The position numbers and the translations under genes were made by a program. The notes under the pieces are model-generated. The model was given only the letters and a program-made list of their open reading frames with translations, did not search any database and was not told the DNA's origin. Shown here piece by piece: positions 1 through 64,000 of a DNA stretch of 64,000 bases. Each line of letters begins with the position of its first letter. Position 1 is the stretch's first letter. The DNA is from Flavobacterium sp. Root420 (GTDB lineage: Bacteria > Bacteroidota > Bacteroidia > Flavobacteriales > Flavobacteriaceae): the NCBI RefSeq assembly GCF_001427905.1, contig NZ_LMEF01000004.1:8752-72751 (forward strand), written 5' to 3'.

Positions 1-367
1 GTCTCTCCCGAGCAGATAGTTGCCGTTGTGACAATATCCGAAGGTTTTGGTGTTACGCTCAGATTCAATACCTGGTCTGCCGTACAACCGTTGTTTACAA
101 TTTTAAGTGCAGACTGGTTTGTAGTGTAAGGCGTGTTGTTGGCCGCCCATGTATAGGTCTCTCCCGAGCAGATAGTTGCTGTTGTGACAATATCCGATGG
201 TTTTGGTGTTACACTCAAATTCAATACCTGGTCTGCCGTACAGCCGTCGTTTACAATTTTAAGTGCCGACTGGTTGGTCGTATAAGGCGTGTTGTTGGCC
301 GCCCACGTATAGGTCTCTCCCGAGCAGATAGTTGCCGTTGTGACAATATCCGATGGTTTTGGCGTTA
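1..367 (-). repeat. Tandem 156-bp in-gene repeats (52 residues each)
   Basis: The same stretch begins at 1, 157 and 313, giving an exact 156-bp period and very few base differences between copies. Each unit encodes a Cys-containing Ig-like module. The third copy breaks off near 367 and the array continues beyond position 1. The near identity at DNA level points to recent duplication or gene conversion. Confidence 0.9.
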
Positions 368-3300
368 ACGTTACTCCTACGGAAGTTCTTGTACTTTCGC
401 AACCATTCGAACTCTGACTTGCAAAATAAGTTCCTGTCACTAATGTCTCAGTCCCTATATAAAGTATTCCTCCTGTACTGGCACTATACCATTTAATACC
501 GGTTCCCGAAGGTGCTAAATCGCTAATTTTTCTGTTATCTGCTAAACAAAAAGTCTGAGCTAAAGCAATTGGTGAAGATGGAATAGGATTTACAGTTACA
601 GTTGTTGAAGCTGAAGCTGCGCTTTGACAACCAGAAGCATTTGTTACCTTAACATTGTAATTTCCTGAAGTTGAAACCGTAATAGATTCCGTTGTTTCCC
701 CTGTTGACCATAAATAGTCATTTCCTCCACTTGAAGTCAAAACTACAGTACCTCCTGAACAAAATGTTGTCGGGCCTCCTGGTGTTATTGTTGGCGCAGC
801 TGGTGTTGGATTTATTGTAACTGCAACTAAAGTCCTGGCGCTCTCACCACAGCTGTTTGTAGTCTGACTTACAAAATAGTTTCCTGAAGATAACGTTTCC
901 GTTCCCGTATATAATGTTCCACCAATACTTGCAGTATACCATTTTAAATTACTCCCTGAAGCTATTAAATCATTAACCGTTTTACCTTCAGAAACACAAA
1001 ATGTTTGAGCAGATGCAGTCGGTACAGGTGCTGCGTTATCTACTGTAACTGGGACTAAAACCCTTGTACTTTCGCAACTATTTAAAGTCTGGCTTACATA
1101 ATAATTCCCTGTTGATAATGTCTCCGTTCCTGCATAAGCACTTCCCCCAGTACTTGCAGCATACCATTTTAAATTAGATCCTGTAGCTTGTAAATTACTT
1201 ACTTTTTTACCATCAGTTGCACAAAATATTTGAGATGAAGCAGTTGGTGCAGTCGTATTATTCACTGTAACAGCTACTAAAGTTCTTGAGCTCTCACCAC
1301 AGCTATTCGATTGACTTACATAATAGTTTCCTGAAGATAATATGTCGGTTGCGTTATAAAGTGTTCCGCCAGTACTAGCATTATACCATTTTAAATTGCT
1401 TCCTGAAGCAATTAAATCACTTACTTTCTTAGCATCTGCCACACAAAATGTCTGAGATGAAGCTGTTGGTGCAGTTGGAATTGTATTAATTGTTACTACT
1501 ACCGCAGTTCTCGCACTTTCGCCACAACTGTTTGCAGTCTGACTTACGTAATATGTTTTTGAAATTAATGCCGTAGTTCCTGTTAAAGGTGTTGTTGAAG
1601 TATTCGTATCATACCACTGTAAACCAGTTCCTGTAGCTATTAAATCATGTATTGTTTTATTTTCAGATACACAAAATGCCTGAGCTGACGCTACTGGTGC
1701 TGAAGAAACGGTATTTACAGTTACTGCTACTGCAGTTCTTGCACTTTCACAACCACTTACTGATGTCTGGCTTACATAATATGTTTTTGTTGTTAATGCT
1801 GTACTTCCTGCAAAAGCTGGTGTTGACGCATTTGTATTATACCATTTTAAATTAATTCCAGCAGCAATTAAATCATTGACTGTTTTACCCTCAGAACTAC
1901 AAAAAATTTGGGCTGAAGCTGTTGGCGCTGAAGGTTTAAATGTAACAACTGTAGGCGCAGAGCTATTACTCACACAACCTGAGCTGTTTATTCTTTTTAC
2001 TGTATAATTTCCATCAACAGTAACTGTAATTTCTTTTGTTGTTTCTCCAGTTGACCATAAATAACTACCTGAATTACCCGATGACCTTAAAACAACATTT
2101 CCAGTTGAACATGAAACCGAACCACTTACTACACTAATTGTTGGTGTATTTGAAGGTGAATCAACAGTAACCACAACTTGTTTTATTACTTCACATCCTT
2201 CAGATGAAACCGCTTTTATATAGTAGGTTCCCGTAGTTGCAGTACCTGGTGTTGTATAAGATATTGTTGCAGCTGCATTTGTCCAGTAAGAAAGAGTCAA
2301 ATTTGCACTACTTCCTGCCGTAACTGAAGAAGCAGTTAAATCAACTGTAGACGGTGAACAAACCGTGGCAGGATTTGTAATAACAAGAGTAGGCAGTGTT
2401 TTTGGATTTATGGCTACACTAGCCGAATTATTCGCTGCATTATCATCTATAGAAGTTGGTAATGATGCTGTATTAGTATAAATACCAGATGCATTTACTT
2501 TGGCAGTAATTTTTAAAGTCACTTCTGTTTCTCCATCTAAATCTCCAATACTCCAAACTCCTGTTCCTGAATTATAACTACCTATTGATGGAATTGAGCT
2601 TACATAAGTATATCCTGAAGGAAGTAAATCATTTACAGAAACTCCAGAAACATTATTACCACCTAAATTATTTAGTTTTACTGTAAATTCTACATTCGAC
2701 CCAATGCAAGGTGCCACATTATCAACTGTCTTTGTAATTCCTAAATCTGTACATAAAGTTACACTAACTGGTTTCGATTGTGTTTGAGCTCCACAAGTCA
2801 AAGTAGAAGCTACAGAATAAGCACCCGTTTTAGTTGCTGTATAAGTTGCCGAATTAGCACCTGTGATCGCCGTTCCATTCAAATACCATTGGTATGGTGC
2901 AAAACCAGCAGGTGTTGTAAGTTCTGCCTTATTATTGGTACAGCCTCCACCTGAAATATAAGTTAAGGTTGGATCTTCTGGCTGAGCTGCAAAATTTGAG
3001 AAAAATCCAGCCATAGAAAAACCCCCGTCTTGTTGTACAATGGAGACCGTAAGTTTCGCATTACTCGAAATAGAGAGAACATCCGGGCTACCTATTTGAG
3101 TATTTTTAAAATTTATCAAATACCAACCTGTCGTTCCTATTTGATGACGAGCTGTAATACCGCTTACAGTTTCAATATTAGTTCCATTAACTTTTACAAC
3201 TTCTGTAGCACTTCTTAAAAGAATATATCCAAAATAATCTAATGTTCCCGAAGCGTAATTTCTAAACTTTGCAGTTTCTATAAAATTAGATCCACCACAT

Positions 3301-4352
3301 TCTGAAACTGGGGCAATTGTCGAAATATCGACTTCACAAGATTGCGCCGTTCCTGAATATACCACTACCCTCTTATCTGCGGCAACACGAGATGCAGTAA
3401 AACTTGTATTAGTAACACCATTTATAAAAGTATAAAAATCGCCGGCTAATGCTAAAGTAACAGTGTTTGTAGACGCTAACACTCCCGTAGTTGAATATCC
3501 ATTTATGGTTAAAACTGTATTATCCTTTGTTGCTACTACTGTAGTCTGTTCTGCAATATCATTTCCAGTTCCTCTTTCAATAAAATATTCCGTTCCCAAA
3601 ACTGCTTCTGGAGGAATTTGATTAAAGGCACCATCTCCACACCCCCCTGGCATATCAATTGCTGCCGAAGTATTCATTACACAGGGATTTGAGGATTCTA
3701 CCAATGTCCCTATCGGGGCTTTAAACAAATAACTTTGTCCTGCATTTAATGTAGCGGTAATAACATTATTTATTTTTATTGTCGTATTATTTACAGTTGC
3801 CATTATACTGTAAATAGGACGTTGATCACCTAAACTACCAAAATTTCCCAACGACCCATTTCTATAATAACCTACTCGAAAACGAACACCAATTCCTGCG
3901 TCCCCAAAACTCGTTAGTGCAGCATTACCTTTAAGATTGGCATCGACATTCTCCCCATTCACATAATTATCTGAAGCAACATTTCGCATATTTACAGATG
4001 TCGGACCATCACTCGAAACAATCAGTCCCGCTGCATTTATTACCGTATCTAAAGCATACATTGGAAGATCTTTTGCCAGAAGCTTAAACCTGTAGATCGC
4101 AGGATTTCCTTTAGTTGCAGTTAAAGTCGTTTCTAGAGTACCATCACTCTTAGTCAACGTAATATTTACTGTAGTTAGCGAGTTTGTAGCAATAACAATT
4201 TCATTTGATTTACTAAAATATTGCCAAGGCGCCGGAGCAATGTAGTGTTTGGTATAAAACTGAGCCGAAACATTGTAAGTTCCCAGTAATAAAAATGCAA
4301 TTAGAAAGTTGAGCCTAAAAAATTTAGACCAATTAAAAGTAAAGTTACGCAT
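1..4352 (-). CDS. Giant repetitive secreted surface protein, C-terminus outside window
   Basis: An open frame of 1450 codons runs from an ATG at 4352 to the window edge. I checked that frame in the translation near 2747, 1901 and 170. The N-terminus (MRNFTFNWSKFFRLNFLIAF..) is a signal peptide ending near SAQ. Residues about 35-455 resemble the IgGFc-binding N-terminal domain of bacteroidetal surface proteins. Residues about 530-645 (DLGITKTVDN..PCIGSNVEFTV) look like a DUF11 domain. The rest is Ig-like repeats: several of about 75 residues (FC..GKTVNDL.A.G..LKWY) and then near-identical 52-residue units (CSGETYTWAANNTPYTT). Proteins of this build usually end in a type 9 secretion sorting domain and act in adhesion or gliding, but that end is not visible here. 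A TACTTTCG box at 4567-4574 and a hairpin at 4504-4523 lie upstream and may be its promoter and leader. The function is inferred from architecture only. Confidence 0.88.
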   Translation of the reverse strand, partial: MRNFTFNWSKFFRLNFLIAFLLLGTYNVSAQFYTKHYIAPAPWQYFSKSNEIVIATNSLTTVNITLTKSDGTLETTLTATKGNPAIYRFKLLAKDLPMYALDTVINAAGLIVSSDGPTSVNMRNVASDNYVNGENVDANLKGNAALTSFGDAGIGVRFRVGYYRNGSLGNFGSLGDQRPIYSIMATVNNTTIKINNVITATLNAGQSYLFKAPIGTLVESSNPCVMNTSAAIDMPGGCGDGAFNQIPPEAVLGTEYFIERGTGNDIAEQTTVVATKDNTVLTINGYSTTGVLASTNTVTLALAGDFYTFINGVTNTSFTASRVAADKRVVVYSGTAQSCEVDISTIAPVSECGGSNFIETAKFRNYASGTLDYFGYILLRSATEVVKVNGTNIETVSGITARHQIGTTGWYLINFKNTQIGSPDVLSISSNAKLTVSIVQQDGGFSMAGFFSNFAAQPEDPTLTYISGGGCTNNKAELTTPAGFAPYQWYLNGTAITGANSATYTATKTGAYSVASTLTCGAQTQSKPVSVTLCTDLGITKTVDNVAPCIGSNVEFTVKLNNLGGNNVSGVSVNDLLPSGYTYVSSIPSIGSYNSGTGVWSIGDLDGETEVTLKITAKVNASGIYTNTASLPTSIDDNAANNSASVAINPKTLPTLVITNPATVCSPSTVDLTASSVTAGSSANLTLSYWTNAAATISYTTPGTATTGTYYIKAVSSEGCEVIKQVVVTVDSPSNTPTISVVSGSVSCSTGNVVLRSSGNSGSYLWSTGETTKEITVTVDGNYTVKRINSSGCVSNSSAPTVVTFKPSAPTASAQIFCSSEGKTVNDLIAAGINLKWYNTNASTPAFAGSTALTTKTYYVSQTSVSGCESARTAVAVTVNTVSSAPVASAQAFCVSENKTIHDLIATGTGLQWYDTNTSTTPLTGTTALISKTYYVSQTANSCGESARTAVVVTINTIPTAPTASSQTFCVADAKKVSDLIASGSNLKWYNASTGGTLYNATDILSSGNYYVSQSNSCGESSRTLVAVTVNNTTAPTASSQIFCATDGKKVSNLQATGSNLKWYAASTGGSAYAGTETLSTGNYYVSQTLNSCESTRVLVPVTVDNAAPVPTASAQTFCVSEGKTVNDLIASGSNLKWYTASIGGTLYTGTETLSSGNYFVSQTTNSCGESARTLVAVTINPTPAAPTITPGGPTTFCSGGTVVLTSSGGNDYLWSTGETTESITVSTSGNYNVKVTNASGCQSAASASTTVTVNPIPSSPIALAQTFCLADNRKISDLAPSGTGIKWYSASTGGILYIGTETLVTGTYFASQSSNGCESTRTSVGVTLTPKPSDIVTTATICSGETYTWAANNTPYTTNQSALKIVNDGCTADQVLNLSVTPKPSDIVTTATICSGETYTWAANNTPYTTNQSALKIVNNGCTADQVLNLSVTPKPSDIVTTATICSGE
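375..1930 (-). repeat. Diverged ~225-bp Ig-like domain repeats
   Basis: The codons for the motif C.S.RT (seen on the plus strand as actttcgcaac or ctctcaccacag) recur near 393, 841, 1069, 1291, 1515 and 1743, a period of about 222-228 bp once the different module at about 600-790 is allowed for. Each encodes an Ig-like domain of about 75 residues with two cysteines. These copies are much more diverged than the 156-bp units. Confidence 0.8.
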
Positions 4353-5652
4353 ACACAAAAGAGATTTGAGAAATACAAATATTGTAAGCCAAGAAACCAA
4401 TTGTGGTTTTTAGCATATAGGTGGAATATGAAAAAATATAAGGGTTAGATTTTGAATAAGTAATAAAATCTTTTTTCAAACTTTTATACAAATCAAAAAA
4501 GGTTTGAACCTTTGTAGGTTCAAGACATAAAAATTGTCTCATAGGTTATTGGTAGTTTTTGGAGTCGCGAAAGTATATAAACACCTAACAACTAGCTACT
4601 TTAGTCGACAAACTACCTATAAAAACGTTGAATAACACTTTTATTCAACTTAAATTCACTCTTAGAGCTTCAAAAATTATTTATTCCATAAAAAAATAGC
4701 AGAATTTTCTTAATTTATTATCAATACTACATGTTTTAAGCTTATTCACAATAAAAAAATCAAAATATCTTACAAATAATAATTAAAAAGTATTATCAAA
4801 AAAATTTAACATTTGTTTGATTTTGCAATTTTAAAATTCATAGTGATTTTTACTCTTTAAAAATCTTTCTTTCGATCGAATATTTTTTTTCACCTCTTTT
4901 TCGGTATAAGTATATTACGTTATGGCACATGCTTTTTAAAATAAAAAATCACTGATTATCAATAGTTTAAAATAAAATTATAATTCCCTATATTTTATAT
5001 AAAATTTGAAACTATATTTTACCATTATAAAATTGCGATAAACCTCATTTATGTTTCTATAAGAGAAACTTTACAATAAAATTGTTGTCATATGGATAAA
5101 AAATAAAATCTGAAATAAAATCATGAAACAAATCATGGCCTAACATCCCATTCGTCGATAATTATTATCGACAAAATACATCAACTGTATTTTATTTCCT
5201 ACATCCCTAAAAAGCACACATATTAAACTAAAAGAGAGGTTCTTACAAAAAAAATGTGCCATATTAACTATTCTTTTTAAACTTCACAATTAAGTTTTAA
5301 ATCGTAAAAATCTGAATCAGAGGGAATTTAATAGAGTCCAATTTCAACTTATAAACTTAGTTATTTATTCTAAAAAGCTAACATTTCGTTTTAAGCCATA
5401 GAACCTGATTCGTTTAATTAGAGAATTTTTAAATAAGGGTTCTGAATGAAAAAGTTCAATTTTATTTGTTGAAAGGCTCAAAAGGATAATGACCCGATCA
5501 CACTTTAAGAGGTAAAATATTTTAAAAAGTTCCACCTTAAGTTTTGTGACAAATTAGTGGCACAAGCTATTTTTCATATTTAAAAATGTAGTTACAACAG
5601 AGGTTGCAGAGTTTAGGTTCGAAACTTTATATCCGTGTACTTAGTTCTTTTT
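4353..5652. other. Long AT-rich non-coding stretch
   Basis: No convincing gene is seen in about 1.3 kb. It holds a hairpin at 4504-4523 (stem TTGAACCT), a 19-bp inverted repeat at 5154-5172 (GTCGATAAT-t-ATTATCGAC), and matching inverted ends TATGGCACAT near 4921 and ATGTGCCATA near 5255. The base composition is extremely AT-rich. It separates the giant surface gene from an accessory-looking region. Confidence 0.6.
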
Positions 5653-5782
5653 CCTGGTAACAGGTTCAAGTCTTGTTCCCGCTACAGCAAAAACCCTAAT
5701 TACTTTAAAAGAAGCAGTTAGGTTTTTTATATTGCTGCGGGTTAAATTCTTTATGGGCACAGATTACAAATCCGCACTATCG
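5653..5782. repeat. Composite intergenic element, copy 1 (T-arm-like, hairpin, REP-like palindrome)
   Basis: Three parts follow each other. At 5660-5684 is a sequence like the 3' end of a tRNA: T-stem ACAGG, loop TTCAAGT, stem CTTGT, then TCCCGCT and A. No matching 5' half precedes it. At 5685-5737 is a long imperfect hairpin around cctaattactt/aagcagttagg with a T-run. At 5756-5782 is a palindromic motif GGCACAGATTACAAATCCGC. The last two parts recur at 6683-6737 and 6840-6866, on the other side of the next gene. Confidence 0.6.
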
Positions 5783-5832
5783 GTGTAGCTCTTCGGTCTC
5801 ATATCCGCCCGATACCGCTATCAAACGCATTA

Positions 5833-5870
5833 TTTACAATTAATTTACAAAGTTTACATTTTTATTTACA
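5833..5870. promoter_or_regulatory. TTTACA direct-repeat cluster upstream of 5941 gene
   Basis: TTTACA occurs at 5833, 5844, 5853 and 5865. A 30-bp segment (5843-5872) is identical to 7836-7865, which lies just before the start of the membrane-anchored winged-helix regulator. A shared regulator site is a reasonable inference; a duplicated repeat is the alternative. Confidence 0.45.
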
Positions 5871-5940
5871 ATCCAAATTACTTACGTTGAGAAATACCAA
5901 AGTAAATTTGGTGAATCAATTTTGAAAAGATATAAAAAAT

Positions 5941-6489
5941 ATGAAAAAAATCGTCTATGTGCTGATCTTACTACTGGTTGTGGTAAGCGGACTAGTATTT
6001 GCTAATCATGAAATTAAAAATGAAACTAAGCCATCCTCAAAACCGTCTTCTATTGCTGACAGGAAAGCCGTCCTGGATGACAGGAAAAAATGGGAGGCTT
6101 CTCCTGACGGTATAAAGTACAAAGAATGGGAGGTTTCTCCTGAAGGTAAAAAAGTGCATGCCAGTCATGATAAAATAAAGAAGTACATAAAGACTTTCAC
6201 CAATATGGACGCCGTGGTAATCTCTCTTACTTTTCAGCGCGCAAACGGGAAATCGTCAGGGCCAAAATGGCTTATAGTCAGGATTAATGGCGAAGAATAT
6301 ATGATGCAATTTATTCCTAAGGATTTTCAGCAGTTAAACAGCCTGAAAGTTAACGACAAAATAATTGTACGAAGCCGCAGCGCAGGGTATTCACCTAATC
6401 ATCCATATTTGATTATATCGGGCGACTATATTGAGCGAAATAATAAGATACTTTTTAAACGTGACTTTAGCAAAAATAACGGTTGCTAA
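5941..6489 (+). CDS. Secreted protein of unknown function
   Basis: 182 residues. The N-terminus (MKKIVYVLILLLVVVSGLVFANHE) is a signal peptide with likely cleavage after VFA. It is followed by a Lys/Ser-rich linker and two short degenerate repeats (KKWEASPDGIKY and KEWEVSPEGKKV, residues about 50-72). A compact C-terminal domain (residues about 80-175) is rich in beta strand patterns. I do not recognise a family. The gene is convergent with the membrane-anchored winged-helix gene at 6931-7821 and shares an upstream 30-bp repeat with it, so the two may be co-regulated. Copies of the same intergenic element flank it on both sides, which suggests it sits on a mobile or duplicated segment. Confidence 0.75.
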   Translation: MKKIVYVLILLLVVVSGLVFANHEIKNETKPSSKPSSIADRKAVLDDRKKWEASPDGIKYKEWEVSPEGKKVHASHDKIKKYIKTFTNMDAVVISLTFQRANGKSSGPKWLIVRINGEEYMMQFIPKDFQQLNSLKVNDKIIVRSRSAGYSPNHPYLIISGDYIERNNKILFKRDFSKNNGC

Positions 6490-6682
6490 GGATTACCGGC
6501 TTCGCGATTAACTGCAATAGCAATTAAACGGGCTCTAACGTCTCCGGAAACGCTAATAAGTGTTCAAAGAATCTCCCTTTTGGGCTATTCATAAAGCTAA
6601 AAATCTTACTTTTTGCTATCATGAACCTCTTTTAAAACTTTTAGAAACATAATAAGTGTTCAAAGTATTTCCCGCTTTCGCT

Positions 6683-6737
6683 ACAACAAAAAACCTAATT
6701 ACTTAAATAAGAGTAGTTAGGTTTTTTTTATTGTTGT
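6683..6737. terminator. Bidirectional hairpin, copy 2 of composite element
   Basis: The stem pairs acaacaa..acctaattactt with agtagttaggt..ttgttgt, and T-runs are present on both strands. It lies between the convergent genes 5941-6489 and 6931-7821 and fits a shared terminator. Its sequence closely matches the hairpin at 5685-5737. Confidence 0.6.
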
Positions 6738-6839
6738 ATGTTTTTTTTCTAATTTAATCTAATTATAAAATGCCCAATAAAATGCTATAAATAGACTAAT
6801 AGCCCGTATTTTATCTGCATTATAGGTTATATCTTTATA

Positions 6840-6866
6840 GGCACGGATTACGAATCCGCGCTATCG
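6840..6866. repeat. REP-like palindrome, copy 2
   Basis: GGCACGGATTACGAATCCGC plus CTATCG. The stem is CGGATT-acg-AATCCG. It differs from 5756-5782 at three positions, two of which are compensatory-looking A/G changes within the motif. It is a small dispersed repeat, possibly REP-like. Confidence 0.55.
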
Positions 6867-6930
6867 CAAGTATCGGCCATTATTCACTACCTTCGCCATA
6901 CTACGACAAATACCTATTCCTTCTATTTTC

Positions 6931-7821
6931 TTAAGAGCTAATTTCAAGCCTATATCCTTTGCCGCGTATAACAACAATTTTGATATTTGGATTAAATTCC
7001 AGTTTTTTTCTAAGTTTTGATATGAACATATCCAGACTACGCCCCACAATAACACCTTCATCTTCCCAGATTTCTTTTTGCAGTCGGCTTCTCTCTATAG
7101 TCTCATTGGGAGACAATGCGAAAATAAGCAATACACGGGTTTCCGTTCCGGTCAGGTCTATTGTTTTTCCGTTTGCTTCCAACTTCTGATTCTTTGCATC
7201 GAACAACACCGGGCCCAAAGTTAACTTGCCAGTATCCCGACTATCGGATAAAACCTTCCGAGGCTTAAAAGACCTCAACAAAATAAGGCCAACGAATGCT
7301 AAAAAAGACAAACCGCCCAGAAGATATCCATTCTTAGCTGTATTTATGCCTGTTGGTTTGAATTTGATGTTAATCATGTAACAGGCGATAGGTTGTACTC
7401 TTCCTATGCAGGCTACAATATCATCTTTTTTATTTTTGGATATAGCATATCCATAAACTACACTAGAGTTGCCACAGTTCAGAACGTTGACAACATAATC
7501 GCTTGCGAGCGGGTCTTTGGTCAAAAAACGCCGGGTAATATTCACTAACGAGGCAGGTTGAAAACTTAGATCATTCTCAAACCTGATCTGGTACTCATTT
7601 TCAGCGATTTTTTTTACCGGAAGTACCCGTGATGTACTGTCGCCCGACTGTAAAAGTAATTCATGTCCAATTCTGCGGAGTAAAACTTCCCTTCTTGAGA
7701 TATCAAAATCGTCACCATCCTCCATGCTAAAAGCCACACAGATTACAAAGATAAAAAGGAGTAGTATCAATGCAAATAAGTATTTGCGTTTTCCAGAGAG
7801 GAGATTTTGACTAAGATGCAT
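6931..7821 (-). CDS. Membrane-anchored winged-helix transcriptional regulator
   Basis: 296 residues. An N-terminal hydrophobic segment (residues about 14-32) is followed by an extracytoplasmic-looking domain (about 35-165) with several cysteines. A second membrane helix (about 168-185) follows, and then a C-terminal OmpR/PhoB-type winged helix (about 200-296). The latter carries the pattern LTGTETRVLLIFALSPNETI, SRLQKEIWED and a final VIRGKGYRLEI typical of Trans_reg_C. There is no receiver domain. The layout is ToxR/CadC-like but inverted, with the DNA-binding domain at the C-terminus after the second helix. Its own upstream region carries TTTACA repeats that also precede the secreted protein at 5941, suggesting autoregulation and control of that gene. 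The ligand is unknown. Confidence 0.82.
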   Translation of the reverse strand: MHLSQNLLSGKRKYLFALILLLFIFVICVAFSMEDGDDFDISRREVLLRRIGHELLLQSGDSTSRVLPVKKIAENEYQIRFENDLSFQPASLVNITRRFLTKDPLASDYVVNVLNCGNSSVVYGYAISKNKKDDIVACIGRVQPIACYMINIKFKPTGINTAKNGYLLGGLSFLAFVGLILLRSFKPRKVLSDSRDTGKLTLGPVLFDAKNQKLEANGKTIDLTGTETRVLLIFALSPNETIERSRLQKEIWEDEGVIVGRSLDMFISKLRKKLEFNPNIKIVVIRGKGYRLEISS

Positions 7822-7836
7822 AGTGTCAAGTTTTTA

Positions 7837-7863
7837 TTTACAAAGTTTACATTTTTATTTACA
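7837..7863. promoter_or_regulatory. TTTACA direct repeats before the winged-helix regulator
   Basis: TTTACA at 7837, 7846 and 7858 has the same 9- and 12-bp spacing as at 5844, 5853 and 5865. It lies 16-42 bp upstream of the ATG at 7821. It is a candidate operator for autoregulation. Confidence 0.45.
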
Positions 7864-8114
7864 ATTTAAACCTCTCAAGCCTAAAAATATCCAAGTATTT
7901 CATTTGTTCAGCCGAGTGTACTTAGTTCCAATTTTCGAAACCTACATAAAGCTGCAATCCATTTTTAACAGACCTCTATTTTATTAAATATTTCATTTTA
8001 TAGTTTCGAAAAACGTCAAAACTGGTATCAGATGCTAATTTTTTTTTAGATCTGTATCTGGAATATTAAAAATAAGTACTATATCTTTAACCCGTATAAC
8101 ATTATCCACTTGAG

Positions 8115-8966
8115 GTGAAAAAAATTCCAGTCAGGCAAATTCAGGAACCTACCTTAGCTGATCATTTTAGCATCAAAGCTATTGAAGACTTGCTTAATCA
8201 AGGCGAAATGATACAGGAACTACATAGGCACGACTTCTATTATCTATTGGTTTTAAAAAATGGCATAGGGGAGCACGAAATAGATTTTACCGTTCATGAA
8301 GTGGGAGATAACACACTGTTTTTTATGCGCCCGGGACAGGTACACCAGCTAAACCTAAAGAAAGGAAGCACAGGCTATCTGCTTCAGTTTAAACCAGATT
8401 TTTTTGATGCCCAAGATCATTCAGCAGTACAACTTTTACGTCAGGCGAGCCGTCAGAATTTTTGTAAAACCAATACTAATCAATTTGAGAAGCTTGCCAA
8501 TATTCTAGCCTATATCTTTAAAGAGTTTACTGATCTGCAAGAGCGTTATCACGAAGTGATTAAGACAGGTCTCCATGTCTTCTTTATCGAACTGCTGAGA
8601 AATCGCCAGAATAAGGAAAGGCCCACAAAGGGAGTTAACCCATATGCACAAGAGAAACTTGAGCAATTTATTGAACTTTTAGAGGTCAGGCTAATTATCC
8701 ATAAGCAAGTCAGCCAATATGCCGAGTTGATGAATATCTCTACCTATCAACTTGCTGCCATTACAAAGAGCCTACTGAATAAAACACCTTCTGATCTCAT
8801 TAATGAATACATTATCCTGGAAGCTAAAAGACAGCTGCTTGCAACATCGAATCAAGTGAGCCAAATAGCCTATTATCTGGGTTATGAAGATGTTTCCTAC
8901 TTTATCAGGTTCTTCAAAAAGCATACAGGCACTTCGCCCGAGGTATTTAGGCAAAATCTCAAATAA
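8115..8966 (+). CDS. AraC-family transcriptional regulator
   Basis: 283 residues from a GTG start. The N-terminal half (about 35-110) is a cupin-like sensing domain: LHRHDFYYLLVLKNGIGEHEID and FMRPGQVHQL are typical of AraC_binding. The C-terminal 90 residues hold the two helix-turn-helix units, ending with IAYYLGYEDVSYFIRFFKKH and TGTSPEVFR, the AraC signature. It precedes two small membrane protein genes and an atypical SDR on the same strand and may control them. The closest relatives I would expect are sphingobacterial or flavobacterial. The effector is unknown. Confidence 0.9.
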   Translation: MKKIPVRQIQEPTLADHFSIKAIEDLLNQGEMIQELHRHDFYYLLVLKNGIGEHEIDFTVHEVGDNTLFFMRPGQVHQLNLKKGSTGYLLQFKPDFFDAQDHSAVQLLRQASRQNFCKTNTNQFEKLANILAYIFKEFTDLQERYHEVIKTGLHVFFIELLRNRQNKERPTKGVNPYAQEKLEQFIELLEVRLIIHKQVSQYAELMNISTYQLAAITKSLLNKTPSDLINEYIILEAKRQLLATSNQVSQIAYYLGYEDVSYFIRFFKKHTGTSPEVFRQNLK

Positions 8967-9061
8967 GTCCTATTCATCCTCGTTTTTGTCCTATCCTATA
9001 GATTAGATCTGAAATTACTTTTGCTGAATAAATAATTATAAGTATTCAAAAAGTAATTTGT

Positions 9062-9292
9062 ATGAAAACAAAAATAAAATTAATTGCGGCATTAAAGATA
9101 TGGGTCGTAATTTACCCGTCTATCACGCTGCTTCTGTATCTGTTAGGTAAATCTTCTCTGATATTGCCTTTGTACCTGAAAACATTATTGCTTACTCTTA
9201 CCCTGGTTCCCTGGATAATTTTTGTAGGTGTCCCTTTTGTAGATTTTATCATCCGCCAAGCTAGCAAAAAAGATAATAAACAACAGCTGTGA
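9062..9292 (+). CDS. Small two-helix membrane protein
   Basis: 76 residues with two hydrophobic segments (about 9-28 and 38-62) and a charged C-terminal tail (RQASKKDNKQQL). It has the look of small conserved bacteroidetal membrane proteins found beside AraC regulators and SDRs. No function is known to me. Its stop overlaps the GTG start of the next frame (GTGA). Confidence 0.6.
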   Translation: MKTKIKLIAALKIWVVIYPSITLLLYLLGKSSLILPLYLKTLLLTLTLVPWIIFVGVPFVDFIIRQASKKDNKQQL

Positions 9293-9549
9293 AGGTTCTT
9301 TTTAAAACAATTGCGACTGATACAGGCGCAACATTGCTGATAGACTGTCTGATATTTATACTAAGCCTTTGTAGTATTAAATCACGGGGATTACTTTTTG
9401 TCGACCGATGGCTGACATGCATTCCTCAGGGAAAATTCTTTCATGTAATTATTCAAACGCCGGCAATCACAAACATTGGCCTTACCATTGCCATGAGCAC
9501 AGCAACAGGAATGACAGTAAGTAAAAAATTAATTTTTGAAGATTTTTAA
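9289..9549 (+). CDS. Possible small hydrophobic protein or gene remnant
   Basis: 86 codons starting at GTG and overlapping the previous stop. The sequence is hydrophobic in the first half (residues 14-36) and carries no motif I recognise. The overlap favours translation, but it could be a fragment of a longer gene, since several remnants lie nearby. Confidence 0.35.
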   Translation: MKVLFKTIATDTGATLLIDCLIFILSLCSIKSRGLLFVDRWLTCIPQGKFFHVIIQTPAITNIGLTIAMSTATGMTVSKKLIFEDF

Positions 9550-9616
9550 AATTATGCAGATCTGAGGCTAACAATTCCTAACACAATAAATATTTTTAAT
9601 CCTTAAACACAAAAAA

Positions 9617-10210
9617 ATGAAAATTATCATCATAGGCGCAACAGGCACCATGGGAAAATACTTGTCAACTGCATTTGAAAAAGAACACGAGATCATAAGA
9701 GTCGGGTCAGGCAATGGCGACTTTCAAGTCGATATTACTGCTGTTGAATCAATAGAAAATTTATTCAGGCAAGTTGGTTCCTTCGATGCACTTATATCAA
9801 CAGCCGGACCAACTCATGTTGGACCATGGAAGAAAATGACCGACAAGGAATTCAGAAAAGGTATCGAGGGAAAAATGATGGGACAAATTAATTTGGTACT
9901 CATTGGACAGCACTATATCAATCCAAAAGGTTCATTTACTTTAATTACAGGCGGTTTAACGTATGAACCCCAATTGAACTTTGCAAATGCATCCGCTGCA
10001 AATGGCGCTGTTGAAAGCTTTATTCGCGCAGCAGCAATTGAATTAGACAATGGTATCCGCATCAATGCTGTTAGTCCGACTGTTATTGAAGATTCACCTC
10101 AGTATTTTTCCTATTTCCCAGGAGAAATCCCGGTAACTATGAAACAGCTCGAATACGGTTTCCGAAAAAGTGTATTTGGAGCAAACACGGGCCAGATAAT
10201 TAAGCCATAA
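9617..10210 (+). CDS. Short-chain dehydrogenase-like protein lacking classical active-site residues
   Basis: 197 residues. The Rossmann start MKIIIIGATGTMGKYL carries a Gly-rich nucleotide-binding loop. Further SDR landmarks are DALISTAGPTHVG, ITGGLT and INAVSPTVIE. In the position of the catalytic YxxxK the sequence reads ASAANGAVES, so both Tyr and Lys appear replaced. This matches the Lin1944-like SDR subgroup, described as lacking the usual active site residues. It may bind a nucleotide without classical catalysis. It follows an AraC gene and two small membrane protein genes on the same strand. Confidence 0.85.
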   Translation: MKIIIIGATGTMGKYLSTAFEKEHEIIRVGSGNGDFQVDITAVESIENLFRQVGSFDALISTAGPTHVGPWKKMTDKEFRKGIEGKMMGQINLVLIGQHYINPKGSFTLITGGLTYEPQLNFANASAANGAVESFIRAAAIELDNGIRINAVSPTVIEDSPQYFSYFPGEIPVTMKQLEYGFRKSVFGANTGQIIKP

Positions 10211-10230
10211 TAACAAGCAGAAAAATAAAG

Positions 10231-10356
10231 ATGATGAATATTCAAGCAATTGATGCGGAGCAAGCGTCGCATGAGGCAAAACCAACTTTGGAAATGCTTA
10301 GTAAAAAAATGGGGCGTATACCCAATATGTATCAGGTGATGGCTAATTCACCATAA
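10231..10356 (+). pseudogene. Truncated AhpD/carboxymuconolactone decarboxylase-like fragment
   Basis: 41 codons read MMNIQAIDAEQASHEAKP, then LEMLSKKMGRIPNMYQVMANSP and a stop. This is the typical N-terminus of peroxidase-related AhpD-like proteins, in which the motif G.IPN.....ANSP is followed by about 100 more residues with the CxxC. Here the frame stops right after ANSP. The following 300 bp (10357-10661) carry no continuation that I can recognise. It is a decayed remnant. Confidence 0.7.
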
Positions 10357-10661
10357 CATTAACAAGATGACTAGTTCACCCCTTGGCAAAACTTCAAAGA
10401 ATCCAGAGAAAATTAAAGCCTCTGGAGAAGTTTAAGTTAGCGTCAAAGCTAACGGCAAGATGGGGTACTACTTTATAAAGGGGCTCTCAGATCTGACAGA
10501 TGCCCCTAAAGAAATTGAGCTGCTGTAAAAAATAGAACAGTGAGTCAGGCAATACCATAAAGATAAAATAAATACGCTTCTTGATAAAAAATCACAAGCA
10601 ATAGCGCTGAAAAATTGAATTCCCTATTTTAAGGTCTATTTTATTTTTATAAATTTACACA

Positions 10662-11558
10662 ATGAAACAAGCAGAAAGCGTTAGCGAATTTTATAAACGA
10701 CTGCCAAACCATGCACCCACAAATGTTCCGCTTAATAATGCTGGGATAGGCCATATTAATGTTTTTAGCAGAGAAACATGTGCCGAAGTAAGTCCCTACA
10801 GCCGACGGGATTTTTACAAAATTTCTCTCATCATCGGCAAGGGTAAGATTTATTATGCAAACAAATGGATACAGATTGACAAACCCGCCCTACTCTTTTC
10901 TAATCCTGTGGTACCTTATTCGTGGGAAGCGGAATCTGAGCATCAGTCAGGTTGGTACTGTCTGTTTACCGAAGATTTTATCCAGCATAGCGAACGCATG
11001 AATAGCTTACTGGATTCTCCTTTATTCAAAATTGGATGTAATCCCATATTTTTTCCCGATGATACTCAATTAAAGGAACTTTCATCCATATATATGAAGA
11101 TGCAATCAGAAATGCTCTCCACTTATCCACATAAGTACGATATCCTGCGCAGCTATCTGCATCTGATAATTCATGAGGCTATGAAAAATAATTCTGCCAC
11201 AAATTTTCAGACCTATACAAATGCTTCTTCCCGGGTATCTGCTTTATTTCTTGAATTGCTCGAAAGACAGTTTCCAATTGATTCCCCTTCACTTATACTA
11301 AAATTAAAAAATCCGGCAGATTACGCCAATTCTTTATCCATACACATCAACCATCTTAATCGTTCGGTAAAGCAAATTACAGGAAAAACTACAACTACTC
11401 ATATTGCAGATCGTATTATTAAAGAAGCTAAAACCTTATTGCAGTACACAGACTGGAATATTGCCGATATTGGCTACAGCCTTGGTTTTGAATACCCTTC
11501 TTATTTTACATTCTTTTTTAAAAAACACACTGGTTTGGCACCCACCCAGCTGAGATAA
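10662..11558 (+). CDS. AraC-family transcriptional regulator
   Basis: 298 residues. A variable N-terminal half (about 1-190) holds a cupin-like domain. The C-terminal AraC DNA-binding domain ends IADIGYSLGFEYPSYFTFFF, KKHTGLAPTQLR. Its stop lies 90 bp before the aldo/keto reductase gene on the same strand, and such AraC/AKR pairs are common in Bacteroidota, so control of that gene is likely. The effector is unknown. Confidence 0.9.
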   Translation: MKQAESVSEFYKRLPNHAPTNVPLNNAGIGHINVFSRETCAEVSPYSRRDFYKISLIIGKGKIYYANKWIQIDKPALLFSNPVVPYSWEAESEHQSGWYCLFTEDFIQHSERMNSLLDSPLFKIGCNPIFFPDDTQLKELSSIYMKMQSEMLSTYPHKYDILRSYLHLIIHEAMKNNSATNFQTYTNASSRVSALFLELLERQFPIDSPSLILKLKNPADYANSLSIHINHLNRSVKQITGKTTTTHIADRIIKEAKTLLQYTDWNIADIGYSLGFEYPSYFTFFFKKHTGLAPTQLR

Positions 11559-11647
11559 CTGTTTGAATATTATAATTAACTGTTTGATAACTATAAGCCC
11601 TGACCATGTTTTTGCATCTACTTTTGTAGAAACAAAATTAGATAAAA

Positions 11648-12649
11648 ATGAAATACAGAAAACTCGGAACAACAGGTGAAGAACTATCAGCACTTGGATT
11701 AGGCTGTATGGGCATGAGTTTTGCTTATGGTCCAACAGACGATAAAGAAAGCCTCGCCACGCTGGAGAAAGCCCTTGATATGGGCATCAACTTTTGGGAT
11801 ACAGCCGATATGTACGGCAACGGTGCCAACGAAGAACTCATCTCCAAAGTCCTTGTACCTAACCGCGATAAGATATTTATCGCAACAAAATTCGGATTTC
11901 GCTTTAAAGATGGGATTGCGGGACCTAGCAGTTCTTCAGGAACCTATTTTGACGGCTCACCTGCCTGGATGAAAGTTGCTATTGAACAGAGCCTGAGGCG
12001 CCTTAAAATAGACACTATAGATCTTTATTATGCGCACCGCGTTGACCCAAATATTCCTATTGAGGAAACTGTTGGGGCAATGGCAGATTTAGTAAAAGAA
12101 GGTAAAGTACGCTATCTCGGACTTAGTGAAGTCTCTGCAAATTCCTTACGAAAAGCGTACGCTGTACATCCAATCTCCGCTGTTCAAAGTGAGTACTCGC
12201 TTCTCACAAGAGATGTAGAAAATGGAATATTAAAAACTACTCGTGAGCTTGGTATCTCTCTTGTCCCTTATTCTCCTTTGGCGCGGGGTCTGGTTACAAA
12301 TAAACTTAATGTGGACACACTTGCCATTGATGACTTCAGAAGGACCCTTCCTCGCTATCAAAGTGAAAATATTGATAACAACAATAAGCTTATAGAAAAT
12401 TTCGCTGCATTTGCAGCCTCCAAAAGTTGTACACCCGCACAACTAGCTTTGGCTTGGGTGTTAGCCCAGGGTGAAGATATAATTCCTATTCCAGGAACCA
12501 AGAAAAGAAATTATCTGCAAGAGAATATAGGTGCAATTGAAGTTAAATTGACAAGTGCTGATCTTACTGCTGTTAATGAACTAATTAATAGATATCCTAT
12601 AATTGGAGAGCGCTATAGTGAAGAAGCAATGAAGATGGTTAATCACTAA
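11648..12649 (+). CDS. Aldo/keto reductase
   Basis: 333 residues of a TIM-barrel NADPH-dependent oxidoreductase of the YajO/PdxI-like type. The catalytic tetrad is visible as D51 and Y56 (WDTADMYG), K81 (IATKFGF) and H130 (YYAHRVD). The C-terminal IPIPGTKK motif binds the cofactor phosphate. The family reduces aldehydes and ketones to alcohols; the substrate here is unknown. A TAnnTTTG box (TACTTTTG, 11619-11626) lies 22 bp upstream of the start, so it probably has its own promoter. A strong hairpin terminator follows at 12675. Confidence 0.93.
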   Translation: MKYRKLGTTGEELSALGLGCMGMSFAYGPTDDKESLATLEKALDMGINFWDTADMYGNGANEELISKVLVPNRDKIFIATKFGFRFKDGIAGPSSSSGTYFDGSPAWMKVAIEQSLRRLKIDTIDLYYAHRVDPNIPIEETVGAMADLVKEGKVRYLGLSEVSANSLRKAYAVHPISAVQSEYSLLTRDVENGILKTTRELGISLVPYSPLARGLVTNKLNVDTLAIDDFRRTLPRYQSENIDNNNKLIENFAAFAASKSCTPAQLALAWVLAQGEDIIPIPGTKKRNYLQENIGAIEVKLTSADLTAVNELINRYPIIGERYSEEAMKMVNH

Positions 12650-12674
12650 GCAGTTGTTTTATTTAAAAATAGCA

Positions 12675-12724
12675 GCAAAAATAAAGTCTGCTCGCGCTGT
12701 GGTGTGAGCAGACTTTATTTTTGC
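12675..12724. terminator. Terminator after aldo/keto reductase
   Basis: The near-perfect inverted repeat gcaaaaataaagtctgctc / gagcagactttatttttgc has a loop of about 12 bases and T-rich flanks on both strands. It can serve the AKR gene and, from the other side, the decayed PepSY remnant. Confidence 0.8.
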
Positions 12725-12757
12725 CAACAATTCTAAAATCATTCTTTTTTTATTTTG

Positions 12758-12925
12758 TCACCACCAAATCAGAAAACCGCTAACAGGCAAAAAGGCACAA
12801 AATAAAGAAACAAAGTGTGGCTAAAATTTTGGTCGACCAACCGTACATACTGCCAGTATGAATGGCATAAGTACTTTTTCTCCATTTTGTCCCGAATGTT
12901 TTGTCTTTATGTTTAAATCCAAATA
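12758..12925 (-). pseudogene. C-terminal remnant of a PepSY-associated membrane protein
   Basis: The minus strand encodes KTFGTKWRKSTYAIHTGSMY, then GWSTKILATL, which is the conserved C-terminal region of PepSY-TM (iron-uptake associated) proteins. A frame change then occurs and the next frame reads PVSGFLIWW followed by TGA, where intact relatives continue with Gly. No N-terminal part is found upstream (12926-13172). It lies next to the siderophore receptor, where intact PepSY genes are usual. Confidence 0.72.
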
Positions 12926-13172
12926 AAAATACATTTTAAAAAATTATCCTGGCCTGCTCATTTAAACTTGATTTAATATCACTTCAATAAAAACAATAAC
13001 TTGCCAAAAATGAGACCGTTATATCAAACCAATCCTAATGGATACCATTACATCTTTGGAAGCAGGTATTAATTGTGACATTTCTGTTGTTAGAGTCATT
13101 CATTTTTTTAATTTATTATTTGTATTTAATCTAAATAAATATAAATTTGCAGCTAAAATATAAATAACCGCC

Positions 13173-15617
13173 ATGAAGTTTACTTATTTATTTTTGCTGC
13201 TCGCCTTCTTTAATTTAGGTCAGGCACAAAATGGGAAAATTACCGGGAAGATCCTTTCCGGGAATAACGAAGCTTTATCTTATGCTTCTATATCAATAAA
13301 AAGTCTTAAAAAGAATACCAGTTCTGACGATAAGGGAAATTTTGAAATCAATAACCTCACACCCGGAAATTATACTGTTCATTTTTCAGCGATGGGTTTT
13401 TCTGTTCAGGAAAAAACAGTAGAGGTGCACGAGAATGAAAACCTTGAAGTTTCGATAATTTTACAGGAAAATATCAACACTCTACAGACTGTAGAGATTA
13501 CGGGACGAAAAGAGAAATCATACAGGAACACCAAATCTTTTATTGGTGCCAAAACTGAAATTGCTTTAAAGGATCTGCCTCAGGCTGTTTCATACGCCAC
13601 AAAAGAATTAATCGCAGACCAGGGTTCTATCCGTGTAGGCGAAGTGGTAAAGAACTTTAGTGGTGTGAGCCAGTTTACATTTTATGATGACATTTCTATT
13701 CGGGGTTTTAGAATTAACGGAGGAAGTAATACGCAATTACTAAACGGAATGAGAACTTCTACCGGATTCTGGAAACAGCCTCTCGCCAATTACCTGGAAC
13801 GTGTTGAAGTTTTAAAAGGGCCCTCATCGGCTTTGTTTGGAAACGCATCTCCCGGAGGAGTTTTAAACAGGGTTACCAAAAAACCTCTGGATCAGGCAGC
13901 AAACAGCGTAAGTTTTTCAACAGGGAGTTTCAATACGCTAAGAGCTTTGGCCGATTTTACAGGACCATTAACCCAAGACAAATCGCTTTTATACCGTTTG
14001 AATTTAGGTTATGAAAATGCAAATTCTTTCAGAGATCTGCAATTCGATAAAAATATTGTCATCGCCCCTTCCCTGTCATTTCTTCCAAATGATAAAACAA
14101 GTGTAAACTTTGACTTGATTTATACGGGCTCAAAAAGTATCTTAGACCGGGGACAATCGACTTATGAAGACAATTTATATTCAACCAAGACCTCAAATTC
14201 ACTAAATTCTACCAATGATTATTTAAATGAAGAAACCTATATCGTTACCACTTCATTAAATCATCAGTTTACAGATCGTTTATCGTTTTCTGCTTCTTAC
14301 ATCCGTACGGGTTATACCGAAGATCTTTTGGAACACCGCGGTGCTAACAAATATGCTTCTGCCGGCGATGGATCTACCATTCCAACCGCAATTGAAATGC
14401 AGGTTTTCCAGCGAAAACGTAAACGTTATATCGATAATCTTTCTGCTTTCTTTAAATATCAGGCCAAAACCGGAACCTTAGATCATAATTTGATTGCAGG
14501 TTATGATTATGCCCAGGAACAGGTTCCTTCCGGGGGGTCGCAGCTGCAGGCAACAGGATATAGAAATGCGGCAAATAACGCATCGATTGCCAGCTATGAT
14601 CCGACAAAAAAGAATCTTTACTTGCTCGATTCAAAAGGAAATCCTGTTCCCAATGTGGCACATTTTGACCTGACAAATCCATCGGCATCACAGCAGCTAA
14701 AAGACATGAGCAAATATTTCTATGCGGCCCGTCCCTTTGACCCGACTTATTATTCATTGTACGGAATTTATCTTCAGGATCACATTAAATTTGGTGCTTT
14801 TCAGGCTCTGATTGGTATGCGTTACGACGAATATACCGATAAGGAAAACTATAAAAAAGCGACAGAGAAGAAAGTAAAGCAACATTCGTTCCTTCCTCGT
14901 TTCGGACTTACTTACACGCTTAATCCGAACATTAATTTATACGGAACTTACGTAAAAGGATACAATCCGCAGACTGCATCTTCTTTATCAAACCCAAATG
15001 CGGGCGGACCGTTTGACCCGCTGGAAAGCAATATGGTGGAGTTTGGAGGAAAATCTTCCTGGTTTAGAGAAAAACTTTTTGTGACTGTTGCCTTATTTAA
15101 AATTCAGCAGAAAAACACTCTGTATCCGGCAAATGATGCCACAAACCCGGATTTGATGAGAGCAATTGGAGAGGAAGAATCTAAAGGTATTGAAATTGAT
15201 CTAAACGGAAGCATTACCCGCAATTGGAGCATTTCAGCAGCTTATTCTTATAACGAAGCAGCCATCACAGAAAGTCCGGTAGTATCTGAAGTGGATAGGC
15301 AAAAAGCAAATACCCCCAAACAGCAGGGAAATGTCTGGACACGTTATAACTTTATAGAAGGCGCTTTGAAAGATTTTGGACTTGCCTTTGGAACCAATTT
15401 TGTGACTACCCGTAATTTAAGCCAGACTGTAACGCAGACCATTCCGGGTTATACGCTCTTTAATGCAGCTTTGTATTACAATATCAATAAATTTAAAATT
15501 CAGCTTAATGCCAATAACATAACCAACAAAACCTACTGGGTTGGAGGTTACGATTATATCCGTTTGTTTCCTGGTGCGCCGTCAAACTGGCTCTTGACAT
15601 TGGGTTACTCGTTTTAA
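13173..15617 (+). CDS. TonB-dependent siderophore receptor
   Basis: 814 residues: a signal peptide (ending near GQAQ), then a CarboxypepD_reg-like domain (about 22-105), a plug domain (about 130-235, with VRVGEVVKN-like and RVEVLKGPSSALFGNASPGG), and a 22-strand beta barrel ending in the C-terminal aromatic residue (NWLLTLGYSF). The plug motif and the barrel match the FhuE/FoxA-type ferric siderophore receptors. It acts in the outer membrane and takes energy from TonB-ExbBD. No siderophore biosynthesis gene is nearby, so it likely serves xenosiderophores. The adjacent PepSY partner is broken. Confidence 0.93.
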   Translation: MKFTYLFLLLAFFNLGQAQNGKITGKILSGNNEALSYASISIKSLKKNTSSDDKGNFEINNLTPGNYTVHFSAMGFSVQEKTVEVHENENLEVSIILQENINTLQTVEITGRKEKSYRNTKSFIGAKTEIALKDLPQAVSYATKELIADQGSIRVGEVVKNFSGVSQFTFYDDISIRGFRINGGSNTQLLNGMRTSTGFWKQPLANYLERVEVLKGPSSALFGNASPGGVLNRVTKKPLDQAANSVSFSTGSFNTLRALADFTGPLTQDKSLLYRLNLGYENANSFRDLQFDKNIVIAPSLSFLPNDKTSVNFDLIYTGSKSILDRGQSTYEDNLYSTKTSNSLNSTNDYLNEETYIVTTSLNHQFTDRLSFSASYIRTGYTEDLLEHRGANKYASAGDGSTIPTAIEMQVFQRKRKRYIDNLSAFFKYQAKTGTLDHNLIAGYDYAQEQVPSGGSQLQATGYRNAANNASIASYDPTKKNLYLLDSKGNPVPNVAHFDLTNPSASQQLKDMSKYFYAARPFDPTYYSLYGIYLQDHIKFGAFQALIGMRYDEYTDKENYKKATEKKVKQHSFLPRFGLTYTLNPNINLYGTYVKGYNPQTASSLSNPNAGGPFDPLESNMVEFGGKSSWFREKLFVTVALFKIQQKNTLYPANDATNPDLMRAIGEEESKGIEIDLNGSITRNWSISAAYSYNEAAITESPVVSEVDRQKANTPKQQGNVWTRYNFIEGALKDFGLAFGTNFVTTRNLSQTVTQTIPGYTLFNAALYYNINKFKIQLNANNITNKTYWVGGYDYIRLFPGAPSNWLLTLGYSF

Positions 15618-15692
15618 AAATAGCTTATTTATATTTGAAAAACATTTATTCATCCATCTGAATAAACGTCAAAAAATAGTCACTACACTTTT

Positions 15693-15720
15693 AGCCCGGA
15701 CTTGCATCCGGGCTTTTTTA
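15693..15720 (+). terminator. Terminator of the siderophore receptor gene
   Basis: Stem AGCCCGGA/TCCGGGCT with loop cttgca and a run of T on the plus strand, 75 bp after the stop codon. Confidence 0.85.
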
Positions 15721-15721
15721 T

Positions 15722-16020
15722 TTATCCTTCGGTAATTGCAGGTACGGTAATGGTAGCTGATGCATTGATTCCTTTTACTGCAGTATTTTGAAGTGCCGCT
15801 TTTAATTGAGCATAATCAGTTACGACAGTCTCTTGAGCAGTTCCTCCTCCGGTTGTTCCACCGTTTTGTGAAGCCCATCCATGAAACCTCATCATAGTTA
15901 CCTTCTTTGGCTGTAAGACTACTTTCTGTAGAAATAATTGTTGGTAAAATACTGCTTTCGACATTTTGAGGTGAAGTACAATCCTTTAGCAAATTATTAG
16001 AGAGTAAAAATAGGCTGGGC
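15722..16020 (-). pseudogene. Pectate-lyase-like gene fragment with frameshift
   Basis: One minus frame reads GWASQNGGTTGGGTAQETVV followed by TDYAQLKAALQNTAVKGIN and ASATITVPA. This resembles the N-terminal part of polysaccharide lyase family 1 pectate lyases (GWA.QNGGTTGG, then Y..LK.A). The upstream part, with Ser-rich sequence, is in another frame, so a frameshift lies near 15890. The frame ends at 15722, long before any catalytic domain. It is a remnant only. Confidence 0.62.
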
Positions 16021-16052
16021 ACGTTGGTGTTTCGGGTGCGGTTTAATTGATA

Positions 16053-16418
16053 CTATTTCTCTTTAATTTTCATTCTATGTTGTTCACCCCAAGCACCTAG
16101 CTCACTTAGCACGTTTTTTAAAGTTCGGCTATACTCGGTCGCTTCATAAATTATGCTTACTGGAGTAGTTGGATGCACGTTACGTTTGATAAGGTAATTT
16201 AGTTCCAAATCTTTCAATTCATTTGCTAATACTTTAGGGGAAATACCTGTAATTTCCTTCTGAATCTCGTTAAAACGCTTTGATGATTGCACAAGGCAAA
16301 GAATCAAAGCCAGTTTCCATTTTCCATTAAGAACATACATCGCATCAATGACGTTTTTGAGAGATCCGGTACACTCTTCCTTGGTCGGAAGTGTTATATG
16401 TTCAATTGTTTTCATCAT
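16053..16418 (-). CDS. HxlR-family transcriptional regulator
   Basis: About 121 residues from the ATG at 16418 (MMKTIEHITL). An in-frame ATG further upstream at 16451 would run through a promoter-like box, so I prefer the shorter form. The winged-helix domain shows LNGKWKLALILCL, RFNEIQKEI.GISPKVLANELKDLE and the C-terminal WGEQH motif of HxlR/MarR-like proteins. Cys16 (KEECTGSL) is at the place where YodB/HypR-type relatives carry a redox-sensing Cys. It is divergent from an azoreductase gene at 16600, which is a known pairing, so quinone or electrophile sensing is likely. Confidence 0.88.
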   Translation of the reverse strand: MMKTIEHITLPTKEECTGSLKNVIDAMYVLNGKWKLALILCLVQSSKRFNEIQKEITGISPKVLANELKDLELNYLIKRNVHPTTPVSIIYEATEYSRTLKNVLSELGAWGEQHRMKIKEK

Positions 16419-16420
16419 AG

Positions 16421-16428
16421 CAAATATA
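16421..16428 (-). promoter_or_regulatory. TATATTTG -7 box of the HxlR gene
   Basis: TATATTTG on the minus strand matches TAnnTTTG and ends only two bases before the ATG at 16418. If it is used, the transcript would start at or inside the tandem ATGATG. Confidence 0.35.
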
Positions 16429-16493
16429 CAAACTTTCGTAAAAGTAACCACTTTCCTTTGGGTAAGTACTAACTTTTATATACTTACAAACAA

Positions 16494-16501
16494 TAACTTT
16501 G
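16494..16501 (+). promoter_or_regulatory. TAACTTTG -7 box of the azoreductase gene
   Basis: This matches the Bacteroidota -7 consensus TAnnTTTG, 98 bp upstream of the azoreductase ATG and in the divergent spacer with the HxlR gene. No clear -33 element is seen. Confidence 0.4.
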
Positions 16502-16599
16502 CTTTTGATAATTCGAGAGAAATAAACCTTTCATAGTTAACATAGAAAGGAATCCATCTCAGAACTTAGAATTGATAAACTTAAAAAAATAAAACAGTT

Positions 16600-17205
16600 A
16601 TGAAACGCATTCTCCATCTAAAATCCAGTCTATTAGGCAAAGATTCCTACAGTATTAAACTGGGTAATGCTATTGTCGTAAAAATTCAGGAAAAATATCC
16701 TCAATATGAACTTGAAGAATTAAACTTGGTCGAAATCGAAATACCACATCTTACACCTGCTGTACTTCGGACTTTTTTTATTCCAACAGATCAACTAGTT
16801 GAAGAAGAAAAAAAATCTATCAGCTTATCTAATAAATTGGTTAAACAATTAATGGCTGCAGACATCATCGTCATTGGTGCACCGCTTATCAACTTTACGA
16901 TTCATTCTTCACTAAAAGCATGGATTGACCATATTACCAGAGCAGGAATAACTTTTGGGTATGGCGAAGATGGTCGCCCAATTGGAATGGTAACAGGAAA
17001 AAAAGTTTATGTAGCCATGGCTTCTGGTGGTGTTTATTCAGAAGGACAAGGTAAAGCCAACGACTTTGTGGCTCCATATTTGCAAGCTTTCCTTGGATTT
17101 TTAGGTATGACAGATTTAACAGTTTTTCGTGCTGAAGGATTAAAAGTGCCTGGGATAAAGGAAACTGCTATGGTGAAAGCAATTGAAAGTATAAAGATTG
17201 ATTAA
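16600..17205 (+). CDS. azoR: FMN-dependent NADH:quinone oxidoreductase / azoreductase
   Basis: 201 residues of the flavodoxin-like AzoR family. Visible landmarks are the N-terminal LHLKSSLLGKDSYSIKLG, which forms the FMN phosphate-binding loop, and GAPLINFTIHSSLKAWIDHI, RAGITFGYGEDG and the late MASGGVYSEGQG. The family reduces quinones, nitro compounds and azo dyes with NADH in the cytoplasm. It lies divergently beside an HxlR regulator with a conserved Cys, which fits a quinone or electrophile detoxification switch. The substrate is not determined. Confidence 0.9.
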   Translation: MKRILHLKSSLLGKDSYSIKLGNAIVVKIQEKYPQYELEELNLVEIEIPHLTPAVLRTFFIPTDQLVEEEKKSISLSNKLVKQLMAADIIVIGAPLINFTIHSSLKAWIDHITRAGITFGYGEDGRPIGMVTGKKVYVAMASGGVYSEGQGKANDFVAPYLQAFLGFLGMTDLTVFRAEGLKVPGIKETAMVKAIESIKID

Positions 17206-17309
17206 AACATATAACAACACTCATTTTGGACACAACGAGCTCTGTTTATGGATACTTTAGTTTGTTAAATCTTTTTTTGGAAATAGCTTGCGATTCTTGG
17301 CGACTCCAC

Positions 17310-17345
17310 AAAAAATCCTGTAAACATGTTTACGGGATTTTTTTT
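17310..17345 (+). terminator. Terminator after azoreductase
   Basis: aaaaaatcctgtaaa / tttacgggatttttt forms a stem with one G-U pair and a T-run, about 105 bp after the azoreductase stop. Confidence 0.75.
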
Positions 17346-17539
17346 ATTGTTATTGATCCTCCAAAGGCAAATGTTTTAAAAGAATTTCATTAATTGCCTA
17401 TTATTTTTTTATCAAAAAATTACAAACTATTAATTCACTTTTTTTTAATTTTTACATCGGTTCATATTATATTTTTTTTAATTTTATAATAAACTATAAA
17501 TCAGAAGATTTGCTTCTGAATTTTTACAAAAGTAATTAT

Positions 17540-18358
17540 ATGGAGATTTTGCCTTCCCCCAGTTTAGCACCATATATAAAGAATTATACCCTTGTTACTA
17601 TTAACAAAGATCTCGACAACGAAGTGTTTTATCCAAGTGGATATGTCGACCTTATTGTCAATATCTCTGAAGGAGCAGCTGCCACTATTATCAACGGCAA
17701 ACACAAGGATACACCGGCAATAGAGCTATTGGGCCATCTCACCCTTCCGACCCGACTTACAGTAGCAAAAGGGACTTCAGTACTTATAGCGCGAATTTAC
17801 CCGCATGCCAGCGCATTGTTCTTCTCTGATCCACTGTCTGAATTTACTAACTATGCCACCGATATGTATGATGTTGCATTGAGTGAAAACAGGGAGTTGT
17901 ACAACCGCATTATGGAGATCGACGGACTTCCCAATAAAATTAGAATCTTAGAAAACTACTTTCTCCAACAACTGAAAAAAAACGAAACCCGATTGAAGAA
18001 AGTATCAATACTTCAGACTCTCAGTCAGAAATTTTTGTTTGATTATCAGCCACTGGATTTACCTGCTCTGGCTCGGCATTCAGGATTATCAGAAAGATAT
18101 ATCCAAAAACTTTACCTATCAAATATTGGTATAAGTCCTGCAGCCTTTACTTCAGTAGTGCGATTTAACAAGAGTCTGCAGCTGGTACTCAATACGCCGC
18201 AATCGTTGACTGAGATCGCTTACGACTGCGGGTATTACGACCAGGCCCATTTTATTAAAGAATTTAGGAAGTTTACAGATATCACTCCTTCTGCCGCCAG
18301 AAGTTCATTAATAAAAAATGGTACCGATTTTCAGCAAGCTGTCAACGTTGGTTTTTAG
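17540..18358 (+). CDS. AraC-type helix-turn-helix regulator
   Basis: 272 residues from the ATG at 17540 (MEILPSPSLAPYIKNYTLV). A TTG ten codons upstream would also be in frame. The N-terminal part starts like the DUF6597 domain often found in front of AraC HTH domains. The C-terminal AraC domain shows LARHSGLSERYIQKLYL, IGISPAAF and LTEIAYDCGYYDQAHFIKEF. It is convergent with a SnoaL-like gene whose stop is 2 bp away. The target is unknown. Confidence 0.87.
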   Translation: MEILPSPSLAPYIKNYTLVTINKDLDNEVFYPSGYVDLIVNISEGAAATIINGKHKDTPAIELLGHLTLPTRLTVAKGTSVLIARIYPHASALFFSDPLSEFTNYATDMYDVALSENRELYNRIMEIDGLPNKIRILENYFLQQLKKNETRLKKVSILQTLSQKFLFDYQPLDLPALARHSGLSERYIQKLYLSNIGISPAAFTSVVRFNKSLQLVLNTPQSLTEIAYDCGYYDQAHFIKEFRKFTDITPSAARSSLIKNGTDFQQAVNVGF

Positions 18359-18360
18359 AC

Positions 18361-18807
18361 TTATTTCGCCGGATGGTTGCTGCTAAACATATCGCGATAC
18401 ATCTTCCAGCCGTCTTTCGTGTTCTTCCAGATGACAATCACTTTTCCGTCATCCAGTTTTTTACCTTCCAGATCAGTCATCTCATAAAAGCTTTCTTCTG
18501 TTACAGAAGTTTTGCCATCTCCATATAAATGTTGAATGATAAACTTAACATGCACCTTTGGTCCGGATTTAAAGAATGAAGCTATTTGTTCACTTCCACA
18601 TACCGGTGCAGTGTTAGGCGGGAATAAGCAGGCATCATCAGTATACCTGCTAAGAATAGATCCGTCGTTTTTGTTAGCGAGGTCTGCGTAGATTTCATTG
18701 CTGGCTTCTATGGCCTTTCTGGCAGCCTTCAAATTAGGCTCCGCATTTTGAGCATTACACCAAAAGGTAAGCATCAGTAATCCGTTTAAAATAAGTGATT
18801 TTTTCAT
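18361..18807 (-). CDS. Secreted SnoaL/DUF4440-like protein
   Basis: 148 residues from the ATG at 18807 (MKKSLILNGLLMLTFWCNAQ), a signal peptide or lipoprotein-like leader. The body (AARKAIEASNEIYADLANKN, then ILSRYTDDACLFPPN and WKMYRDMFSSN) has the NTF2-like fold pattern of DUF4440 proteins. These are small cone-shaped domains of varied or unknown activity. A longer in-frame start at 18846 lacks a good leader. The spacing to the convergent regulator is only 2 bp. Confidence 0.8.
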   Translation of the reverse strand: MKKSLILNGLLMLTFWCNAQNAEPNLKAARKAIEASNEIYADLANKNDGSILSRYTDDACLFPPNTAPVCGSEQIASFFKSGPKVHVKFIIQHLYGDGKTSVTEESFYEMTDLEGKKLDDGKVIVIWKNTKDGWKMYRDMFSSNHPAK

Positions 18808-19084
18808 TTTTATAATTTTTATAGAAACAAAGTAAATCATTCCCACAGGCAGGAAATTGTAAAATTACGAACACTCTTTGCTTTCAATATTTAAAAAAAC
18901 TTATTAGATTTCTTACTCTCCTTTCTTATTTCTAAAACTCTTCGCCAGTGATTGGTATAATTTCCTCAATATGCTTTCTAAGTTTTTCCATAATTGTTTT
19001 TTACCAAACCAAAAATAAAAGATTTATTGTGGTTTAATAAAATTCAGGATTTTTAGAATAGTCGAAATATTATCAATTGATCTT

Positions 19085-19513
19085 TCATTTCTTCGATAAA
19101 AACTCATCTTCAATAAGCCTAAATTTCTCTCTATCGAGTGGTTTGTTTAAAAAACGAAATACAGAAGGATTATTTTCAGCCCGTTTAAAATCGTCGGGAT
19201 GTATGGAAGTTGTAATCATCAAAATGATGCAATTTGTTCTAATGGTTTCAGAAAGTTTTGCATATTCTTCCAGAAATTCATAGCCGTTCATTCCCGGCAT
19301 ATTAATATCTAAAAAAATGAACTGTGGAAGTAGTTCTGGAGTACTTTCTAATGATTTAATATAATCAAGTGCTTCAAGAGCTGATTCTTGCAAAATTATT
19401 TCTTCGGCAAAATGATATTTTTCAGCCATTCGCTTTGCAATATAACGATCAGTTGGATTGTCGTCTATCACTAAAATTTTTTTGAAAGTCGGTTTTTCTG
19501 ATTCCTGGTCCAT
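19085..19513 (-). CDS. Single-domain response regulator
   Basis: 142 residues, a receiver domain only. The acidic pair DD is at residues 17-18, the phosphoacceptor is D69 (FIFLDINMPG) and the conserved Lys is K124 (FLNKPLD). There is no DNA-binding output. It begins 14 bp after the stop of the histidine kinase at 19528-20814 in the same direction, so the two form an operon. The output is presumably protein-protein, as in CheY- or Rcp1-like regulators. Confidence 0.92.
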   Translation of the reverse strand: MDQESEKPTFKKILVIDDNPTDRYIAKRMAEKYHFAEEIILQESALEALDYIKSLESTPELLPQFIFLDINMPGMNGYEFLEEYAKLSETIRTNCIILMITTSIHPDDFKRAENNPSVFRFLNKPLDREKFRLIEDEFLSKK

Positions 19514-19527
19514 TAGTTAAGATTAGT

Positions 19528-20814
19528 TTATTGGTTTGGTATTTTAATTAAGAAAGTCGTTCCTTCACCTATTTGAGATTTAACTTTTATATCGCCATTC
19601 AGTTTATTAACAGCTTCTTTTACAATATACAATCCTAGTCCTGAACCAACAGATTCCTGAGATACCCGGTAGAACATATCAAATATTTTAGATTGCGATT
19701 CTTCATCAATACCTATACCATTGTCCTGAATAAAGATATTGGTTTCAGCCGGAGACGTCTCTATTTTAATATGGACATAGGGATTTGGAATTTGAGAATT
19801 TTGATACCTAATAGCATTTGAAATAAGATTATTTAAAATAGTGATCAGACGATTTTTATCCGAATAAAAGGAAGCTTCATCAGAGATTTCAATTTTAAAT
19901 TCAACCATTCTGTTATTATCACCTATGAATTTTAAATTTTCTGTTACACCATTAATCAGTTCTCTGAAATTGATTAGTTCGTTATTGATTTTCATACGAG
20001 AGTTTCGCGAATAATCAAGAATATCACAAATAAAGCCATCCAGTTTTTTTGCACTACCTTTTAACATTCTAAAATATTCAAGCATCAATTCTTCAGTAGT
20101 CTCTTCTTTGGCTATTTCAATAAGACCAAGCATTGAGTTCAGTGGCGCCCGCAAATCATGAGAGGTACTGTAAACAAAACGGTCAAGTTCATAATTGGCG
20201 GTTTTTAATTCCTGATTTTCAATCTCTCTTTTGTTAAAAATTAGTTCCATATGTATTTCGCTATATTTTTTAAATTGATAGGCCCACAACCCGCAAATAG
20301 AAAAAATACAACCTGCAAGTATTATATGAATAATAAATGTCTGCAATGACATATAATCTAACTGAGAGAAATAAATTTCATCTAATCCCAGATACTGAAA
20401 ATAACCAAACACTCCATGATGTATTCCCACAACCAGCAAAAGTGGTATTTGCAACTTCCAGTTTTGATACGTAATAAGTATTGCACTTGCAATGAATGCC
20501 ATAAAATGCATTTCGAACATTCCATGCATTTGATAAATAAATTGAGCCATGAAAATTCCCAATACTACACTAAGGACATATTGGTATAAATTCGATTTAG
20601 GGAGGACAATTTTTGTCGAATAATACGCAATAAGCAACAGGCTTCCAACTCCAATGCCTATTTGCCAGGTGTCATAAAAAAAAGAAAGCAACAAGCCGAC
20701 GACAAAAAAACTGATAAGGAAATAATTAGTTAAGTGATCTGATTTTTTTTTAATTACAAAAAGAAAATCTTTAATGTGCATGGATTGTTCTAAAGCAGCA
20801 ACTTCTTGTTTCAT
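19528..20814 (-). CDS. Membrane sensor histidine kinase
   Basis: 428 residues. Residues about 30-185 hold six hydrophobic segments, and a short coiled coil follows. The HisKA domain has phosphoacceptor His219 (STSHDLRAPLNSMLGL). HATPase motifs are LNNLISNAIRY (N box), IQDNGIGID (G1) and GSGLGLYIVKEAV (G2). The membrane sensor has no domain I recognise, so the signal is unknown. Its partner is the adjacent single-domain receiver. Confidence 0.92.
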   Translation of the reverse strand: MKQEVAALEQSMHIKDFLFVIKKKSDHLTNYFLISFFVVGLLLSFFYDTWQIGIGVGSLLLIAYYSTKIVLPKSNLYQYVLSVVLGIFMAQFIYQMHGMFEMHFMAFIASAILITYQNWKLQIPLLLVVGIHHGVFGYFQYLGLDEIYFSQLDYMSLQTFIIHIILAGCIFSICGLWAYQFKKYSEIHMELIFNKREIENQELKTANYELDRFVYSTSHDLRAPLNSMLGLIEIAKEETTEELMLEYFRMLKGSAKKLDGFICDILDYSRNSRMKINNELINFRELINGVTENLKFIGDNNRMVEFKIEISDEASFYSDKNRLITILNNLISNAIRYQNSQIPNPYVHIKIETSPAETNIFIQDNGIGIDEESQSKIFDMFYRVSQESVGSGLGLYIVKEAVNKLNGDIKVKSQIGEGTTFLIKIPNQ

Positions 20815-21274
20815 GTTTTTTTTGCAATTTGGGATTGTTATTTAATTCTCTTTTTTAGCTTTTGGCTGTAGATTATAAGAAATTGAGCCTCATAGTAACA
20901 ATTTGAGGATGTGCAAAACCTTTGACTTTAAATTGTTTTAAAATTAAATGATTAAGAAATTTATTAATAAGATTTCACCAAATTATACAAAAAAAACATA
21001 ATAACAAACTTTAAGTAATGTATATTTTACAATTAAATATAATTTTTTATAACATCTATTTTTAATAGTTTTTACAGAATAAGATGAGGTTTAACTGACC
21101 TGATACGAGACTTCATCTTAATCTATTATGGCTTAGACCAATATTTAAAACTTCAAAACAGCAGTTAAATTAGTTTGCATTTTAGTAAAAACATACTGAA
21201 TATCAAATACTTAAAATTATTTTAAATTACGAATCATTTTATTTTCTAAATTAGTTTTTCAAAAAATAAACGAT
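20815..21274. other. Non-coding spacer with one hairpin
   Basis: About 460 AT-rich bases lie between divergent genes. A 41-base hairpin (21080-21120; arms TAAGATGAGG/CTTCATCTTA with one mismatch) is the only structure seen. No gene was found. Confidence 0.5.
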
Positions 21275-22168
21275 ATGCAGAAATTAACCAAAGAAGATAT
21301 TTCGCAAGAAGTATTCGATTTATATGATGATTATGCCCACAATAAAATAGAAAGAAGACAGTTTATCGAAAAGCTTTCCATTTTTGCAGTAGGCACGCTG
21401 ACCCTTCCATCGCTTTTAAGTTTTATGATGCCAAATTATGAAGACAGCATTTTAATTAAACCCGGAGATCCAAGGATAAAATCGGATTACATAACCTATC
21501 AGTCTCCTAAAGGTGGCGGTACCATTAAAGGACTTTTATCGCAGTCCGTTGAAACCAAAAAAAAATTACCCGGAATTATTGTCGTGCATGAAAACCGAGG
21601 CCTTAATCCGTATATCGAAGACGTAGGCCGAAGAGCTGCTGTTGAGGGTTTCATAACACTTGCACCAGATGCCTTATCACCATTAGGCGGCTATCCCGGA
21701 AATGACGATGCCGGACGCGAACTGCAAAAAAAACGAACCCGAGAAGAAATGCTCGAAGATTTTATTGCTGCTTATGAATACTTAAAAACCCACAAAGACT
21801 GTAATGGTTATGTAGGCGTTGTAGGCTTTTGTTTTGGTGGATGGATTTCTAATATGATGGCCGTAAAAATACCGACTTTACCTGCCGCGGTTCCGTATTA
21901 TGGAGGACAACCTACCAAAGAAGAAGCTGAAAAAATAACAACTCCGCTCCTGCTGCATTACGCTGGTTTGGATACACGCGTAAACGAAGGCTGGCCAGCT
22001 TTTGAAGAAGTCCTGAAAAAGAATAAAGTTGAAAACACAGCCTATTTTTATCCCGGCGTGAATCATGGTTTTCATAATAATACAACACCAAGATATGACG
22101 AAGCTGCTGCAACTTTATCATGGACACGAACTATTGATTTTTTTAGAGAGAAATTGAAAAAGAAATAA
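21275..22168 (+). CDS. Dienelactone hydrolase family protein
   Basis: 297 residues. The N-terminus has a twin-arginine-like stretch (IERRQFIEKLSIFAVG) and a hydrophobic segment, suggesting export or anchoring. The alpha/beta hydrolase domain (about 65-297) carries the nucleophile Cys in VGFCFGGW, the Asp in GLDTRVNEGWP and the His in NHGFHN, the Cys-Asp-His triad of dienelactone hydrolases. The HENRG motif (VVHENRGL) is also conserved. The family hydrolyses lactones or esters; the substrate here is unknown. It precedes the flavohemoprotein on the same strand with 129 bp between them. Confidence 0.92.
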   Translation: MQKLTKEDISQEVFDLYDDYAHNKIERRQFIEKLSIFAVGTLTLPSLLSFMMPNYEDSILIKPGDPRIKSDYITYQSPKGGGTIKGLLSQSVETKKKLPGIIVVHENRGLNPYIEDVGRRAAVEGFITLAPDALSPLGGYPGNDDAGRELQKKRTREEMLEDFIAAYEYLKTHKDCNGYVGVVGFCFGGWISNMMAVKIPTLPAAVPYYGGQPTKEEAEKITTPLLLHYAGLDTRVNEGWPAFEEVLKKNKVENTAYFYPGVNHGFHNNTTPRYDEAAATLSWTRTIDFFREKLKKK

Positions 22169-22194
22169 GTCAAAATAGGGGTCTAATTTTATTA

Positions 22195-22212
22195 TTATGA
22201 TTTGAGTCATAA
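22195..22212. promoter_or_regulatory. TTATGA-N6-TCATAA palindrome upstream of flavohemoprotein
   Basis: A perfect 6+6 inverted repeat with a 6-bp spacer lies about 85 bp before the hmp start codon. A TAAATTTG -7 box follows at 22234-22241. The palindrome is spaced like a CRP/FNR-family or NsrR-like site. It is a likely operator of a nitrosative-stress regulator, but this is inference. Confidence 0.5.
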
Positions 22213-22297
22213 AACTAAGCCTTAACTGGTAATTAAATTTGTCAATATAAATGCTCAGGTAGCAGTATTTATCTAAATCAAATTTTAATATCACAAA

Positions 22298-23509
22298 ATG
22301 AATTCACATCAAAAAGAACTTATCAAAGCTACAATTCCAATTTTAAGAGCCAGCGGCGAAGACCTTACCAGTTATTTTTATAGCAGAATGTTCAGAGAAC
22401 ATCCGGAACTGCGAAATATCTTTAATATGGGAAACCAGGCCAACGGAAGACAAAAATCAGCTTTGGCAAATGCAGTTTTGGCTTACGCCGAAAATATAGA
22501 AGATCCGGGTGTTTTACTTGGCGTTCTGAAGGGAATCGGAACCAAACACAGAAGTCTTAATATTCAACCTGAACAATATAAAATCGTCGGAACACAATTG
22601 ATTGCTTCTATTGGCGAAGTTGTAGGTGAAGCCGCTACTCCTGAAATATTAGAAGCCTGGACAGTCGCCTACTATCAATTGGCAAAAATTATGATCGATC
22701 TTGAAAAAGGTTTATATGAAGAAAATGCAGCCAAACCCGGAAGCTGGAACGGCTGGAGAAAATTTGTCATTAAACGAATTGTTGAAGAATCAACAGAAAT
22801 CAAATCCTTTTATCTCTATCCTGAAGATGGAAAAGAAATTACTAATTTTCACGCTGGCCAATTTATCAGTGTTCAGGTTTTTGTTCCCGAATTAGGTCTT
22901 TTACAACCGAGACAATATAGTTTATCGAGTGCTTTTAATCCTGAATATTATCGAATTTCAGTAAAAAAAGATATCGGAATTGCACCAAACCCATCTGGCA
23001 TGGTTTCCCAAACTTTACATTCAAAATCAGAAGGAGATATTATTTCAATTTCGGCTCCAGCCGGATTATTCCATTTAGAAAAAGATGCTGAAAATCCATT
23101 GGTTTTAATTAGTGGCGGCGTTGGCCTTACTCCTATGCTGAGCATGCTGGAAACCAATTTAAATGCCCTTCAAAATAAAAAAACAGTCTGGATTCACGGA
23201 TGCCGAAATGAATCTGTTCACGCTTTTAAAGAACAGATTTCAACGTTGAAAGAAGATGCTAAATGGCTGGAAACATTTACTTTTTATGATTCGGCACAAA
23301 ACGATGACGATATTTCAAATCAGATAATTGAGGGACGCGTCGATCTTCATAAATGTAAAGACGCTATTTTATTAGAAGATGCTAAATTTTATATCTGTGG
23401 ACCTGAAATATTCATCAAAACACAATATGAAACCTTAATCAATTTGAATATCAATCAGGAAAATATCTTTTATGAAGAATTTGGCCCTCAATTGATTAAT
23501 TTGAATTAA
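22298..23509 (+). CDS. hmp: Flavohemoprotein, nitric oxide dioxygenase
   Basis: 403 residues, the normal family length. The globin domain (1-140) shows Tyr28/29 (SYFYSRMF), Gln52 and the proximal His84 (GTKHRSLNI). The FAD-binding ferredoxin-reductase domain (about 150-260) shows RQYSLSS and the NAD domain shows GGVGLTPMLSML and a C-terminal YEEFGP. It oxidises NO to nitrate using NADPH and O2 in the cytoplasm. The upstream palindrome at 22195 fits NO-responsive control. No NsrR/HcpR-like gene is present in the window. Confidence 0.95.
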   Translation: MNSHQKELIKATIPILRASGEDLTSYFYSRMFREHPELRNIFNMGNQANGRQKSALANAVLAYAENIEDPGVLLGVLKGIGTKHRSLNIQPEQYKIVGTQLIASIGEVVGEAATPEILEAWTVAYYQLAKIMIDLEKGLYEENAAKPGSWNGWRKFVIKRIVEESTEIKSFYLYPEDGKEITNFHAGQFISVQVFVPELGLLQPRQYSLSSAFNPEYYRISVKKDIGIAPNPSGMVSQTLHSKSEGDIISISAPAGLFHLEKDAENPLVLISGGVGLTPMLSMLETNLNALQNKKTVWIHGCRNESVHAFKEQISTLKEDAKWLETFTFYDSAQNDDDISNQIIEGRVDLHKCKDAILLEDAKFYICGPEIFIKTQYETLINLNINQENIFYEEFGPQLINLN

Positions 23510-23717
23510 AATAAAAGTTGTTCCATTTTACAAGAAGAAAAAAATATCCTTTTAAAGAATTTGACCACAACATTTTTTATCACTTTGACATTGGCCTCTA
23601 TAAATTGTACGGACAAATCTAATTTTATGTTTTTTTGGATGCGTTCCTGAAGAGCAGCAAGCCTGACTTCAAACTTTTTTTTCCTTTATTATATTTTCCA
23701 ATAAAAAATAAAATCTT

Positions 23718-23745
23718 AAAACCTCCAGTCTGTTTGGAGGTTTTT
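23718..23745 (+). terminator. Terminator after flavohemoprotein
   Basis: AAACCTCC-loop-GGAGGTTT with a T-run lies 209 bp after the hmp stop. The 505-bp spacer (23510-24015) holds no credible gene. Confidence 0.75.
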
Positions 23746-24015
23746 CTTTTTTGTAAATTAAAGTTAAGCTTAAAATCAAAGCAATCTTTCGAGGTTTACT
23801 TTCAAGCAAAAAAAGTCTTAAAACAAAAAAAAGATTATGAAATTTTACTTTAAATCGTTAAATTTATTGGTTTATTATGAATTCGTACTATTATAATTAG
23901 CCTTATCTTAGCACAAACAAAACATTTTTTAGATTCAGAATTTCATAAAATACAAACAAAATGAGATATTTAAATTTAGAAAACATGATCCAAACAAATT
24001 TTATCCTACTATAAA

Positions 24016-24465
24016 ATGAATAAACACCACTACAATCTTTTACTAGCGGACGATGATGAAGACGATTGCGCTTTTTTTAAAGAAGCACTTGACGAATTAT
24101 CGCTTTCGGTATCTCTTGTTGTTGTTAACGATGGCGTTCAGCTTATGGATTATTTAACTGCTAATTCTTCCAATAATTTGCCGGATATGTTATTTCTTGA
24201 TCTCAATATGCCCCGCAAAAATGGTCATGAATGCCTGAAAGAAATAAAAGAAATTGAAAAACTCCATACGTTGCCAATAATTATTTTCTCAACATCTCTG
24301 GATATCGAAATTGTTGATTTGATGTATAAAAAAGGGGCGACTTATTATATTCGTAAACCCGGTGAATTTTCTAAATTAAAAAAAGTGATTGGCAATGCCT
24401 TGCATGTAGCTTCTCAAAACAAATTAAAACAACCTGTACGAGAGCATTTTGTTCTTCAACCTTAA
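24016..24465 (+). CDS. Single-domain response regulator
   Basis: 149 residues, a receiver only. It shows the acidic triplet DDDEDD (12-17), the phosphoacceptor D62 (LFLDLNMPRKNG) and Lys114 (YIRKPGEF), and looks Rcp1-like. It is followed after 12 bp by a PAS histidine kinase, so the pair is an operon with the receiver first. A short frame (MRYLNLENMIQTNFILL) ends 1 bp before this ATG. It may be a leader, but nothing else supports it. Confidence 0.92.
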   Translation: MNKHHYNLLLADDDEDDCAFFKEALDELSLSVSLVVVNDGVQLMDYLTANSSNNLPDMLFLDLNMPRKNGHECLKEIKEIEKLHTLPIIIFSTSLDIEIVDLMYKKGATYYIRKPGEFSKLKKVIGNALHVASQNKLKQPVREHFVLQP

Positions 24466-24477
24466 ATAGTTTTTGGA

Positions 24478-26964
24478 ATGAACCGTACAAATAAGGAACA
24501 TTATTTTCTAGCCGGTGGTGGAAAAATGGGCGAATTGATACGTACCAAGGACTGGAGTAAAACAGTATTAGGCGATCCTGAAACCTGGCCTCCAAGTCTT
24601 TGTACAATGGTGGCAGTTATGTTGAGTAATCCCTTTGGAATGTACATAGCATGGGGTGATAATTATACACAATTGTACAATGACGGATACCTGCCTATTT
24701 TAGGATCGGCCAAACATCCTGATGCCTTAGGAATTAGTGCCGAACAAACATTTTCGGAAATATGGGATATAATAGGACCTATGTTTGCAGGTGCCATGGA
24801 AGGTACACCCGTTGGCTTTCTTAATTTTATGCTGCCATTAAATAGAAATGGTTTTATAGAAGAATGTTACTTTGATTTTTCATACAGTCCAATTAGAAAA
24901 GAAGATGGAACAGTTGGCGGAGTGTTAGTTACTGCGATTGAAACTACCGAAACAATAAGAGATATTACTGACGAAAAAAAGCATCAGCAAGAACTGGAAC
25001 TAAGTGAAAAAAGATTTCGTACTCTGGTGATGGAATCTCCTGTACCAAAAGCAATTGTTAAAGGGAAAGATATGGTTATTGAAATTGCCAATGCTGTCCT
25101 TTTGAAAAACATTTGGAAGAAAAAAGAAAGTGATGTCCAGGGCAAAAAACTTTTCAAAATATTTCCGGAACTTAGAAAACAAAAATATGCTCAGCTATTA
25201 GAGCAGGTATACGAAACCGGAAATGTATACGCTGAATCAGAGTCTCTTTTGTACATTAATAGAAACGGTAAAAACCATGAGTATTATATTGATTTTGAAT
25301 ATGCTCCACAACGTGAATCCGACAACACTATCTCCGGAATAAAAATTACGTTGATTGACGTTACTGAGAAAGTACAGGCCAGAAAAAAAATAGAAGAAAG
25401 CGAAAAACGATTCCGTTCTTTAACCGAAAGTATTCCGCAATTAATTTGGGAAACAGATGAAAAAGGTAATTTATTATTTGCTTCGGGCAAATGGTTCGAA
25501 TATACCGGAATTGAACCGAGCGGAGAAGCAGAATGGAGAGCTATGATTCATCCCGATGACTTTGATGAAAATGCCAAGATATGGAGTCATAGTTTAGCCA
25601 CAGGAGCAGCGTATCGCTGCGATGTTCGCGTAAAAAGAAAAGATGGTAATTACAGATGGCATGCCGTAATTGGAGAACCAGTTTTAGATATAGACAATAC
25701 TATAATCAAATGGGTTGGTGCCTTTACCGACATTCATACCGAAAAGGCATTTACTCACGAACTCGAACAGCAAGTGGCTGCCAGAACGAAGGAACTAAGT
25801 TTGATGAATGAATCGCTTCAAAAAAGTGAAGAACGTTATCATTTAATGGTGGAAGAGGTTCAGGATTATGCTATTTTGTATCTTAATCATGAAGGAATTG
25901 TAGAAAACTGGAATTTAGGTGCTGAAAAAATTAAAGGATACAAGGCTGAGGAAATTATTGGAAAAAATTTCTCGAATTTCTATACCGAATCAGATCGAAA
26001 TAGCAACCTTCCTCAAAAACTTTTAAATATTGCCATCGAAAAAGGAAAAGCGACACAAGAAGGCTGGCGCGTTCGTAAAGATGGAAGCCTTTTTTGGGCA
26101 AGTGTTGTCATTACCGCTGTTCATAACAAAAAAGGTCAGGTGATTGGTTTTTCAAAAGTAACGCATGATTTAACAGAGAAAAAGAAAGCAGATGATAAAT
26201 TAAAATTAAATGCTTTAGAACTGGAACAGAAAAATGCAGAACTGGAGAAAATGAATCAGGAACTTCAATCTTTTGCTTATATCTCGAGCCATGATTTGCA
26301 GGAACCATTAAGAAAAATACAAACTTTTGCTACGTTAATTCTGGAAAAAGAATTTGAAAACTTATCTGATAACGGAAAAGATAAATTTCAGCGTATGCAA
26401 AATGCTGCAAAGCGCATGCAAACATTAATTAACGATTTACTTTCTTATTCAAGAACTAATATTCAGGAACGCATATTTGAAAAAACAGATCTTTCTAAAA
26501 TTGTTGACGAAGTAAAAGACGATTTACAAGAAGAAATTGAACAAAAAAACGCCACAATTGAAAACTGTGAGAGTTGTGAAGCCAATATTATTCCGTTTCA
26601 ATTTAGACAGCTTTTATACAATCTAATAAGCAACTCGCTTAAATTCTCTAATCCTGAAACGCCAGTTGTCATAAAAATTAGCAGTAAAATTGTGAAAGGC
26701 GCAGCTTTAGAAAATAAAAAATTAGAGAAGGATACTAATTACTGTCATATACAAATTAAAGACAACGGAATTGGTTTTGAGCAACAATACAGTTCCAAAA
26801 TTTTTGAAGTTTTTCAGCGTTTGCATGGAAAATTAGACTACACGGGAACTGGTATTGGTCTCGCCATTGTAAAAAAAATAGTAGACAATCATAACGGAAT
26901 TATTACAGCAACCGGCGAAAAAAACAAAGGAGCTACATTTGATATTTATATTCCGGTTCGATAA
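24478..26964 (+). CDS. Multi-PAS histidine kinase
   Basis: 828 residues with no signal peptide or membrane helix, so it is cytoplasmic. It shows about four PAS-like domains. The first (10-165) contains RTKDWSKTVLGDPETWPPSL, a common start of bacteroidetal PAS kinases. The second spans about 180-300, and the third (about 305-425) contains the WRAMIHPDD motif typical of PAS_3. The fourth spans about 455-570. HisKA follows with His605 (ISSHDLQEPLRKI), and then HATPase_c with LISNSLKFSN, DNGIGFEQ and GTGIGLAIVKK. The input ligand is not clear. The partner receiver precedes it in the same operon. Confidence 0.93.
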   Translation: MNRTNKEHYFLAGGGKMGELIRTKDWSKTVLGDPETWPPSLCTMVAVMLSNPFGMYIAWGDNYTQLYNDGYLPILGSAKHPDALGISAEQTFSEIWDIIGPMFAGAMEGTPVGFLNFMLPLNRNGFIEECYFDFSYSPIRKEDGTVGGVLVTAIETTETIRDITDEKKHQQELELSEKRFRTLVMESPVPKAIVKGKDMVIEIANAVLLKNIWKKKESDVQGKKLFKIFPELRKQKYAQLLEQVYETGNVYAESESLLYINRNGKNHEYYIDFEYAPQRESDNTISGIKITLIDVTEKVQARKKIEESEKRFRSLTESIPQLIWETDEKGNLLFASGKWFEYTGIEPSGEAEWRAMIHPDDFDENAKIWSHSLATGAAYRCDVRVKRKDGNYRWHAVIGEPVLDIDNTIIKWVGAFTDIHTEKAFTHELEQQVAARTKELSLMNESLQKSEERYHLMVEEVQDYAILYLNHEGIVENWNLGAEKIKGYKAEEIIGKNFSNFYTESDRNSNLPQKLLNIAIEKGKATQEGWRVRKDGSLFWASVVITAVHNKKGQVIGFSKVTHDLTEKKKADDKLKLNALELEQKNAELEKMNQELQSFAYISSHDLQEPLRKIQTFATLILEKEFENLSDNGKDKFQRMQNAAKRMQTLINDLLSYSRTNIQERIFEKTDLSKIVDEVKDDLQEEIEQKNATIENCESCEANIIPFQFRQLLYNLISNSLKFSNPETPVVIKISSKIVKGAALENKKLEKDTNYCHIQIKDNGIGFEQQYSSKIFEVFQRLHGKLDYTGTGIGLAIVKKIVDNHNGIITATGEKNKGATFDIYIPVR

Positions 26965-26975
26965 CTATTTAAAAT

Positions 26976-27013
26976 ATAAAAGCGGGGTTTCAATTTAGAA
27001 ATCCCGCTTTTAT
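26976..27013. terminator. Shared terminator between kinase and esterase genes
   Basis: ATAAAAGCGGGGTTT / AAATCCCGCTTTTAT with loop caatttag. It works on both strands and lies between convergent genes. Confidence 0.85.
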
Positions 27014-27035
27014 TTGCTTATAATTGACTATGATT

Positions 27036-28949
27036 TTACAAACCTCCTTCAAAAGGAGAAGCCGGTAAGTTTTCTTTGTTGTATAAATCAGCCTGATCCG
27101 GATTATCTGCCCAGGCATATCGTACTTTCTTAGGATTTAAAACAGCTGCATTGGAAACCAAAATTTTATCACCTTCAATTACGGCATCAGCCCAAACAAA
27201 TTTACCGTCTTCGCCAGCAATTTCAAATGCTTTGAGAGCTTTATTGTCTTTAGCCATTAAACCTGTTCCGATATCGGTGAAACTCAAAACAAGTTGATTT
27301 CCTTTTTGTTCCAAAGATTTAAAAAGTGGTCCTGAAGCAACAAGATCTTTTTCTCCATAAACCATTTTTCTGGCCAATAATGAAAGTCTTCTTCCAACAT
27401 CGTATTTGTTTAGAGGATGAATATCATTCCATTCTCCAAGGTCGATTGTTACTGCCATTCCTGTATTCGGAACTGCTAAAGTATTTTTTTGCTGTTGTCG
27501 CAATGCAGCCCAATTACTTTCGCCCGGTTCTGTTTTTGGCGCCATAAAATTAGTAAGCTGCACGTATAAAAACGGAAAAGAACCTTGCTTCCACTCTGTT
27601 CTCCAGTTTGTGATTAAGGCTTCCATTAAAGCTGAATATTCTTCGGGTTTTTTAGTGCTCGATTCACCCTGATACCAAAGCACACCTTTTATCGCATAAT
27701 TTTTCAAAGGCGCAATCATCGCATTATACAGTCCTACAGGTTTCCATCTTATAAAAGTCTGTGGCGGCAAAGGCAGCATTTTTACTCCTAATTTATATTT
27801 CCATGAACCTTTCAGGTCGATTACTTCATTTCCAAGTAGCAATTCATATGGTTTATCTTCAACAAATCCTCCTCTTCCTGAATTATTTATGACGCGAACG
27901 GCAATTTCATTTTTTCCTTCTTTTAAAAACTTCGCATCAAAAGGATAAATTCTTGGCGGATACATATACGATGTTGTACCCACAAAATGGCCGTTTACAT
28001 AAACCGAATCAGCATCGACAATTCTTCCTAAAATTAGTTTTGCATTGCTTTCTTTTAAATTTGAAACTGTAAATTCTTTTCGGAACCAGACCACACCATT
28101 TACATTTCCTAATTCATTATCGGCCCAATATCCGGGAATATTCATGCTTTTCCAATCCGAATCTTCTAACTCAGGATTTAACCATTTATTCTTCAAACCT
28201 TCATCCTCACTATTTATAGTGGAGTACCAGGTCGCGTTAATCTTTTTATCGCTTGCTTCAATTTGAGCACCTAATGTCCCATCTTTGAATTTCTGATACT
28301 CAGTATCATATTCCGGAAACTTTTTGACAGCATCTGCACTGATCCATGATTCGGCTGGAGAACCTCCTAAAGCACTATTAATTAATCCAATTGGGATTTT
28401 ATATTTTTGATAGATTTCATCGGCAAAAAAATAAGCAACTGCAGAGAACTTTAAAATGTTTTCTGGATTAGCCGAAAGCCATTCTCCTGATGAAAAATCT
28501 ATATTTTCTTTTGCAAATTCGTATTGATCAGGAACCAAAAATTGTCTGATATTGTTATTATCAATCTTTGCAATTACCTCTTTATATTTACCCTTAACAC
28601 GTTCCATAGGAAGTTCCATATTCGATTGTCCGGAACAAAGCCAGACATCACCAATCAGGATATTTTTGAGTACAATAGTATTGCTGGCAGATAAAGTCAT
28701 TTCGTATGGTCCGCCCGCTTTTTGAGACGGCAGTGTAACGATCCAGTTGCCATCTTTCGCAGCTGTCGTTTTAAACTTTTTTTGATTGAAGTTAATTTCG
28801 ATCTTTTCATTTGGCGATGCCCATCCCCAGATTTTCAGCGGAATATCGCGTTGCAAAACCATTCCATCGCTAATTAACCTCGGCAATTTTATCTGAGCAT
28901 AAATACTGCTGCAAATAAACAATGTTATAAAGATGAGTGTTTTTTTCAT
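27036..28949 (-). CDS. Sialate O-acetylesterase-like SGNH esterase (probable acetylxylan role)
   Basis: 637 residues with a signal peptide (MKKTLIFITLFICSSIYAQ). The SGNH hydrolase core shows the Ser block WLCSGQSNMELPM, a block GVLWYQGESS and the late DIHPLNKYDVGRR with the catalytic His. A jelly-roll sugar-binding domain, GH2-like, is inserted at about residues 245-370 (SDWKSMNIPGYWADN..VWFRKEFTV). The family removes acetyl groups from sugars. In this xylan locus it is probably used for acetylated glucuronoxylan, but the substrate is inferred. It has its own spacer and is separated from susD by a terminator. Confidence 0.85.
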   Translation of the reverse strand: MKKTLIFITLFICSSIYAQIKLPRLISDGMVLQRDIPLKIWGWASPNEKIEINFNQKKFKTTAAKDGNWIVTLPSQKAGGPYEMTLSASNTIVLKNILIGDVWLCSGQSNMELPMERVKGKYKEVIAKIDNNNIRQFLVPDQYEFAKENIDFSSGEWLSANPENILKFSAVAYFFADEIYQKYKIPIGLINSALGGSPAESWISADAVKKFPEYDTEYQKFKDGTLGAQIEASDKKINATWYSTINSEDEGLKNKWLNPELEDSDWKSMNIPGYWADNELGNVNGVVWFRKEFTVSNLKESNAKLILGRIVDADSVYVNGHFVGTTSYMYPPRIYPFDAKFLKEGKNEIAVRVINNSGRGGFVEDKPYELLLGNEVIDLKGSWKYKLGVKMLPLPPQTFIRWKPVGLYNAMIAPLKNYAIKGVLWYQGESSTKKPEEYSALMEALITNWRTEWKQGSFPFLYVQLTNFMAPKTEPGESNWAALRQQQKNTLAVPNTGMAVTIDLGEWNDIHPLNKYDVGRRLSLLARKMVYGEKDLVASGPLFKSLEQKGNQLVLSFTDIGTGLMAKDNKALKAFEIAGEDGKFVWADAVIEGDKILVSNAAVLNPKKVRYAWADNPDQADLYNKENLPASPFEGGL

Positions 28950-29043
28950 TTTATTTTTCTTTTAAAATCCGGACTATCATTATTCTGCTGTTGAATTTAC
29001 GCTGAAATATTTACAATAAAAAGATTTCATTGGTTCAACAACA

Positions 29044-29076
29044 AAAAGCCGAAAGAAATAAACTCCCGGCTTTTTT
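29044..29076. terminator. Terminator after susCD operon
   Basis: AAAAAGCCG / CGGCTTTTTT arms with T/A flanks lie 110 bp after the susD stop in the direction of transcription. It works in both directions. Confidence 0.75.
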
Positions 29077-29184
29077 GGAAACAAACTTATATTAATGTTA
29101 TAAATTAATTCTGTAAAAAAAACTTATAACTACTAACTAACTACTTTTAGATCTAACCAAATTTGTTTCAATATTTATTTTATT

Positions 29185-31104
29185 TTAATAACCAGGATTC
29201 TGATAAACAGCTTTTTCTTCAGCAGTCATTATCATGGCATCAAATTGAGACTGAGGAATTGGACGTAAATAGTGATATGGTTTAATGTCTCTGACTACAG
29301 TTGCTGGTGTGTGGTCTCCATAAGAGGTGCCGCAAATTCTATAGAAACCTGAAAGTTCTGTCCATTTTTGAGTACGAATCAAATCGAACCAGCGATACCC
29401 TTCACCAAAATATTCACGTGAGCGTTCAGCTAAAATGTAGTTAATATCAATAGTTGCAGGTGTCGCTGCAATCATTGCAGCACTGTTATCTGCTGTTTTT
29501 ACTACATTTCCATTGTTATCAAATCTCCATTTTCCAGCACGGGCACGTAAAACATTTACTAGTTCTCTCGCGCTTTTCCCACCTTGAGGAGCGGCACCCA
29601 TTACGGCTGCTTCTGCCGCAATTAAATACAGTTCTGATAATTTAGCTATATTAAAAGGACGGGTACTTGCAGCATTTGGCTGGCCTAAACCTCCGGCGCC
29701 ATCTGTACGGTAAACTCCCAGTTTCCATAATCCAGGGAATAAAATTCTGCTTACTCCACTTGGTGAGATAACAAAATCGGATCTCCCTGGCAATACTCCT
29801 GCACCAACACTTCCGGTTGAAGCAGTATAAACCACTGATGGATCGTCATTATTCAGGAATGAAAGTATGGCACCTCCCGGAGCAACCGGTAAGCCATTAG
29901 CATTATTTAATGTTGGAGAAGTATTTCCCGCCTTATTCCAGTTACCACGATATACGGTTGTAAATGTGCCATCGTAACGAGAATCATTTGTTTTGTCAGC
30001 GAATGTGTTTGTGATTGCGCCAATAGTTGGACACATACGAACATAAGGACGACCTAAGTGTTGTTCTGCTTCACGTTGTACAGAACTTACTCCTGAACTT
30101 CTGATGTTAGTGTAATTTGGAGTCATCATCCAAACAGCAAAATTTTCAGGTGCAGCACCATTGGAATAGGTTAAACTGCTGGCATTAAAAAATTCGCTTT
30201 TTTCAGTGTGGTCAGCATATAATACGATTTCACTATTACGGTCATTACTTCCTAAGTGTACATCATAATAAGTTGGTTGTAATGCAAAAGCACCATGAGA
30301 GTCAATTCCGGCTGCGGCTACATCATAAGCTTTTTGAAAATACCACGCTGCATCGTGTCCGTCAGGATCTACGCGAGTAGCTTCCGGATAGGTTGGAATG
30401 TTATTTGGATTTTTCAACCACCATGCATACGTTAAATACGCTTTTGCCAAATAAAGTCTGGCTGCCGTTTTAGTTACCCCGCCTTTTACTCTTCCAACAT
30501 CTGGTAAGTCATTTACCGCTGTCACTAAATCAGGAAAAATACCTTTGGTATAAACCTGAGGAACGGTATTTCTAACAGAAGATCGTGATGGGCTTGTATT
30601 GAATTTAAGTTCTCCTGCACCCAAATCTAATGGAACTCCACCGAAAGTCTGAACTAGCATAAAGTAGTCAAATGCACGGAAAAATCTGGCTTCGGCAATC
30701 ATCGCATTTGAAATAGTTCCAATTGCCTGAGCATTTTCAATAATACCGTTGGCAGTATTGATGTTAATGAATGCGGGTTGCCACAAAGCATCAGTACGGC
30801 TTGAAGATGGCGTAATCGATCCTACTCCTGAAAGATCCATATCCTTGAAGTTGGCATCTGCACTTTGTGCGTATGTTGCTTCATCGGTTCCGGTTTCAGT
30901 CGTATTGTAATAGTAGCCTTGTCCGTAGATATAACGTAAGTGTGCATACATTGACGTTAATCCTCCAATAACCCCTTTTTCGGTTTTAAAATATTCGGGA
31001 GTGTAAATACTGCGAGGCTCTTCTTCTAAAACATTAGAACAGGCTCCCAGGAACAGCGTTATTATTGCTGTTACCATAAAAGTTTTTATTTGTATAGGTT
31101 TCAT
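29185..31104 (-). CDS. susD-like: SusD/RagB-family outer-membrane lipoprotein
   Basis: 639 residues. The lipobox is visible (MVTAIITLFLGACSN), followed by N-terminal acidic residues (VLEEEPRSIYTPEYF). The TPR-rich SusD fold follows with typical motifs (FRAFDYFMLVQTFGGVPL, KAYLTYAWW, LAERSREYFGEGYRWFDLIR) and a C-terminal IPQSQFDA near residue 615. It binds oligosaccharides at the cell surface and caps its SusC partner. It starts 11 bp after the susC stop. No SusE/F-like surface glycan-binding lipoprotein follows. Confidence 0.95.
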   Translation of the reverse strand: MKPIQIKTFMVTAIITLFLGACSNVLEEEPRSIYTPEYFKTEKGVIGGLTSMYAHLRYIYGQGYYYNTTETGTDEATYAQSADANFKDMDLSGVGSITPSSSRTDALWQPAFININTANGIIENAQAIGTISNAMIAEARFFRAFDYFMLVQTFGGVPLDLGAGELKFNTSPSRSSVRNTVPQVYTKGIFPDLVTAVNDLPDVGRVKGGVTKTAARLYLAKAYLTYAWWLKNPNNIPTYPEATRVDPDGHDAAWYFQKAYDVAAAGIDSHGAFALQPTYYDVHLGSNDRNSEIVLYADHTEKSEFFNASSLTYSNGAAPENFAVWMMTPNYTNIRSSGVSSVQREAEQHLGRPYVRMCPTIGAITNTFADKTNDSRYDGTFTTVYRGNWNKAGNTSPTLNNANGLPVAPGGAILSFLNNDDPSVVYTASTGSVGAGVLPGRSDFVISPSGVSRILFPGLWKLGVYRTDGAGGLGQPNAASTRPFNIAKLSELYLIAAEAAVMGAAPQGGKSARELVNVLRARAGKWRFDNNGNVVKTADNSAAMIAATPATIDINYILAERSREYFGEGYRWFDLIRTQKWTELSGFYRICGTSYGDHTPATVVRDIKPYHYLRPIPQSQFDAMIMTAEEKAVYQNPGY

Positions 31105-31115
31105 CGTTATCTTTT

Positions 31116-34100
31116 TTAAAATGTTAAATTAAGGCCAAGTAAGACAGTACGCGTTGAAGGCGTGTTTGTTCCTAATGTCAGTAAACGTTTTTTGTAAAAA
31201 TCGGTTACTGCTGCATTTTCGTTTCCATATGAGTTGGTTTCCGGATCCATACCTGTTTCTTTGTGGTAAGGCGAATAGATTACGAATGGATTTTGTATGG
31301 TACAGTAAAGGCGAAATCTATCAACTCCTAAATCCTTAATAAATTTTTCAGTAATGTTATAACCAAGGGTGATCGTACGAATTTTAACGTAAGAAGCATC
31401 GAAGTATCCTAAAGTAGATCCGTATTTTGGATTGTCATTACTTGTAGCTCCACCTGGTCTTGGATATTTAGCATCTGTGTTTTCAGGTGTCCAGTAGTCT
31501 ACTTTTACGTTTCCTCTACGTCCGCTTAACATATTTAGGTAACCTGATGAAGAGTAAAGTGTACTAATAAGAACTCCACCACTCTGGAAAGCACCTACAA
31601 CACTAAGATCTAAATTTTTATAAGCTACACGAGTATTGAAACCTCCCTGGAAATCAGGATTCACATCTATAATTTGTCTGTCTGCTGGTCCAATTTGTCT
31701 TGTTGGTGTGCCATCTGCATTGAAATCACCAGTATATTTAACTTTAATCATTCCCACATTTCCTCCTGGCTCATATTTGGTAAGATTTGCATCTCCTTCT
31801 TGCCAAAGTCCTATTTTCTGATAATCATAAATTACATCAATTGGGTGCCCTACAAACCACCAGTTGTTTTCGTCTCTTTGTTGTCCTGAAGAAAGTGCAA
31901 CCAACTTGTTTTTGTTAGAATAATAGTTTACACCAACATCCCACGACCAACCATTAAAGTTGTCCAATATTGCTCCATTAAGCGTCAATTCATACCCTTT
32001 ATTTTGAGTTTGTCCCACATTTGCCGTGTAGCTACCCACACCTGCTGTTGGAGGCAGGTTTACATCCAAAAGAATATCTTTTGTATCCGTAACATAGTAT
32101 TCTGCTGTACCGGTTAAACGATTTTTAAAGAAGGCAAAATCTACTCCATAATTTATTGTGCTGGAATATTCCCAACCCAATTCAGGATTAGGCAGCTTAG
32201 ATACATAGTAACCAGTTGTATTCACATCTCCAAAGTTGTAGGGTCTGGAAGCTAAAAGCCCAAGTGTAGAGTAAGGGGCAACTGCCTGGTTTGAAGTTTC
32301 TCCATAACCTGCGCGTAGCTTTAACTGATCCAGCCAGCTAACCTCTTGCATAAAAGATTCATTTTTAACATTCCATCCAGCTGATACTGCAGGATAAGTA
32401 TGCCATTTATGTCCTTCAGCAAGTCTTGAAGAAGCATCTGATCGTATAGTAGCTGTAATCATATAACGATTGTCATAAGAATACATGGCACGTGCCATAT
32501 AAGAGATCAATCCACTTTTATAATAATCCTGATTGTCCGGATTAATCGAAATTTCGCCAGCTGCTCTTCCTAAGTTGTAAAATTGGAAAGAGTCAGAAGG
32601 AACATCTTTTGCATTAACTTGTGATTTGTTGTAACTGGTTTGTTCTGAAGAGAACATAGCGACTGCATTTACCTGATGTTTTCCAAAGGTACGATCGTAA
32701 GAAAGCAAGTTTTGGATTGCCCAGTTAGTACTCAGAGTGTTAACAATTTGAGCCGTTGAAACTGTTGTTGGGTTGACACTAAATACGCCTTCTCCTGTAT
32801 ATTGACCTCCATTAGTAGTACGGAAATTACCGCCTAAATCGATATGGTATTTTAAACCTTCAATACCAGGTATTTTTAATTCAGCATATAAATTGTTGTA
32901 TGAACTATATGCTTTAGTTTGATCGATCCATTTATCGCCCAAATTTTCTACAGTTTCTCTAGTATATACCCAGTTTTCATCTAATGGCATCTTAACAGTT
33001 CTTTTCAAAGAACCATCCGCATTATATGGATTAGCAATTGGCGTCGTACTCAAAGTACTGTATAGACCTAAATTACCTCCGTTTGTAATGGAGTAATTGT
33101 TATTTGTAGTAAAACCAAATTTGAAATACTTTCCAACTGCCTGATCAACAGCACCTCTCAAAGTTAGACGTGCATAATCCTGTCCAGGTAATACTGCTTC
33201 TTCCTTGTAATAACTAGCTCCAAAATTATAGTTACCTGTTTCAGTACCACTTGCAACGCCTATATCATGATTTGTTACTATACCAGATCTAAACATCAGG
33301 TCCTGCCAATCCGTATTTACATTATCAGCTTCGTCCGGACCGTTTGCATAAAGTGGCGCAGTAGTACCCGGCAGAGTCGCTATTTTACGTAATGCAACAA
33401 ACTCTGAATTGTTCATCATTGGAAATTTGGCAAAAATATTTTTTAAACCACTATAAGTATTGTAAGTAAAGGTCGCTTTTTGACCTTTTTGACCTTTATT
33501 GGTTGTTATCAAAATAACACCATTAGCACCACGTGATCCGTAAATAGCAGTTGCTGAAGCATCTTTTAGGATGTCAATACTTTTTATATTGTCCGGACTA
33601 ATATCGCCAATTGAACCGGCGAAAGGAATACCATCCAAAACAACTAATGGGTTATTATCTGCTGTTAAGGAACGTGTACCTCTAATACGGATTTGCATTT
33701 CAGCACCTGGCTTAGATGAGGTTTGCGTCATCTGTACTCCGGCTAAACGCCCTTGTAAAGCTTGTGTAATATTAGCCGATGGCACTTCGCGAACGATGTC
33801 TCCTTTAATGGAAGCCACAGAACCTGTTACTGCTTCTTTTCGCTGCGTACCGTAACCGATAACAACAACTTCCTGCAGCGCATTAGAATTTTCCTGTAAT
33901 ACTGCATCGATCTTAGTTTTACCTGCAACAGGCACTTCTTTTGTTGTTAAACCAAGAAAACTAAATACCAATACTCCATTAGAAGGAACATTCGTAATAG
34001 TATAATTTCCATCAAAACCTGTAACGACACCTGTTTTAGTGCCTTTAATATTCACATTGGCACCCGGAATTGGTCCATTAGCATCAGAAACAACTCCAGT

Positions 34101-34208
34101 AACTGTTGTCTGAGCACTGGCACTCAAAGAAAACAGAAACATCAGCGATAGAAACCCCAAGCACTTTAGGAGCTTTGATTTGCTTTTAATTGTAAAAAAG
34201 TTAGTCAT
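31116..34208 (-). CDS. susC-like: SusC/RagA-family TonB-dependent transporter
   Basis: 1030 residues. A signal peptide is followed by a CarboxypepD_reg-like domain (about 33-110), then the SusC signature LQEVVVIGYGTQRKEAVTGS, a plug domain with GSRGANGVILITT and a C-terminal beta barrel. It imports xylan-derived oligosaccharides through the outer membrane, powered by TonB. The promoter contains a likely LacI operator over its -33 element (34325-34362). It forms an operon with susD. Confidence 0.95.
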   Translation of the reverse strand: MTNFFTIKSKSKLLKCLGFLSLMFLFSLSASAQTTVTGVVSDANGPIPGANVNIKGTKTGVVTGFDGNYTITNVPSNGVLVFSFLGLTTKEVPVAGKTKIDAVLQENSNALQEVVVIGYGTQRKEAVTGSVASIKGDIVREVPSANITQALQGRLAGVQMTQTSSKPGAEMQIRIRGTRSLTADNNPLVVLDGIPFAGSIGDISPDNIKSIDILKDASATAIYGSRGANGVILITTNKGQKGQKATFTYNTYSGLKNIFAKFPMMNNSEFVALRKIATLPGTTAPLYANGPDEADNVNTDWQDLMFRSGIVTNHDIGVASGTETGNYNFGASYYKEEAVLPGQDYARLTLRGAVDQAVGKYFKFGFTTNNNYSITNGGNLGLYSTLSTTPIANPYNADGSLKRTVKMPLDENWVYTRETVENLGDKWIDQTKAYSSYNNLYAELKIPGIEGLKYHIDLGGNFRTTNGGQYTGEGVFSVNPTTVSTAQIVNTLSTNWAIQNLLSYDRTFGKHQVNAVAMFSSEQTSYNKSQVNAKDVPSDSFQFYNLGRAAGEISINPDNQDYYKSGLISYMARAMYSYDNRYMITATIRSDASSRLAEGHKWHTYPAVSAGWNVKNESFMQEVSWLDQLKLRAGYGETSNQAVAPYSTLGLLASRPYNFGDVNTTGYYVSKLPNPELGWEYSSTINYGVDFAFFKNRLTGTAEYYVTDTKDILLDVNLPPTAGVGSYTANVGQTQNKGYELTLNGAILDNFNGWSWDVGVNYYSNKNKLVALSSGQQRDENNWWFVGHPIDVIYDYQKIGLWQEGDANLTKYEPGGNVGMIKVKYTGDFNADGTPTRQIGPADRQIIDVNPDFQGGFNTRVAYKNLDLSVVGAFQSGGVLISTLYSSSGYLNMLSGRRGNVKVDYWTPENTDAKYPRPGGATSNDNPKYGSTLGYFDASYVKIRTITLGYNITEKFIKDLGVDRFRLYCTIQNPFVIYSPYHKETGMDPETNSYGNENAAVTDFYKKRLLTLGTNTPSTRTVLLGLNLTF

Positions 34209-34324
34209 AAAAAATTGATTTAGATAATTAATAGAATGGTTGAGTTAGTTTTTTTTACTGTACGAAGATTAAAACGAGAAGTTGTCTCAGAAGTCAGATT
34301 AAGACTTTTTTAATATTCATTTAA

Positions 34325-34355
34325 CAAATATAAATAAAAATATAAAATACACAAT
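34325..34355 (-). promoter_or_regulatory. susC promoter (-33 ATTG, -7 TATATTTG)
   Basis: On the minus strand TATATTTG lies at 34332-34325, preceded after 19 bp by ATTG ending at 34352. This matches the Bacteroidota promoter form TTTG-N19-21-TAnnTTTG. The -33 element lies inside the near-palindrome at 34351-34362, so a bound repressor would block it. Confidence 0.6.
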
Positions 34356-34362
34356 CGGTTGC
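34351..34362. promoter_or_regulatory. Likely LacI-type operator, site A (susC)
   Basis: ACAATCGGTTGC. The same motif occurs at 42836, 51834 and 53156, each in front of a xylan gene. The arms GCAA/TTGC around a central CG are typical of LacI-family sites. It overlaps the susC -33 element. A weaker relative, ACAATCGTTTGT, lies at 34693-34704. Confidence 0.7.
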
Positions 34363-34711
34363 GTAATATTTTTTTATTTATATCGAAAAAAAAGTCAGAA
34401 TAAAATAAGGTAAGTATAATTTTTAGGATAAAAGTTTACTTATATCATAACGAACAAAGCATTAAGAATCTAAATTTTAAAAGTAAATTAATCGATTTTA
34501 AAATTTAATAAGAAAAAAGCAAAAATTGTCATGGCAGTAGCAGCAGCACCAATGGGCTGAAAAAAGAAAGTTTATTTGTACTAATTGACAACTTTAAACC
34601 TTAGTAAACAGGGACAATACGCTTATTCACTAATAAAAAATATGCGAAAAATACAATTTCGAATATTTCTATCTTCTTAATTTGATTTTCACACAATCGT
34701 TTGTTTTAAAA

Positions 34712-34745
34712 CAAAAAAAAACTCCTACTAAAAGTAAAGGAGTTC
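34712..34745 (-). terminator. Terminator of the xylR-xylB-xylA-transaldolase run
   Basis: On the minus strand AAGAACTCCTTT / AGTAGGAGTT is followed by a run of T. It lies about 50 bp after the transaldolase-family stop and separates this run from susC. Confidence 0.8.
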
Positions 34746-34791
34746 TTAAAAAAGATAAAAAAACTATCCCAAAGAATGGGTCTTTATTTGG

Positions 34792-35448
34792 TTAAAGCTG
34801 CATCCTTTTAGCATCTTCAATAAATTGATTTAGTCCAATATCTGTCAAAGGATGTTTCAACAATCCCTTAATAGATGATAATGGTCCGGTCATTACATCA
34901 GATCCAACTTTGGCACAATTCACGACATGCATCGTATGTCTGATAGAAGCTGAAAGTATTTGTGTGTTGAAAGCGTAATTATCATAAATTTCTCTTATTT
35001 CTGAAATCAGGTGCATTCCGTCAGTTGAGATATCATCCAGTCTTCCTAAAAAAGGAGATACATAAGTTGCACCGGCTTTTGCAGCCAATAAAGCTTGTCC
35101 TGGTGAAAAAACTAAAGTAACATTGGTTCTGATTCCTTTATCTGAAAAATATTTACACGCTTTAATTCCGTCCGCGATCATTGGTAATTTCACTACGATT
35201 TGCTCGTGCAAAGCCGCAAGTTCCTCCCCTTCTCTAATCATTCCGTCAAAATCTGTCGAAATAACTTCTGCAGAAACATCGCCGTCTACAATATTGCAGA
35301 TAGCAAGATAATGTTTCAAAATATTATCTTTTCCGGTAATTCCTTCTTTGGCCATCAATGACGGGTTTGTCGTAACCCCATCTAAAACGCCTAAAGCCTG
35401 AGCTTCTTTAATATCTTCTAAATTGGCAGTGTCTATAAAAAATTTCAT
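34792..35448 (-). CDS. Transaldolase / fructose-6-phosphate aldolase family
   Basis: 218 residues, the length of the short TalC/MipB/Fsa type. The class I aldolase motifs are clear: [36 protein letters not shown] with the Schiff-base Lys, [16 protein letters not shown] and [11 protein letters not shown]. It probably works as transaldolase in the pentose phosphate pathway on xylose-derived intermediates; aldolase activity on fructose-6-phosphate cannot be excluded. It is the last gene of the xyl run, 337 bp after xylA with hairpins in between. Confidence 0.9.
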
Positions 35449-35785
35449 TAGTTTGTGGTTTAAATTTATTTTTGATTAAATAATAGTTTCCTCTATCCAA
35501 TTCCGTAAAGGGTTTAGAAACAGGCAATATGTTATATAATTTGAAAATTGAACAGTAAAGAAATTACTGTGAAAACAGTTTGAAAAACTATTTATTTTGA
35601 AGAAAATTTAATAATATGGCCGCCGACTCTTCAACCCAACGGCCATAAATTACTAAATAATTCACTTTATTCTCCCTGACAAATACACTAACCTAAATAG
35701 TTGCCAGAGATAAAAAAACGACAAAAACAATCTTGATTTCGGTTTAACTTCAATAACCGAAAATTATTTTTTTTTCTTCAATCGA
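35449..35785. other. xylA-transaldolase spacer with two hairpins
   Basis: A stem at 35615-35647 (TATGGCCG/CGGCCATA) and another at 35737-35762 (TTTCGGTT/AACCGAAA) lie after the xylA stop. Neither has a good T-run directly after it on the minus strand. They could be partial terminators or mRNA processing/stability elements that lower expression of the downstream gene. No gene is seen. Confidence 0.5.
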
Positions 35786-37111
35786 TTAAATATACTGATT
35801 GATGATATTTTCGAACAATTCTTGTTTACCACTTTGTAAATTTAATTCACCATTTTCCTGGGCAATTTTATACAAATCAGTTAAACTTAATTTCCCTTCT
35901 TCAAAAGCTTTTCCGTTTCCAGAATCGAAAGAACTATAACGTTCTGTTCTTAATTTATCATAAGGAGAAGATGTGATAATTTTGTCAGCCGTCAATAATG
36001 CTCTGGCAAAAGTATCGGCTCCACCAATGTGAGCTAAGAATACATCTTCCATATCTGTAGAGTTCCTTCTAATTTTGGCATCAAAATTAACTCCTCCACC
36101 TTGTAATCCACCTGCTTTTAAGAAAACCAACATCGCTTCTGTAACTTCCTGAATGTTATTTGGAAATTGATCAGTATCCCATCCGTTTTGATAATCACCT
36201 CTGTTAGCATCTAAACTTCCTAACATTCCAGCTTTGGCAGCTACTTCCATTTCGTGTTGAAAAGTGTGTTGCGCTAATGTAGCGTGATTCACCTCGATGT
36301 TCATTTTGAAATCTTTCTCTAAGCCATATTTATGCAAAAATCCAATAGCTGTAGCCGAGTCAAAATCATATTGGTGTTTCATTGGCTCCATAGGTTTTGG
36401 TTCAATGAAGAAATTTCCTTTGAATCCTTGTGCTCTTGCATAATCTCTTGCCTGAGCCAGGAATTGTCCCATATGATCCAATTCTCTACCCATATCTGTG
36501 TTCAGCAAAGTCATATAACCTTCACGACCTCCCCAGAATACATAGTTTTCTCCTCCTAAAGCAATGGTAGCATCCAATGCCAATTTTATTTGACCTCCGG
36601 CTCTTGCCAATACATTAAAATCTGGATTAGTTGCGGCACCGTTCATATATCTTGGATTAGAAAAACAGTTTGCAGTTCCCCAAAGTAATTTCACTCCTGA
36701 AGCGGCTTGTTTTTCTTTCAAATATTCTGTAATGGTAGCCAATCTGCTTTCTGATTCTGCAAAAGTAGCTCCTTCATTAACCAGGTCATAATCGTGAAAA
36801 CAGTAATAGTCAAATCCCATTTTGGTAATGAATTCGAATGCTGCGTCTGCCTTTTCTTTTGCGGCAGCGATCGCATCTGTAGGCTGATCCCATGGAAAAT
36901 GTTGCGTTCCAGGTCCGAATGGATCGCTTCCTTGTCCGCAGAAAGTATGCCAGTAAGCGATTGCAAATCTAAAGTGCTCACGCATTGTTTTTCCTGCTAC
37001 AACCTGCTCTGGATTGTAATATTTAAATGCTAAAGGATTATCTGATTCCTTTCCCTCAAATTTAATTTGACCTATACCTTTGTAGTATTCTTTATTTCCT
37101 AAAACTATCAT
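35786..37111 (-). CDS. xylA: Xylose isomerase
   Basis: 441 residues, class II length. The conserved motifs are present: [40 protein letters not shown] and [19 protein letters not shown]. The His/Asp active site and two-metal ligands (Glu, Glu, His, Asp, Asp, Asp) fall in these blocks. It converts D-xylose to D-xylulose in the cytoplasm. It starts 9 bp after the xylB stop in one operon headed by the GntR-type regulator. Confidence 0.98.
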
Positions 37112-37120
37112 TTTGTTCTT

Positions 37121-38605
37121 TTATTTATTTGTTAATATTAGTTCTAATTCTTGTTTCCATTTTTGATACGCCTTTTCATATGGTTCTTTATTTTTTAACG
37201 GTAAGAAAGTCATTACGTGATCGTTCGTTGTGATACTTGAACCAAATTTGTTGTAGTCACCATCTTTTAAGCCAACTGCTCTTGCGGCACCGACTGCTCC
37301 TGTTGTATTATAAATTTCAATTTCGTGTCCAATTAATGTCGCAACGGTATTGGAGAAAATCTCAGAACGGAACAAGTTGTCGTTTCCGGCTCTAATCACA
37401 TTAATTGTAGCGTTGTCGTCTTTTAAACATTCCATTCCATATACAAATGAAAAAGCAATTCCTTCCAGAGAAGCTCTGAATAAATGTGCGCTATTGTGAA
37501 TATTTAAATTCAGATTTAAAAAGTGTGTTCCGATGTTTTTGTTGTTGAACATACGCTCGGCACCATTTCCAAATGGGATTACCACTACTCCATCAGAACC
37601 AATAGCGATTTTAGACGCTTTACGGTTCATTGATTCATAGGTTTCATCACCCATATTATTACGCAGCCAACGATACTGAATTCCGGCGCCGTTTATGTTT
37701 AATAATTTACCAATTCGTGGAGTTTCAACTTCGTAATTAACGTGTACAAAATTGTTGACTCTGTTGGTTTTATTTCCGTTAGCCATTTCGCTTACGGCAT
37801 AAAAAACACCCGAAGTTCCACCTGTTGCCGCCACTTCACCTGGATTTAAAACATTTAAAGCCAAGGCGTTATTCGGCTGGTCTCCTGCTCTGTAAACAAC
37901 TGGGATTCCAACAGGAAGCCCTGATTCTTTTGAAGCTTTTTCGTTTAAAGTTCCCTGATTGGTAAAATTCTCCACGATATCGGGAGTCAGTGATTGATCG
38001 ATTCCGTAATAATCCAACAACCAGTTGGCTACTTTGTTTTCTTTATAATCCCAAAGCATTCCTTCAGACAAACCGTTTTTTGTTGTGGTTACTTTTCCGG
38101 TCAGCTTGTAGGCAATATAATCGCCCGGCAACATATATTTATAAACCTTACTATAGATTTCAGGTTCGTTTTCTTTCACCCATTTTAATTTTGAAGCGGT
38201 AAAATTCCCTGGAGAATTCAACAAATGCTCTGAACATTTTTCTGCCCCGATTTCGGCGTAAGCCTTATTTCCAATTTCAACCGCGCGGCTGTCGCACCAG
38301 ATAATAGAGTTGCGCAAAGGGTTGCATGCCGCATCCACAATAACCAATCCGTGCATCTGATACGAAATACCAACACCCTGAATTTTAGAGGCATCAATAT
38401 TAGCTTCACGAATAGCTCTTTTGGTAGCGGTACAAATATGTTCCCACCACATTTCAGGATCTTGTTCTGCCCAATCAGAGTGCAGTGACACTATTTCCAT
38501 TTCGTTTTGCGGCTCATTCAAAACAATTATTTTTTTGCCTGTTTCAGCCTCAACAATAGCTGCTTTTACAGACGAGCTTCCGATATCATATCCTATATAA
38601 TACAT
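37121..38605 (-). CDS. xylB: Xylulokinase
   Basis: 494 residues of the FGGY carbohydrate kinase family. It begins YYIGYDIGSSSVKAAIVEA (phosphate-binding loop 1) and contains QMHGLVIVD, RNSIIWCDSRA and the second ATPase part TGGTSGVFYAVSE. The substrate Asp in the loop WCDSRA...GDQPNNALALN fits xylulose. It phosphorylates D-xylulose to the 5-phosphate. It lies 3 bp after the regulator gene and 9 bp before xylA. Confidence 0.96.
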   Translation of the reverse strand: MYYIGYDIGSSSVKAAIVEAETGKKIIVLNEPQNEMEIVSLHSDWAEQDPEMWWEHICTATKRAIREANIDASKIQGVGISYQMHGLVIVDAACNPLRNSIIWCDSRAVEIGNKAYAEIGAEKCSEHLLNSPGNFTASKLKWVKENEPEIYSKVYKYMLPGDYIAYKLTGKVTTTKNGLSEGMLWDYKENKVANWLLDYYGIDQSLTPDIVENFTNQGTLNEKASKESGLPVGIPVVYRAGDQPNNALALNVLNPGEVAATGGTSGVFYAVSEMANGNKTNRVNNFVHVNYEVETPRIGKLLNINGAGIQYRWLRNNMGDETYESMNRKASKIAIGSDGVVVIPFGNGAERMFNNKNIGTHFLNLNLNIHNSAHLFRASLEGIAFSFVYGMECLKDDNATINVIRAGNDNLFRSEIFSNTVATLIGHEIEIYNTTGAVGAARAVGLKDGDYNKFGSSITTNDHVMTFLPLKNKEPYEKAYQKWKQELELILTNK

Positions 38606-38608
38606 AAC

Positions 38609-39619
38609 TTATAATGATTCTCTTAAAATTAAATTTGTTGGTATATAACACTGCACCACTTCATCATGCGTGATAAACGCCGCAGCTTTTGTTCCTAGTT
38701 CCTTAAAATCAGTCGATACAACCGAGATTCCTTTGTATATAAATTTCTTCATTGGCGTTTCGTTGTAAGACAAAAAGCCAACATCTTCTCCGGGCTCTAA
38801 ATCCTTCTCTTTGCATTGTTCCAAAAAATGACCTAAAATCCTGTCACTAATACTGATGTAAGCAATTCCTTTTTCGATGTTGAACTTTTTTGCATCAGTA
38901 ATAATTTCACTTTTAAAATTAAAATCAGCACAAAATTTCTTGAAAAATACTACTGTTTCCTTTGGGTGACTGGTATAATCAGGATAAATAAAATGAATGC
39001 TTTTATACTTCTTAAACAAATCAACAGCCTCTTTTAAAGCGTTGTAAAATGATTTTCCGAAATCCTGAAAAATATAATTATTCTCTTTTTTTGAATGAAT
39101 ATTCCAATCGATCAAAAGTAATTTGTCATTTGATATTGCCGATAATGTTGGCGCAACCTCCTTATTATCAAAATTCATTACCACATACTTGTAATATTTT
39201 CCCACGCTGTTATTGATGATCGTTTTAAAAACATCGATATTATAATGATGAAACTGCACATCGGTAATTACATTGTCCGGCAAATTATTCACAAACGAGT
39301 GATACAGAACCTCTTTATAGGCTTTGAAAGTATCTAATACCAAAAGCACTTTTCTGGTTTCACCTGAAACGTAATACCCTTTATTCGGAACTGAATCAAT
39401 TACATTTTGCTCTTTTAAAATGGAATACGCTTTAAAAACAGTATCTCTCGACAACTGATTCTCCTTGCAAATTGCATTTACAGACGGAAGCAAATCTCCT
39501 TTTTGCAGAATATTCTCTGCAATGGCATTGTTAATTCCGTTGACCAACTGCTGGTACTTCGGAATATCACTGTCGTGATTGATTACAAATACAAATTTTT
39601 CCTGCGCTTCGTTCAACAT
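38609..39619 (-). CDS. GntR-type regulator with sugar-binding domain (XylR-like)
   Basis: 336 residues. The N-terminal GntR winged helix spans about residues 12-82 (GDLLPSVNAICKENQLSRDTVFKAYSILKEQNVIDSV pattern, in pieces). It is followed by a periplasmic-binding-protein-like domain (about 90-336) with KVLLVLDTFKAYKEVLYHSF and a C-terminal Pro-Thr-Asn-Leu-Ile-Leu-Arg-Glu end, as in AraR/XylR-like regulators of Bacteroidota. It is the first gene of the xyl run and probably senses xylose or arabinose. The operator is not evident. Confidence 0.87.
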   Translation of the reverse strand: MLNEAQEKFVFVINHDSDIPKYQQLVNGINNAIAENILQKGDLLPSVNAICKENQLSRDTVFKAYSILKEQNVIDSVPNKGYYVSGETRKVLLVLDTFKAYKEVLYHSFVNNLPDNVITDVQFHHYNIDVFKTIINNSVGKYYKYVVMNFDNKEVAPTLSAISNDKLLLIDWNIHSKKENNYIFQDFGKSFYNALKEAVDLFKKYKSIHFIYPDYTSHPKETVVFFKKFCADFNFKSEIITDAKKFNIEKGIAYISISDRILGHFLEQCKEKDLEPGEDVGFLSYNETPMKKFIYKGISVVSTDFKELGTKAAAFITHDEVVQCYIPTNLILRESL

Positions 39620-39713
39620 ACTGTTCCGTTCTGTTCTGGTCTGCTAAAGTAATTAATTGTTTGTAATAAAAAAATACTTTTTACATTAAAAATGTTAACT
39701 TTTAAAATAATTT

Positions 39714-39809
39714 GGGCGTGTCCCTCCGGGCCTGGCTATCCGTTTCAAGTCCTCGCACTTCCTTCGTCAGGCTCCGGGCTTTCCACTTCTATCCCTCACG
39801 CAAATCGTT
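39714..39809. repeat. Flavobacterial dispersed repeat block 1
   Basis: A stretch with GGGCGTGTCCCTCCGGGCCT, then GGCTATCCGTTTCAAGTCCT and GGCTTTCCACTTCTATCCC. It is much richer in GC than its surroundings and resembles a repeat seen between genes in many flavobacterial genomes. It lies upstream of the GntR gene. Confidence 0.6.
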
Positions 39810-39836
39810 TCAATAACCGTAACAAAACACTAATTT

Positions 39837-40170
39837 TCAAAAGCTCCAACAGAACGTACTATTTATAGCAAAAAATTAACAATTTCAAAAGCTCCAAATG
39901 AAGCGAGGTCAAAAGCTAAAATATGTCACCCCGATGGGGTTCATTTGCAATAAACTTGTCAATTCTATAAATATGGCGTCCCGCTGGGGCTTTTTTAGTA
40001 CAGCAAAATTATTCTACATCCCAAGCTCCAGCGGAGCGTACTATTTATAGAAAAAAAATCACAACAATTCTAAAAGCTCCAGCGGAGCGATATTACGACC
40101 AACCATGATACTCCGATTGGGTCATTTGCAATAACTCGTATTCTATAATATAACGTCCCGCTGGAACCTT
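39837..40170. repeat. Cluster of short GC-rich palindromic repeats
   Basis: Variants of AAAGCTCCAGCGGAGCG and of CCCGCTGGGGC alternate with TACTATTTATAG and TTCATTTGCAATAA units, at about 39840-39990 and again at 40020-40165. Two copies of a composite unit (gene-free) are visible. Their role is unknown; they are a dispersed REP-like family. Confidence 0.65.
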
Positions 40171-40202
40171 GCTTAATAAACCAATTGATGGCTATACCTT
40201 GA

Positions 40203-40214
40203 ACAACCGGTTGT
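40203..40214. promoter_or_regulatory. Perfect palindrome ACAACCGGTTGT (possible LacI site)
   Basis: It is related to the operator motif (ACAATCGGTTGC) but perfectly symmetric. It lies 26 bp after the GH43 stop and 584 bp before the GntR gene start, so its position does not obviously serve a promoter. It could be an auxiliary site or chance. Confidence 0.3.
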
Positions 40215-40239
40215 GATTTTCTTCAAATTTTTTTAATGT

Positions 40240-41268
40240 CTATTTTTCTTTTCTATCGTAAGGGTCAATCGTCACAATCGAACCATCCGCATTATATTCA
40301 ATCTTGGTTACTTTGATCGATCTTAAATGTGTTACTCCTTTTGACAAACTTGAATCATGATAAAACAAATACCACTCGTTTTCAATTTCACAAATAGAAT
40401 GATGCGAAGTCCATCCAATTACCGGATTCAGAATTCTTCCTTTATAGGTAAAGGGTCCATAAGGATTATCTCCTATTGCGTAACAAATAAAATGGGTATC
40501 TCCGGTTGAATACGAGAAATAATATTTACCATCATATTTATGCACCCATGAAGCTTCAAAAAAACGACGATCATTATCACCCGCTAATAAAACAGCTCCA
40601 TTTTCATCCAGAATTTTGATTTCTCTTGGTTCTTCTGCAAATTCCTTCATGTCATCTGACAATAAAGCCACAATTGGCCCTAATGCAGGTTCATTTGATG
40701 AAGGTTCTTCATTTGCTTCATCGTATTTGTTGTTTCGGTATTTTTGAAGCTGACCTCCCCAAATACCACCAAAATACATATAATATTTTCCATCCTTGTC
40801 TTCAAAAACAGCAGGATCAATAGTATAACTTCCTTTAATCGCTTCCGGTTCCGGTATAAAAGGACCAGTTGGCGAATCGCTGATAGCTACTCCAATCTGG
40901 AAAATTCCGTTGGTACGTTTGGCCGGAAAGTATAAATAGTATTTTCCGTTTTTGCATGCAGCATCAGGCGCCCACATTTGTCGCTCTGCCCACGGAACAT
41001 CATTTACATGCAAAGCAAGGCCATTGTCTACCGCTTCAGCGTTTACATTTTCCATCGAAATAACGTGATAATCTTCCATTCCGAAATGATCTCCATTATC
41101 GTTAAAGGGAATTCCGGCATCAATATCGTGTGACGGATAAATGTATATTTTTCCATTAAAAACGTGTGCTGATGGATCAGCTGTATACATATGATTTACT
41201 AATGGATTCGAGATTGCTCGTTTATCTAACTCTAAAAAGTCAATATTTTCAATACTATCTTCAGGCAT
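40240..41268 (-). CDS. GH43 beta-xylosidase / alpha-L-arabinofuranosidase, cytoplasmic
   Basis: 342 residues with no signal peptide. Five-bladed propeller motifs are present: HMYTADPSAHVFNGKIYIYPSH (in pieces; Asp general base), WAPDAACKNGKYYLYFP, IDPAVFEDKDGKYYMYFGG (second Asp) and RRFFEASWVHKYDGKYYFSY (Glu acid). This pattern fits GH43 subfamily 1-type enzymes acting on xylo-oligosaccharides. It lies 32 bp after the symporter gene, in the same direction, so imported oligomers are probably cleaved here. Confidence 0.92.
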   Translation of the reverse strand: MPEDSIENIDFLELDKRAISNPLVNHMYTADPSAHVFNGKIYIYPSHDIDAGIPFNDNGDHFGMEDYHVISMENVNAEAVDNGLALHVNDVPWAERQMWAPDAACKNGKYYLYFPAKRTNGIFQIGVAISDSPTGPFIPEPEAIKGSYTIDPAVFEDKDGKYYMYFGGIWGGQLQKYRNNKYDEANEEPSSNEPALGPIVALLSDDMKEFAEEPREIKILDENGAVLLAGDNDRRFFEASWVHKYDGKYYFSYSTGDTHFICYAIGDNPYGPFTYKGRILNPVIGWTSHHSICEIENEWYLFYHDSSLSKGVTHLRSIKVTKIEYNADGSIVTIDPYDRKEK

Positions 41269-41300
41269 TTTTTTTTAAGTTTTTTTAATTTTTAAATAAG

Positions 41301-42734
41301 CTAGGCTCTTCTTTCTTTTAAATCCGATTCAATTTGGATTTCCATTTTCTTGTCTATTTTATAGAAAAACAATAATCCAACACCAATCAGAAAAGGAATT
41401 GAAGGAAAAACGCTTACCAGCAGTTTTATTCCGTTAATGGCAATATCAGATTGGGTCAATGAATTCGGAACATAATCAAAATGCCCTAACAATGAAGTTG
41501 TTAAAGCTCCACCAATACTCAAACCGGCTTTTAAACCCACCATCATGGCCGAAAAAATAATCGCAGTCGCACGACGGTTATTCAACCATTCAGAATAATC
41601 GGCAACGTCTGCAATCATGGCCCACAGCAGCGGAATTGTAATTCCGTAGAAAAATCCGTGCAGGATTTGAGAGAAAAAAATCAGGCTGATTGATTTGGAA
41701 GAAAAGAAATAGAAAGCCAAAATAAATAAGGTGGAAACAAACAAAAAGGAACCAAAAATGTTTCGTTTACCATATTTATCTGCCAATCTTTTTGATAAGG
41801 TGATTCCGACGATCATAAAAATAATTCCGCCGGCATTAAACAAACCAAATCCTGCCGCAATAGGGTCATTCCCAAATTGATTCAGTCCAATTCCTGATAA
41901 TCCGTCCAGTATAGGCTGAATAAAAATTGCCAGTTGTTGTTTGTCTACATAATTTTCAAAATAATATACATAAGCACCACCTTTCATGGCCAGGGTAACA
42001 AATACCAAAGTCGTCAAGGTTAGTATGATTACCCATGGTTTATTTTTTACTAAATCGCTTAAATCTTCCTTGATGCTTGATTTTTGTTCCGGTTTTGGAA
42101 CGATACGTTCTTTGGTCGTGAAAAAAGTAATTAAAAGCATTATAGTTCCAATGATAGCCAAAACAGTCATTACTTTTTCGATACCAATGGCTTTATCTCC
42201 ATTTCCGGCACTTTTTATAATTCCGAGCATAAAAACCTGAACAAAAAACTGTGCAAACATTACCGCAACAAAACGATAAGAAGACAAACTATTGCGTTCG
42301 CCCATATCTCCCGTAATTACACCACTTAAAGCCGAATATGGTAAATTGTTACTAGCATAAAACAAGAGCAAAAAAGTATACGTTACAACAGCGTAAATCA
42401 CTTTACCATGATAGGCGAAATTAGGAGTTGTAAAAGCCAACAAAGCAATTACGCCTAAAGGCACTGCAGTCCATAAAATCCAGGGTCTGAATTTTCCCCA
42501 TTTGGTATTGGTCCTGTCGGCCAAAACTCCAATAATCGGATTAAAGATAAAAGCTGCAATCAAACCAACAACCAACATAATAATAGAAGAATCTGTAGGC
42601 GATAATCCGTAAATATCGGTATAAAAATAAGCCAGATAAGTCATCAGGGTCTGAAAAACTAAATTGGCCGCAAGGTCGCCTAAGCTGTATCCAATTTTTT
42701 CTTTTATGGATAGTTTTTGAGTATTAAAATTCAT
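41301..42734 (-). CDS. GPH-family sugar:cation symporter
   Basis: 477 residues, a 12-helix major facilitator protein of the glycoside-pentoside-hexuronide type. Clear signs are the N-terminal SIKEKIGYSLGDLAANLVFQ and FNPIIGVLADRTNTKWGKFRPW. It probably brings xylo-oligosaccharides or aldouronic acids through the inner membrane with a cation. The operator at 42836-42847 lies 102 bp upstream. GH43 follows at 32 bp, which supports an oligoxyloside substrate, though a hexuronide is also possible. Confidence 0.92.
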   Translation of the reverse strand: MNFNTQKLSIKEKIGYSLGDLAANLVFQTLMTYLAYFYTDIYGLSPTDSSIIMLVVGLIAAFIFNPIIGVLADRTNTKWGKFRPWILWTAVPLGVIALLAFTTPNFAYHGKVIYAVVTYTFLLLFYASNNLPYSALSGVITGDMGERNSLSSYRFVAVMFAQFFVQVFMLGIIKSAGNGDKAIGIEKVMTVLAIIGTIMLLITFFTTKERIVPKPEQKSSIKEDLSDLVKNKPWVIILTLTTLVFVTLAMKGGAYVYYFENYVDKQQLAIFIQPILDGLSGIGLNQFGNDPIAAGFGLFNAGGIIFMIVGITLSKRLADKYGKRNIFGSFLFVSTLFILAFYFFSSKSISLIFFSQILHGFFYGITIPLLWAMIADVADYSEWLNNRRATAIIFSAMMVGLKAGLSIGGALTTSLLGHFDYVPNSLTQSDIAINGIKLLVSVFPSIPFLIGVGLLFFYKIDKKMEIQIESDLKERRA

Positions 42735-42835
42735 TCTTCTTTTGTGGTTATTTCGGGTTAGTTTTATAATCCAATTTCATTAAAACCGGATTATTTTATT
42801 AGCTCTGGTACTGATTTCAAAAGGCTTTTACTTAA

Positions 42836-42847
42836 GCAATCGGTTGT
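42836..42847. promoter_or_regulatory. Likely LacI-type operator, site B (symporter-GH43)
   Basis: GCAATCGGTTGT, one base different from the copy at 51834. It lies about 100 bp upstream of the symporter start. Confidence 0.65.
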
Positions 42848-42952
42848 GTAAAATTAGCAAAAAAAACATACCGTCCAAATTTACTTTGCTTTATTACATT
42901 TTTTTTTAGAAACGATCTCGTGTATTGATTCTTTAAAGCCTTGTCAATGCTA

Positions 42953-44062
42953 CTATTCTTTTGATTTTTTTAATTTCATTACACTATCGTACGCTTTTTT
43001 CGGCTGAAGCTGTGTATCAAATAACAAAGGATAATTCGTACGACCCTTTATCGGCCAGTCATTTAACCATGATTGTCCATCATGAACACCCCAAAAAGTG
43101 ACACGGCTGATTTTGTCCTTGTGTTTTAGAAATAATTTAAAAATATCTTCATAACGCTGTGCGAGCTGTGTCTGAACAGCATCCGGAAGTTTTTCTGGGT
43201 ACGGATTCATTTTGGCACTTCCTTCAAAATTCTGATTTACATCTGCGCCTTGTAAATCCCATGGATTAGGTAATACTGTTATATCTAATTCTGTAAAAGC
43301 TACTTTTAGGCCCATAGCAGAATAAGCTAAAATACTTTCTTCAATTTCTTTTAACGACGGACTTTCTAATCTCCAATGCGCCTGAATACCAACACCGTCT
43401 ACTTTACCACCGCCCGCTTTTACTTTTTTGATTAAATTAATTGTGCCTTGTCTTTTAGCAGGAACTTCGTTATTATAATCGTTGTAATACAAGTCGACTT
43501 TTGGATCTGCCGCTGCAGCTAATTTAAAAGCATCGGTAAGATATTGTTCACCAAGCGTAGTCAAAAAAACAGATTTTCGCAATGTTCCGTCTTCATTTAA
43601 TGCTTCGTTGACAACGTCCCAGGAACCAATTCTTCCTTTGTATTTGGAAACGATCGTTGTAATATGATCTTTCATGAAAGCTTTCATTTCTGTGCTGTCT
43701 TTGATTTTCTGCATCCAGGGCGCTAACTGACTGTGCCATATTAAAGTATGGCCGTGAATAAACATTTTGTTTTTTTCGCCATAGGAAACAAATTTATCAG
43801 ACATGGCAAAGTCATATTTGTCCTTTTGTGGATGTACAAACATCGACTTCATGATATTTTCTGCCGTAATTGCATTAAATTCTTTGCGAATCAATGCGTC
43901 TTCATTAGCGTTTTTTTCTTCAATTTGACTGGCACTCAAAGCAGTTCCGATATAAAAATCTTTTTTATAAGCCTCTTTTAAGGAGGTCTCTTTTTTTTGT
44001 GCCGTGCAGTTTACAAACAGCAAGGTGGTTATTGCCAGTAAACAGGGTTTAATTAATTTCAT
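42953..44062 (-). CDS. GH10 endo-1,4-beta-xylanase, lipoprotein
   Basis: 369 residues from the ATG at 44062 (MKLIKPCLLAITTLLFVNCT). An upstream in-frame ATG at 44128 reads through a dispersed repeat and so is not the start. The lipobox LLFVNC places it at a membrane, perhaps on the cell surface. The GH10 barrel has the acid/base Glu153 (DVVNEALNED) and the nucleophile Glu258 (AFTELDITV), with HGHTLIWHSQ and TFWGVHDGQSW. It cuts the xylan backbone. It follows GH115 in the same direction after 112 bp. Confidence 0.96.
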   Translation of the reverse strand: MKLIKPCLLAITTLLFVNCTAQKKETSLKEAYKKDFYIGTALSASQIEEKNANEDALIRKEFNAITAENIMKSMFVHPQKDKYDFAMSDKFVSYGEKNKMFIHGHTLIWHSQLAPWMQKIKDSTEMKAFMKDHITTIVSKYKGRIGSWDVVNEALNEDGTLRKSVFLTTLGEQYLTDAFKLAAAADPKVDLYYNDYNNEVPAKRQGTINLIKKVKAGGGKVDGVGIQAHWRLESPSLKEIEESILAYSAMGLKVAFTELDITVLPNPWDLQGADVNQNFEGSAKMNPYPEKLPDAVQTQLAQRYEDIFKLFLKHKDKISRVTFWGVHDGQSWLNDWPIKGRTNYPLLFDTQLQPKKAYDSVMKLKKSKE

Positions 44063-44095
44063 ATTTTTAATTTTTTTGTTGATAGTTATTTTTTC

Positions 44096-44160
44096 AAACA
44101 CATAGAGACATAGTTTTTCTTTGTCCATATAGGCGTTTCACTTGTTTAAAAACACATAAG
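44096..44160. repeat. ACACATAGAGACATAG dispersed repeat
   Basis: AAACACATAGAGACATAG at 44096-44113 is followed by AAAAACACATAAGCG. The same motif lies at 48572-48589 and 48719-48736, and inverted at 48841-48858. It overlaps the upstream frame of the GH10 gene. Confidence 0.65.
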
Positions 44161-44174
44161 CGTTCTTTGCCAAA

Positions 44175-47045
44175 CTATTTCTTTTGAAAACTTTCTGGTG
44201 GTCCTAAATAGGTTTTTAATATTTCACCTGATGCTGTTTCAATCACAATTTTTTGGAGCACTAAAGCGGAATCAATTCCATAAAATTTCAACGTATGATT
44301 TCCTCCATTTGCTATAGTATGCGATGAGGTTATGATTTTAATATTGTTAGCCACAGACATATTCCAGTTTTTATCAGAGCTGTCTGCGTTGAGATTCATT
44401 ATTTGTGGACGATCTGTATCGAAACCAATTCCGTACTTCAAACCATCACGAATTGTAAAATTAATGGTAGGAGAAAAATAAGCATGTACTTTTACTTCTC
44501 CTTTACTAAAAAAATGCACCTCATATTCTAATCGTGGTGACTGTTCAGAAATTTCAATTGGTTTAATATTAGAAGGTTTTAAAGTAAGTCCGGATTCGGT
44601 TTTCCCATTATTCGGAATTATGGTCCATTTCACCTCTGAGTTAATAGCTTTAGAATAATTTGGAGCTTCAATTGATATGAAACCATTGTTCTCTACAAAA
44701 CCTTTTATTTCGCTTAAATCAATATTTTTAGTATTTACAATTATAGTGAAGTTTTGATTATTGGCTGAAACTGTAAATTGACTTTTGGCGTCGTTTTTAG
44801 TAGCTTTCTTCCAGTCTATGCTAACCAATATTCTTTCTTCGGAATTGATTTTTCCTTTTGCTTTGGAGAATTTAATCCAGTTTTCTTTAGACGTTATTTT
44901 GAAGTCAAAAGGAATAGTTCCTCTGTTGAAGATGTCTATGAAATAAGATTTGTTTTCAGCCGAATTAAAAGTGGGCAAAACAGCTTCTGTTGCAGTATTG
45001 GGCCACCAATTTTCAGAACCTTCAGTTGCAATTCCGGCTTCTGCTTTGTTTGGTAATTCAATAGTTTTCGTTTCCGGAATCACATTGTTTTTTGGTTCCT
45101 GCCACGAAGTATAACCAATGTGCGTCTGCGCCATCATATGATTCCACTTGCCGTTTGCCAGTTTGGTATGATAATAATTCGTCAGTAAACTATCTTTTTG
45201 AAATAATTCTTTTACCTGTTTTGCATACGCATTTGCAGAAGCTCTTCCCTGACTCGCGTAAAGCTTATTTTTAGCCGTTGCAACATACAATTCATTCAAA
45301 TTTGCACTTGCCAACACCGGAAATAATACCAATTGATAAAAAGCGTCTTTGTATTCCGGTTTTATTTTTTCATTGATTGCATTGGCTTTGTCAACCAATA
45401 TTTTATAATCGGCTAGAACGGTTTCTGCTTCGTTATAATTGGTAATGCTATAGGTTTTCTCATTCATCAATTCCGGTTTTCGTCTGGAATTGTATTTCGT
45501 GTACAATTTTATAATTTCAGCAATTTCCTCCGTATTCTGATTATCAAAATTTTCTTTCGCCCATTGTGTATAATATTGATCTAAATTCCCGGCATTCCAT
45601 TTTTCCGGATTCCAGGCCATGTCAAGGAAAAACTCTGTTGGAAATTCCATCGGTTTGATATCACCCACATTGACTATCCAAATTTTATCGACACCGTGCT
45701 GGTACGCCAAATCCATTTGTTCCCAGGTACGTTCGATTTGATTGGTGTTGATCCATTTGTAATTTCGGGGTCCGCCAACATAATCAAAATGATAATAGAT
45801 ACCGTAACCGCCTTTTCTTGGTTTGGCGTTTAGTTCCGGTAATTTCCTGATATTTCCCCAATTGTCATCACACAATAAAAGTGTAATATCGTCCGGAACA
45901 CGCATTCCTTTGTCATAATAATCCTGAACTTCTTTGTAAAGTGCCCACATTTGAGGCGTTTCTTCAATTGGTTTTTTGGTTGTTTCCTTTATGATTTCTC
46001 GTTGGGTTTTTACGATATTTTCCAACAAATCAATTGCGGTTCCCTGTGTCATTGGTTCATCGCCATCGCCACGCATTCCTAACGTTACAATGGTTTCTGT
46101 GTTGCCCATTCTTTTCATTCCTTCCTTCCAAAACGAAATCAGGTTTTCAGAATTGGTACTAAAATCCCATTTTCCTTTCCCTAATTTTGCCCATTCTGCA
46201 TGTGCTCTTGTCAATGGTTCATGATGCGAAGTTCCCATTACAATTCCGTATTCATCGGCCAAAACAGCATTTTGAGGATCATCGACATAAAACATTCTTC
46301 CCCACATCGATGGCCATAAATAATTGCCTTTCATTCTAAGAATCAATTCAAAAACCTTATCGTAGAATTTCGCATTAAATCCGCCATACGTATCAAACGC
46401 CCAGCCTGATAAAGCCGGAGCTTCGTCATTAATAAAAATGCCGCGGTATTTTACTTTTGGTTCTCCATTAGAATGAGTTCCACTCAAAACATGCAATTCT
46501 GATTGTTTTTTCACAGGAACATCTGCCCAGAAATACCAGGGAGAAATACCAACCTGATTCGACAAATCGTACATTCCATAAATTGTTCCTCTTTTATCTG
46601 AACCTGCAATCACCAACGCTTTTTTAATGCCGCCTGAAGGATTATCAACAATTTGAGTAGTGAATTTTTCCCATTTTCCTTTCAGCTGACTCGCATCAAT
46701 TTTTCCGTCCCGCACCAATTGATCTATGATTTCGCTTTTTCCGATTGTTCCGATAATAACAACATAATCACTCGCTTCTGAAATTGTATTGATTTGTTTT
46801 GGATGTAAACTGGTTACTTTAAAAAGATCATTTTCTAAATGTCCGGCAACGCGCAAAACTCCGGGATAATCATTATTACTTATTAAAATAGAAGCCACTT
46901 TTCCTTTTGATGCCAAAGGGAAATTTTCTGCAGAAGCTTTGTTTACTACATATTTTTCTCCGTTTAATGCATACGAATTTGTGCTAATGCTGAAAAGGAA
47001 AAGCATTAGGATTATTGGGAGTAAAGGAGATTTTAGTAAATGCAT
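44175..47045 (-). CDS. GH115 xylan alpha-1,2-glucuronidase
   Basis: 956 residues with a signal peptide (ending near SYALNG). The N-terminal domain (about 30-180) is followed by the catalytic barrel (about 195-530) with GIFINDEAPALSGWAFDTYG, YLWPSMWGRMF and VTLGMRGDGDEPMTQG. The C-terminal domains are beta-rich. GH115 enzymes remove 4-O-methylglucuronate from internal and terminal positions of long xylan chains. In this locus GH115 and GH67 together cover long and short substrates. The gene order is GH115 then GH10. Confidence 0.94.
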   Translation of the reverse strand: MHLLKSPLLPIILMLFLFSISTNSYALNGEKYVVNKASAENFPLASKGKVASILISNNDYPGVLRVAGHLENDLFKVTSLHPKQINTISEASDYVVIIGTIGKSEIIDQLVRDGKIDASQLKGKWEKFTTQIVDNPSGGIKKALVIAGSDKRGTIYGMYDLSNQVGISPWYFWADVPVKKQSELHVLSGTHSNGEPKVKYRGIFINDEAPALSGWAFDTYGGFNAKFYDKVFELILRMKGNYLWPSMWGRMFYVDDPQNAVLADEYGIVMGTSHHEPLTRAHAEWAKLGKGKWDFSTNSENLISFWKEGMKRMGNTETIVTLGMRGDGDEPMTQGTAIDLLENIVKTQREIIKETTKKPIEETPQMWALYKEVQDYYDKGMRVPDDITLLLCDDNWGNIRKLPELNAKPRKGGYGIYYHFDYVGGPRNYKWINTNQIERTWEQMDLAYQHGVDKIWIVNVGDIKPMEFPTEFFLDMAWNPEKWNAGNLDQYYTQWAKENFDNQNTEEIAEIIKLYTKYNSRRKPELMNEKTYSITNYNEAETVLADYKILVDKANAINEKIKPEYKDAFYQLVLFPVLASANLNELYVATAKNKLYASQGRASANAYAKQVKELFQKDSLLTNYYHTKLANGKWNHMMAQTHIGYTSWQEPKNNVIPETKTIELPNKAEAGIATEGSENWWPNTATEAVLPTFNSAENKSYFIDIFNRGTIPFDFKITSKENWIKFSKAKGKINSEERILVSIDWKKATKNDAKSQFTVSANNQNFTIIVNTKNIDLSEIKGFVENNGFISIEAPNYSKAINSEVKWTIIPNNGKTESGLTLKPSNIKPIEISEQSPRLEYEVHFFSKGEVKVHAYFSPTINFTIRDGLKYGIGFDTDRPQIMNLNADSSDKNWNMSVANNIKIITSSHTIANGGNHTLKFYGIDSALVLQKIVIETASGEILKTYLGPPESFQKK

Positions 47046-47113
47046 GATAATTTTTATTAATTAATTGTAACAGTTTTGACCACAATCTTGAATCTAACAG
47101 TTGACCACAATCT

Positions 47114-47292
47114 TGTCATCCCGAGGAACGAGGGATCACACTAGAAATTCCGCAAAGTAAATCGCCAATCTTTATCGAGCTACTTGCGGGGATCCCTCGT
47201 TCCTCGGGATGACATAAAGTGCGTATACTCATCTCAATTTAAACCAATCTTTGTCGAGTTTCGTGTGTGATCCCTCGTTCCTCGGGATCACA
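47114..47292. repeat. Inverted and direct copies of a 24-bp palindromic repeat
   Basis: TGTCATCCCGAGGAACGAGG at 47114 (continuing to 47137) has its exact inverted copy at 47191-47214 and a near copy at 47269-47292. A separate palindrome, CCTAACAGGTTTTTAAAACC at 47325-47351, is close by. It is a known kind of flavobacterial intergenic repeat in the UxuA-GH115 spacer. Confidence 0.75.
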
Positions 47293-47360
47293 AAATGTGC
47301 ATACAAACTTAACTTCATCAGATACCTAACAGGTTTTTAAAACCTGTTAGGATACTTAGA

Positions 47361-48533
47361 TTACAAATTCAATTTATAAGCAATTCCCATTTCCAGTCCT
47401 CTTAATTCGGCCAGACCTTTTAATCTTCCAACCAAAGAATAACCCGGATAGGTTTCTGTTTTTTCATCCACCGCATGCAAAAATCCGTGATCCGGACGCA
47501 TGGGTAAACTCACTTTTCTTTTATTCATCAATAAAAGCAGTTTTTCAACGATAACTGCCATTTTTGAATCGCCATTTAAATGTTCTGATTCCCTAAAAAT
47601 AGTTGCGCTTTCGCGGATGGTATTTCGAAGGTGTAAAAAGTGAATTCTATCTCCGAAATCATCGATTATTTTCTCCAGATTATTTTCTGGATCTGCACCC
47701 AAAGAACCTGTGCAATAACACAATCCGTTTGCATTGGAAGGAACGGCTTCAAAAATTGCTTTGATATCTTTTTCTGTTGAAACAATTCGCGGTAATCCTA
47801 AAACTGAAAACGGTGGATCGTCCGGATGAATTGCCAATTTTGAACCGCATTCATCCGCAACCGGAGTTATTTCAGACAAAAAGAAAATCAGGTTTTCTCT
47901 TAGTTTATTGTTATCAATTTCAGCGTAATTATCTAAAAGGGAAAGAATTTGTTCTGCCGTAAAATTGATTTTACTGCCCGGTAATCCTAGTAAAACATTT
48001 TTAAAAAGTAACGCCTTTTCCTCTTCAGAAAGTTTATCTCCGAATTCCAGAGCCTTTGCTTTTTCTTCGTCCGAATAATCATTTTCAGCATTGGGTCTTT
48101 TCAGTAAAAACATATCAAAATAAGTAAACGCCATCTGATTGTATAACAACGCTTTGCTCCCGTCTTCATTGACAAAATTATGTTCTGTACGTACCCAGTC
48201 TAAAATCGGCATAAAATTATACGTGATGATTTTAAGTCCGCAATCTGCCAGATTTTTTAAACTGATTTTATAATTTTCGATGTATTCCAAATAAATTCCG
48301 GAAGCACGTTTTATTTCTTCATGAACCGGCAAACTTTCCACAACTGTCCATTCCAAGCCTGCTTCTTTGATGATTTGCTGTCTTTCTTTAATATCTTCGA
48401 TTGTCCAGATTTCCCCAACGGGAATCTGGTGCAAAGCCGTTACGATTCCGGTTGCGCCAGCCTGCCTGATATCTAGTAAAGTAACGCCATCCTGAGGGCC
48501 AAACCAACGCATGGTTTGTTGCATTTTTATCAT
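47361..48533 (-). CDS. uxuA: Mannonate dehydratase
   Basis: 390 residues. The start MQQTMRWFGPQDGVTLLDIRQAGATG (in pieces) and the motifs LAIHPDDPPFSVLGLPRI and MRPDHGFLHAVDEKTE match UxuA. It converts D-mannonate to 2-keto-3-deoxygluconate, the third step after glucuronate isomerase and mannonate oxidoreductase. The first ATG (48533) is three residues ahead of another possible start at 48524. Glucuronate isomerase (UxaC) is not in this window. Confidence 0.95.
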   Translation of the reverse strand: MIKMQQTMRWFGPQDGVTLLDIRQAGATGIVTALHQIPVGEIWTIEDIKERQQIIKEAGLEWTVVESLPVHEEIKRASGIYLEYIENYKISLKNLADCGLKIITYNFMPILDWVRTEHNFVNEDGSKALLYNQMAFTYFDMFLLKRPNAENDYSDEEKAKALEFGDKLSEEEKALLFKNVLLGLPGSKINFTAEQILSLLDNYAEIDNNKLRENLIFFLSEITPVADECGSKLAIHPDDPPFSVLGLPRIVSTEKDIKAIFEAVPSNANGLCYCTGSLGADPENNLEKIIDDFGDRIHFLHLRNTIRESATIFRESEHLNGDSKMAVIVEKLLLLMNKRKVSLPMRPDHGFLHAVDEKTETYPGYSLVGRLKGLAELRGLEMGIAYKLNL

Positions 48534-48571
48534 AATACTAACTTTAATTTTCTAAACACCTTTAATTTTTT

Positions 48572-48858
48572 AAACACATAGAGACATAGCTTGACATGAT
48601 GTTGAAAAAAGACATTTCATTTGTTTAAAAACACATAGCTGGCTATGTGTAGCTGTGTTATTTATTATTTTATATTTTTTGAATAAACCTATGTTTTATG
48701 TTTTAACGGATTAAATTTTAAACACATAGAGACATAACTTTCCTTGGTATTGAAAAAAGATATTTTTAAAAAAAACTAGATTTTAACACATAGCTAATAT
48801 GTTTTAAAACTAGTGAAACGCCTTTACCGCCAGACAAAATCTATGTTTCTATGTGTTT
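48572..48858. repeat. Multiple ACACATAGAGACATAG-type repeats
   Basis: Direct copies lie at 48572-48589 and 48719-48736, and an inverted copy at 48841-48858. Two CACATAGCT half-units are also present. It fills nearly all of the 348-bp spacer between uxuA and the SDR gene. Confidence 0.7.
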
Positions 48859-48881
48859 AAATATCTTTCAATATATCTATT

Positions 48882-49619
48882 TTAAAACCCAATACTGTTT
48901 CCGCCATCAACTGGTAAAACGGTTCCGGTTGTATATTTTGATTCGCTTAAAGCGAAATAGTAAACAGCATCTGCAATGTCTGATGGTTCCCCTAAAAATC
49001 CCATTGGTGTTCTTCCCAGTACTTTATTTTTTCTTTCCGGATCGTTATCAAGTGCCGTAGAAGACATTTTTGTTTTGATAAAGCCCGGAGCGATACAGTT
49101 TACACGAACGCCAAACGGTGCCAATTCTACTGCCATTGCTCTGGTCATCGATTCGATTGCTCCTTTACTTGCTGAATACGCAATTACTTTCGGAATACCA
49201 TATTGCGATGCCATCGAACTAATGTTGATGATACTTCCGCCTTTATTTTCTTTCATATTTTTTACAACGGCTTTACTAACTGCAAAAACACTTAAAAGAT
49301 TGGTGTGAATTACAGATAAAAAATCTTCATCAGTCACATCCAAAAATTCTTTTTTAAGGTTGATTCCAGCGTTATTTACCAAAATATCAATCGAATTTTC
49401 TTTGATAATATTCTCAATCATAGCTGGAATTCCTGCAAGATTATTTAAGTCGTAAATAACCGGAATTGCATTGGCTCCAATTTCTTTGCAGGCATCTTCT
49501 GTTTTCTCTTTTGATCTTCCAATTATATAGGTTTTGATTCCGTTATCACATAATTTCTTTGCTGTTGCAAAACCCAAACCCGAATTCCCTCCGGTTACAA
49601 TTGCTGTTTTTGTGCTCAT
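48882..49619 (-). CDS. SDR oxidoreductase, probable mannonate/fructuronate oxidoreductase
   Basis: 245 residues of a classical SDR. Visible are TGGNSGLGFA (cofactor), NNAGIN, the catalytic Ser in ISSMASQYG, the YSASKGAIE motif with Tyr and Lys, and VNCIAPGFIKT. In Bacteroidota, SDRs beside uxuA and xylan genes can do the work of UxuB, reducing fructuronate to mannonate. This is inferred from context. It lies 18 bp after the GH67 stop, so the two are one operon. Confidence 0.9.
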   Translation of the reverse strand: MSTKTAIVTGGNSGLGFATAKKLCDNGIKTYIIGRSKEKTEDACKEIGANAIPVIYDLNNLAGIPAMIENIIKENSIDILVNNAGINLKKEFLDVTDEDFLSVIHTNLLSVFAVSKAVVKNMKENKGGSIINISSMASQYGIPKVIAYSASKGAIESMTRAMAVELAPFGVRVNCIAPGFIKTKMSSTALDNDPERKNKVLGRTPMGFLGEPSDIADAVYYFALSESKYTTGTVLPVDGGNSIGF

Positions 49620-49637
49620 ATTTTTTAATTTGAATAT

Positions 49638-51800
49638 TTAATTTCCCGGTGCAAAAGGGAATTTTAAGGATTTAAAATAATCTAAAGTTTGTGTTGGTTT
49701 CTCTACTCCAGCTGGCAATTCTTTACCTGAATATTGTTGGAAATAAAGCAAACACGCATCTCGCCACCATTTTGCTTCTTTATACTGAATTTCTAATAAC
49801 ATCTGTACTTCTTTAAAACGCTCTGAGTCAACAAATTTCTCGGTTTTATTCCAAACATTCTGCATGGCTGCCACCTGATTTACGCCTTCCTGATATTTTA
49901 ACGCCAAACCATTCCAAAGCGTTTGTCCGTTTTTCAATTTATAATCCCAGGAAACATGATGAAACCATAATAAATCTTTTTCGGGACAGGTTTCTAAATT
50001 ATCAAAAATTTTGGCTACTTCAGGTGCATATTGTGCTGTGGCATTGGTTCCGGTTTTAGAGCGGTCAAAACCAAGACCGTTTTTATCTGCTTTATGATAA
50101 TATACCGGATTCCATTCTGGTCGCGATAAATTTGAAACCCACGGACCCGGACCGTAATGGTGACCGGTATCCATAATATGATGCAAACCAAGCGGTGTCA
50201 TATAATTGACAACTGCTTCACGCGATTCCAGCATCATTGCTGCAACTGGTTTAATGAAATTTTCATCATTAGAGAAAGTACATCGCAACCATTCATCAGC
50301 AATAACATCTGCATCTAAATTTGGATTCCACGCCAATCTTCCAAAGCCATACCAATTTGCCTGTGCAAAAGGATGTCCGGTCCAGTTTAAATCATTTCCG
50401 ATGTTCGAAACCCCTGCAATTCCGGTCAGTTTTGTTTTCGTTAAAGTGCCATCAATAACCTTGGCAACCGTCGTACCTTTTCCTTTTTGATAGGTATCTG
50501 ATTCTAAAACTTCCTGAAATAATTTTGGAAGAAAAACCAAATGTGTACTAAAACCTAAATATTCCTGCGTGATTTGAAACTCCATCATCAAAGGTGTTTT
50601 GGGCATGGCTCCAAACATGGGATGAAAAGGCTCGCGAGGCTGAAAATCGATCGCGCCATTTTTCACCTGAACGATTACATTGTCTCTAAATTTTCCATCG
50701 TACGGTACAAATTCGGCATAAGCTTGTTTGGCTCTGTCATTGGCATCATGTTCTGAATACACAAAAGCGCGCCACATAATTATACCACCAAAAGGCGCAA
50801 CGGCATCAGCCAGCATATTTGCTCCGTCAACGTGATCTCTTCCATAATTCTGAGGGCCGGGTTGTCCTTCTGAGTTTGCTTTTACCAGAAATCCGCCAAA
50901 ATCAGGAATTCTTTTATAAATTTCTTTGGCTTTGTTTTTCCACCAATTGGCTACGTCAATGTCTTTTGGATCTGCTGTTTTTAAACCTCCAATTTCGATT
51001 GGTGCCGAAAAACGGGCAGTTAAATAGACTTTTATTCCGTATGGTCTGAATACATTGGCGAGAGCTTCAACTTTTTCTAAATATTGAGGTGTTAAGATTA
51101 AAGCATTCGCATTTACATTGGTCAAAACTGTTCCGTTAATTCCGATTGACGCATTTGCTCTTGCATAATCGATATAACGCTGATCTATAAAATCAGGTAG
51201 TTTTTGCCAGTTCCATAAAGAGAAACCAGCGTAACCGCGTTCGACAGTTCGGTCTAAATTATCCCAGTGATTTAAGATTCTGATATTCGTTTTTGGTGCG
51301 TCAACAATGTTTAATTTTTTGATAGACTTATTGGTTTGAACCAATCTCAAAAAATTATAAACGCCATATAAAACGCCAATATCTTTTTTACCCGTAATGA
51401 TAATCTGATTTTTATTTTTTATCGAAATGGATTTTATGATAAACCCTTCCTCATTAATCTGATCAAAATTTCCAATTTCCTTTTGAATTTCAGGACTTAG
51501 TACTTCTTTAGATCCAATAATGATATTTTTACCTCCTTCCGCTTTTGATTTAATACCAATTTTATTTCCGAACATTTCGCTTAATCCAACTTCTAATTCT
51601 TTTGAAGCAATTTTTGAAGTTTCAGAATTCCCTAAAGAAACGATTCCCTGAACATCAGCCAAATATTTTGAAACGATTTCAGTACTTGTTTTCTTATCAT
51701 ACTGAAGCCATAATTTATAATCTTTCTGAGCCATTGTTTTAAATGAAAACAAAAGCAGAAAAATTGAGAGTATAAATAAATGTTTCTTTGGATATCGCAT
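49638..51800 (-). CDS. GH67 alpha-glucuronidase
   Basis: 720 residues with a signal peptide (MRYPKKHLFILSIFLLLFSFKTMAQ, in pieces). The GH67 barrel carries FLVKANSEGQPGPQNYG, with the acid Glu, FGGIIMWRAFVYSE and MEFQITQEYLGFSTHL, with the base Glu, followed by WPFA-like Trp-rich segments. It removes 4-O-methylglucuronate from the non-reducing end of short aldouronic acids. The operator at 51834 lies 34 bp before its start, at the probable transcription start. Confidence 0.95.
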   Translation of the reverse strand: MRYPKKHLFILSIFLLLFSFKTMAQKDYKLWLQYDKKTSTEIVSKYLADVQGIVSLGNSETSKIASKELEVGLSEMFGNKIGIKSKAEGGKNIIIGSKEVLSPEIQKEIGNFDQINEEGFIIKSISIKNKNQIIITGKKDIGVLYGVYNFLRLVQTNKSIKKLNIVDAPKTNIRILNHWDNLDRTVERGYAGFSLWNWQKLPDFIDQRYIDYARANASIGINGTVLTNVNANALILTPQYLEKVEALANVFRPYGIKVYLTARFSAPIEIGGLKTADPKDIDVANWWKNKAKEIYKRIPDFGGFLVKANSEGQPGPQNYGRDHVDGANMLADAVAPFGGIIMWRAFVYSEHDANDRAKQAYAEFVPYDGKFRDNVIVQVKNGAIDFQPREPFHPMFGAMPKTPLMMEFQITQEYLGFSTHLVFLPKLFQEVLESDTYQKGKGTTVAKVIDGTLTKTKLTGIAGVSNIGNDLNWTGHPFAQANWYGFGRLAWNPNLDADVIADEWLRCTFSNDENFIKPVAAMMLESREAVVNYMTPLGLHHIMDTGHHYGPGPWVSNLSRPEWNPVYYHKADKNGLGFDRSKTGTNATAQYAPEVAKIFDNLETCPEKDLLWFHHVSWDYKLKNGQTLWNGLALKYQEGVNQVAAMQNVWNKTEKFVDSERFKEVQMLLEIQYKEAKWWRDACLLYFQQYSGKELPAGVEKPTQTLDYFKSLKFPFAPGN

Positions 51801-51833
51801 CAGCTGTTTTTTGAATGATTAAATTTAAAAGTT

Positions 51834-51845
51834 GCAATCGGTTGC
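51834..51845. promoter_or_regulatory. Likely LacI-type operator, site C (GH67-SDR)
   Basis: GCAATCGGTTGC, with perfect GCAA/TTGC arms, lies 34 bp before the GH67 ATG and close to a TATATTTT box on the minus strand. Confidence 0.7.
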
Positions 51846-51966
51846 GTAAAAATATAGCATTGCATTTTAAGAAAAAAATTTTACATCAAAATTTTTCATT
51901 GAATAGAAATTGTTTTGTAAAAAAAAGGAATACCTGGCAGGAGCTTTTCAATATATCAGAAGAAAA

Positions 51967-53016
51967 TTACTTTCCTCTATTCGAAGAAGCACGAACTAAA
52001 ACTTCAGTGTTTAAAAAAGTCACCTCTGTAATATCATCTTTTTTTGGAGTAGCAGGATTCTTTTTAGCCGACTTTAAATGGTTCAGTATTTTCTTGGCTG
52101 AGGTCTGCCCCATCTTTACTGCCGGGTGCGAAATAGTAGTTAATCCCGGATCAATAATAGACGCAATCGGATCATCATTGAAACCAATTATAGCTATATC
52201 CTTCGGAATTTTCAAGCCTCTTCTTTTCGCTACCTGAATGGCACCAACTGCAGCAGTATCGTTTGAAGCAAAGATACCATCAGGCGGATTTGGCAAATCA
52301 AATAAAGCATTAGCAACAACTTCACCTTCTTCAAAAGACAAGTTGGTTTCTGTTATAAGACTCTCATCTACAATTAGATTAGCTTCTAATAAAGCATCGA
52401 TATAACCTCTTTTTCGTTCGCTATAGGTATTTCGGTATTGCGAACCTGTAATGTGGGCAATTCTGGTACAACCCTGTTCAATCAAATGTTTTGTTGCTTT
52501 ATAACCGGCAGAATAATTATCAATCATAACACGATAGGTGCTAAAATCTTTAGGCACCCTGTCAACAAAAACCAAAGGAATATTTTTATCTATAAACTTC
52601 TGAAAATGACCAGTATCGCGTGTAGCCATTGCCAACGAGCAAATTATACCACAAACCCGGCTGTCGTAAAGCGCCTTTGATAAATTAACCTCATCTTCAT
52701 AAGAATCATGGCTTTGCGTAATCATAACGCTATAACCCGCTTTTTGAGCAACTTCTTCAATACCGCTTATAAGTGATGAAATAAAAGGCCTATTAATTCG
52801 GGTTACTAAAACCCCAATGATTTTGGTCGAATTTCCACGTAAACCAGCCGCCAAAATATTAGGGCGAAACCCCATTTCCTCAGCAACTTTTTTTACTTTT
52901 TTTATGGTTTTATCACTAATCGTAGGATGATCTTTTAAAGCGCGTGAAATCGTCGAAGTCGCCAAATTCATTCGCTGCGCAATATCATAAATGGTAACAT
53001 CTCTACTTTCTTCCAT
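51967..53016 (-). CDS. LacI-family transcriptional regulator
   Basis: 349 residues. The helix-turn-helix spans residues 8-30 (TIYDIAQRMNLATSTISRAL), the hinge follows, and then the periplasmic-binding-like effector domain with IIGVLVTRINRPFISSLISG, FASNDTAAVGAIQVAK and KIPKDIAIIGFNDDP. It lies between GH67 and GH3 and is the best candidate for the protein that binds the four GCAATCGGTTGC sites. Its own start is 140 bp from site D at 53156, so it may also be autoregulated. The effector is probably a xylose or glucuronate derivative. Confidence 0.93.
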   Translation of the reverse strand: MEESRDVTIYDIAQRMNLATSTISRALKDHPTISDKTIKKVKKVAEEMGFRPNILAAGLRGNSTKIIGVLVTRINRPFISSLISGIEEVAQKAGYSVMITQSHDSYEDEVNLSKALYDSRVCGIICSLAMATRDTGHFQKFIDKNIPLVFVDRVPKDFSTYRVMIDNYSAGYKATKHLIEQGCTRIAHITGSQYRNTYSERKRGYIDALLEANLIVDESLITETNLSFEEGEVVANALFDLPNPPDGIFASNDTAAVGAIQVAKRRGLKIPKDIAIIGFNDDPIASIIDPGLTTISHPAVKMGQTSAKKILNHLKSAKKNPATPKKDDITEVTFLNTEVLVRASSNRGK

Positions 53017-53155
53017 AAAATTTTATAAATAAAATAATGGGATTTCACATTGTAAATCAACATTAAAATTTGCCTGACTTCCTATTTCCGCTATTTCTGA
53101 GAAATAAATTCCTGATAAATTTTCTGTAAAATTAAATTATTTTTTCTTTCTTTAC

Positions 53156-53167
53156 ACAATCGGTTGC
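53156..53167. promoter_or_regulatory. Likely LacI-type operator, site D (lacI/GH3 divergent spacer)
   Basis: ACAATCGGTTGC, identical to site A, lies between the divergent lacI-type gene and GH3. It is about 100 bp before GH3 and 140 bp before the regulator. Confidence 0.68.
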
Positions 53168-53269
53168 AATAAAGTTTTATAATAAAAATATACCTCCTTT
53201 TTAGGGAATTTTAGTAAGTGTGTATAATACTTTAAAAATTAAATAAAAATGGTTTAAAAAAAATATCCT

Positions 53270-55900
53270 ATGAAAAAATCAATCACTCTTTATCAAATCA
53301 TACTATTTTCTTTTCTTTCAATCTATGCTAGTGCACAGGATAAAAAAGAGAAATTTCCTTTTCAAAATACAACTTTAAGCTTTGAAACCAGAGTAAACGA
53401 TCTTGTAAACCGTTTGACTTTGGAAGAAAAAGTTTCGCAAATGCTGAATTCATCCCCGGCAATTGTGAGATTAGACATTCCGGCTTACGACTGGTGGAAT
53501 GAAACACTTCATGGTGTTGCAAGAACTCCTTTTAAAACCACTGTATATCCGCAGGCTATTGCCATGGCAGCCACTTTTGATAAAAATTCGCTTTTTAAAA
53601 TGGCCGATTATTCCGCTTTGGAAGGAAGAGCGATTTACAATAAAGCGGTTGAGTTAGGCCGAACCAATGAACGTTATCTTGGCCTTACGTACTGGACACC
53701 CAATATCAATATTTTTCGTGATCCTCGTTGGGGACGCGGACAGGAAACCTATGGCGAAGACCCGTTTTTGACTGCTACTTTAGGCGATTTCTTTGTTAAA
53801 GGATTACAAGGAGATGATCCAAAATATCTAAAAGCCGCAGCCTGTGCGAAGCATTATGCCGTTCACAGCGGTCCTGAACCTTTACGCCATACTTTTGATG
53901 TTGATGTAACGCCTTATGAACTTTGGGATACCTATTTACCAGCATTTAAAAAATTGGTAACCGAATCTAAGGTTGCCGGTGTAATGTGTGCGTACAATGC
54001 TTTCAGAACACAGCCTTGTTGTGCCAGCGATATTTTGATGACGGATATTTTGCGCAAGCAATGGAAATTTGATGGTTATGTAACTTCAGATTGTTGGGCG
54101 ATTGACGATTTCTTCAAAAATCATAAAACACATCTGGATGCGGCGTCTGCTTCTGCAGATGCAGTTTTCCATGGAACGGATATTGACTGCGGAACAGACG
54201 CTTACAAAGCTTTGGTACAAGCAGTAAAAACCGGAAAAATACCGGAATCACAAATTGATATTTCGGTAAAACGACTTTTCATGATTCGTTTCCGATTAGG
54301 AATGTTTGATCCTGTCGAAATGGTAAAATATGCCCAGACGCCAGCTTCTGTATTAGAAAGTGCCCCACATCAGGAACATGCTTTAAAAATGGCCCATCAA
54401 TCGATGGTTTTGCTTAAAAATGAAAACAATACGTTGCCTCTGAGTAAAAAAATAAAAAAGATAGCAGTTCTGGGTCCAAATGCAGATAATTCGATTTCTA
54501 TTTTAGGGAATTACAACGGAACACCTTCCAAACTATCAACTGTGTTACAAGGCATTAAAGATAAATTAGGCGCCAACACTGAAGTGATTTATGAGAAAGC
54601 CATCAATTTTACAAACGATACCTTATTAGTGTATGCTGATGTTAAAAACCAATATGCTTTTGAAGGTAAACAAGGCTTTAAAGCGGAATATTTCAATAAC
54701 AAGGATCTTGCAGGAAAACCTGAAGTTACAAGGATAGAAACGGAATTGAATCATTTTTGGCAGGAAGGCCAGGCGGTTGTTCAAAACATCAAAGCCAATA
54801 ATTTTTCGGCGCGATATACGACCAACTTTACGGCAGCTGAAGATGGAAGCATTACTTTTGAACTGGCTGCAGACGACGGCTACCGTTTTCTTGTAAATGG
54901 AAAAGAAGAACTAAATGCCTGGTCAAAAAACAGATGGGGCGGACAAACTTTTGAACTGAAAACAACAAAAGGAACTGCTTATAATTTGGTAGTGGAATAT
55001 TGGCAGGGAGAAGGAAAAGGTAACGTTGCCCTGAATGCCGGAAATTATAAAAAAACCGATTTTACAGCGCTTGTCAATCGCTTAAAAGATGTAGATGCAT
55101 TTATTTTCGTCGGCGGAATTTCACCTCAATTAGAAGGTGAAGAAATGAAAGTAAATTTTCCGGGTTTTAAAGGTGGAGACCGTACTTCGATTTTATTGCC
55201 AGCGGTACAAACTGAATTGATGAAAGCACTTCAAAAGACAGGGAAACCAGTTATTTTCGTCATGATGACCGGAAGCGCAATCGCTATTCCGTGGGAAGCT
55301 CAAAATGTTTCTGCTATTGTAAATGCGTGGTATGGCGGACAGGCAGCCGGAACAGCCGTGGCGGATATTCTTTTTGGAGATTATAATCCGGGTGGAAGAT
55401 TGCCAATTACGTTTTACAAAGGCGACTTGGACTTACCTGAATTTGTAGATTATAAAATGGATAACAGAACCTATCGTTATTTTAAAGGAACTCCACTTTA
55501 CAGTTTTGGATACGGTTTGAGTTATACTACCTTCAAATATGATGAGCTAAAAATGCCATCGAAAATTGCTAAAGGAAAAAACATTTCAGTTTCTGTACGC
55601 ATCACCAATACGGGCAAAATGGCCGGAGAAGAAGTAGCGCAATTGTATGTCATCAATCAAAATACAGCTATAAAGGCGCCTCTTAAAACCCTAAAAGGAT
55701 TTGAGCGCATCAGTCTTAAAGCAGGAGAAAGCAAAATCATATCTTTTACACTTTCTCCGGAAGATTTATCTCATGTTACTGCTGAAGGTGTTTATCAGGA
55801 ATACAATGGCGAGATTAAAATTGCCATTGGCGGTCATCAGCCGGATGAACCTAATAAATCAAGCAGTACTATTTTGACTAAAAGTCTTGTGATTCAATAA
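53270..55900 (+). CDS. GH3 beta-xylosidase/glucosidase with PA14 insert
   Basis: 876 residues with a signal peptide ending near ASAQ. The GH3 N domain has PQAIAMAATFDKN and the nucleophile Asp274 (YVTSDCWAIDDFF). A PA14 domain is inserted at about residues 460-590 (GFKAEYFNNKDLAGKPEVTR). The C domain follows (WYGGQAAGTAVADILFGDYN) and a fibronectin type III-like end. The layout is typical of periplasmic beta-xylosidases of xylan loci. It is transcribed away from the other locus genes, with site D upstream. Confidence 0.93.
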   Translation: MKKSITLYQIILFSFLSIYASAQDKKEKFPFQNTTLSFETRVNDLVNRLTLEEKVSQMLNSSPAIVRLDIPAYDWWNETLHGVARTPFKTTVYPQAIAMAATFDKNSLFKMADYSALEGRAIYNKAVELGRTNERYLGLTYWTPNINIFRDPRWGRGQETYGEDPFLTATLGDFFVKGLQGDDPKYLKAAACAKHYAVHSGPEPLRHTFDVDVTPYELWDTYLPAFKKLVTESKVAGVMCAYNAFRTQPCCASDILMTDILRKQWKFDGYVTSDCWAIDDFFKNHKTHLDAASASADAVFHGTDIDCGTDAYKALVQAVKTGKIPESQIDISVKRLFMIRFRLGMFDPVEMVKYAQTPASVLESAPHQEHALKMAHQSMVLLKNENNTLPLSKKIKKIAVLGPNADNSISILGNYNGTPSKLSTVLQGIKDKLGANTEVIYEKAINFTNDTLLVYADVKNQYAFEGKQGFKAEYFNNKDLAGKPEVTRIETELNHFWQEGQAVVQNIKANNFSARYTTNFTAAEDGSITFELAADDGYRFLVNGKEELNAWSKNRWGGQTFELKTTKGTAYNLVVEYWQGEGKGNVALNAGNYKKTDFTALVNRLKDVDAFIFVGGISPQLEGEEMKVNFPGFKGGDRTSILLPAVQTELMKALQKTGKPVIFVMMTGSAIAIPWEAQNVSAIVNAWYGGQAAGTAVADILFGDYNPGGRLPITFYKGDLDLPEFVDYKMDNRTYRYFKGTPLYSFGYGLSYTTFKYDELKMPSKIAKGKNISVSVRITNTGKMAGEEVAQLYVINQNTAIKAPLKTLKGFERISLKAGESKIISFTLSPEDLSHVTAEGVYQEYNGEIKIAIGGHQPDEPNKSSSTILTKSLVIQ

Positions 55901-56076
55901 AAAATTAACTAAAAAAATCAGTTTTAAATCGGGAATAAATGAAAGAATAATACCATTTTTTTTCTAAATTTGATTGTACAAATTGGCATTCAAAACGATT
56001 TCCCCAAATCATTTTTTTAATTACCTCAACCTGCATTGACCATTTGGTAAATAGTAGTAATGTAAACTGAAAAAAA

Positions 56077-57702
56077 ATGAAAAATTTTACTCTGACAATC
56101 TTTTTAATTTCTTGCTTTATTGTTTCTTCCTTCGGGTATTCGAAAGAGAATCGTCTTTCCGGGAATAAGAAAGCAGTTTTTTTTATTCCCAATATTTCTT
56201 TTGATAACTATGCCGCGCCAACTATTGACAATGCCACCTTGTTGGCCTTTTTTAAAAAATATTCCCAATTAAAAGACTATCAAAACGATGTTTCAGCCCT
56301 TTATAAAGACAGATCGTATAAAGCCATTTGGTACAGTGGGAATGACATAAACGAATTTGGGCATTTAATGTATCATAAGTTAAATTCAACTTATGAAGAA
56401 GGCGTTCAGATTAAAATTCCCTATAAAAATAAAATCGATGAGGTTTTTGATGAAGATTCAACTGATAAAGTGTCAGAATCAGACACCGAACTTTTATTGA
56501 GCTCTATGTACATCCTTTATGCGAAACATGTGTATCAGGGAATGGATGCAGCTGCACAGAATAAACTTGAATGGTATTTGCCAAAGAAAAAAATATCGTA
56601 TGAGACTTTATTAGATTCTATTTCCAGTAATCCGAATTTGTTAGATCAAAATAATCATGTGCTTTTTAGTCAATATTATAAACTTCAGGAAGTTCTTAAA
56701 AAATATCGTGAAATCGAAAAGAACAATACCTGGACTACAATTGAAATGGATACGCCTTTTAAAGATTTAAGGCCAGATGACACCTCAAAAACAATTGCAC
56801 AAATCAGAACACGATTGTTTGTTATTGGTGACTTAGCGAATGATTCTAAAAGCAACTTTTATGATCGGGAACTGATGGATGCCATCATGAAGTACAAAGC
56901 TAGATATGTGCTGACTCCAAACTATATTATCACCAAAGATCATATCAATCAAATGAATGAACCTATAAGTGATCGTATCAAAACGCTGATGTTAAACATG
57001 GAGCGCTGCCGATGGATTCCACCAACCCTGGAAAACCAAAGCGAATATGTTATGGTTAATATTCCGTCATTTCGATTATATTATGTTAGAAACGGGAATT
57101 ATGATATTGTCTCCAATGTTTTCATAGGAACACCCTTAACCCAAACTGTTATTTTTAGCGGTCAAATAGATCGTATTGTTTTTAGTCCGTATTGGTATGT
57201 GCCGAGCAGCATCATTAAAAATGAATTAAAATTGAAAATGGCAGAAGAGAAAAACTATCTGGCCGATCATAATATGGAATGGAATGGAGGAAAAGTACGG
57301 CAAAAACCCGGACCTAATAATGCCTTAGGCTTAGTGAAATTTATGTTTCCGAATCCGAATGATATCTATATGCACGACTCCCCTTCTAAAAGTTTGTTTG
57401 GTTTTGAGAAACGTATTTTCAGCCACGGTTGCATCAATGTCGAAAAAGCAAAAGAACTGGCTATTGCAATGCTAAGGGATTATCCGGACTGGCCGGTTGA
57501 CAAAATAAATGAAGCTATGAGTGGCGTAAAAGAAACGCCTTGCATGCTAAAGAAAAAAGTACCAATTTATATTGGTTATTTTACCGCCTGGGTTAACAAA
57601 GATGGTGAAATTGGATTTTTTCCCGATGTTTATGAAAGAGATGTTCAGTTGAATAGTTTACTTTTTCCGCAGGATACTGGTTTTAAGACTGCTAATAATT
57701 GA
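56077..57702 (+). CDS. L,D-transpeptidase (YkuD/YcbB-like)
   Basis: 541 residues with a signal peptide (MKNFTLTIFLISCFIVSSFG). The YkuD catalytic domain lies near residues 330-490. The motif FSHGCINVEKAKELA has the nucleophile Cys452, and an upstream His-Asp block is YMHDSPSKSLF. The N-terminal region (about 40-240) looks like the scaffold and peptidoglycan-binding parts of YcbB-like enzymes. It forms 3-3 cross-links or attaches proteins in peptidoglycan. It is probably a housekeeping gene next to the xylan locus. Confidence 0.93.
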   Translation: MKNFTLTIFLISCFIVSSFGYSKENRLSGNKKAVFFIPNISFDNYAAPTIDNATLLAFFKKYSQLKDYQNDVSALYKDRSYKAIWYSGNDINEFGHLMYHKLNSTYEEGVQIKIPYKNKIDEVFDEDSTDKVSESDTELLLSSMYILYAKHVYQGMDAAAQNKLEWYLPKKKISYETLLDSISSNPNLLDQNNHVLFSQYYKLQEVLKKYREIEKNNTWTTIEMDTPFKDLRPDDTSKTIAQIRTRLFVIGDLANDSKSNFYDRELMDAIMKYKARYVLTPNYIITKDHINQMNEPISDRIKTLMLNMERCRWIPPTLENQSEYVMVNIPSFRLYYVRNGNYDIVSNVFIGTPLTQTVIFSGQIDRIVFSPYWYVPSSIIKNELKLKMAEEKNYLADHNMEWNGGKVRQKPGPNNALGLVKFMFPNPNDIYMHDSPSKSLFGFEKRIFSHGCINVEKAKELAIAMLRDYPDWPVDKINEAMSGVKETPCMLKKKVPIYIGYFTAWVNKDGEIGFFPDVYERDVQLNSLLFPQDTGFKTANN

Positions 57703-57748
57703 TTTTTTTTTAGAGAATAGAAGAAAGAGCAAAGAGTAAAGAGTATAG

Positions 57749-57787
57749 AAACCGCCAAAATCACAAATGATTTTTGGCGGTTTTTTT
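57749..57787. terminator. Shared terminator between L,D-transpeptidase and next gene
   Basis: AAACCGCCAAAAATC / GATTTTTGGCGGTTTTTTT. The stem includes the 3' end of the minus gene at 57786. It has T-runs on both strands. Confidence 0.8.
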
Positions 57788-58763
57788 ATTTTTTGGGGAC
57801 ACTTTTTTCTCCGTATTTGTTTATGATATAATCCGTTACTGGCCTTAACGGCTTATCATTTTCAGGATGTCTTCCGTGTGTATTAAAGAAATCTGCTTTA
57901 TCACTACTTGTTTTTGCATACCAAACAATTGCTTCTCCATTTATAAAGCAGGTTGTCGTATCGCAGACTTTTATTTTTTTAAGTCCAAACTTACTTTCAT
58001 CAAATCGTTCTATTTTTCCCGACATTACAAATCCTTCGGTATTTTGATCACAATCTACCATTTCAAAATGATCATTGGACCATTGCATGCATTGTTTTTG
58101 TGATAGGGCAAAATAAATAATTAAACCTAATCCAATTAAAACAACTGTAATTGCTAAGTATTTTATTTTTTTTAATATTGATTCCTTGCCTTTAGTACTA
58201 AAAGTCGATATTGGCATTGATGCTAATTCAGTTTTCTGATTGTCAAGCGGTTCGGATTCTTCCAGAACAAAATCTTTTTTTGAATCGTTTGGGTTTTCGA
58301 TTTCTACTTTGTCACTCCAAATATCAGAAGAAACATCTTTACCAGAATTATCATTAACTCTCAACTCATTTATCAATTCTAAATCTTCTTCATCTATTTG
58401 TTTCCTAAATTTATTAAAAGGTCTTGGTTGAAGGTCCACAAGTATTGCGGCCAATTGAATAGTATCTTCGGTTGGCCTCTCTGTCTTACCTAAAAAAAAT
58501 CTCTTAACTGCTTCTAATTTATTCAGCTCATCATCTCCAAACAAATTCTTTTTATCCCTATCAAATGGAAAATCAAAAAAAGATTCAAAAGTAAGTAAGT
58601 CCTCTTTATTAGTGTTTGATGTAAATCTTTTGATGCATAAATTTCTAAGGTTTGCAGCAGTTGGCGAACTCAAATTATTTGAATAATCCCCTTCAATTTC
58701 TTTTTCATATTTGGCTTTAATAGCTTTTCTGTAATCTTCAAAAGTAAAGTTTGACATAGGCAT
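57786..58763 (-). CDS. Membrane protein of unknown function
   Basis: 325 residues from 58763 (MPMSNF), with a second possible ATG at 58757. The N-terminal 120 residues are charged and cytoplasmic-looking (FTFEDYRKAIKAKYEKEIEG and LCIKRFTSNTNKEDLLTFES). A linker follows, then one membrane helix at about 200-220 (IKYLAITVVLIGLGLIIYFA). The C-terminal 100 residues are outside and carry four Cys (CMQW, VDCDQ, VCDTTTC). Its topology resembles a signal-transducing anti-sigma or sensor protein, but I do not recognise a family. Its upstream region holds the ACTT array at 58768-58874. Confidence 0.75.
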   Translation of the reverse strand: MPMSNFTFEDYRKAIKAKYEKEIEGDYSNNLSSPTAANLRNLCIKRFTSNTNKEDLLTFESFFDFPFDRDKKNLFGDDELNKLEAVKRFFLGKTERPTEDTIQLAAILVDLQPRPFNKFRKQIDEEDLELINELRVNDNSGKDVSSDIWSDKVEIENPNDSKKDFVLEESEPLDNQKTELASMPISTFSTKGKESILKKIKYLAITVVLIGLGLIIYFALSQKQCMQWSNDHFEMVDCDQNTEGFVMSGKIERFDESKFGLKKIKVCDTTTCFINGEAIVWYAKTSSDKADFFNTHGRHPENDKPLRPVTDYIINKYGEKSVPKK

Positions 58764-58767
58764 TTGA

Positions 58768-58874
58768 ACTTTTTAAAACTTTTTCTAAAGTACTTTATTC
58801 TACTTTTTAGGACTTCTTTTGACTTCCTAGAACTTATCCCGACTTTAAAAAAATACATTAGACTTTCCTGACTT
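58768..58874. promoter_or_regulatory. ACTT array with 10-bp period
   Basis: ACTT starts at 58768, 58778, 58792, 58802, 58812, 58822, 58832, 58842, 58862 and 58871. The middle run (58792-58842) is strictly 10 bp apart, so all copies face the same side of the helix. It lies directly upstream of the minus-strand gene's start and may be a cooperative binding site. Its nature is inferred. Confidence 0.5.
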
Positions 58875-59167
58875 TCTGATCAATACAGCCCTAAACTCCA
58901 CATAAATTTGCCTTAACAAAATTAGTTAACGTTTTGGTCTGCAGGTCAAAACAAATGTACAAAACTAGTTCACTTAAAAAGTATGGAAAACCGTAAGACG
59001 GAGTTTATCCGGGAAGTATAAATAAAATCTTACTGTTCTACATACTTCACTTCCCAAACAAAAATTCAAAAACATTCCGCAGGGTGCGGTTTGAAAATCA
59101 GCACAAAAAAATTCGATTTCATTATCGAACAGGCTGATCTACGTCCAATTTTTAACAACGAAGTAAG

Positions 59168-59356
59168 ATGAAAAAAGTTTATATATTAGCGTGTTTAGTT
59201 GCCAGTGGGGCATTCGTATCTTGTACAAATGATGAAGAAACATCAGATAACAAGTCTGCAACTGAAGTAAAAAAAGAAATTAGTCCTGCAACTCCATCCT
59301 ATGCTGATGGTCCTGGAGATGATCCAATCATTATTCAGCCACCAAAAAAAGACTAA
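59168..59356 (+). CDS. Small lipoprotein, possible peptide signal
   Basis: 62 residues. The leader MKKVYILACLVASGAFVSCT carries a lipobox ending at Cys19. The mature part is short and unstructured, with DNKSATEVKKEISPATPSY and the tail DGPGDDPIIIQPPKKD. It lies 52 bp upstream of the TPR histidine kinase gene on the same strand. Small genes of this kind upstream of TPR-kinases recur, as far as I recall, in flavobacteria. The possibility that it is the sensed peptide or a precursor is my inference. Confidence 0.75.
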   Translation: MKKVYILACLVASGAFVSCTNDEETSDNKSATEVKKEISPATPSYADGPGDDPIIIQPPKKD

Positions 59357-59408
59357 TTAAAAATCTTTAGTACATAATAAATAAGTAATTTCGGGGAAAG
59401 TAAATTAA

Positions 59409-61115
59409 ATGTTACGATCCCCGATTTTTTGTTTGCTTATCTTTTTCTTCCTTATTTCTTGTAAGGACAAAACTCCTATAAGCACTACTGTAAATCCAAA
59501 TAAAAAAGAAGCCTCTCTTTTACAGGAAAAAGCAATAGCTCATTTCCAAAAAAGTAATTTTAATACTTCCTTTTATAATTTTAATAAATCAAAAATAGCT
59601 TTTGAGAAATTAAAAGACAGTAGTAATATCTCTTTTAACCTCATCCAGATGGCATATATTCAGCAAATGAATGGGGATTATTATGGAAGCAAAGAAACAT
59701 TGACAGAAGCTTTGCCTTATATCCGAAAAGACAAAAATTATCTTGCAGCTGTAAACAATTTTTTTGGGATTGCTGATAAGGAACTTTCTATTTATGACGA
59801 TGCAATTTACTATTACAGTGAAGCACTAAAAGGTGTAAAAGACGAATCATCGAAACAAGCTCCTTTAAATAATATTGCAGTCGTTTATATTCAGCAGAAA
59901 AAATATGACAAGGCAATAAAAATCTTAGAATCACTCCTAAATAAAAATTCATCACTTGCTAAACCACCAACAAAAAGAAAACTTAGAATTTTAGATAATC
60001 TTGGTTTCGCTTATTTTAAAAAAGGAATGAATGAAAAAGGACTCGCGTTAATGCTAGAAAGTCTTAATCTTAGAAATCAAACTGAGGATGTTTACGGAAG
60101 TATCGAAAGTTGTTTACATTTAGCCGAATACTATTCAAAAACCGATACTAAAAAATCAAATCAGTATGCTCAATTGGCTTATCAAAATGCTACAAAACTC
60201 AATAGTATTGATGAACGATTAGAAGCTTTATCATTTTTAATGACAAACAATTCTATTCGCAATACAACATATGCTCAAAAATATGTTTTTTTGAATGACA
60301 GTATTATCAAAATCAGAAACAACTTCAAGAACAAATTTGCCAAGATTAAATATGATTCGAAAAAAGAGAAAGATGAGAATCAAAAACTTCGCTTGGAAAA
60401 AGCGGAGAACTTATTGGCTCTTAAAGATGCGGAAAAAGAAAAAATCATATTTATTGCCACTTTCATTATACTTTTATTTTTGGGGGCGTACTTGAAAAAA
60501 CACTTAGACAACAGAAATCGAATCGGAAAAATTAAAACAGCATACGATACCGAAACCAGAATTGCTAAAGATATTCACGATGAATTGGCAAATGACGTTT
60601 TTCATGCTATCACTTTTACCCAAACGCAACCTTTAACAAACGAAAACACGAAAGAAACTTTAATTCAAAAACTGGATCATATTTATACCCGCGTTCGTGG
60701 AATTTCGAAGGAAAACAATGATATTGATACCGGAGAAAATTTCTCAGCCAATTTAAAAGAAATGCTTTCTACTTATAATAGCAACACAACAAATGTGATT
60801 ATTAATAGTATTGAAAAAATAAATTGGGACGCAATTGATGACATAAAAAAGATTGCTGTTTATAGGGTTTTGCAGGAATTAATGGTGAATATGAAAAAAC
60901 ATAGCGCTGCATCGAGAGTAGTGGTGAAATTTGACAGCAATCAAAAAATGATAATTATTGACTACGTAGATGATGGTCAAGGCAGTATAAAAAATAAAAT
61001 TAACAAAAATGGCCTCCAAAATATGGAAAACCGTATTCTGGCTATAAAAGGATCTATTATTTTTGACACTGAACCAAACAAAGGTTTTAAAGTAAAAATA
61101 ACGCTGCCTAAATAA
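59409..61115 (+). CDS. TPR sensor histidine kinase
   Basis: 568 residues. The N-terminus is a lipoprotein-like leader (MLRSPIFCLLIFFFLISCKD). TPR repeats span about 35-280 (for example DDAIYYYSEAL and YDKAIKILESL). A coiled coil (about 300-335) precedes the membrane helix (341-360). The HisKA_3 motif IAKDIHDELANDVFHAITF contains His390, and HATPase follows with VLQELMVNMKKHS, DDGQG and GLQNMENRI. The TPR domain lies outside and could bind a peptide. The response regulator is 7 bp downstream and forms its pair. Confidence 0.93.
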   Translation: MLRSPIFCLLIFFFLISCKDKTPISTTVNPNKKEASLLQEKAIAHFQKSNFNTSFYNFNKSKIAFEKLKDSSNISFNLIQMAYIQQMNGDYYGSKETLTEALPYIRKDKNYLAAVNNFFGIADKELSIYDDAIYYYSEALKGVKDESSKQAPLNNIAVVYIQQKKYDKAIKILESLLNKNSSLAKPPTKRKLRILDNLGFAYFKKGMNEKGLALMLESLNLRNQTEDVYGSIESCLHLAEYYSKTDTKKSNQYAQLAYQNATKLNSIDERLEALSFLMTNNSIRNTTYAQKYVFLNDSIIKIRNNFKNKFAKIKYDSKKEKDENQKLRLEKAENLLALKDAEKEKIIFIATFIILLFLGAYLKKHLDNRNRIGKIKTAYDTETRIAKDIHDELANDVFHAITFTQTQPLTNENTKETLIQKLDHIYTRVRGISKENNDIDTGENFSANLKEMLSTYNSNTTNVIINSIEKINWDAIDDIKKIAVYRVLQELMVNMKKHSAASRVVVKFDSNQKMIIIDYVDDGQGSIKNKINKNGLQNMENRILAIKGSIIFDTEPNKGFKVKITLPK

Positions 61116-61122
61116 AAGCCAT

Positions 61123-61791
61123 ATGTTTAAAAAAGTAATTATAGCCGAAGATTTCGATAGTATTAATTTAGGAATTGAACAAGTTTTAAAAGATCTTGGT
61201 ATTGTAGATTTTCAACATTCAAAATATTGTGATGATGCTTTTCTAAAAATACGAAGAGCCATTCAGGACAATGAGCCATATGATTTATTGATTAGTGATT
61301 TGTCATTCAAGGCAGATTCTCGCAATTCAACAATTGCCAGCGGTGACGACTTAATACAACAAGTTCGTGAACTGCAACCCAATATCAAAATCATAGCTTA
61401 TTCTGTCGAAGATAAAAGTTATCGTATAAGATCTCTTTTTGAAAACCCGGAAATCGATGGTTATGTTTTAAAAGGCAGAAATAGTATCGAAGAACTTAAA
61501 AAAGCGATCCATATTATTTCAACCTCTGATCAAACCTTTATTTCGCCAGAAATTGCTTCTGCTTTACAAGATAAAAACAACTACGAAATAGATGATATTG
61601 ATATTTTGATTTTGAAGCATTTATCACTTGGAACTCCGCAAGATGATATTATACAAATTCTAAAAGACTCCGGCATAAAACCCAAGAGTAAAAGTGCTAT
61701 GGAAAAAAGACTTTCTAAATTAAAAGACTTTTTTAAAGCTAATAATACGGTTCATTTAGTTTCTATTACTAAAGATATGGGGATTATTTAG
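61123..61791 (+). CDS. Response regulator with LuxR-like C-terminus
   Basis: 222 residues. The receiver (1-125) has the acidic residues E9-D10, the phosphoacceptor D59 (LLISDLSF) and Lys117 (YVLKGRN). The C-terminal part (about 155-215) has a degenerate helix-turn-helix (LKHLSLGTPQDDIIQILKDS, SKSAMEKRLSKLKDFF). It acts with the upstream TPR kinase, with a spacing of 7 bp. The target genes are unknown. A terminator follows at 61814. Confidence 0.92.
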   Translation: MFKKVIIAEDFDSINLGIEQVLKDLGIVDFQHSKYCDDAFLKIRRAIQDNEPYDLLISDLSFKADSRNSTIASGDDLIQQVRELQPNIKIIAYSVEDKSYRIRSLFENPEIDGYVLKGRNSIEELKKAIHIISTSDQTFISPEIASALQDKNNYEIDDIDILILKHLSLGTPQDDIIQILKDSGIKPKSKSAMEKRLSKLKDFFKANNTVHLVSITKDMGII

Positions 61792-61813
61792 ATCTCATTC
61801 CTATATAATTTTC

Positions 61814-61837
61814 AAAGCTCCTTCGGGGGCTTTTTTT
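61814..61837 (+). terminator. Terminator of the TPR-kinase operon
   Basis: AAAGCTCC-ttc-GGGGGCTTTTTTT, 22 bp after the response regulator stop. Confidence 0.75.
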
Positions 61838-61948
61838 ATTTCTGAAAACTAAATTTCACGATTATGGATTTCCGTAAAATACTGATTTCAAATAGGTTTA
61901 AGTTTGAATTATAAATTAATTTAAACATTCATTTAAACCAAAAAAATC

Positions 61949-62182
61949 ATGGAATATAAAGTAGTACCATTTGTCGCCACAATTGATCCAATTAAAGGAA
62001 CTTCTGAACATGTTGCCGAACAACTTGAAAGTATGATAAAACATTTTACTAATCAAGGTTGGGAATATGTTCGTTTAGAAGGCGTATCAACATTTGTTCA
62101 TCCAGAAACTGGTTGTTTTGGCCTGGGAGCTAAACCTGGTTATACAACAACTAGACAAATGGTTGTTTTTCAAAAAAGATGA
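61949..62182 (+). CDS. Small DUF4177-like protein
   Basis: 77 residues. MEYKVVPF, a central helix SEHVAEQLESMIKHFTNQGW and EYVRLEGVSTFV resemble the DUF4177 pattern (start with YKVV, then L...NQ.G.EGWEL). It has no signal peptide. It overlaps the next gene by ATGA (62179-62182), so translation is likely coupled. The function is unknown. Confidence 0.75.
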   Translation: MEYKVVPFVATIDPIKGTSEHVAEQLESMIKHFTNQGWEYVRLEGVSTFVHPETGCFGLGAKPGYTTTRQMVVFQKR

Positions 62183-62460
62183 AACATCTAATACTCTTTG
62201 CTATTAAAATGTATTGGAATTGCATTCCCTCAGCTAAAAGAAAAAAATGCATTTTTAAAAAATCCTGTTCCAATTATGTATTTGAAGTAACTCAAAAAGA
62301 AGGGTTCATCAGTGGATTGAAAGCTCTTCGTTTTCGATATCAAAATTGCAGAGGAAACTTTCAAATTTTCAAAAATCCAATAGATAACAAAATACTAATG
62401 ATTCTTCCTTCTCAAATAATAATTGAGAGGGAAGAAATTGCTGAAAGATTAATCAATTAA
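62179..62460 (+). CDS. YidD-like protein
   Basis: 93 residues with the YidD motif in variant form: KCIFKKSCSNYVFEVTQKEG and then FISGLKALRFRYQNC. Normal YidD has CRF.PSCS.Y..EA...HG and RL.RC. The C-terminal half of YidD (GG.DPVP) is replaced by NFQIFKNPIDNKILMILPSQ. Genuine YidD promotes membrane protein insertion, and this may be an accessory paralogue. It overlaps its upstream neighbour by 4 bp. Confidence 0.75.
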   Translation: MKHLILFAIKMYWNCIPSAKRKKCIFKKSCSNYVFEVTQKEGFISGLKALRFRYQNCRGNFQIFKNPIDNKILMILPSQIIIEREEIAERLIN

Positions 62461-62470
62461 AATCAAAATC

Positions 62471-62677
62471 ATGAAAAATTATTATGTAAACAAAAACGCG
62501 CAATCAAATGGAGATCATGAAGTTCATACAGATGATTGCAAATATTTGCCAATTGCAGCAAATAGAAAATCCTTAGGAGAATTTTCAAACTGTAAACCTG
62601 CAGTAACAGAAGCAAAGAAAACCTATTCACAATCGAATGGCTGCAAAACTTGTTGTGAGGATTGCCATACAAGCTAA
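62471..62677 (+). CDS. Small Cys/His-rich protein
   Basis: 68 residues with MKNYYVNKNAQSNGDHEVHT followed by DDCKYLPIAANRKSLGEF, SNCKPAVTEAKK and the end NGCKTCCEDCHTS. Conserved Cys and His at regular places suggest metal binding, but the fold is not known to me. It has no signal peptide. It belongs to the tight run of small genes. Confidence 0.75.
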   Translation: MKNYYVNKNAQSNGDHEVHTDDCKYLPIAANRKSLGEFSNCKPAVTEAKKTYSQSNGCKTCCEDCHTS

Positions 62678-62682
62678 AAATC

Positions 62683-62913
62683 ATGGGCTTTCGATTTCAA
62701 AAAAGAATCAGACTTGGAGGAGGACTCGGATTAAATATTAGTAAATCCGGAATTTCTCCAAGCTTAAGAACAAAAATGGGAACATTTAGCAAAAACGGTT
62801 ATTCTGTAAAAATAGGTATATCAGGAATGAGATACCAAAATAGCGGCTGTATCGTATTATTTGCATTTACAGGAATCATAACATTTTTAATTTTCACACT
62901 AAAACATTTATAA
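62683..62913 (+). CDS. DUF4236 protein with membrane helix
   Basis: 76 residues from the ATG at 62683 (MGFRFQKRIRLGGGLGLNIS). This is the start of DUF4236, with KSGISPSLRTKMG. A hydrophobic helix follows at about residues 55-72 (NSGCIVLFAFTGIITFLIF). An in-frame ATG at 62662 overlaps the previous gene and is less likely. The start NSGCI of the helix resembles that of the next gene (NSGCILIF). Confidence 0.75.
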   Translation: MGFRFQKRIRLGGGLGLNISKSGISPSLRTKMGTFSKNGYSVKIGISGMRYQNSGCIVLFAFTGIITFLIFTLKHL

Positions 62914-62915
62914 TC

Positions 62916-63245
62916 ATGGGATATAGAAAAGGATATTATAAAAAAGACGGAACTTATGTTCAAGGACATTTCGCTAATACACGATCAAGATCTTATACGA
63001 AGAAAAATAGCGGATGCATACTTATTTTTTTGCTATCAGTATTAATAGGCTCTGTAATTTCTTGTTCGGAATCTTCAGAGACATCAGATGTAACAAGCAA
63101 TACTCCAAGTTCAAATTGTCCAACCAAAACTTGCAGTGATTTTTCATCTCAATCTGCAGCACAATCTGCCTATAACAGCAATAAAACCTGTTATAAAAAC
63201 TTAGATTCTGATGGCGATGGAACAGCATGCGAAAATTTAAAATAA
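62916..63245 (+). CDS. Excalibur-domain protein
   Basis: 109 residues. A basic N-terminus (MGYRKGYYKKDGTYVQGHFA) is followed by a membrane helix (NSGCILIFLLSVLIGSVISC). A Ser/Thr-rich linker leads to a C-terminal Excalibur calcium-binding domain (residues about 72-109: CSDFSSQSAAQSAYNSN and DSDGDGTACENLK). It begins 2 bp after the preceding stop. The domain has an extracellular-type calcium loop; the function is unknown. Confidence 0.85.
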   Translation: MGYRKGYYKKDGTYVQGHFANTRSRSYTKKNSGCILIFLLSVLIGSVISCSESSETSDVTSNTPSSNCPTKTCSDFSSQSAAQSAYNSNKTCYKNLDSDGDGTACENLK

Positions 63246-63257
63246 AAAAATCAAACA

Positions 63258-63653
63258 ATGATAACACTAGAACTAAAAAGTCATTTTCTAAGATTATATC
63301 AAATGGCATTATCAGATGATCGATTTGATGTATTAGAATTGCAAATGATGTATCATTTTGCCGACGAAAGAGGAATTCCGAGAGAAGAATTGGATAAACT
63401 TTTCCTAAATCCAATTAATACGGAGTTTATTGTTCCTGAAGATTTGAATACCCGTATTGAATATTTATATGATTTTACAAGAATCATTTGGGCCGACGAA
63501 AAAATTACTGATGACGAATTAAATATGCTCAAAAAATATTGCAGGAAATTTAATTTTTTGGATGAAAACATTAATGAACTTTCTTCCTACCTCATTGATT
63601 GTGTTCAGAAAAATATACAGAAGGAAGAAATTATTAGTCAATTAAATTCTTAA
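63258..63653 (+). CDS. TerB-like helical protein
   Basis: 131 residues, all-helical, without signal peptide. DDRFDVLELQMMYHFADERG and WADEKITDDELNMLKKYC show the two acidic DxxxxxEL segments of the TerB/DjlA-N fold. The family is often found in stress or defence-associated gene clusters. It starts 12 bp after the Excalibur gene. Confidence 0.65.
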   Translation: MITLELKSHFLRLYQMALSDDRFDVLELQMMYHFADERGIPREELDKLFLNPINTEFIVPEDLNTRIEYLYDFTRIIWADEKITDDELNMLKKYCRKFNFLDENINELSSYLIDCVQKNIQKEEIISQLNS

Positions 63654-63656
63654 GTT

Positions 63657-64000
63657 ATGAAATCACTTACACAACTATTCAGTATAAAAAAAGCTGACGA
63701 TTCTTCTGTCAAAACTTTTGATGACAATGAAGAAGACAGAGAACAAATAAGAATAACCTATTATCAAAGCGGATTTGCAGCTTCAGTAAAAGCAACCGGA
63801 AAACCTATTGTTTTAAAAGCATGTCTGCAAAATCTCTATATGAGTTTTGAAGATCAATGCCGAAAACAAAAATTAGAACAGGACAGGTTAAAACAGCCTT
63901 ACCGAGAAGAACAGGAAAAAAACAGAACTGAGCTTAAAAAATCTGAAGCCGCAATAGGAATTTTTGAAAAGAAAGAACAGGATATTAATGATGAAATTGA
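63657..64000 (+). CDS. Coiled-coil protein of unknown function, C-terminus outside window
   Basis: It starts at the ATG at 63657 (MKSLTQLFSIKKADD), 3 bp after the TerB-like stop, and is open to the window end (114 codons). From residue about 68 it is a long charged coiled coil (CRKQKLEQDRLKQPYREEQE). The rest is missing, so no function can be assigned. Confidence 0.7.
   Translation, partial: MKSLTQLFSIKKADDSSVKTFDDNEEDREQIRITYYQSGFAASVKATGKPIVLKACLQNLYMSFEDQCRKQKLEQDRLKQPYREEQEKNRTELKKSEAAIGIFEKKEQDINDEI

Follow-up and report, generated by a model that had tools for sequence, protein, structure and literature searches.

The window analysed here, a stretch of 64,000 nucleotides of Flavobacterium sp. 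Root420, carries a compact operon on its forward strand. The gene of a small lipoprotein of 62 amino acids (59168–59356) is followed after 52 bp by the gene of a TPR histidine kinase of 568 amino acids (59409–61115) and, 7 bp past the kinase, by the gene of a response regulator of 222 amino acids (61123–61791). A hairpin resembling an intrinsic terminator is situated at 61814–61833 of the same strand. This arrangement, including the overall span and the gaps, had been given correctly in an earlier note on this DNA. The small lipoprotein consists of a signal with the lipobox FVSC, an export-signal-like motif C-T-N-D-E-E, a variable linker, and an acidic tail with Gly-Pro (ADGPGDDPIIIQPPKKD). 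The Pfam scan placed Response_reg in the response regulator below threshold (E 8e-6, 26.4 bits vs. a cut-off of 30.2 bits), and its C-terminus was DUF5932-like, also below the cut-off. Three further features were absent from the earlier note, namely, Cys18 of the kinase, a divergently transcribed gene on the reverse strand (57786–58763), and a leader RNA (58917–59058).

Named genomes were searched with an alignment of the kinase alone, and the best 80 of 436 matches, corresponding to 78 distinct loci, were taken as a kinase-first set, in which the DNA in front of each kinase was inspected for a small gene. A small lipoprotein-like gene precedes the kinase in 76 of these 78 loci, among them L069, where the lipobox Cys is missing. 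The small gene is decayed in L112; in L106, the small gene and the RNA are absent and the kinase is shortened to 425 residues. The gap between the two genes was 49–70 bp in 72 of the 73 cases measured, the exception (L089) being affected by the kinase start call. The source species are related, and the 78 loci are therefore not independent events. As a control, 20 further kinases encoded in the genome of the window were examined, most of which differ in architecture and some of which have doubtful start calls; only one had an upstream small ORF matching the lipobox pattern, which was not lipoprotein-like by eye. Judged by this comparison, the linkage of the small gene to the kinase is established and is more than chance. 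Conservation of this linkage in relatives had been named in the earlier note as a check of its reading, and the reading withstood this check. Within the same best 80 of 436 matches, a regulator stands directly behind the kinase in 46 loci and none does so in 32; the genome of the window, like some others, has one locus of each kind, the second one being L025 (C4:82427). Two tandem copies of the small gene precede one kinase in L157, L158, and L159, and L125 contains three kinases in one cluster without small gene and without RNA.

In the kinase, TPR repeats were detected by Pfam, and HATPase_c scored 24.2 bits against a cut-off of 26.4 in the Pfam scan and 28.6, above the cut-off, in the genome search. 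By inspection, the protein has a single hydrophobic stretch at approximately residues 343–361, and since the TPR part lies between the N-terminal signal and this stretch, the TPR domain is predicted to be outside the membrane; the same claim of the earlier note is sound as a prediction. The AlphaFold model of the kinase (mean pLDDT 80, pTM 0.51) consists of TPR helices at 30–280 and a long helix at 286–406, which spans the putative membrane segment and continues into the kinase part. The nearest structures are, for the TPR part of the model, LGN/Pins, whose TPR superhelix was determined in complex with partners, and, for the kinase part, DesK; His390 was assigned from the motif. Comparison with defence-system models gave no match for the kinase. 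Alignments A4 and A8 comprise, besides the window, 44 and 41 of the 78 kinase-first loci, respectively. Cys18, in the lipobox of the kinase signal, is invariant in all 45 rows of A4, and the kinase of the Flavobacterium group is for this reason probably lipidated too. In other genera, an ordinary signal was recognized by eye at the kinase start in four of six loci (L234, L236, L237, and L238).

The small proteins were tabulated for 75 cases; the table is without L093 and L105, which have small genes missed by the pattern. Their residues from the cleavage site read C-T-A/P-D-E-Y/F-E/D-T, with Cys present in 74, Asp+4 in all 75, and Glu+5 in 67 proteins, and GP[GDE][DE] occurs in every one of them. 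The mature part has 33–60 residues, much of which is variable linker. The motif behind the cysteine resembles, with an offset of one residue, the surface-export consensus of F. johnsoniae, SDDFE at +2 to +6 (PMC5080379). The Flavobacterium members have the lipobox Cys and the nearby acidic motif of surface lipoproteins (LES) and may accordingly be exposed at the surface; the second family described below does not share this combination. Identities over 300 sampled pairs among the regulator-linked loci were 0.68 for the signal (0.34 in shuffled sequences), 0.71 for the export signal (0.37), 0.37 for the linker (0.28), and 0.59 for the tail (0.39). Conservation of the tail, the other feature that the earlier note had wanted examined in relatives, is in this way established by comparison, with the linker barely conserved; the tail sequence itself is variable and of low complexity. 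A codon pattern for the DPIII tail was uninformative in the own genome (five places vs. three in the control). Among 46 loci, the distances between mature small proteins track those between TPR domains once the kinase domain is corrected for (partial r 0.27, p 0.001), and those between signal peptides do not (partial r −0.004, p 0.52). Correction for TPR still leaves a correlation of the small protein with the kinase domain (partial r 0.155, p 0.004). Given a modest Mantel signal (r 0.33) and a type of test that can be liberal, the correlation between small protein and TPR domain is suggestive, not proof.

In the second family, 18 small proteins begin with MIQFILMLLGLAF- or MLNLILILLGLIS-like sequences and have a short uncharged hydrophobic stretch and no clear lipobox. 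Most of them have a TGG-rich C-terminal tail containing Pro and Lys, e.g., DTGGETGQTPPPKK, and such tails occur in several Flavobacterium members too. Other genera of the first family have tails of the type CCGEDG.LPPPPPP or purely acidic ones. Across both families, an acidic or Gly-rich tail, often ending in Pro, is retained, and where the lipobox is gone, the Gly/Asp-rich, mostly Pro-ended tail is kept along with the RNA and the kinase. Because the second family has lost a clear lipobox and kept the tail, the lipid anchor, judging from these alignments, is dispensable over evolution; the tail, which outlasts it, looks like the working part, and we favour it as the part that is read.

These data also bear on an explanation that we regard as rather unlikely, in which the small lipoprotein would probe the surface-export route and, if export failed, would linger at the inner membrane and there cause the TPR kinase to launch a repair response. 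It would account for the export-signal-like residues being the most conserved part of the small protein, for their likeness to the F. johnsoniae consensus, and for the invariant Cys in the kinase's own signal in Flavobacterium. RcsF of the Rcs system is such a sentinel lipoprotein read by an inner-membrane sensor. Another precedent is NlpE–Cpx, where the passage or place of a lipoprotein is likewise read by an inner-membrane sensor (PMC6538781). In contrast to NlpE and RcsF, a related tail is kept here without a lipobox in the second family, and the architecture of the kinase differs. Since the 18 proteins without clear lipobox retain a related tail, the RNA, and the kinase, lipoprotein sorting cannot be the general purpose of the cassette, and a watch over sorting becomes less likely.

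The kept gene order and the tight spacing fit yet another explanation, which we hold to be unlikely, in which the lipoprotein would serve the kinase as a permanent structural partner or as an inhibitor, the signal being a different one, much as QseG serves QseE. QseE is not known to have a TPR sensor, and QseF belongs to the sigma-54 AAA+ type of regulator; in the regulator of the window, Pfam shows no AAA domain, only the receiver-like and DUF5932-like parts, both below the cut-off. The gene logic is nevertheless that of qseEGF (PMC12691602; PMC6075780), where an outer-membrane lipoprotein with direct contact to its partner is encoded together with a kinase and a regulator (PMC12691602); the cassette, too, has the lipoprotein gene beside kinase and regulator genes, apart from the 32 of 78 loci in which no regulator directly follows. 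No leader RNA is mentioned in the abstract passages on that system. QseG works through a C-terminal domain, whereas the mature part of the small protein is short and largely variable linker, and the tandem small genes in three loci fit dosage better than fixed stoichiometry. By analogy, the cassette may work most like the lipoprotein-assisted kinases (QseE/QseG) or, if trafficking is what is read, like NlpE–Cpx.

Conservation is unusually high over approximately 250 bases ahead of the small gene. This region contains a structured leader RNA of 142 nt on the forward strand, recognized by covariation, the structure of which was derived from the window sequence and single-sequence folds, with the helices counted by hand: P1 (58920–58927/58963–58970), P2 (58931–58937/58946–58952), P3 (58979–58985/59041–59047), P5 (58990–58998/59028–59036), P5b (59004–59008/59018–59022), and the pseudoknot P4, formed by GGGAAGT with ACTTCCC (59011–59017/59049–59055). 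A −7-box-like TAAATTTG (58903–58910, forward strand), presumably a counterpart of the Bacteroidetes −7 box, starts 17 nt before P1, and in 55 of the 59 relatives that were examined, a TAnnTTTG-like box (loose pattern) has its start 14–18 nt ahead of P1; the transcript would begin near P1. From the RNA to the start codon, a second, variable hairpin region (59059–59167, forward strand) has a fold z-score of −1.9, with 10 of 200 shuffles equally good, and the distance between the 3' end of the RNA and the ATG is 77–90 nt in 70 of 75 cases. The palindrome GTTTTGGTCTGCAGGTCAAAAC was also considered as a DNA operator; this was rejected on two grounds: relatives carry other sequences in its stead, with the pairing intact, and one position of P1 is usually a U-G pair (34 of 42).

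The window RNA taken alone folds no better than its shuffles (z −0.85; reverse strand −1.54), and the case for the structure therefore rests on covariation. A plain MAFFT alignment (A6) was made of 42 distinct sequences, hand-chosen from 106 pattern rows that include opposite-strand artefacts, with L012 counted once. Standard pairs filled 87.4% of its cells, both sides changed in 23 of 43 pairs, and covariation was 0.171 vs. 0.091 in shuffled alignments (0 of 500 as high); P1 and P4 hardly varied. The corresponding values for a model-aligned set of 74 sequences were 90.8%, 34 of 43 pairs, and 0.316 vs. 0.127 (0 of 500). For 45 sequences matched in other genera and in the second family (A10: the matches of 44 loci and, retained for these values, a weak second one on the opposite strand in L234), they were 84.7%, 37 of 41 pairs, and 0.475 vs. 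0.173 (0 of 500). The latter two alignments were fitted to P1–P5b and not to P4, as the model cannot hold a pseudoknot; P4 was paired in 98.3% and 99.6% of their cells, respectively, with compensating changes at three positions in each. When the partners were slid, pairing fell to 30–51% across the three sets. A conserved pseudoknotted leader RNA is thereby established by comparison of sequences, having, like structured cis-leader RNAs in general, covariation above shuffles and a fixed place before one gene. Conserved RNAs of the same bacteria are known, such as Flavo-1, 6S-flavo, and the other listed Bacteroidetes motifs (PMC2864571); by contrast, no Rfam 15 family matched the leader RNA at E up to 1, either in the window stretch 55000–64000 or in eight loci.

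The genome of the window has the RNA at three places, one in the window and a tandem pair preceding the second small gene. The RNA was found in 125 of 249 genomes of the genus, the individual places being among the matches listed, in 31 of 349 genomes of the family with the refined model (own genus included; 28 of 237 genera), and in 56 of 346 genomes of the order, 25 of which belong to the second family; E-values of these searches are rough by the tool's own statement. With the RNA model as query, an RNA-first set of 65 loci was compiled (64 distinct, L308 being identical to L307 and both being counted). It contained 20 loci of the genus, chosen by eye and without a small-gene match among the matches listed, 27 of 28 matches from other genera (G406 left out), and 18 of 25 matches from the second family. 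Behind the RNA, an intact small exported-looking protein was present in 64 of the 65 loci (frameshifted in L226), and the kinase in 63, with a frameshift in L214. L225 and L318 have the RNA, the peptide, and the divergent protein and no kinase within the stretch read. Conversely, the RNA was not found in 6 of 77 sources (L106, L125, L126, L160, L161, and L167), among which L106 and L125 have no small gene, and L160 and L161 represent other lipoprotein arrays. All of these sequences are related and not independent. L225 and L318 are what one would expect if the small gene merely travelled with the operon and acted elsewhere, e.g., as a surface coat or an adhesion peptide, with the RNA serving that role. 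We consider this highly improbable, given that the linkage spans two families and that the kinase of L106, where small gene and RNA are missing, is truncated. Neither the cassette nor the RNA was found described in the titles and abstract openings of the open full-text papers searched; the leader may be one of the 64 structured 5' regions in the map of F. psychrophilum (PMC9723704), unnamed there.

The divergent gene encodes a protein of 325 amino acids with a helical N-terminal domain (8–137), a disordered stretch, a predicted TM helix (196–220), and a C-terminal beta domain (224–317). No Pfam, NCBIfam, or PADLOC model scored above its threshold on this protein, and comparison of its fold with PDB gave no significant match (best E 1.9). 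A relative of this protein is encoded upstream at 60 of the 78 kinase-first loci (best 80 of 436 matches). Where a regulator directly follows the kinase, this gene was found at 44 of 46 loci, both misses having <770 upstream bases, and where none does, at 16 of 32. It is present at all 65 RNA-first loci, partially in L309 and L315. The shared promoter region (58764–58895) contains degenerate GACTT/GGAAT-like repeats at approximately 10-bp spacing. In 86 related stretches (86 of the 106 pattern rows), autocorrelation reached 0.38–0.41 at lags 9–10 and 0.36 at lags 19–20 vs. 0.28 in shuffled sequences, which corresponds to a periodicity of 9.5–10 bp in the DNA that separates the RNA from the divergent gene. 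The repeats are a candidate array for binding of the regulator. Tandem Repeats Finder reported no array in this region, and a pattern of three spaced GACTT had 0 matches in the own genome; it missed even the array of the window and was thus too strict.

We propose, with about as much doubt as confidence, that the TPR domain senses the exported tail encoded by its own operon, the supply of which is gated by the leader RNA, so that the whole forms a closed signalling cassette. The small protein would be exported; it would be a lipoprotein bearing the export-signal-like motif in Flavobacterium, and in the second family it has a different N-terminus. Its acidic or Gly-rich, mostly Pro-ended tail would be displayed outside the inner membrane. 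There, the tail would be bound in the TPR groove of the partner kinase, through which the kinase would read the amount or place of the tail. From the DesK-type core, the signal would reach the response regulator. The latter probably exerts feedback through the phased repeats of the shared promoter, and the pseudoknotted leader at the 5' end of the message would gate synthesis of the small protein. The earlier note had read the locus as a peptide-sensing system in which the lipoprotein or its released tail is sensed, and the comparisons support this reading in part. The linkage in 76 of 78 loci (best 80 of 436 matches), the conserved tail that outlasts the lipobox, and the likeness of the TPR model to LGN/Pins speak for sensing of the tail. 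The surface-export-like motif, L225 and L318 without a kinase in the stretch read, and the three kinases of L125 without small gene or RNA speak against a simple pheromone. A surface-exported lipoprotein would moreover quit the periplasm, where the TPR domain is predicted to lie, and the presence of the divergent protein at merely half of the regulator-less loci also counts against the closed cassette. We infer that the tail is sensed, and it may be released or shared between cells.

The binding logic would be that of TPR peptide receptors. In RRNPP receptors (Rap, PlcR, and Rgg), a TPR domain binds a short exported peptide. Those receptors are cytoplasmic and their peptide is reimported, whereas here sequence and model predict a TPR domain that is outside and fused to a kinase and not a soluble cytoplasmic receptor. 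Within Bacteroidota, PorA–PorXY of Porphyromonas is similar as a two-component system dependent on a surface protein (PMC7712824); PorA differs in that it is a type IX CTD protein and has a folded domain.

A broader interpretation, possible but doubtful, is that the leader represents a new class of regulatory RNA, found in at least two families of one order, whose sole client is the peptide ligand of a TPR kinase; with an intracellular signal read by the RNA, converted into an extracellular peptide signal, and read back by the kinase, this would be the first Gram-negative system so designed and possibly an intercellular one. Much is known about peptide signalling in Gram-positive bacteria, and our literature search found no equivalent in Bacteroidota. 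The candidate ligand, the receptor domain, and the leader RNA now have coordinates, and gene deletion is routine in the genus, e.g., in F. johnsoniae (PMC11885536). The leader RNA, which is strongly supported and has no counterpart in Rfam among the stretches scanned, has as clients, in the loci read, solely genes of this two-component cassette, which opens its role to direct testing; the RNA raises the interest of the locus beyond the reading of the earlier note. Confirmation of the proposed mechanism would explain what a family of TPR kinases does.

At the second cassette locus of the Root420 genome (L025), two copies of the leader RNA, the conserved pseudoknotted element that precedes the small gene, were arranged in tandem ahead of a single small gene (L025:3795-4345). 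Similar tandem pairs were present in the relatives' genomes G115, G131, G214, and G230 among the matches listed. The window cassette is followed by genes (61949-63998) for a DUF4177-like protein, a small protein that appeared Excalibur-like by eye, and proteins of 131 and ~422 aa; in several relatives, these genes again adjoin the cassette. For the divergent predicted membrane protein (57786-58763, minus strand), no family above the cut-off and no known fold were found. Its C-terminal domain was variable, being present in some relatives and absent in others, and loci without the regulator often also lacked this gene.

Root420 carries other TPR kinases. On contig C21 (L125:5956-12163), three kinases of the window-kinase family stand in tandem, two of them with broken C-termini, followed by one regulator; neither a cassette-type small gene nor the leader RNA was found at this locus. 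The gene adjoining the cluster was taken for rplT. Near the same putative rplT, some relatives (L027, L031, L033) carry a cassette. At a further locus on contig C5 (L126:3637-6045), the start of another TPR kinase was lipobox-like when an upstream non-ATG start was assumed, and an 85-aa exported-looking protein, unrelated in sequence, is encoded ahead of it.

Genes for 57-aa lipoproteins occurred in tandem arrays of six (L160) and seven (L161) copies, and all 13 products share the C-terminal TDPIIIPKKD. Downstream of both arrays lie a regulator and a TPR kinase different from that of the window (29% identity); the leader RNA was absent. At a third locus, whose genes flanking the TPR kinase resemble those of L160/L161, this kinase is preceded by a lone gene for an 89-aa lipoprotein (L167:5252-5521) with a longer, dissimilar tail. 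With their strong tail identity, the arrays represent a second family of such systems built on the same logic as the window cassette.
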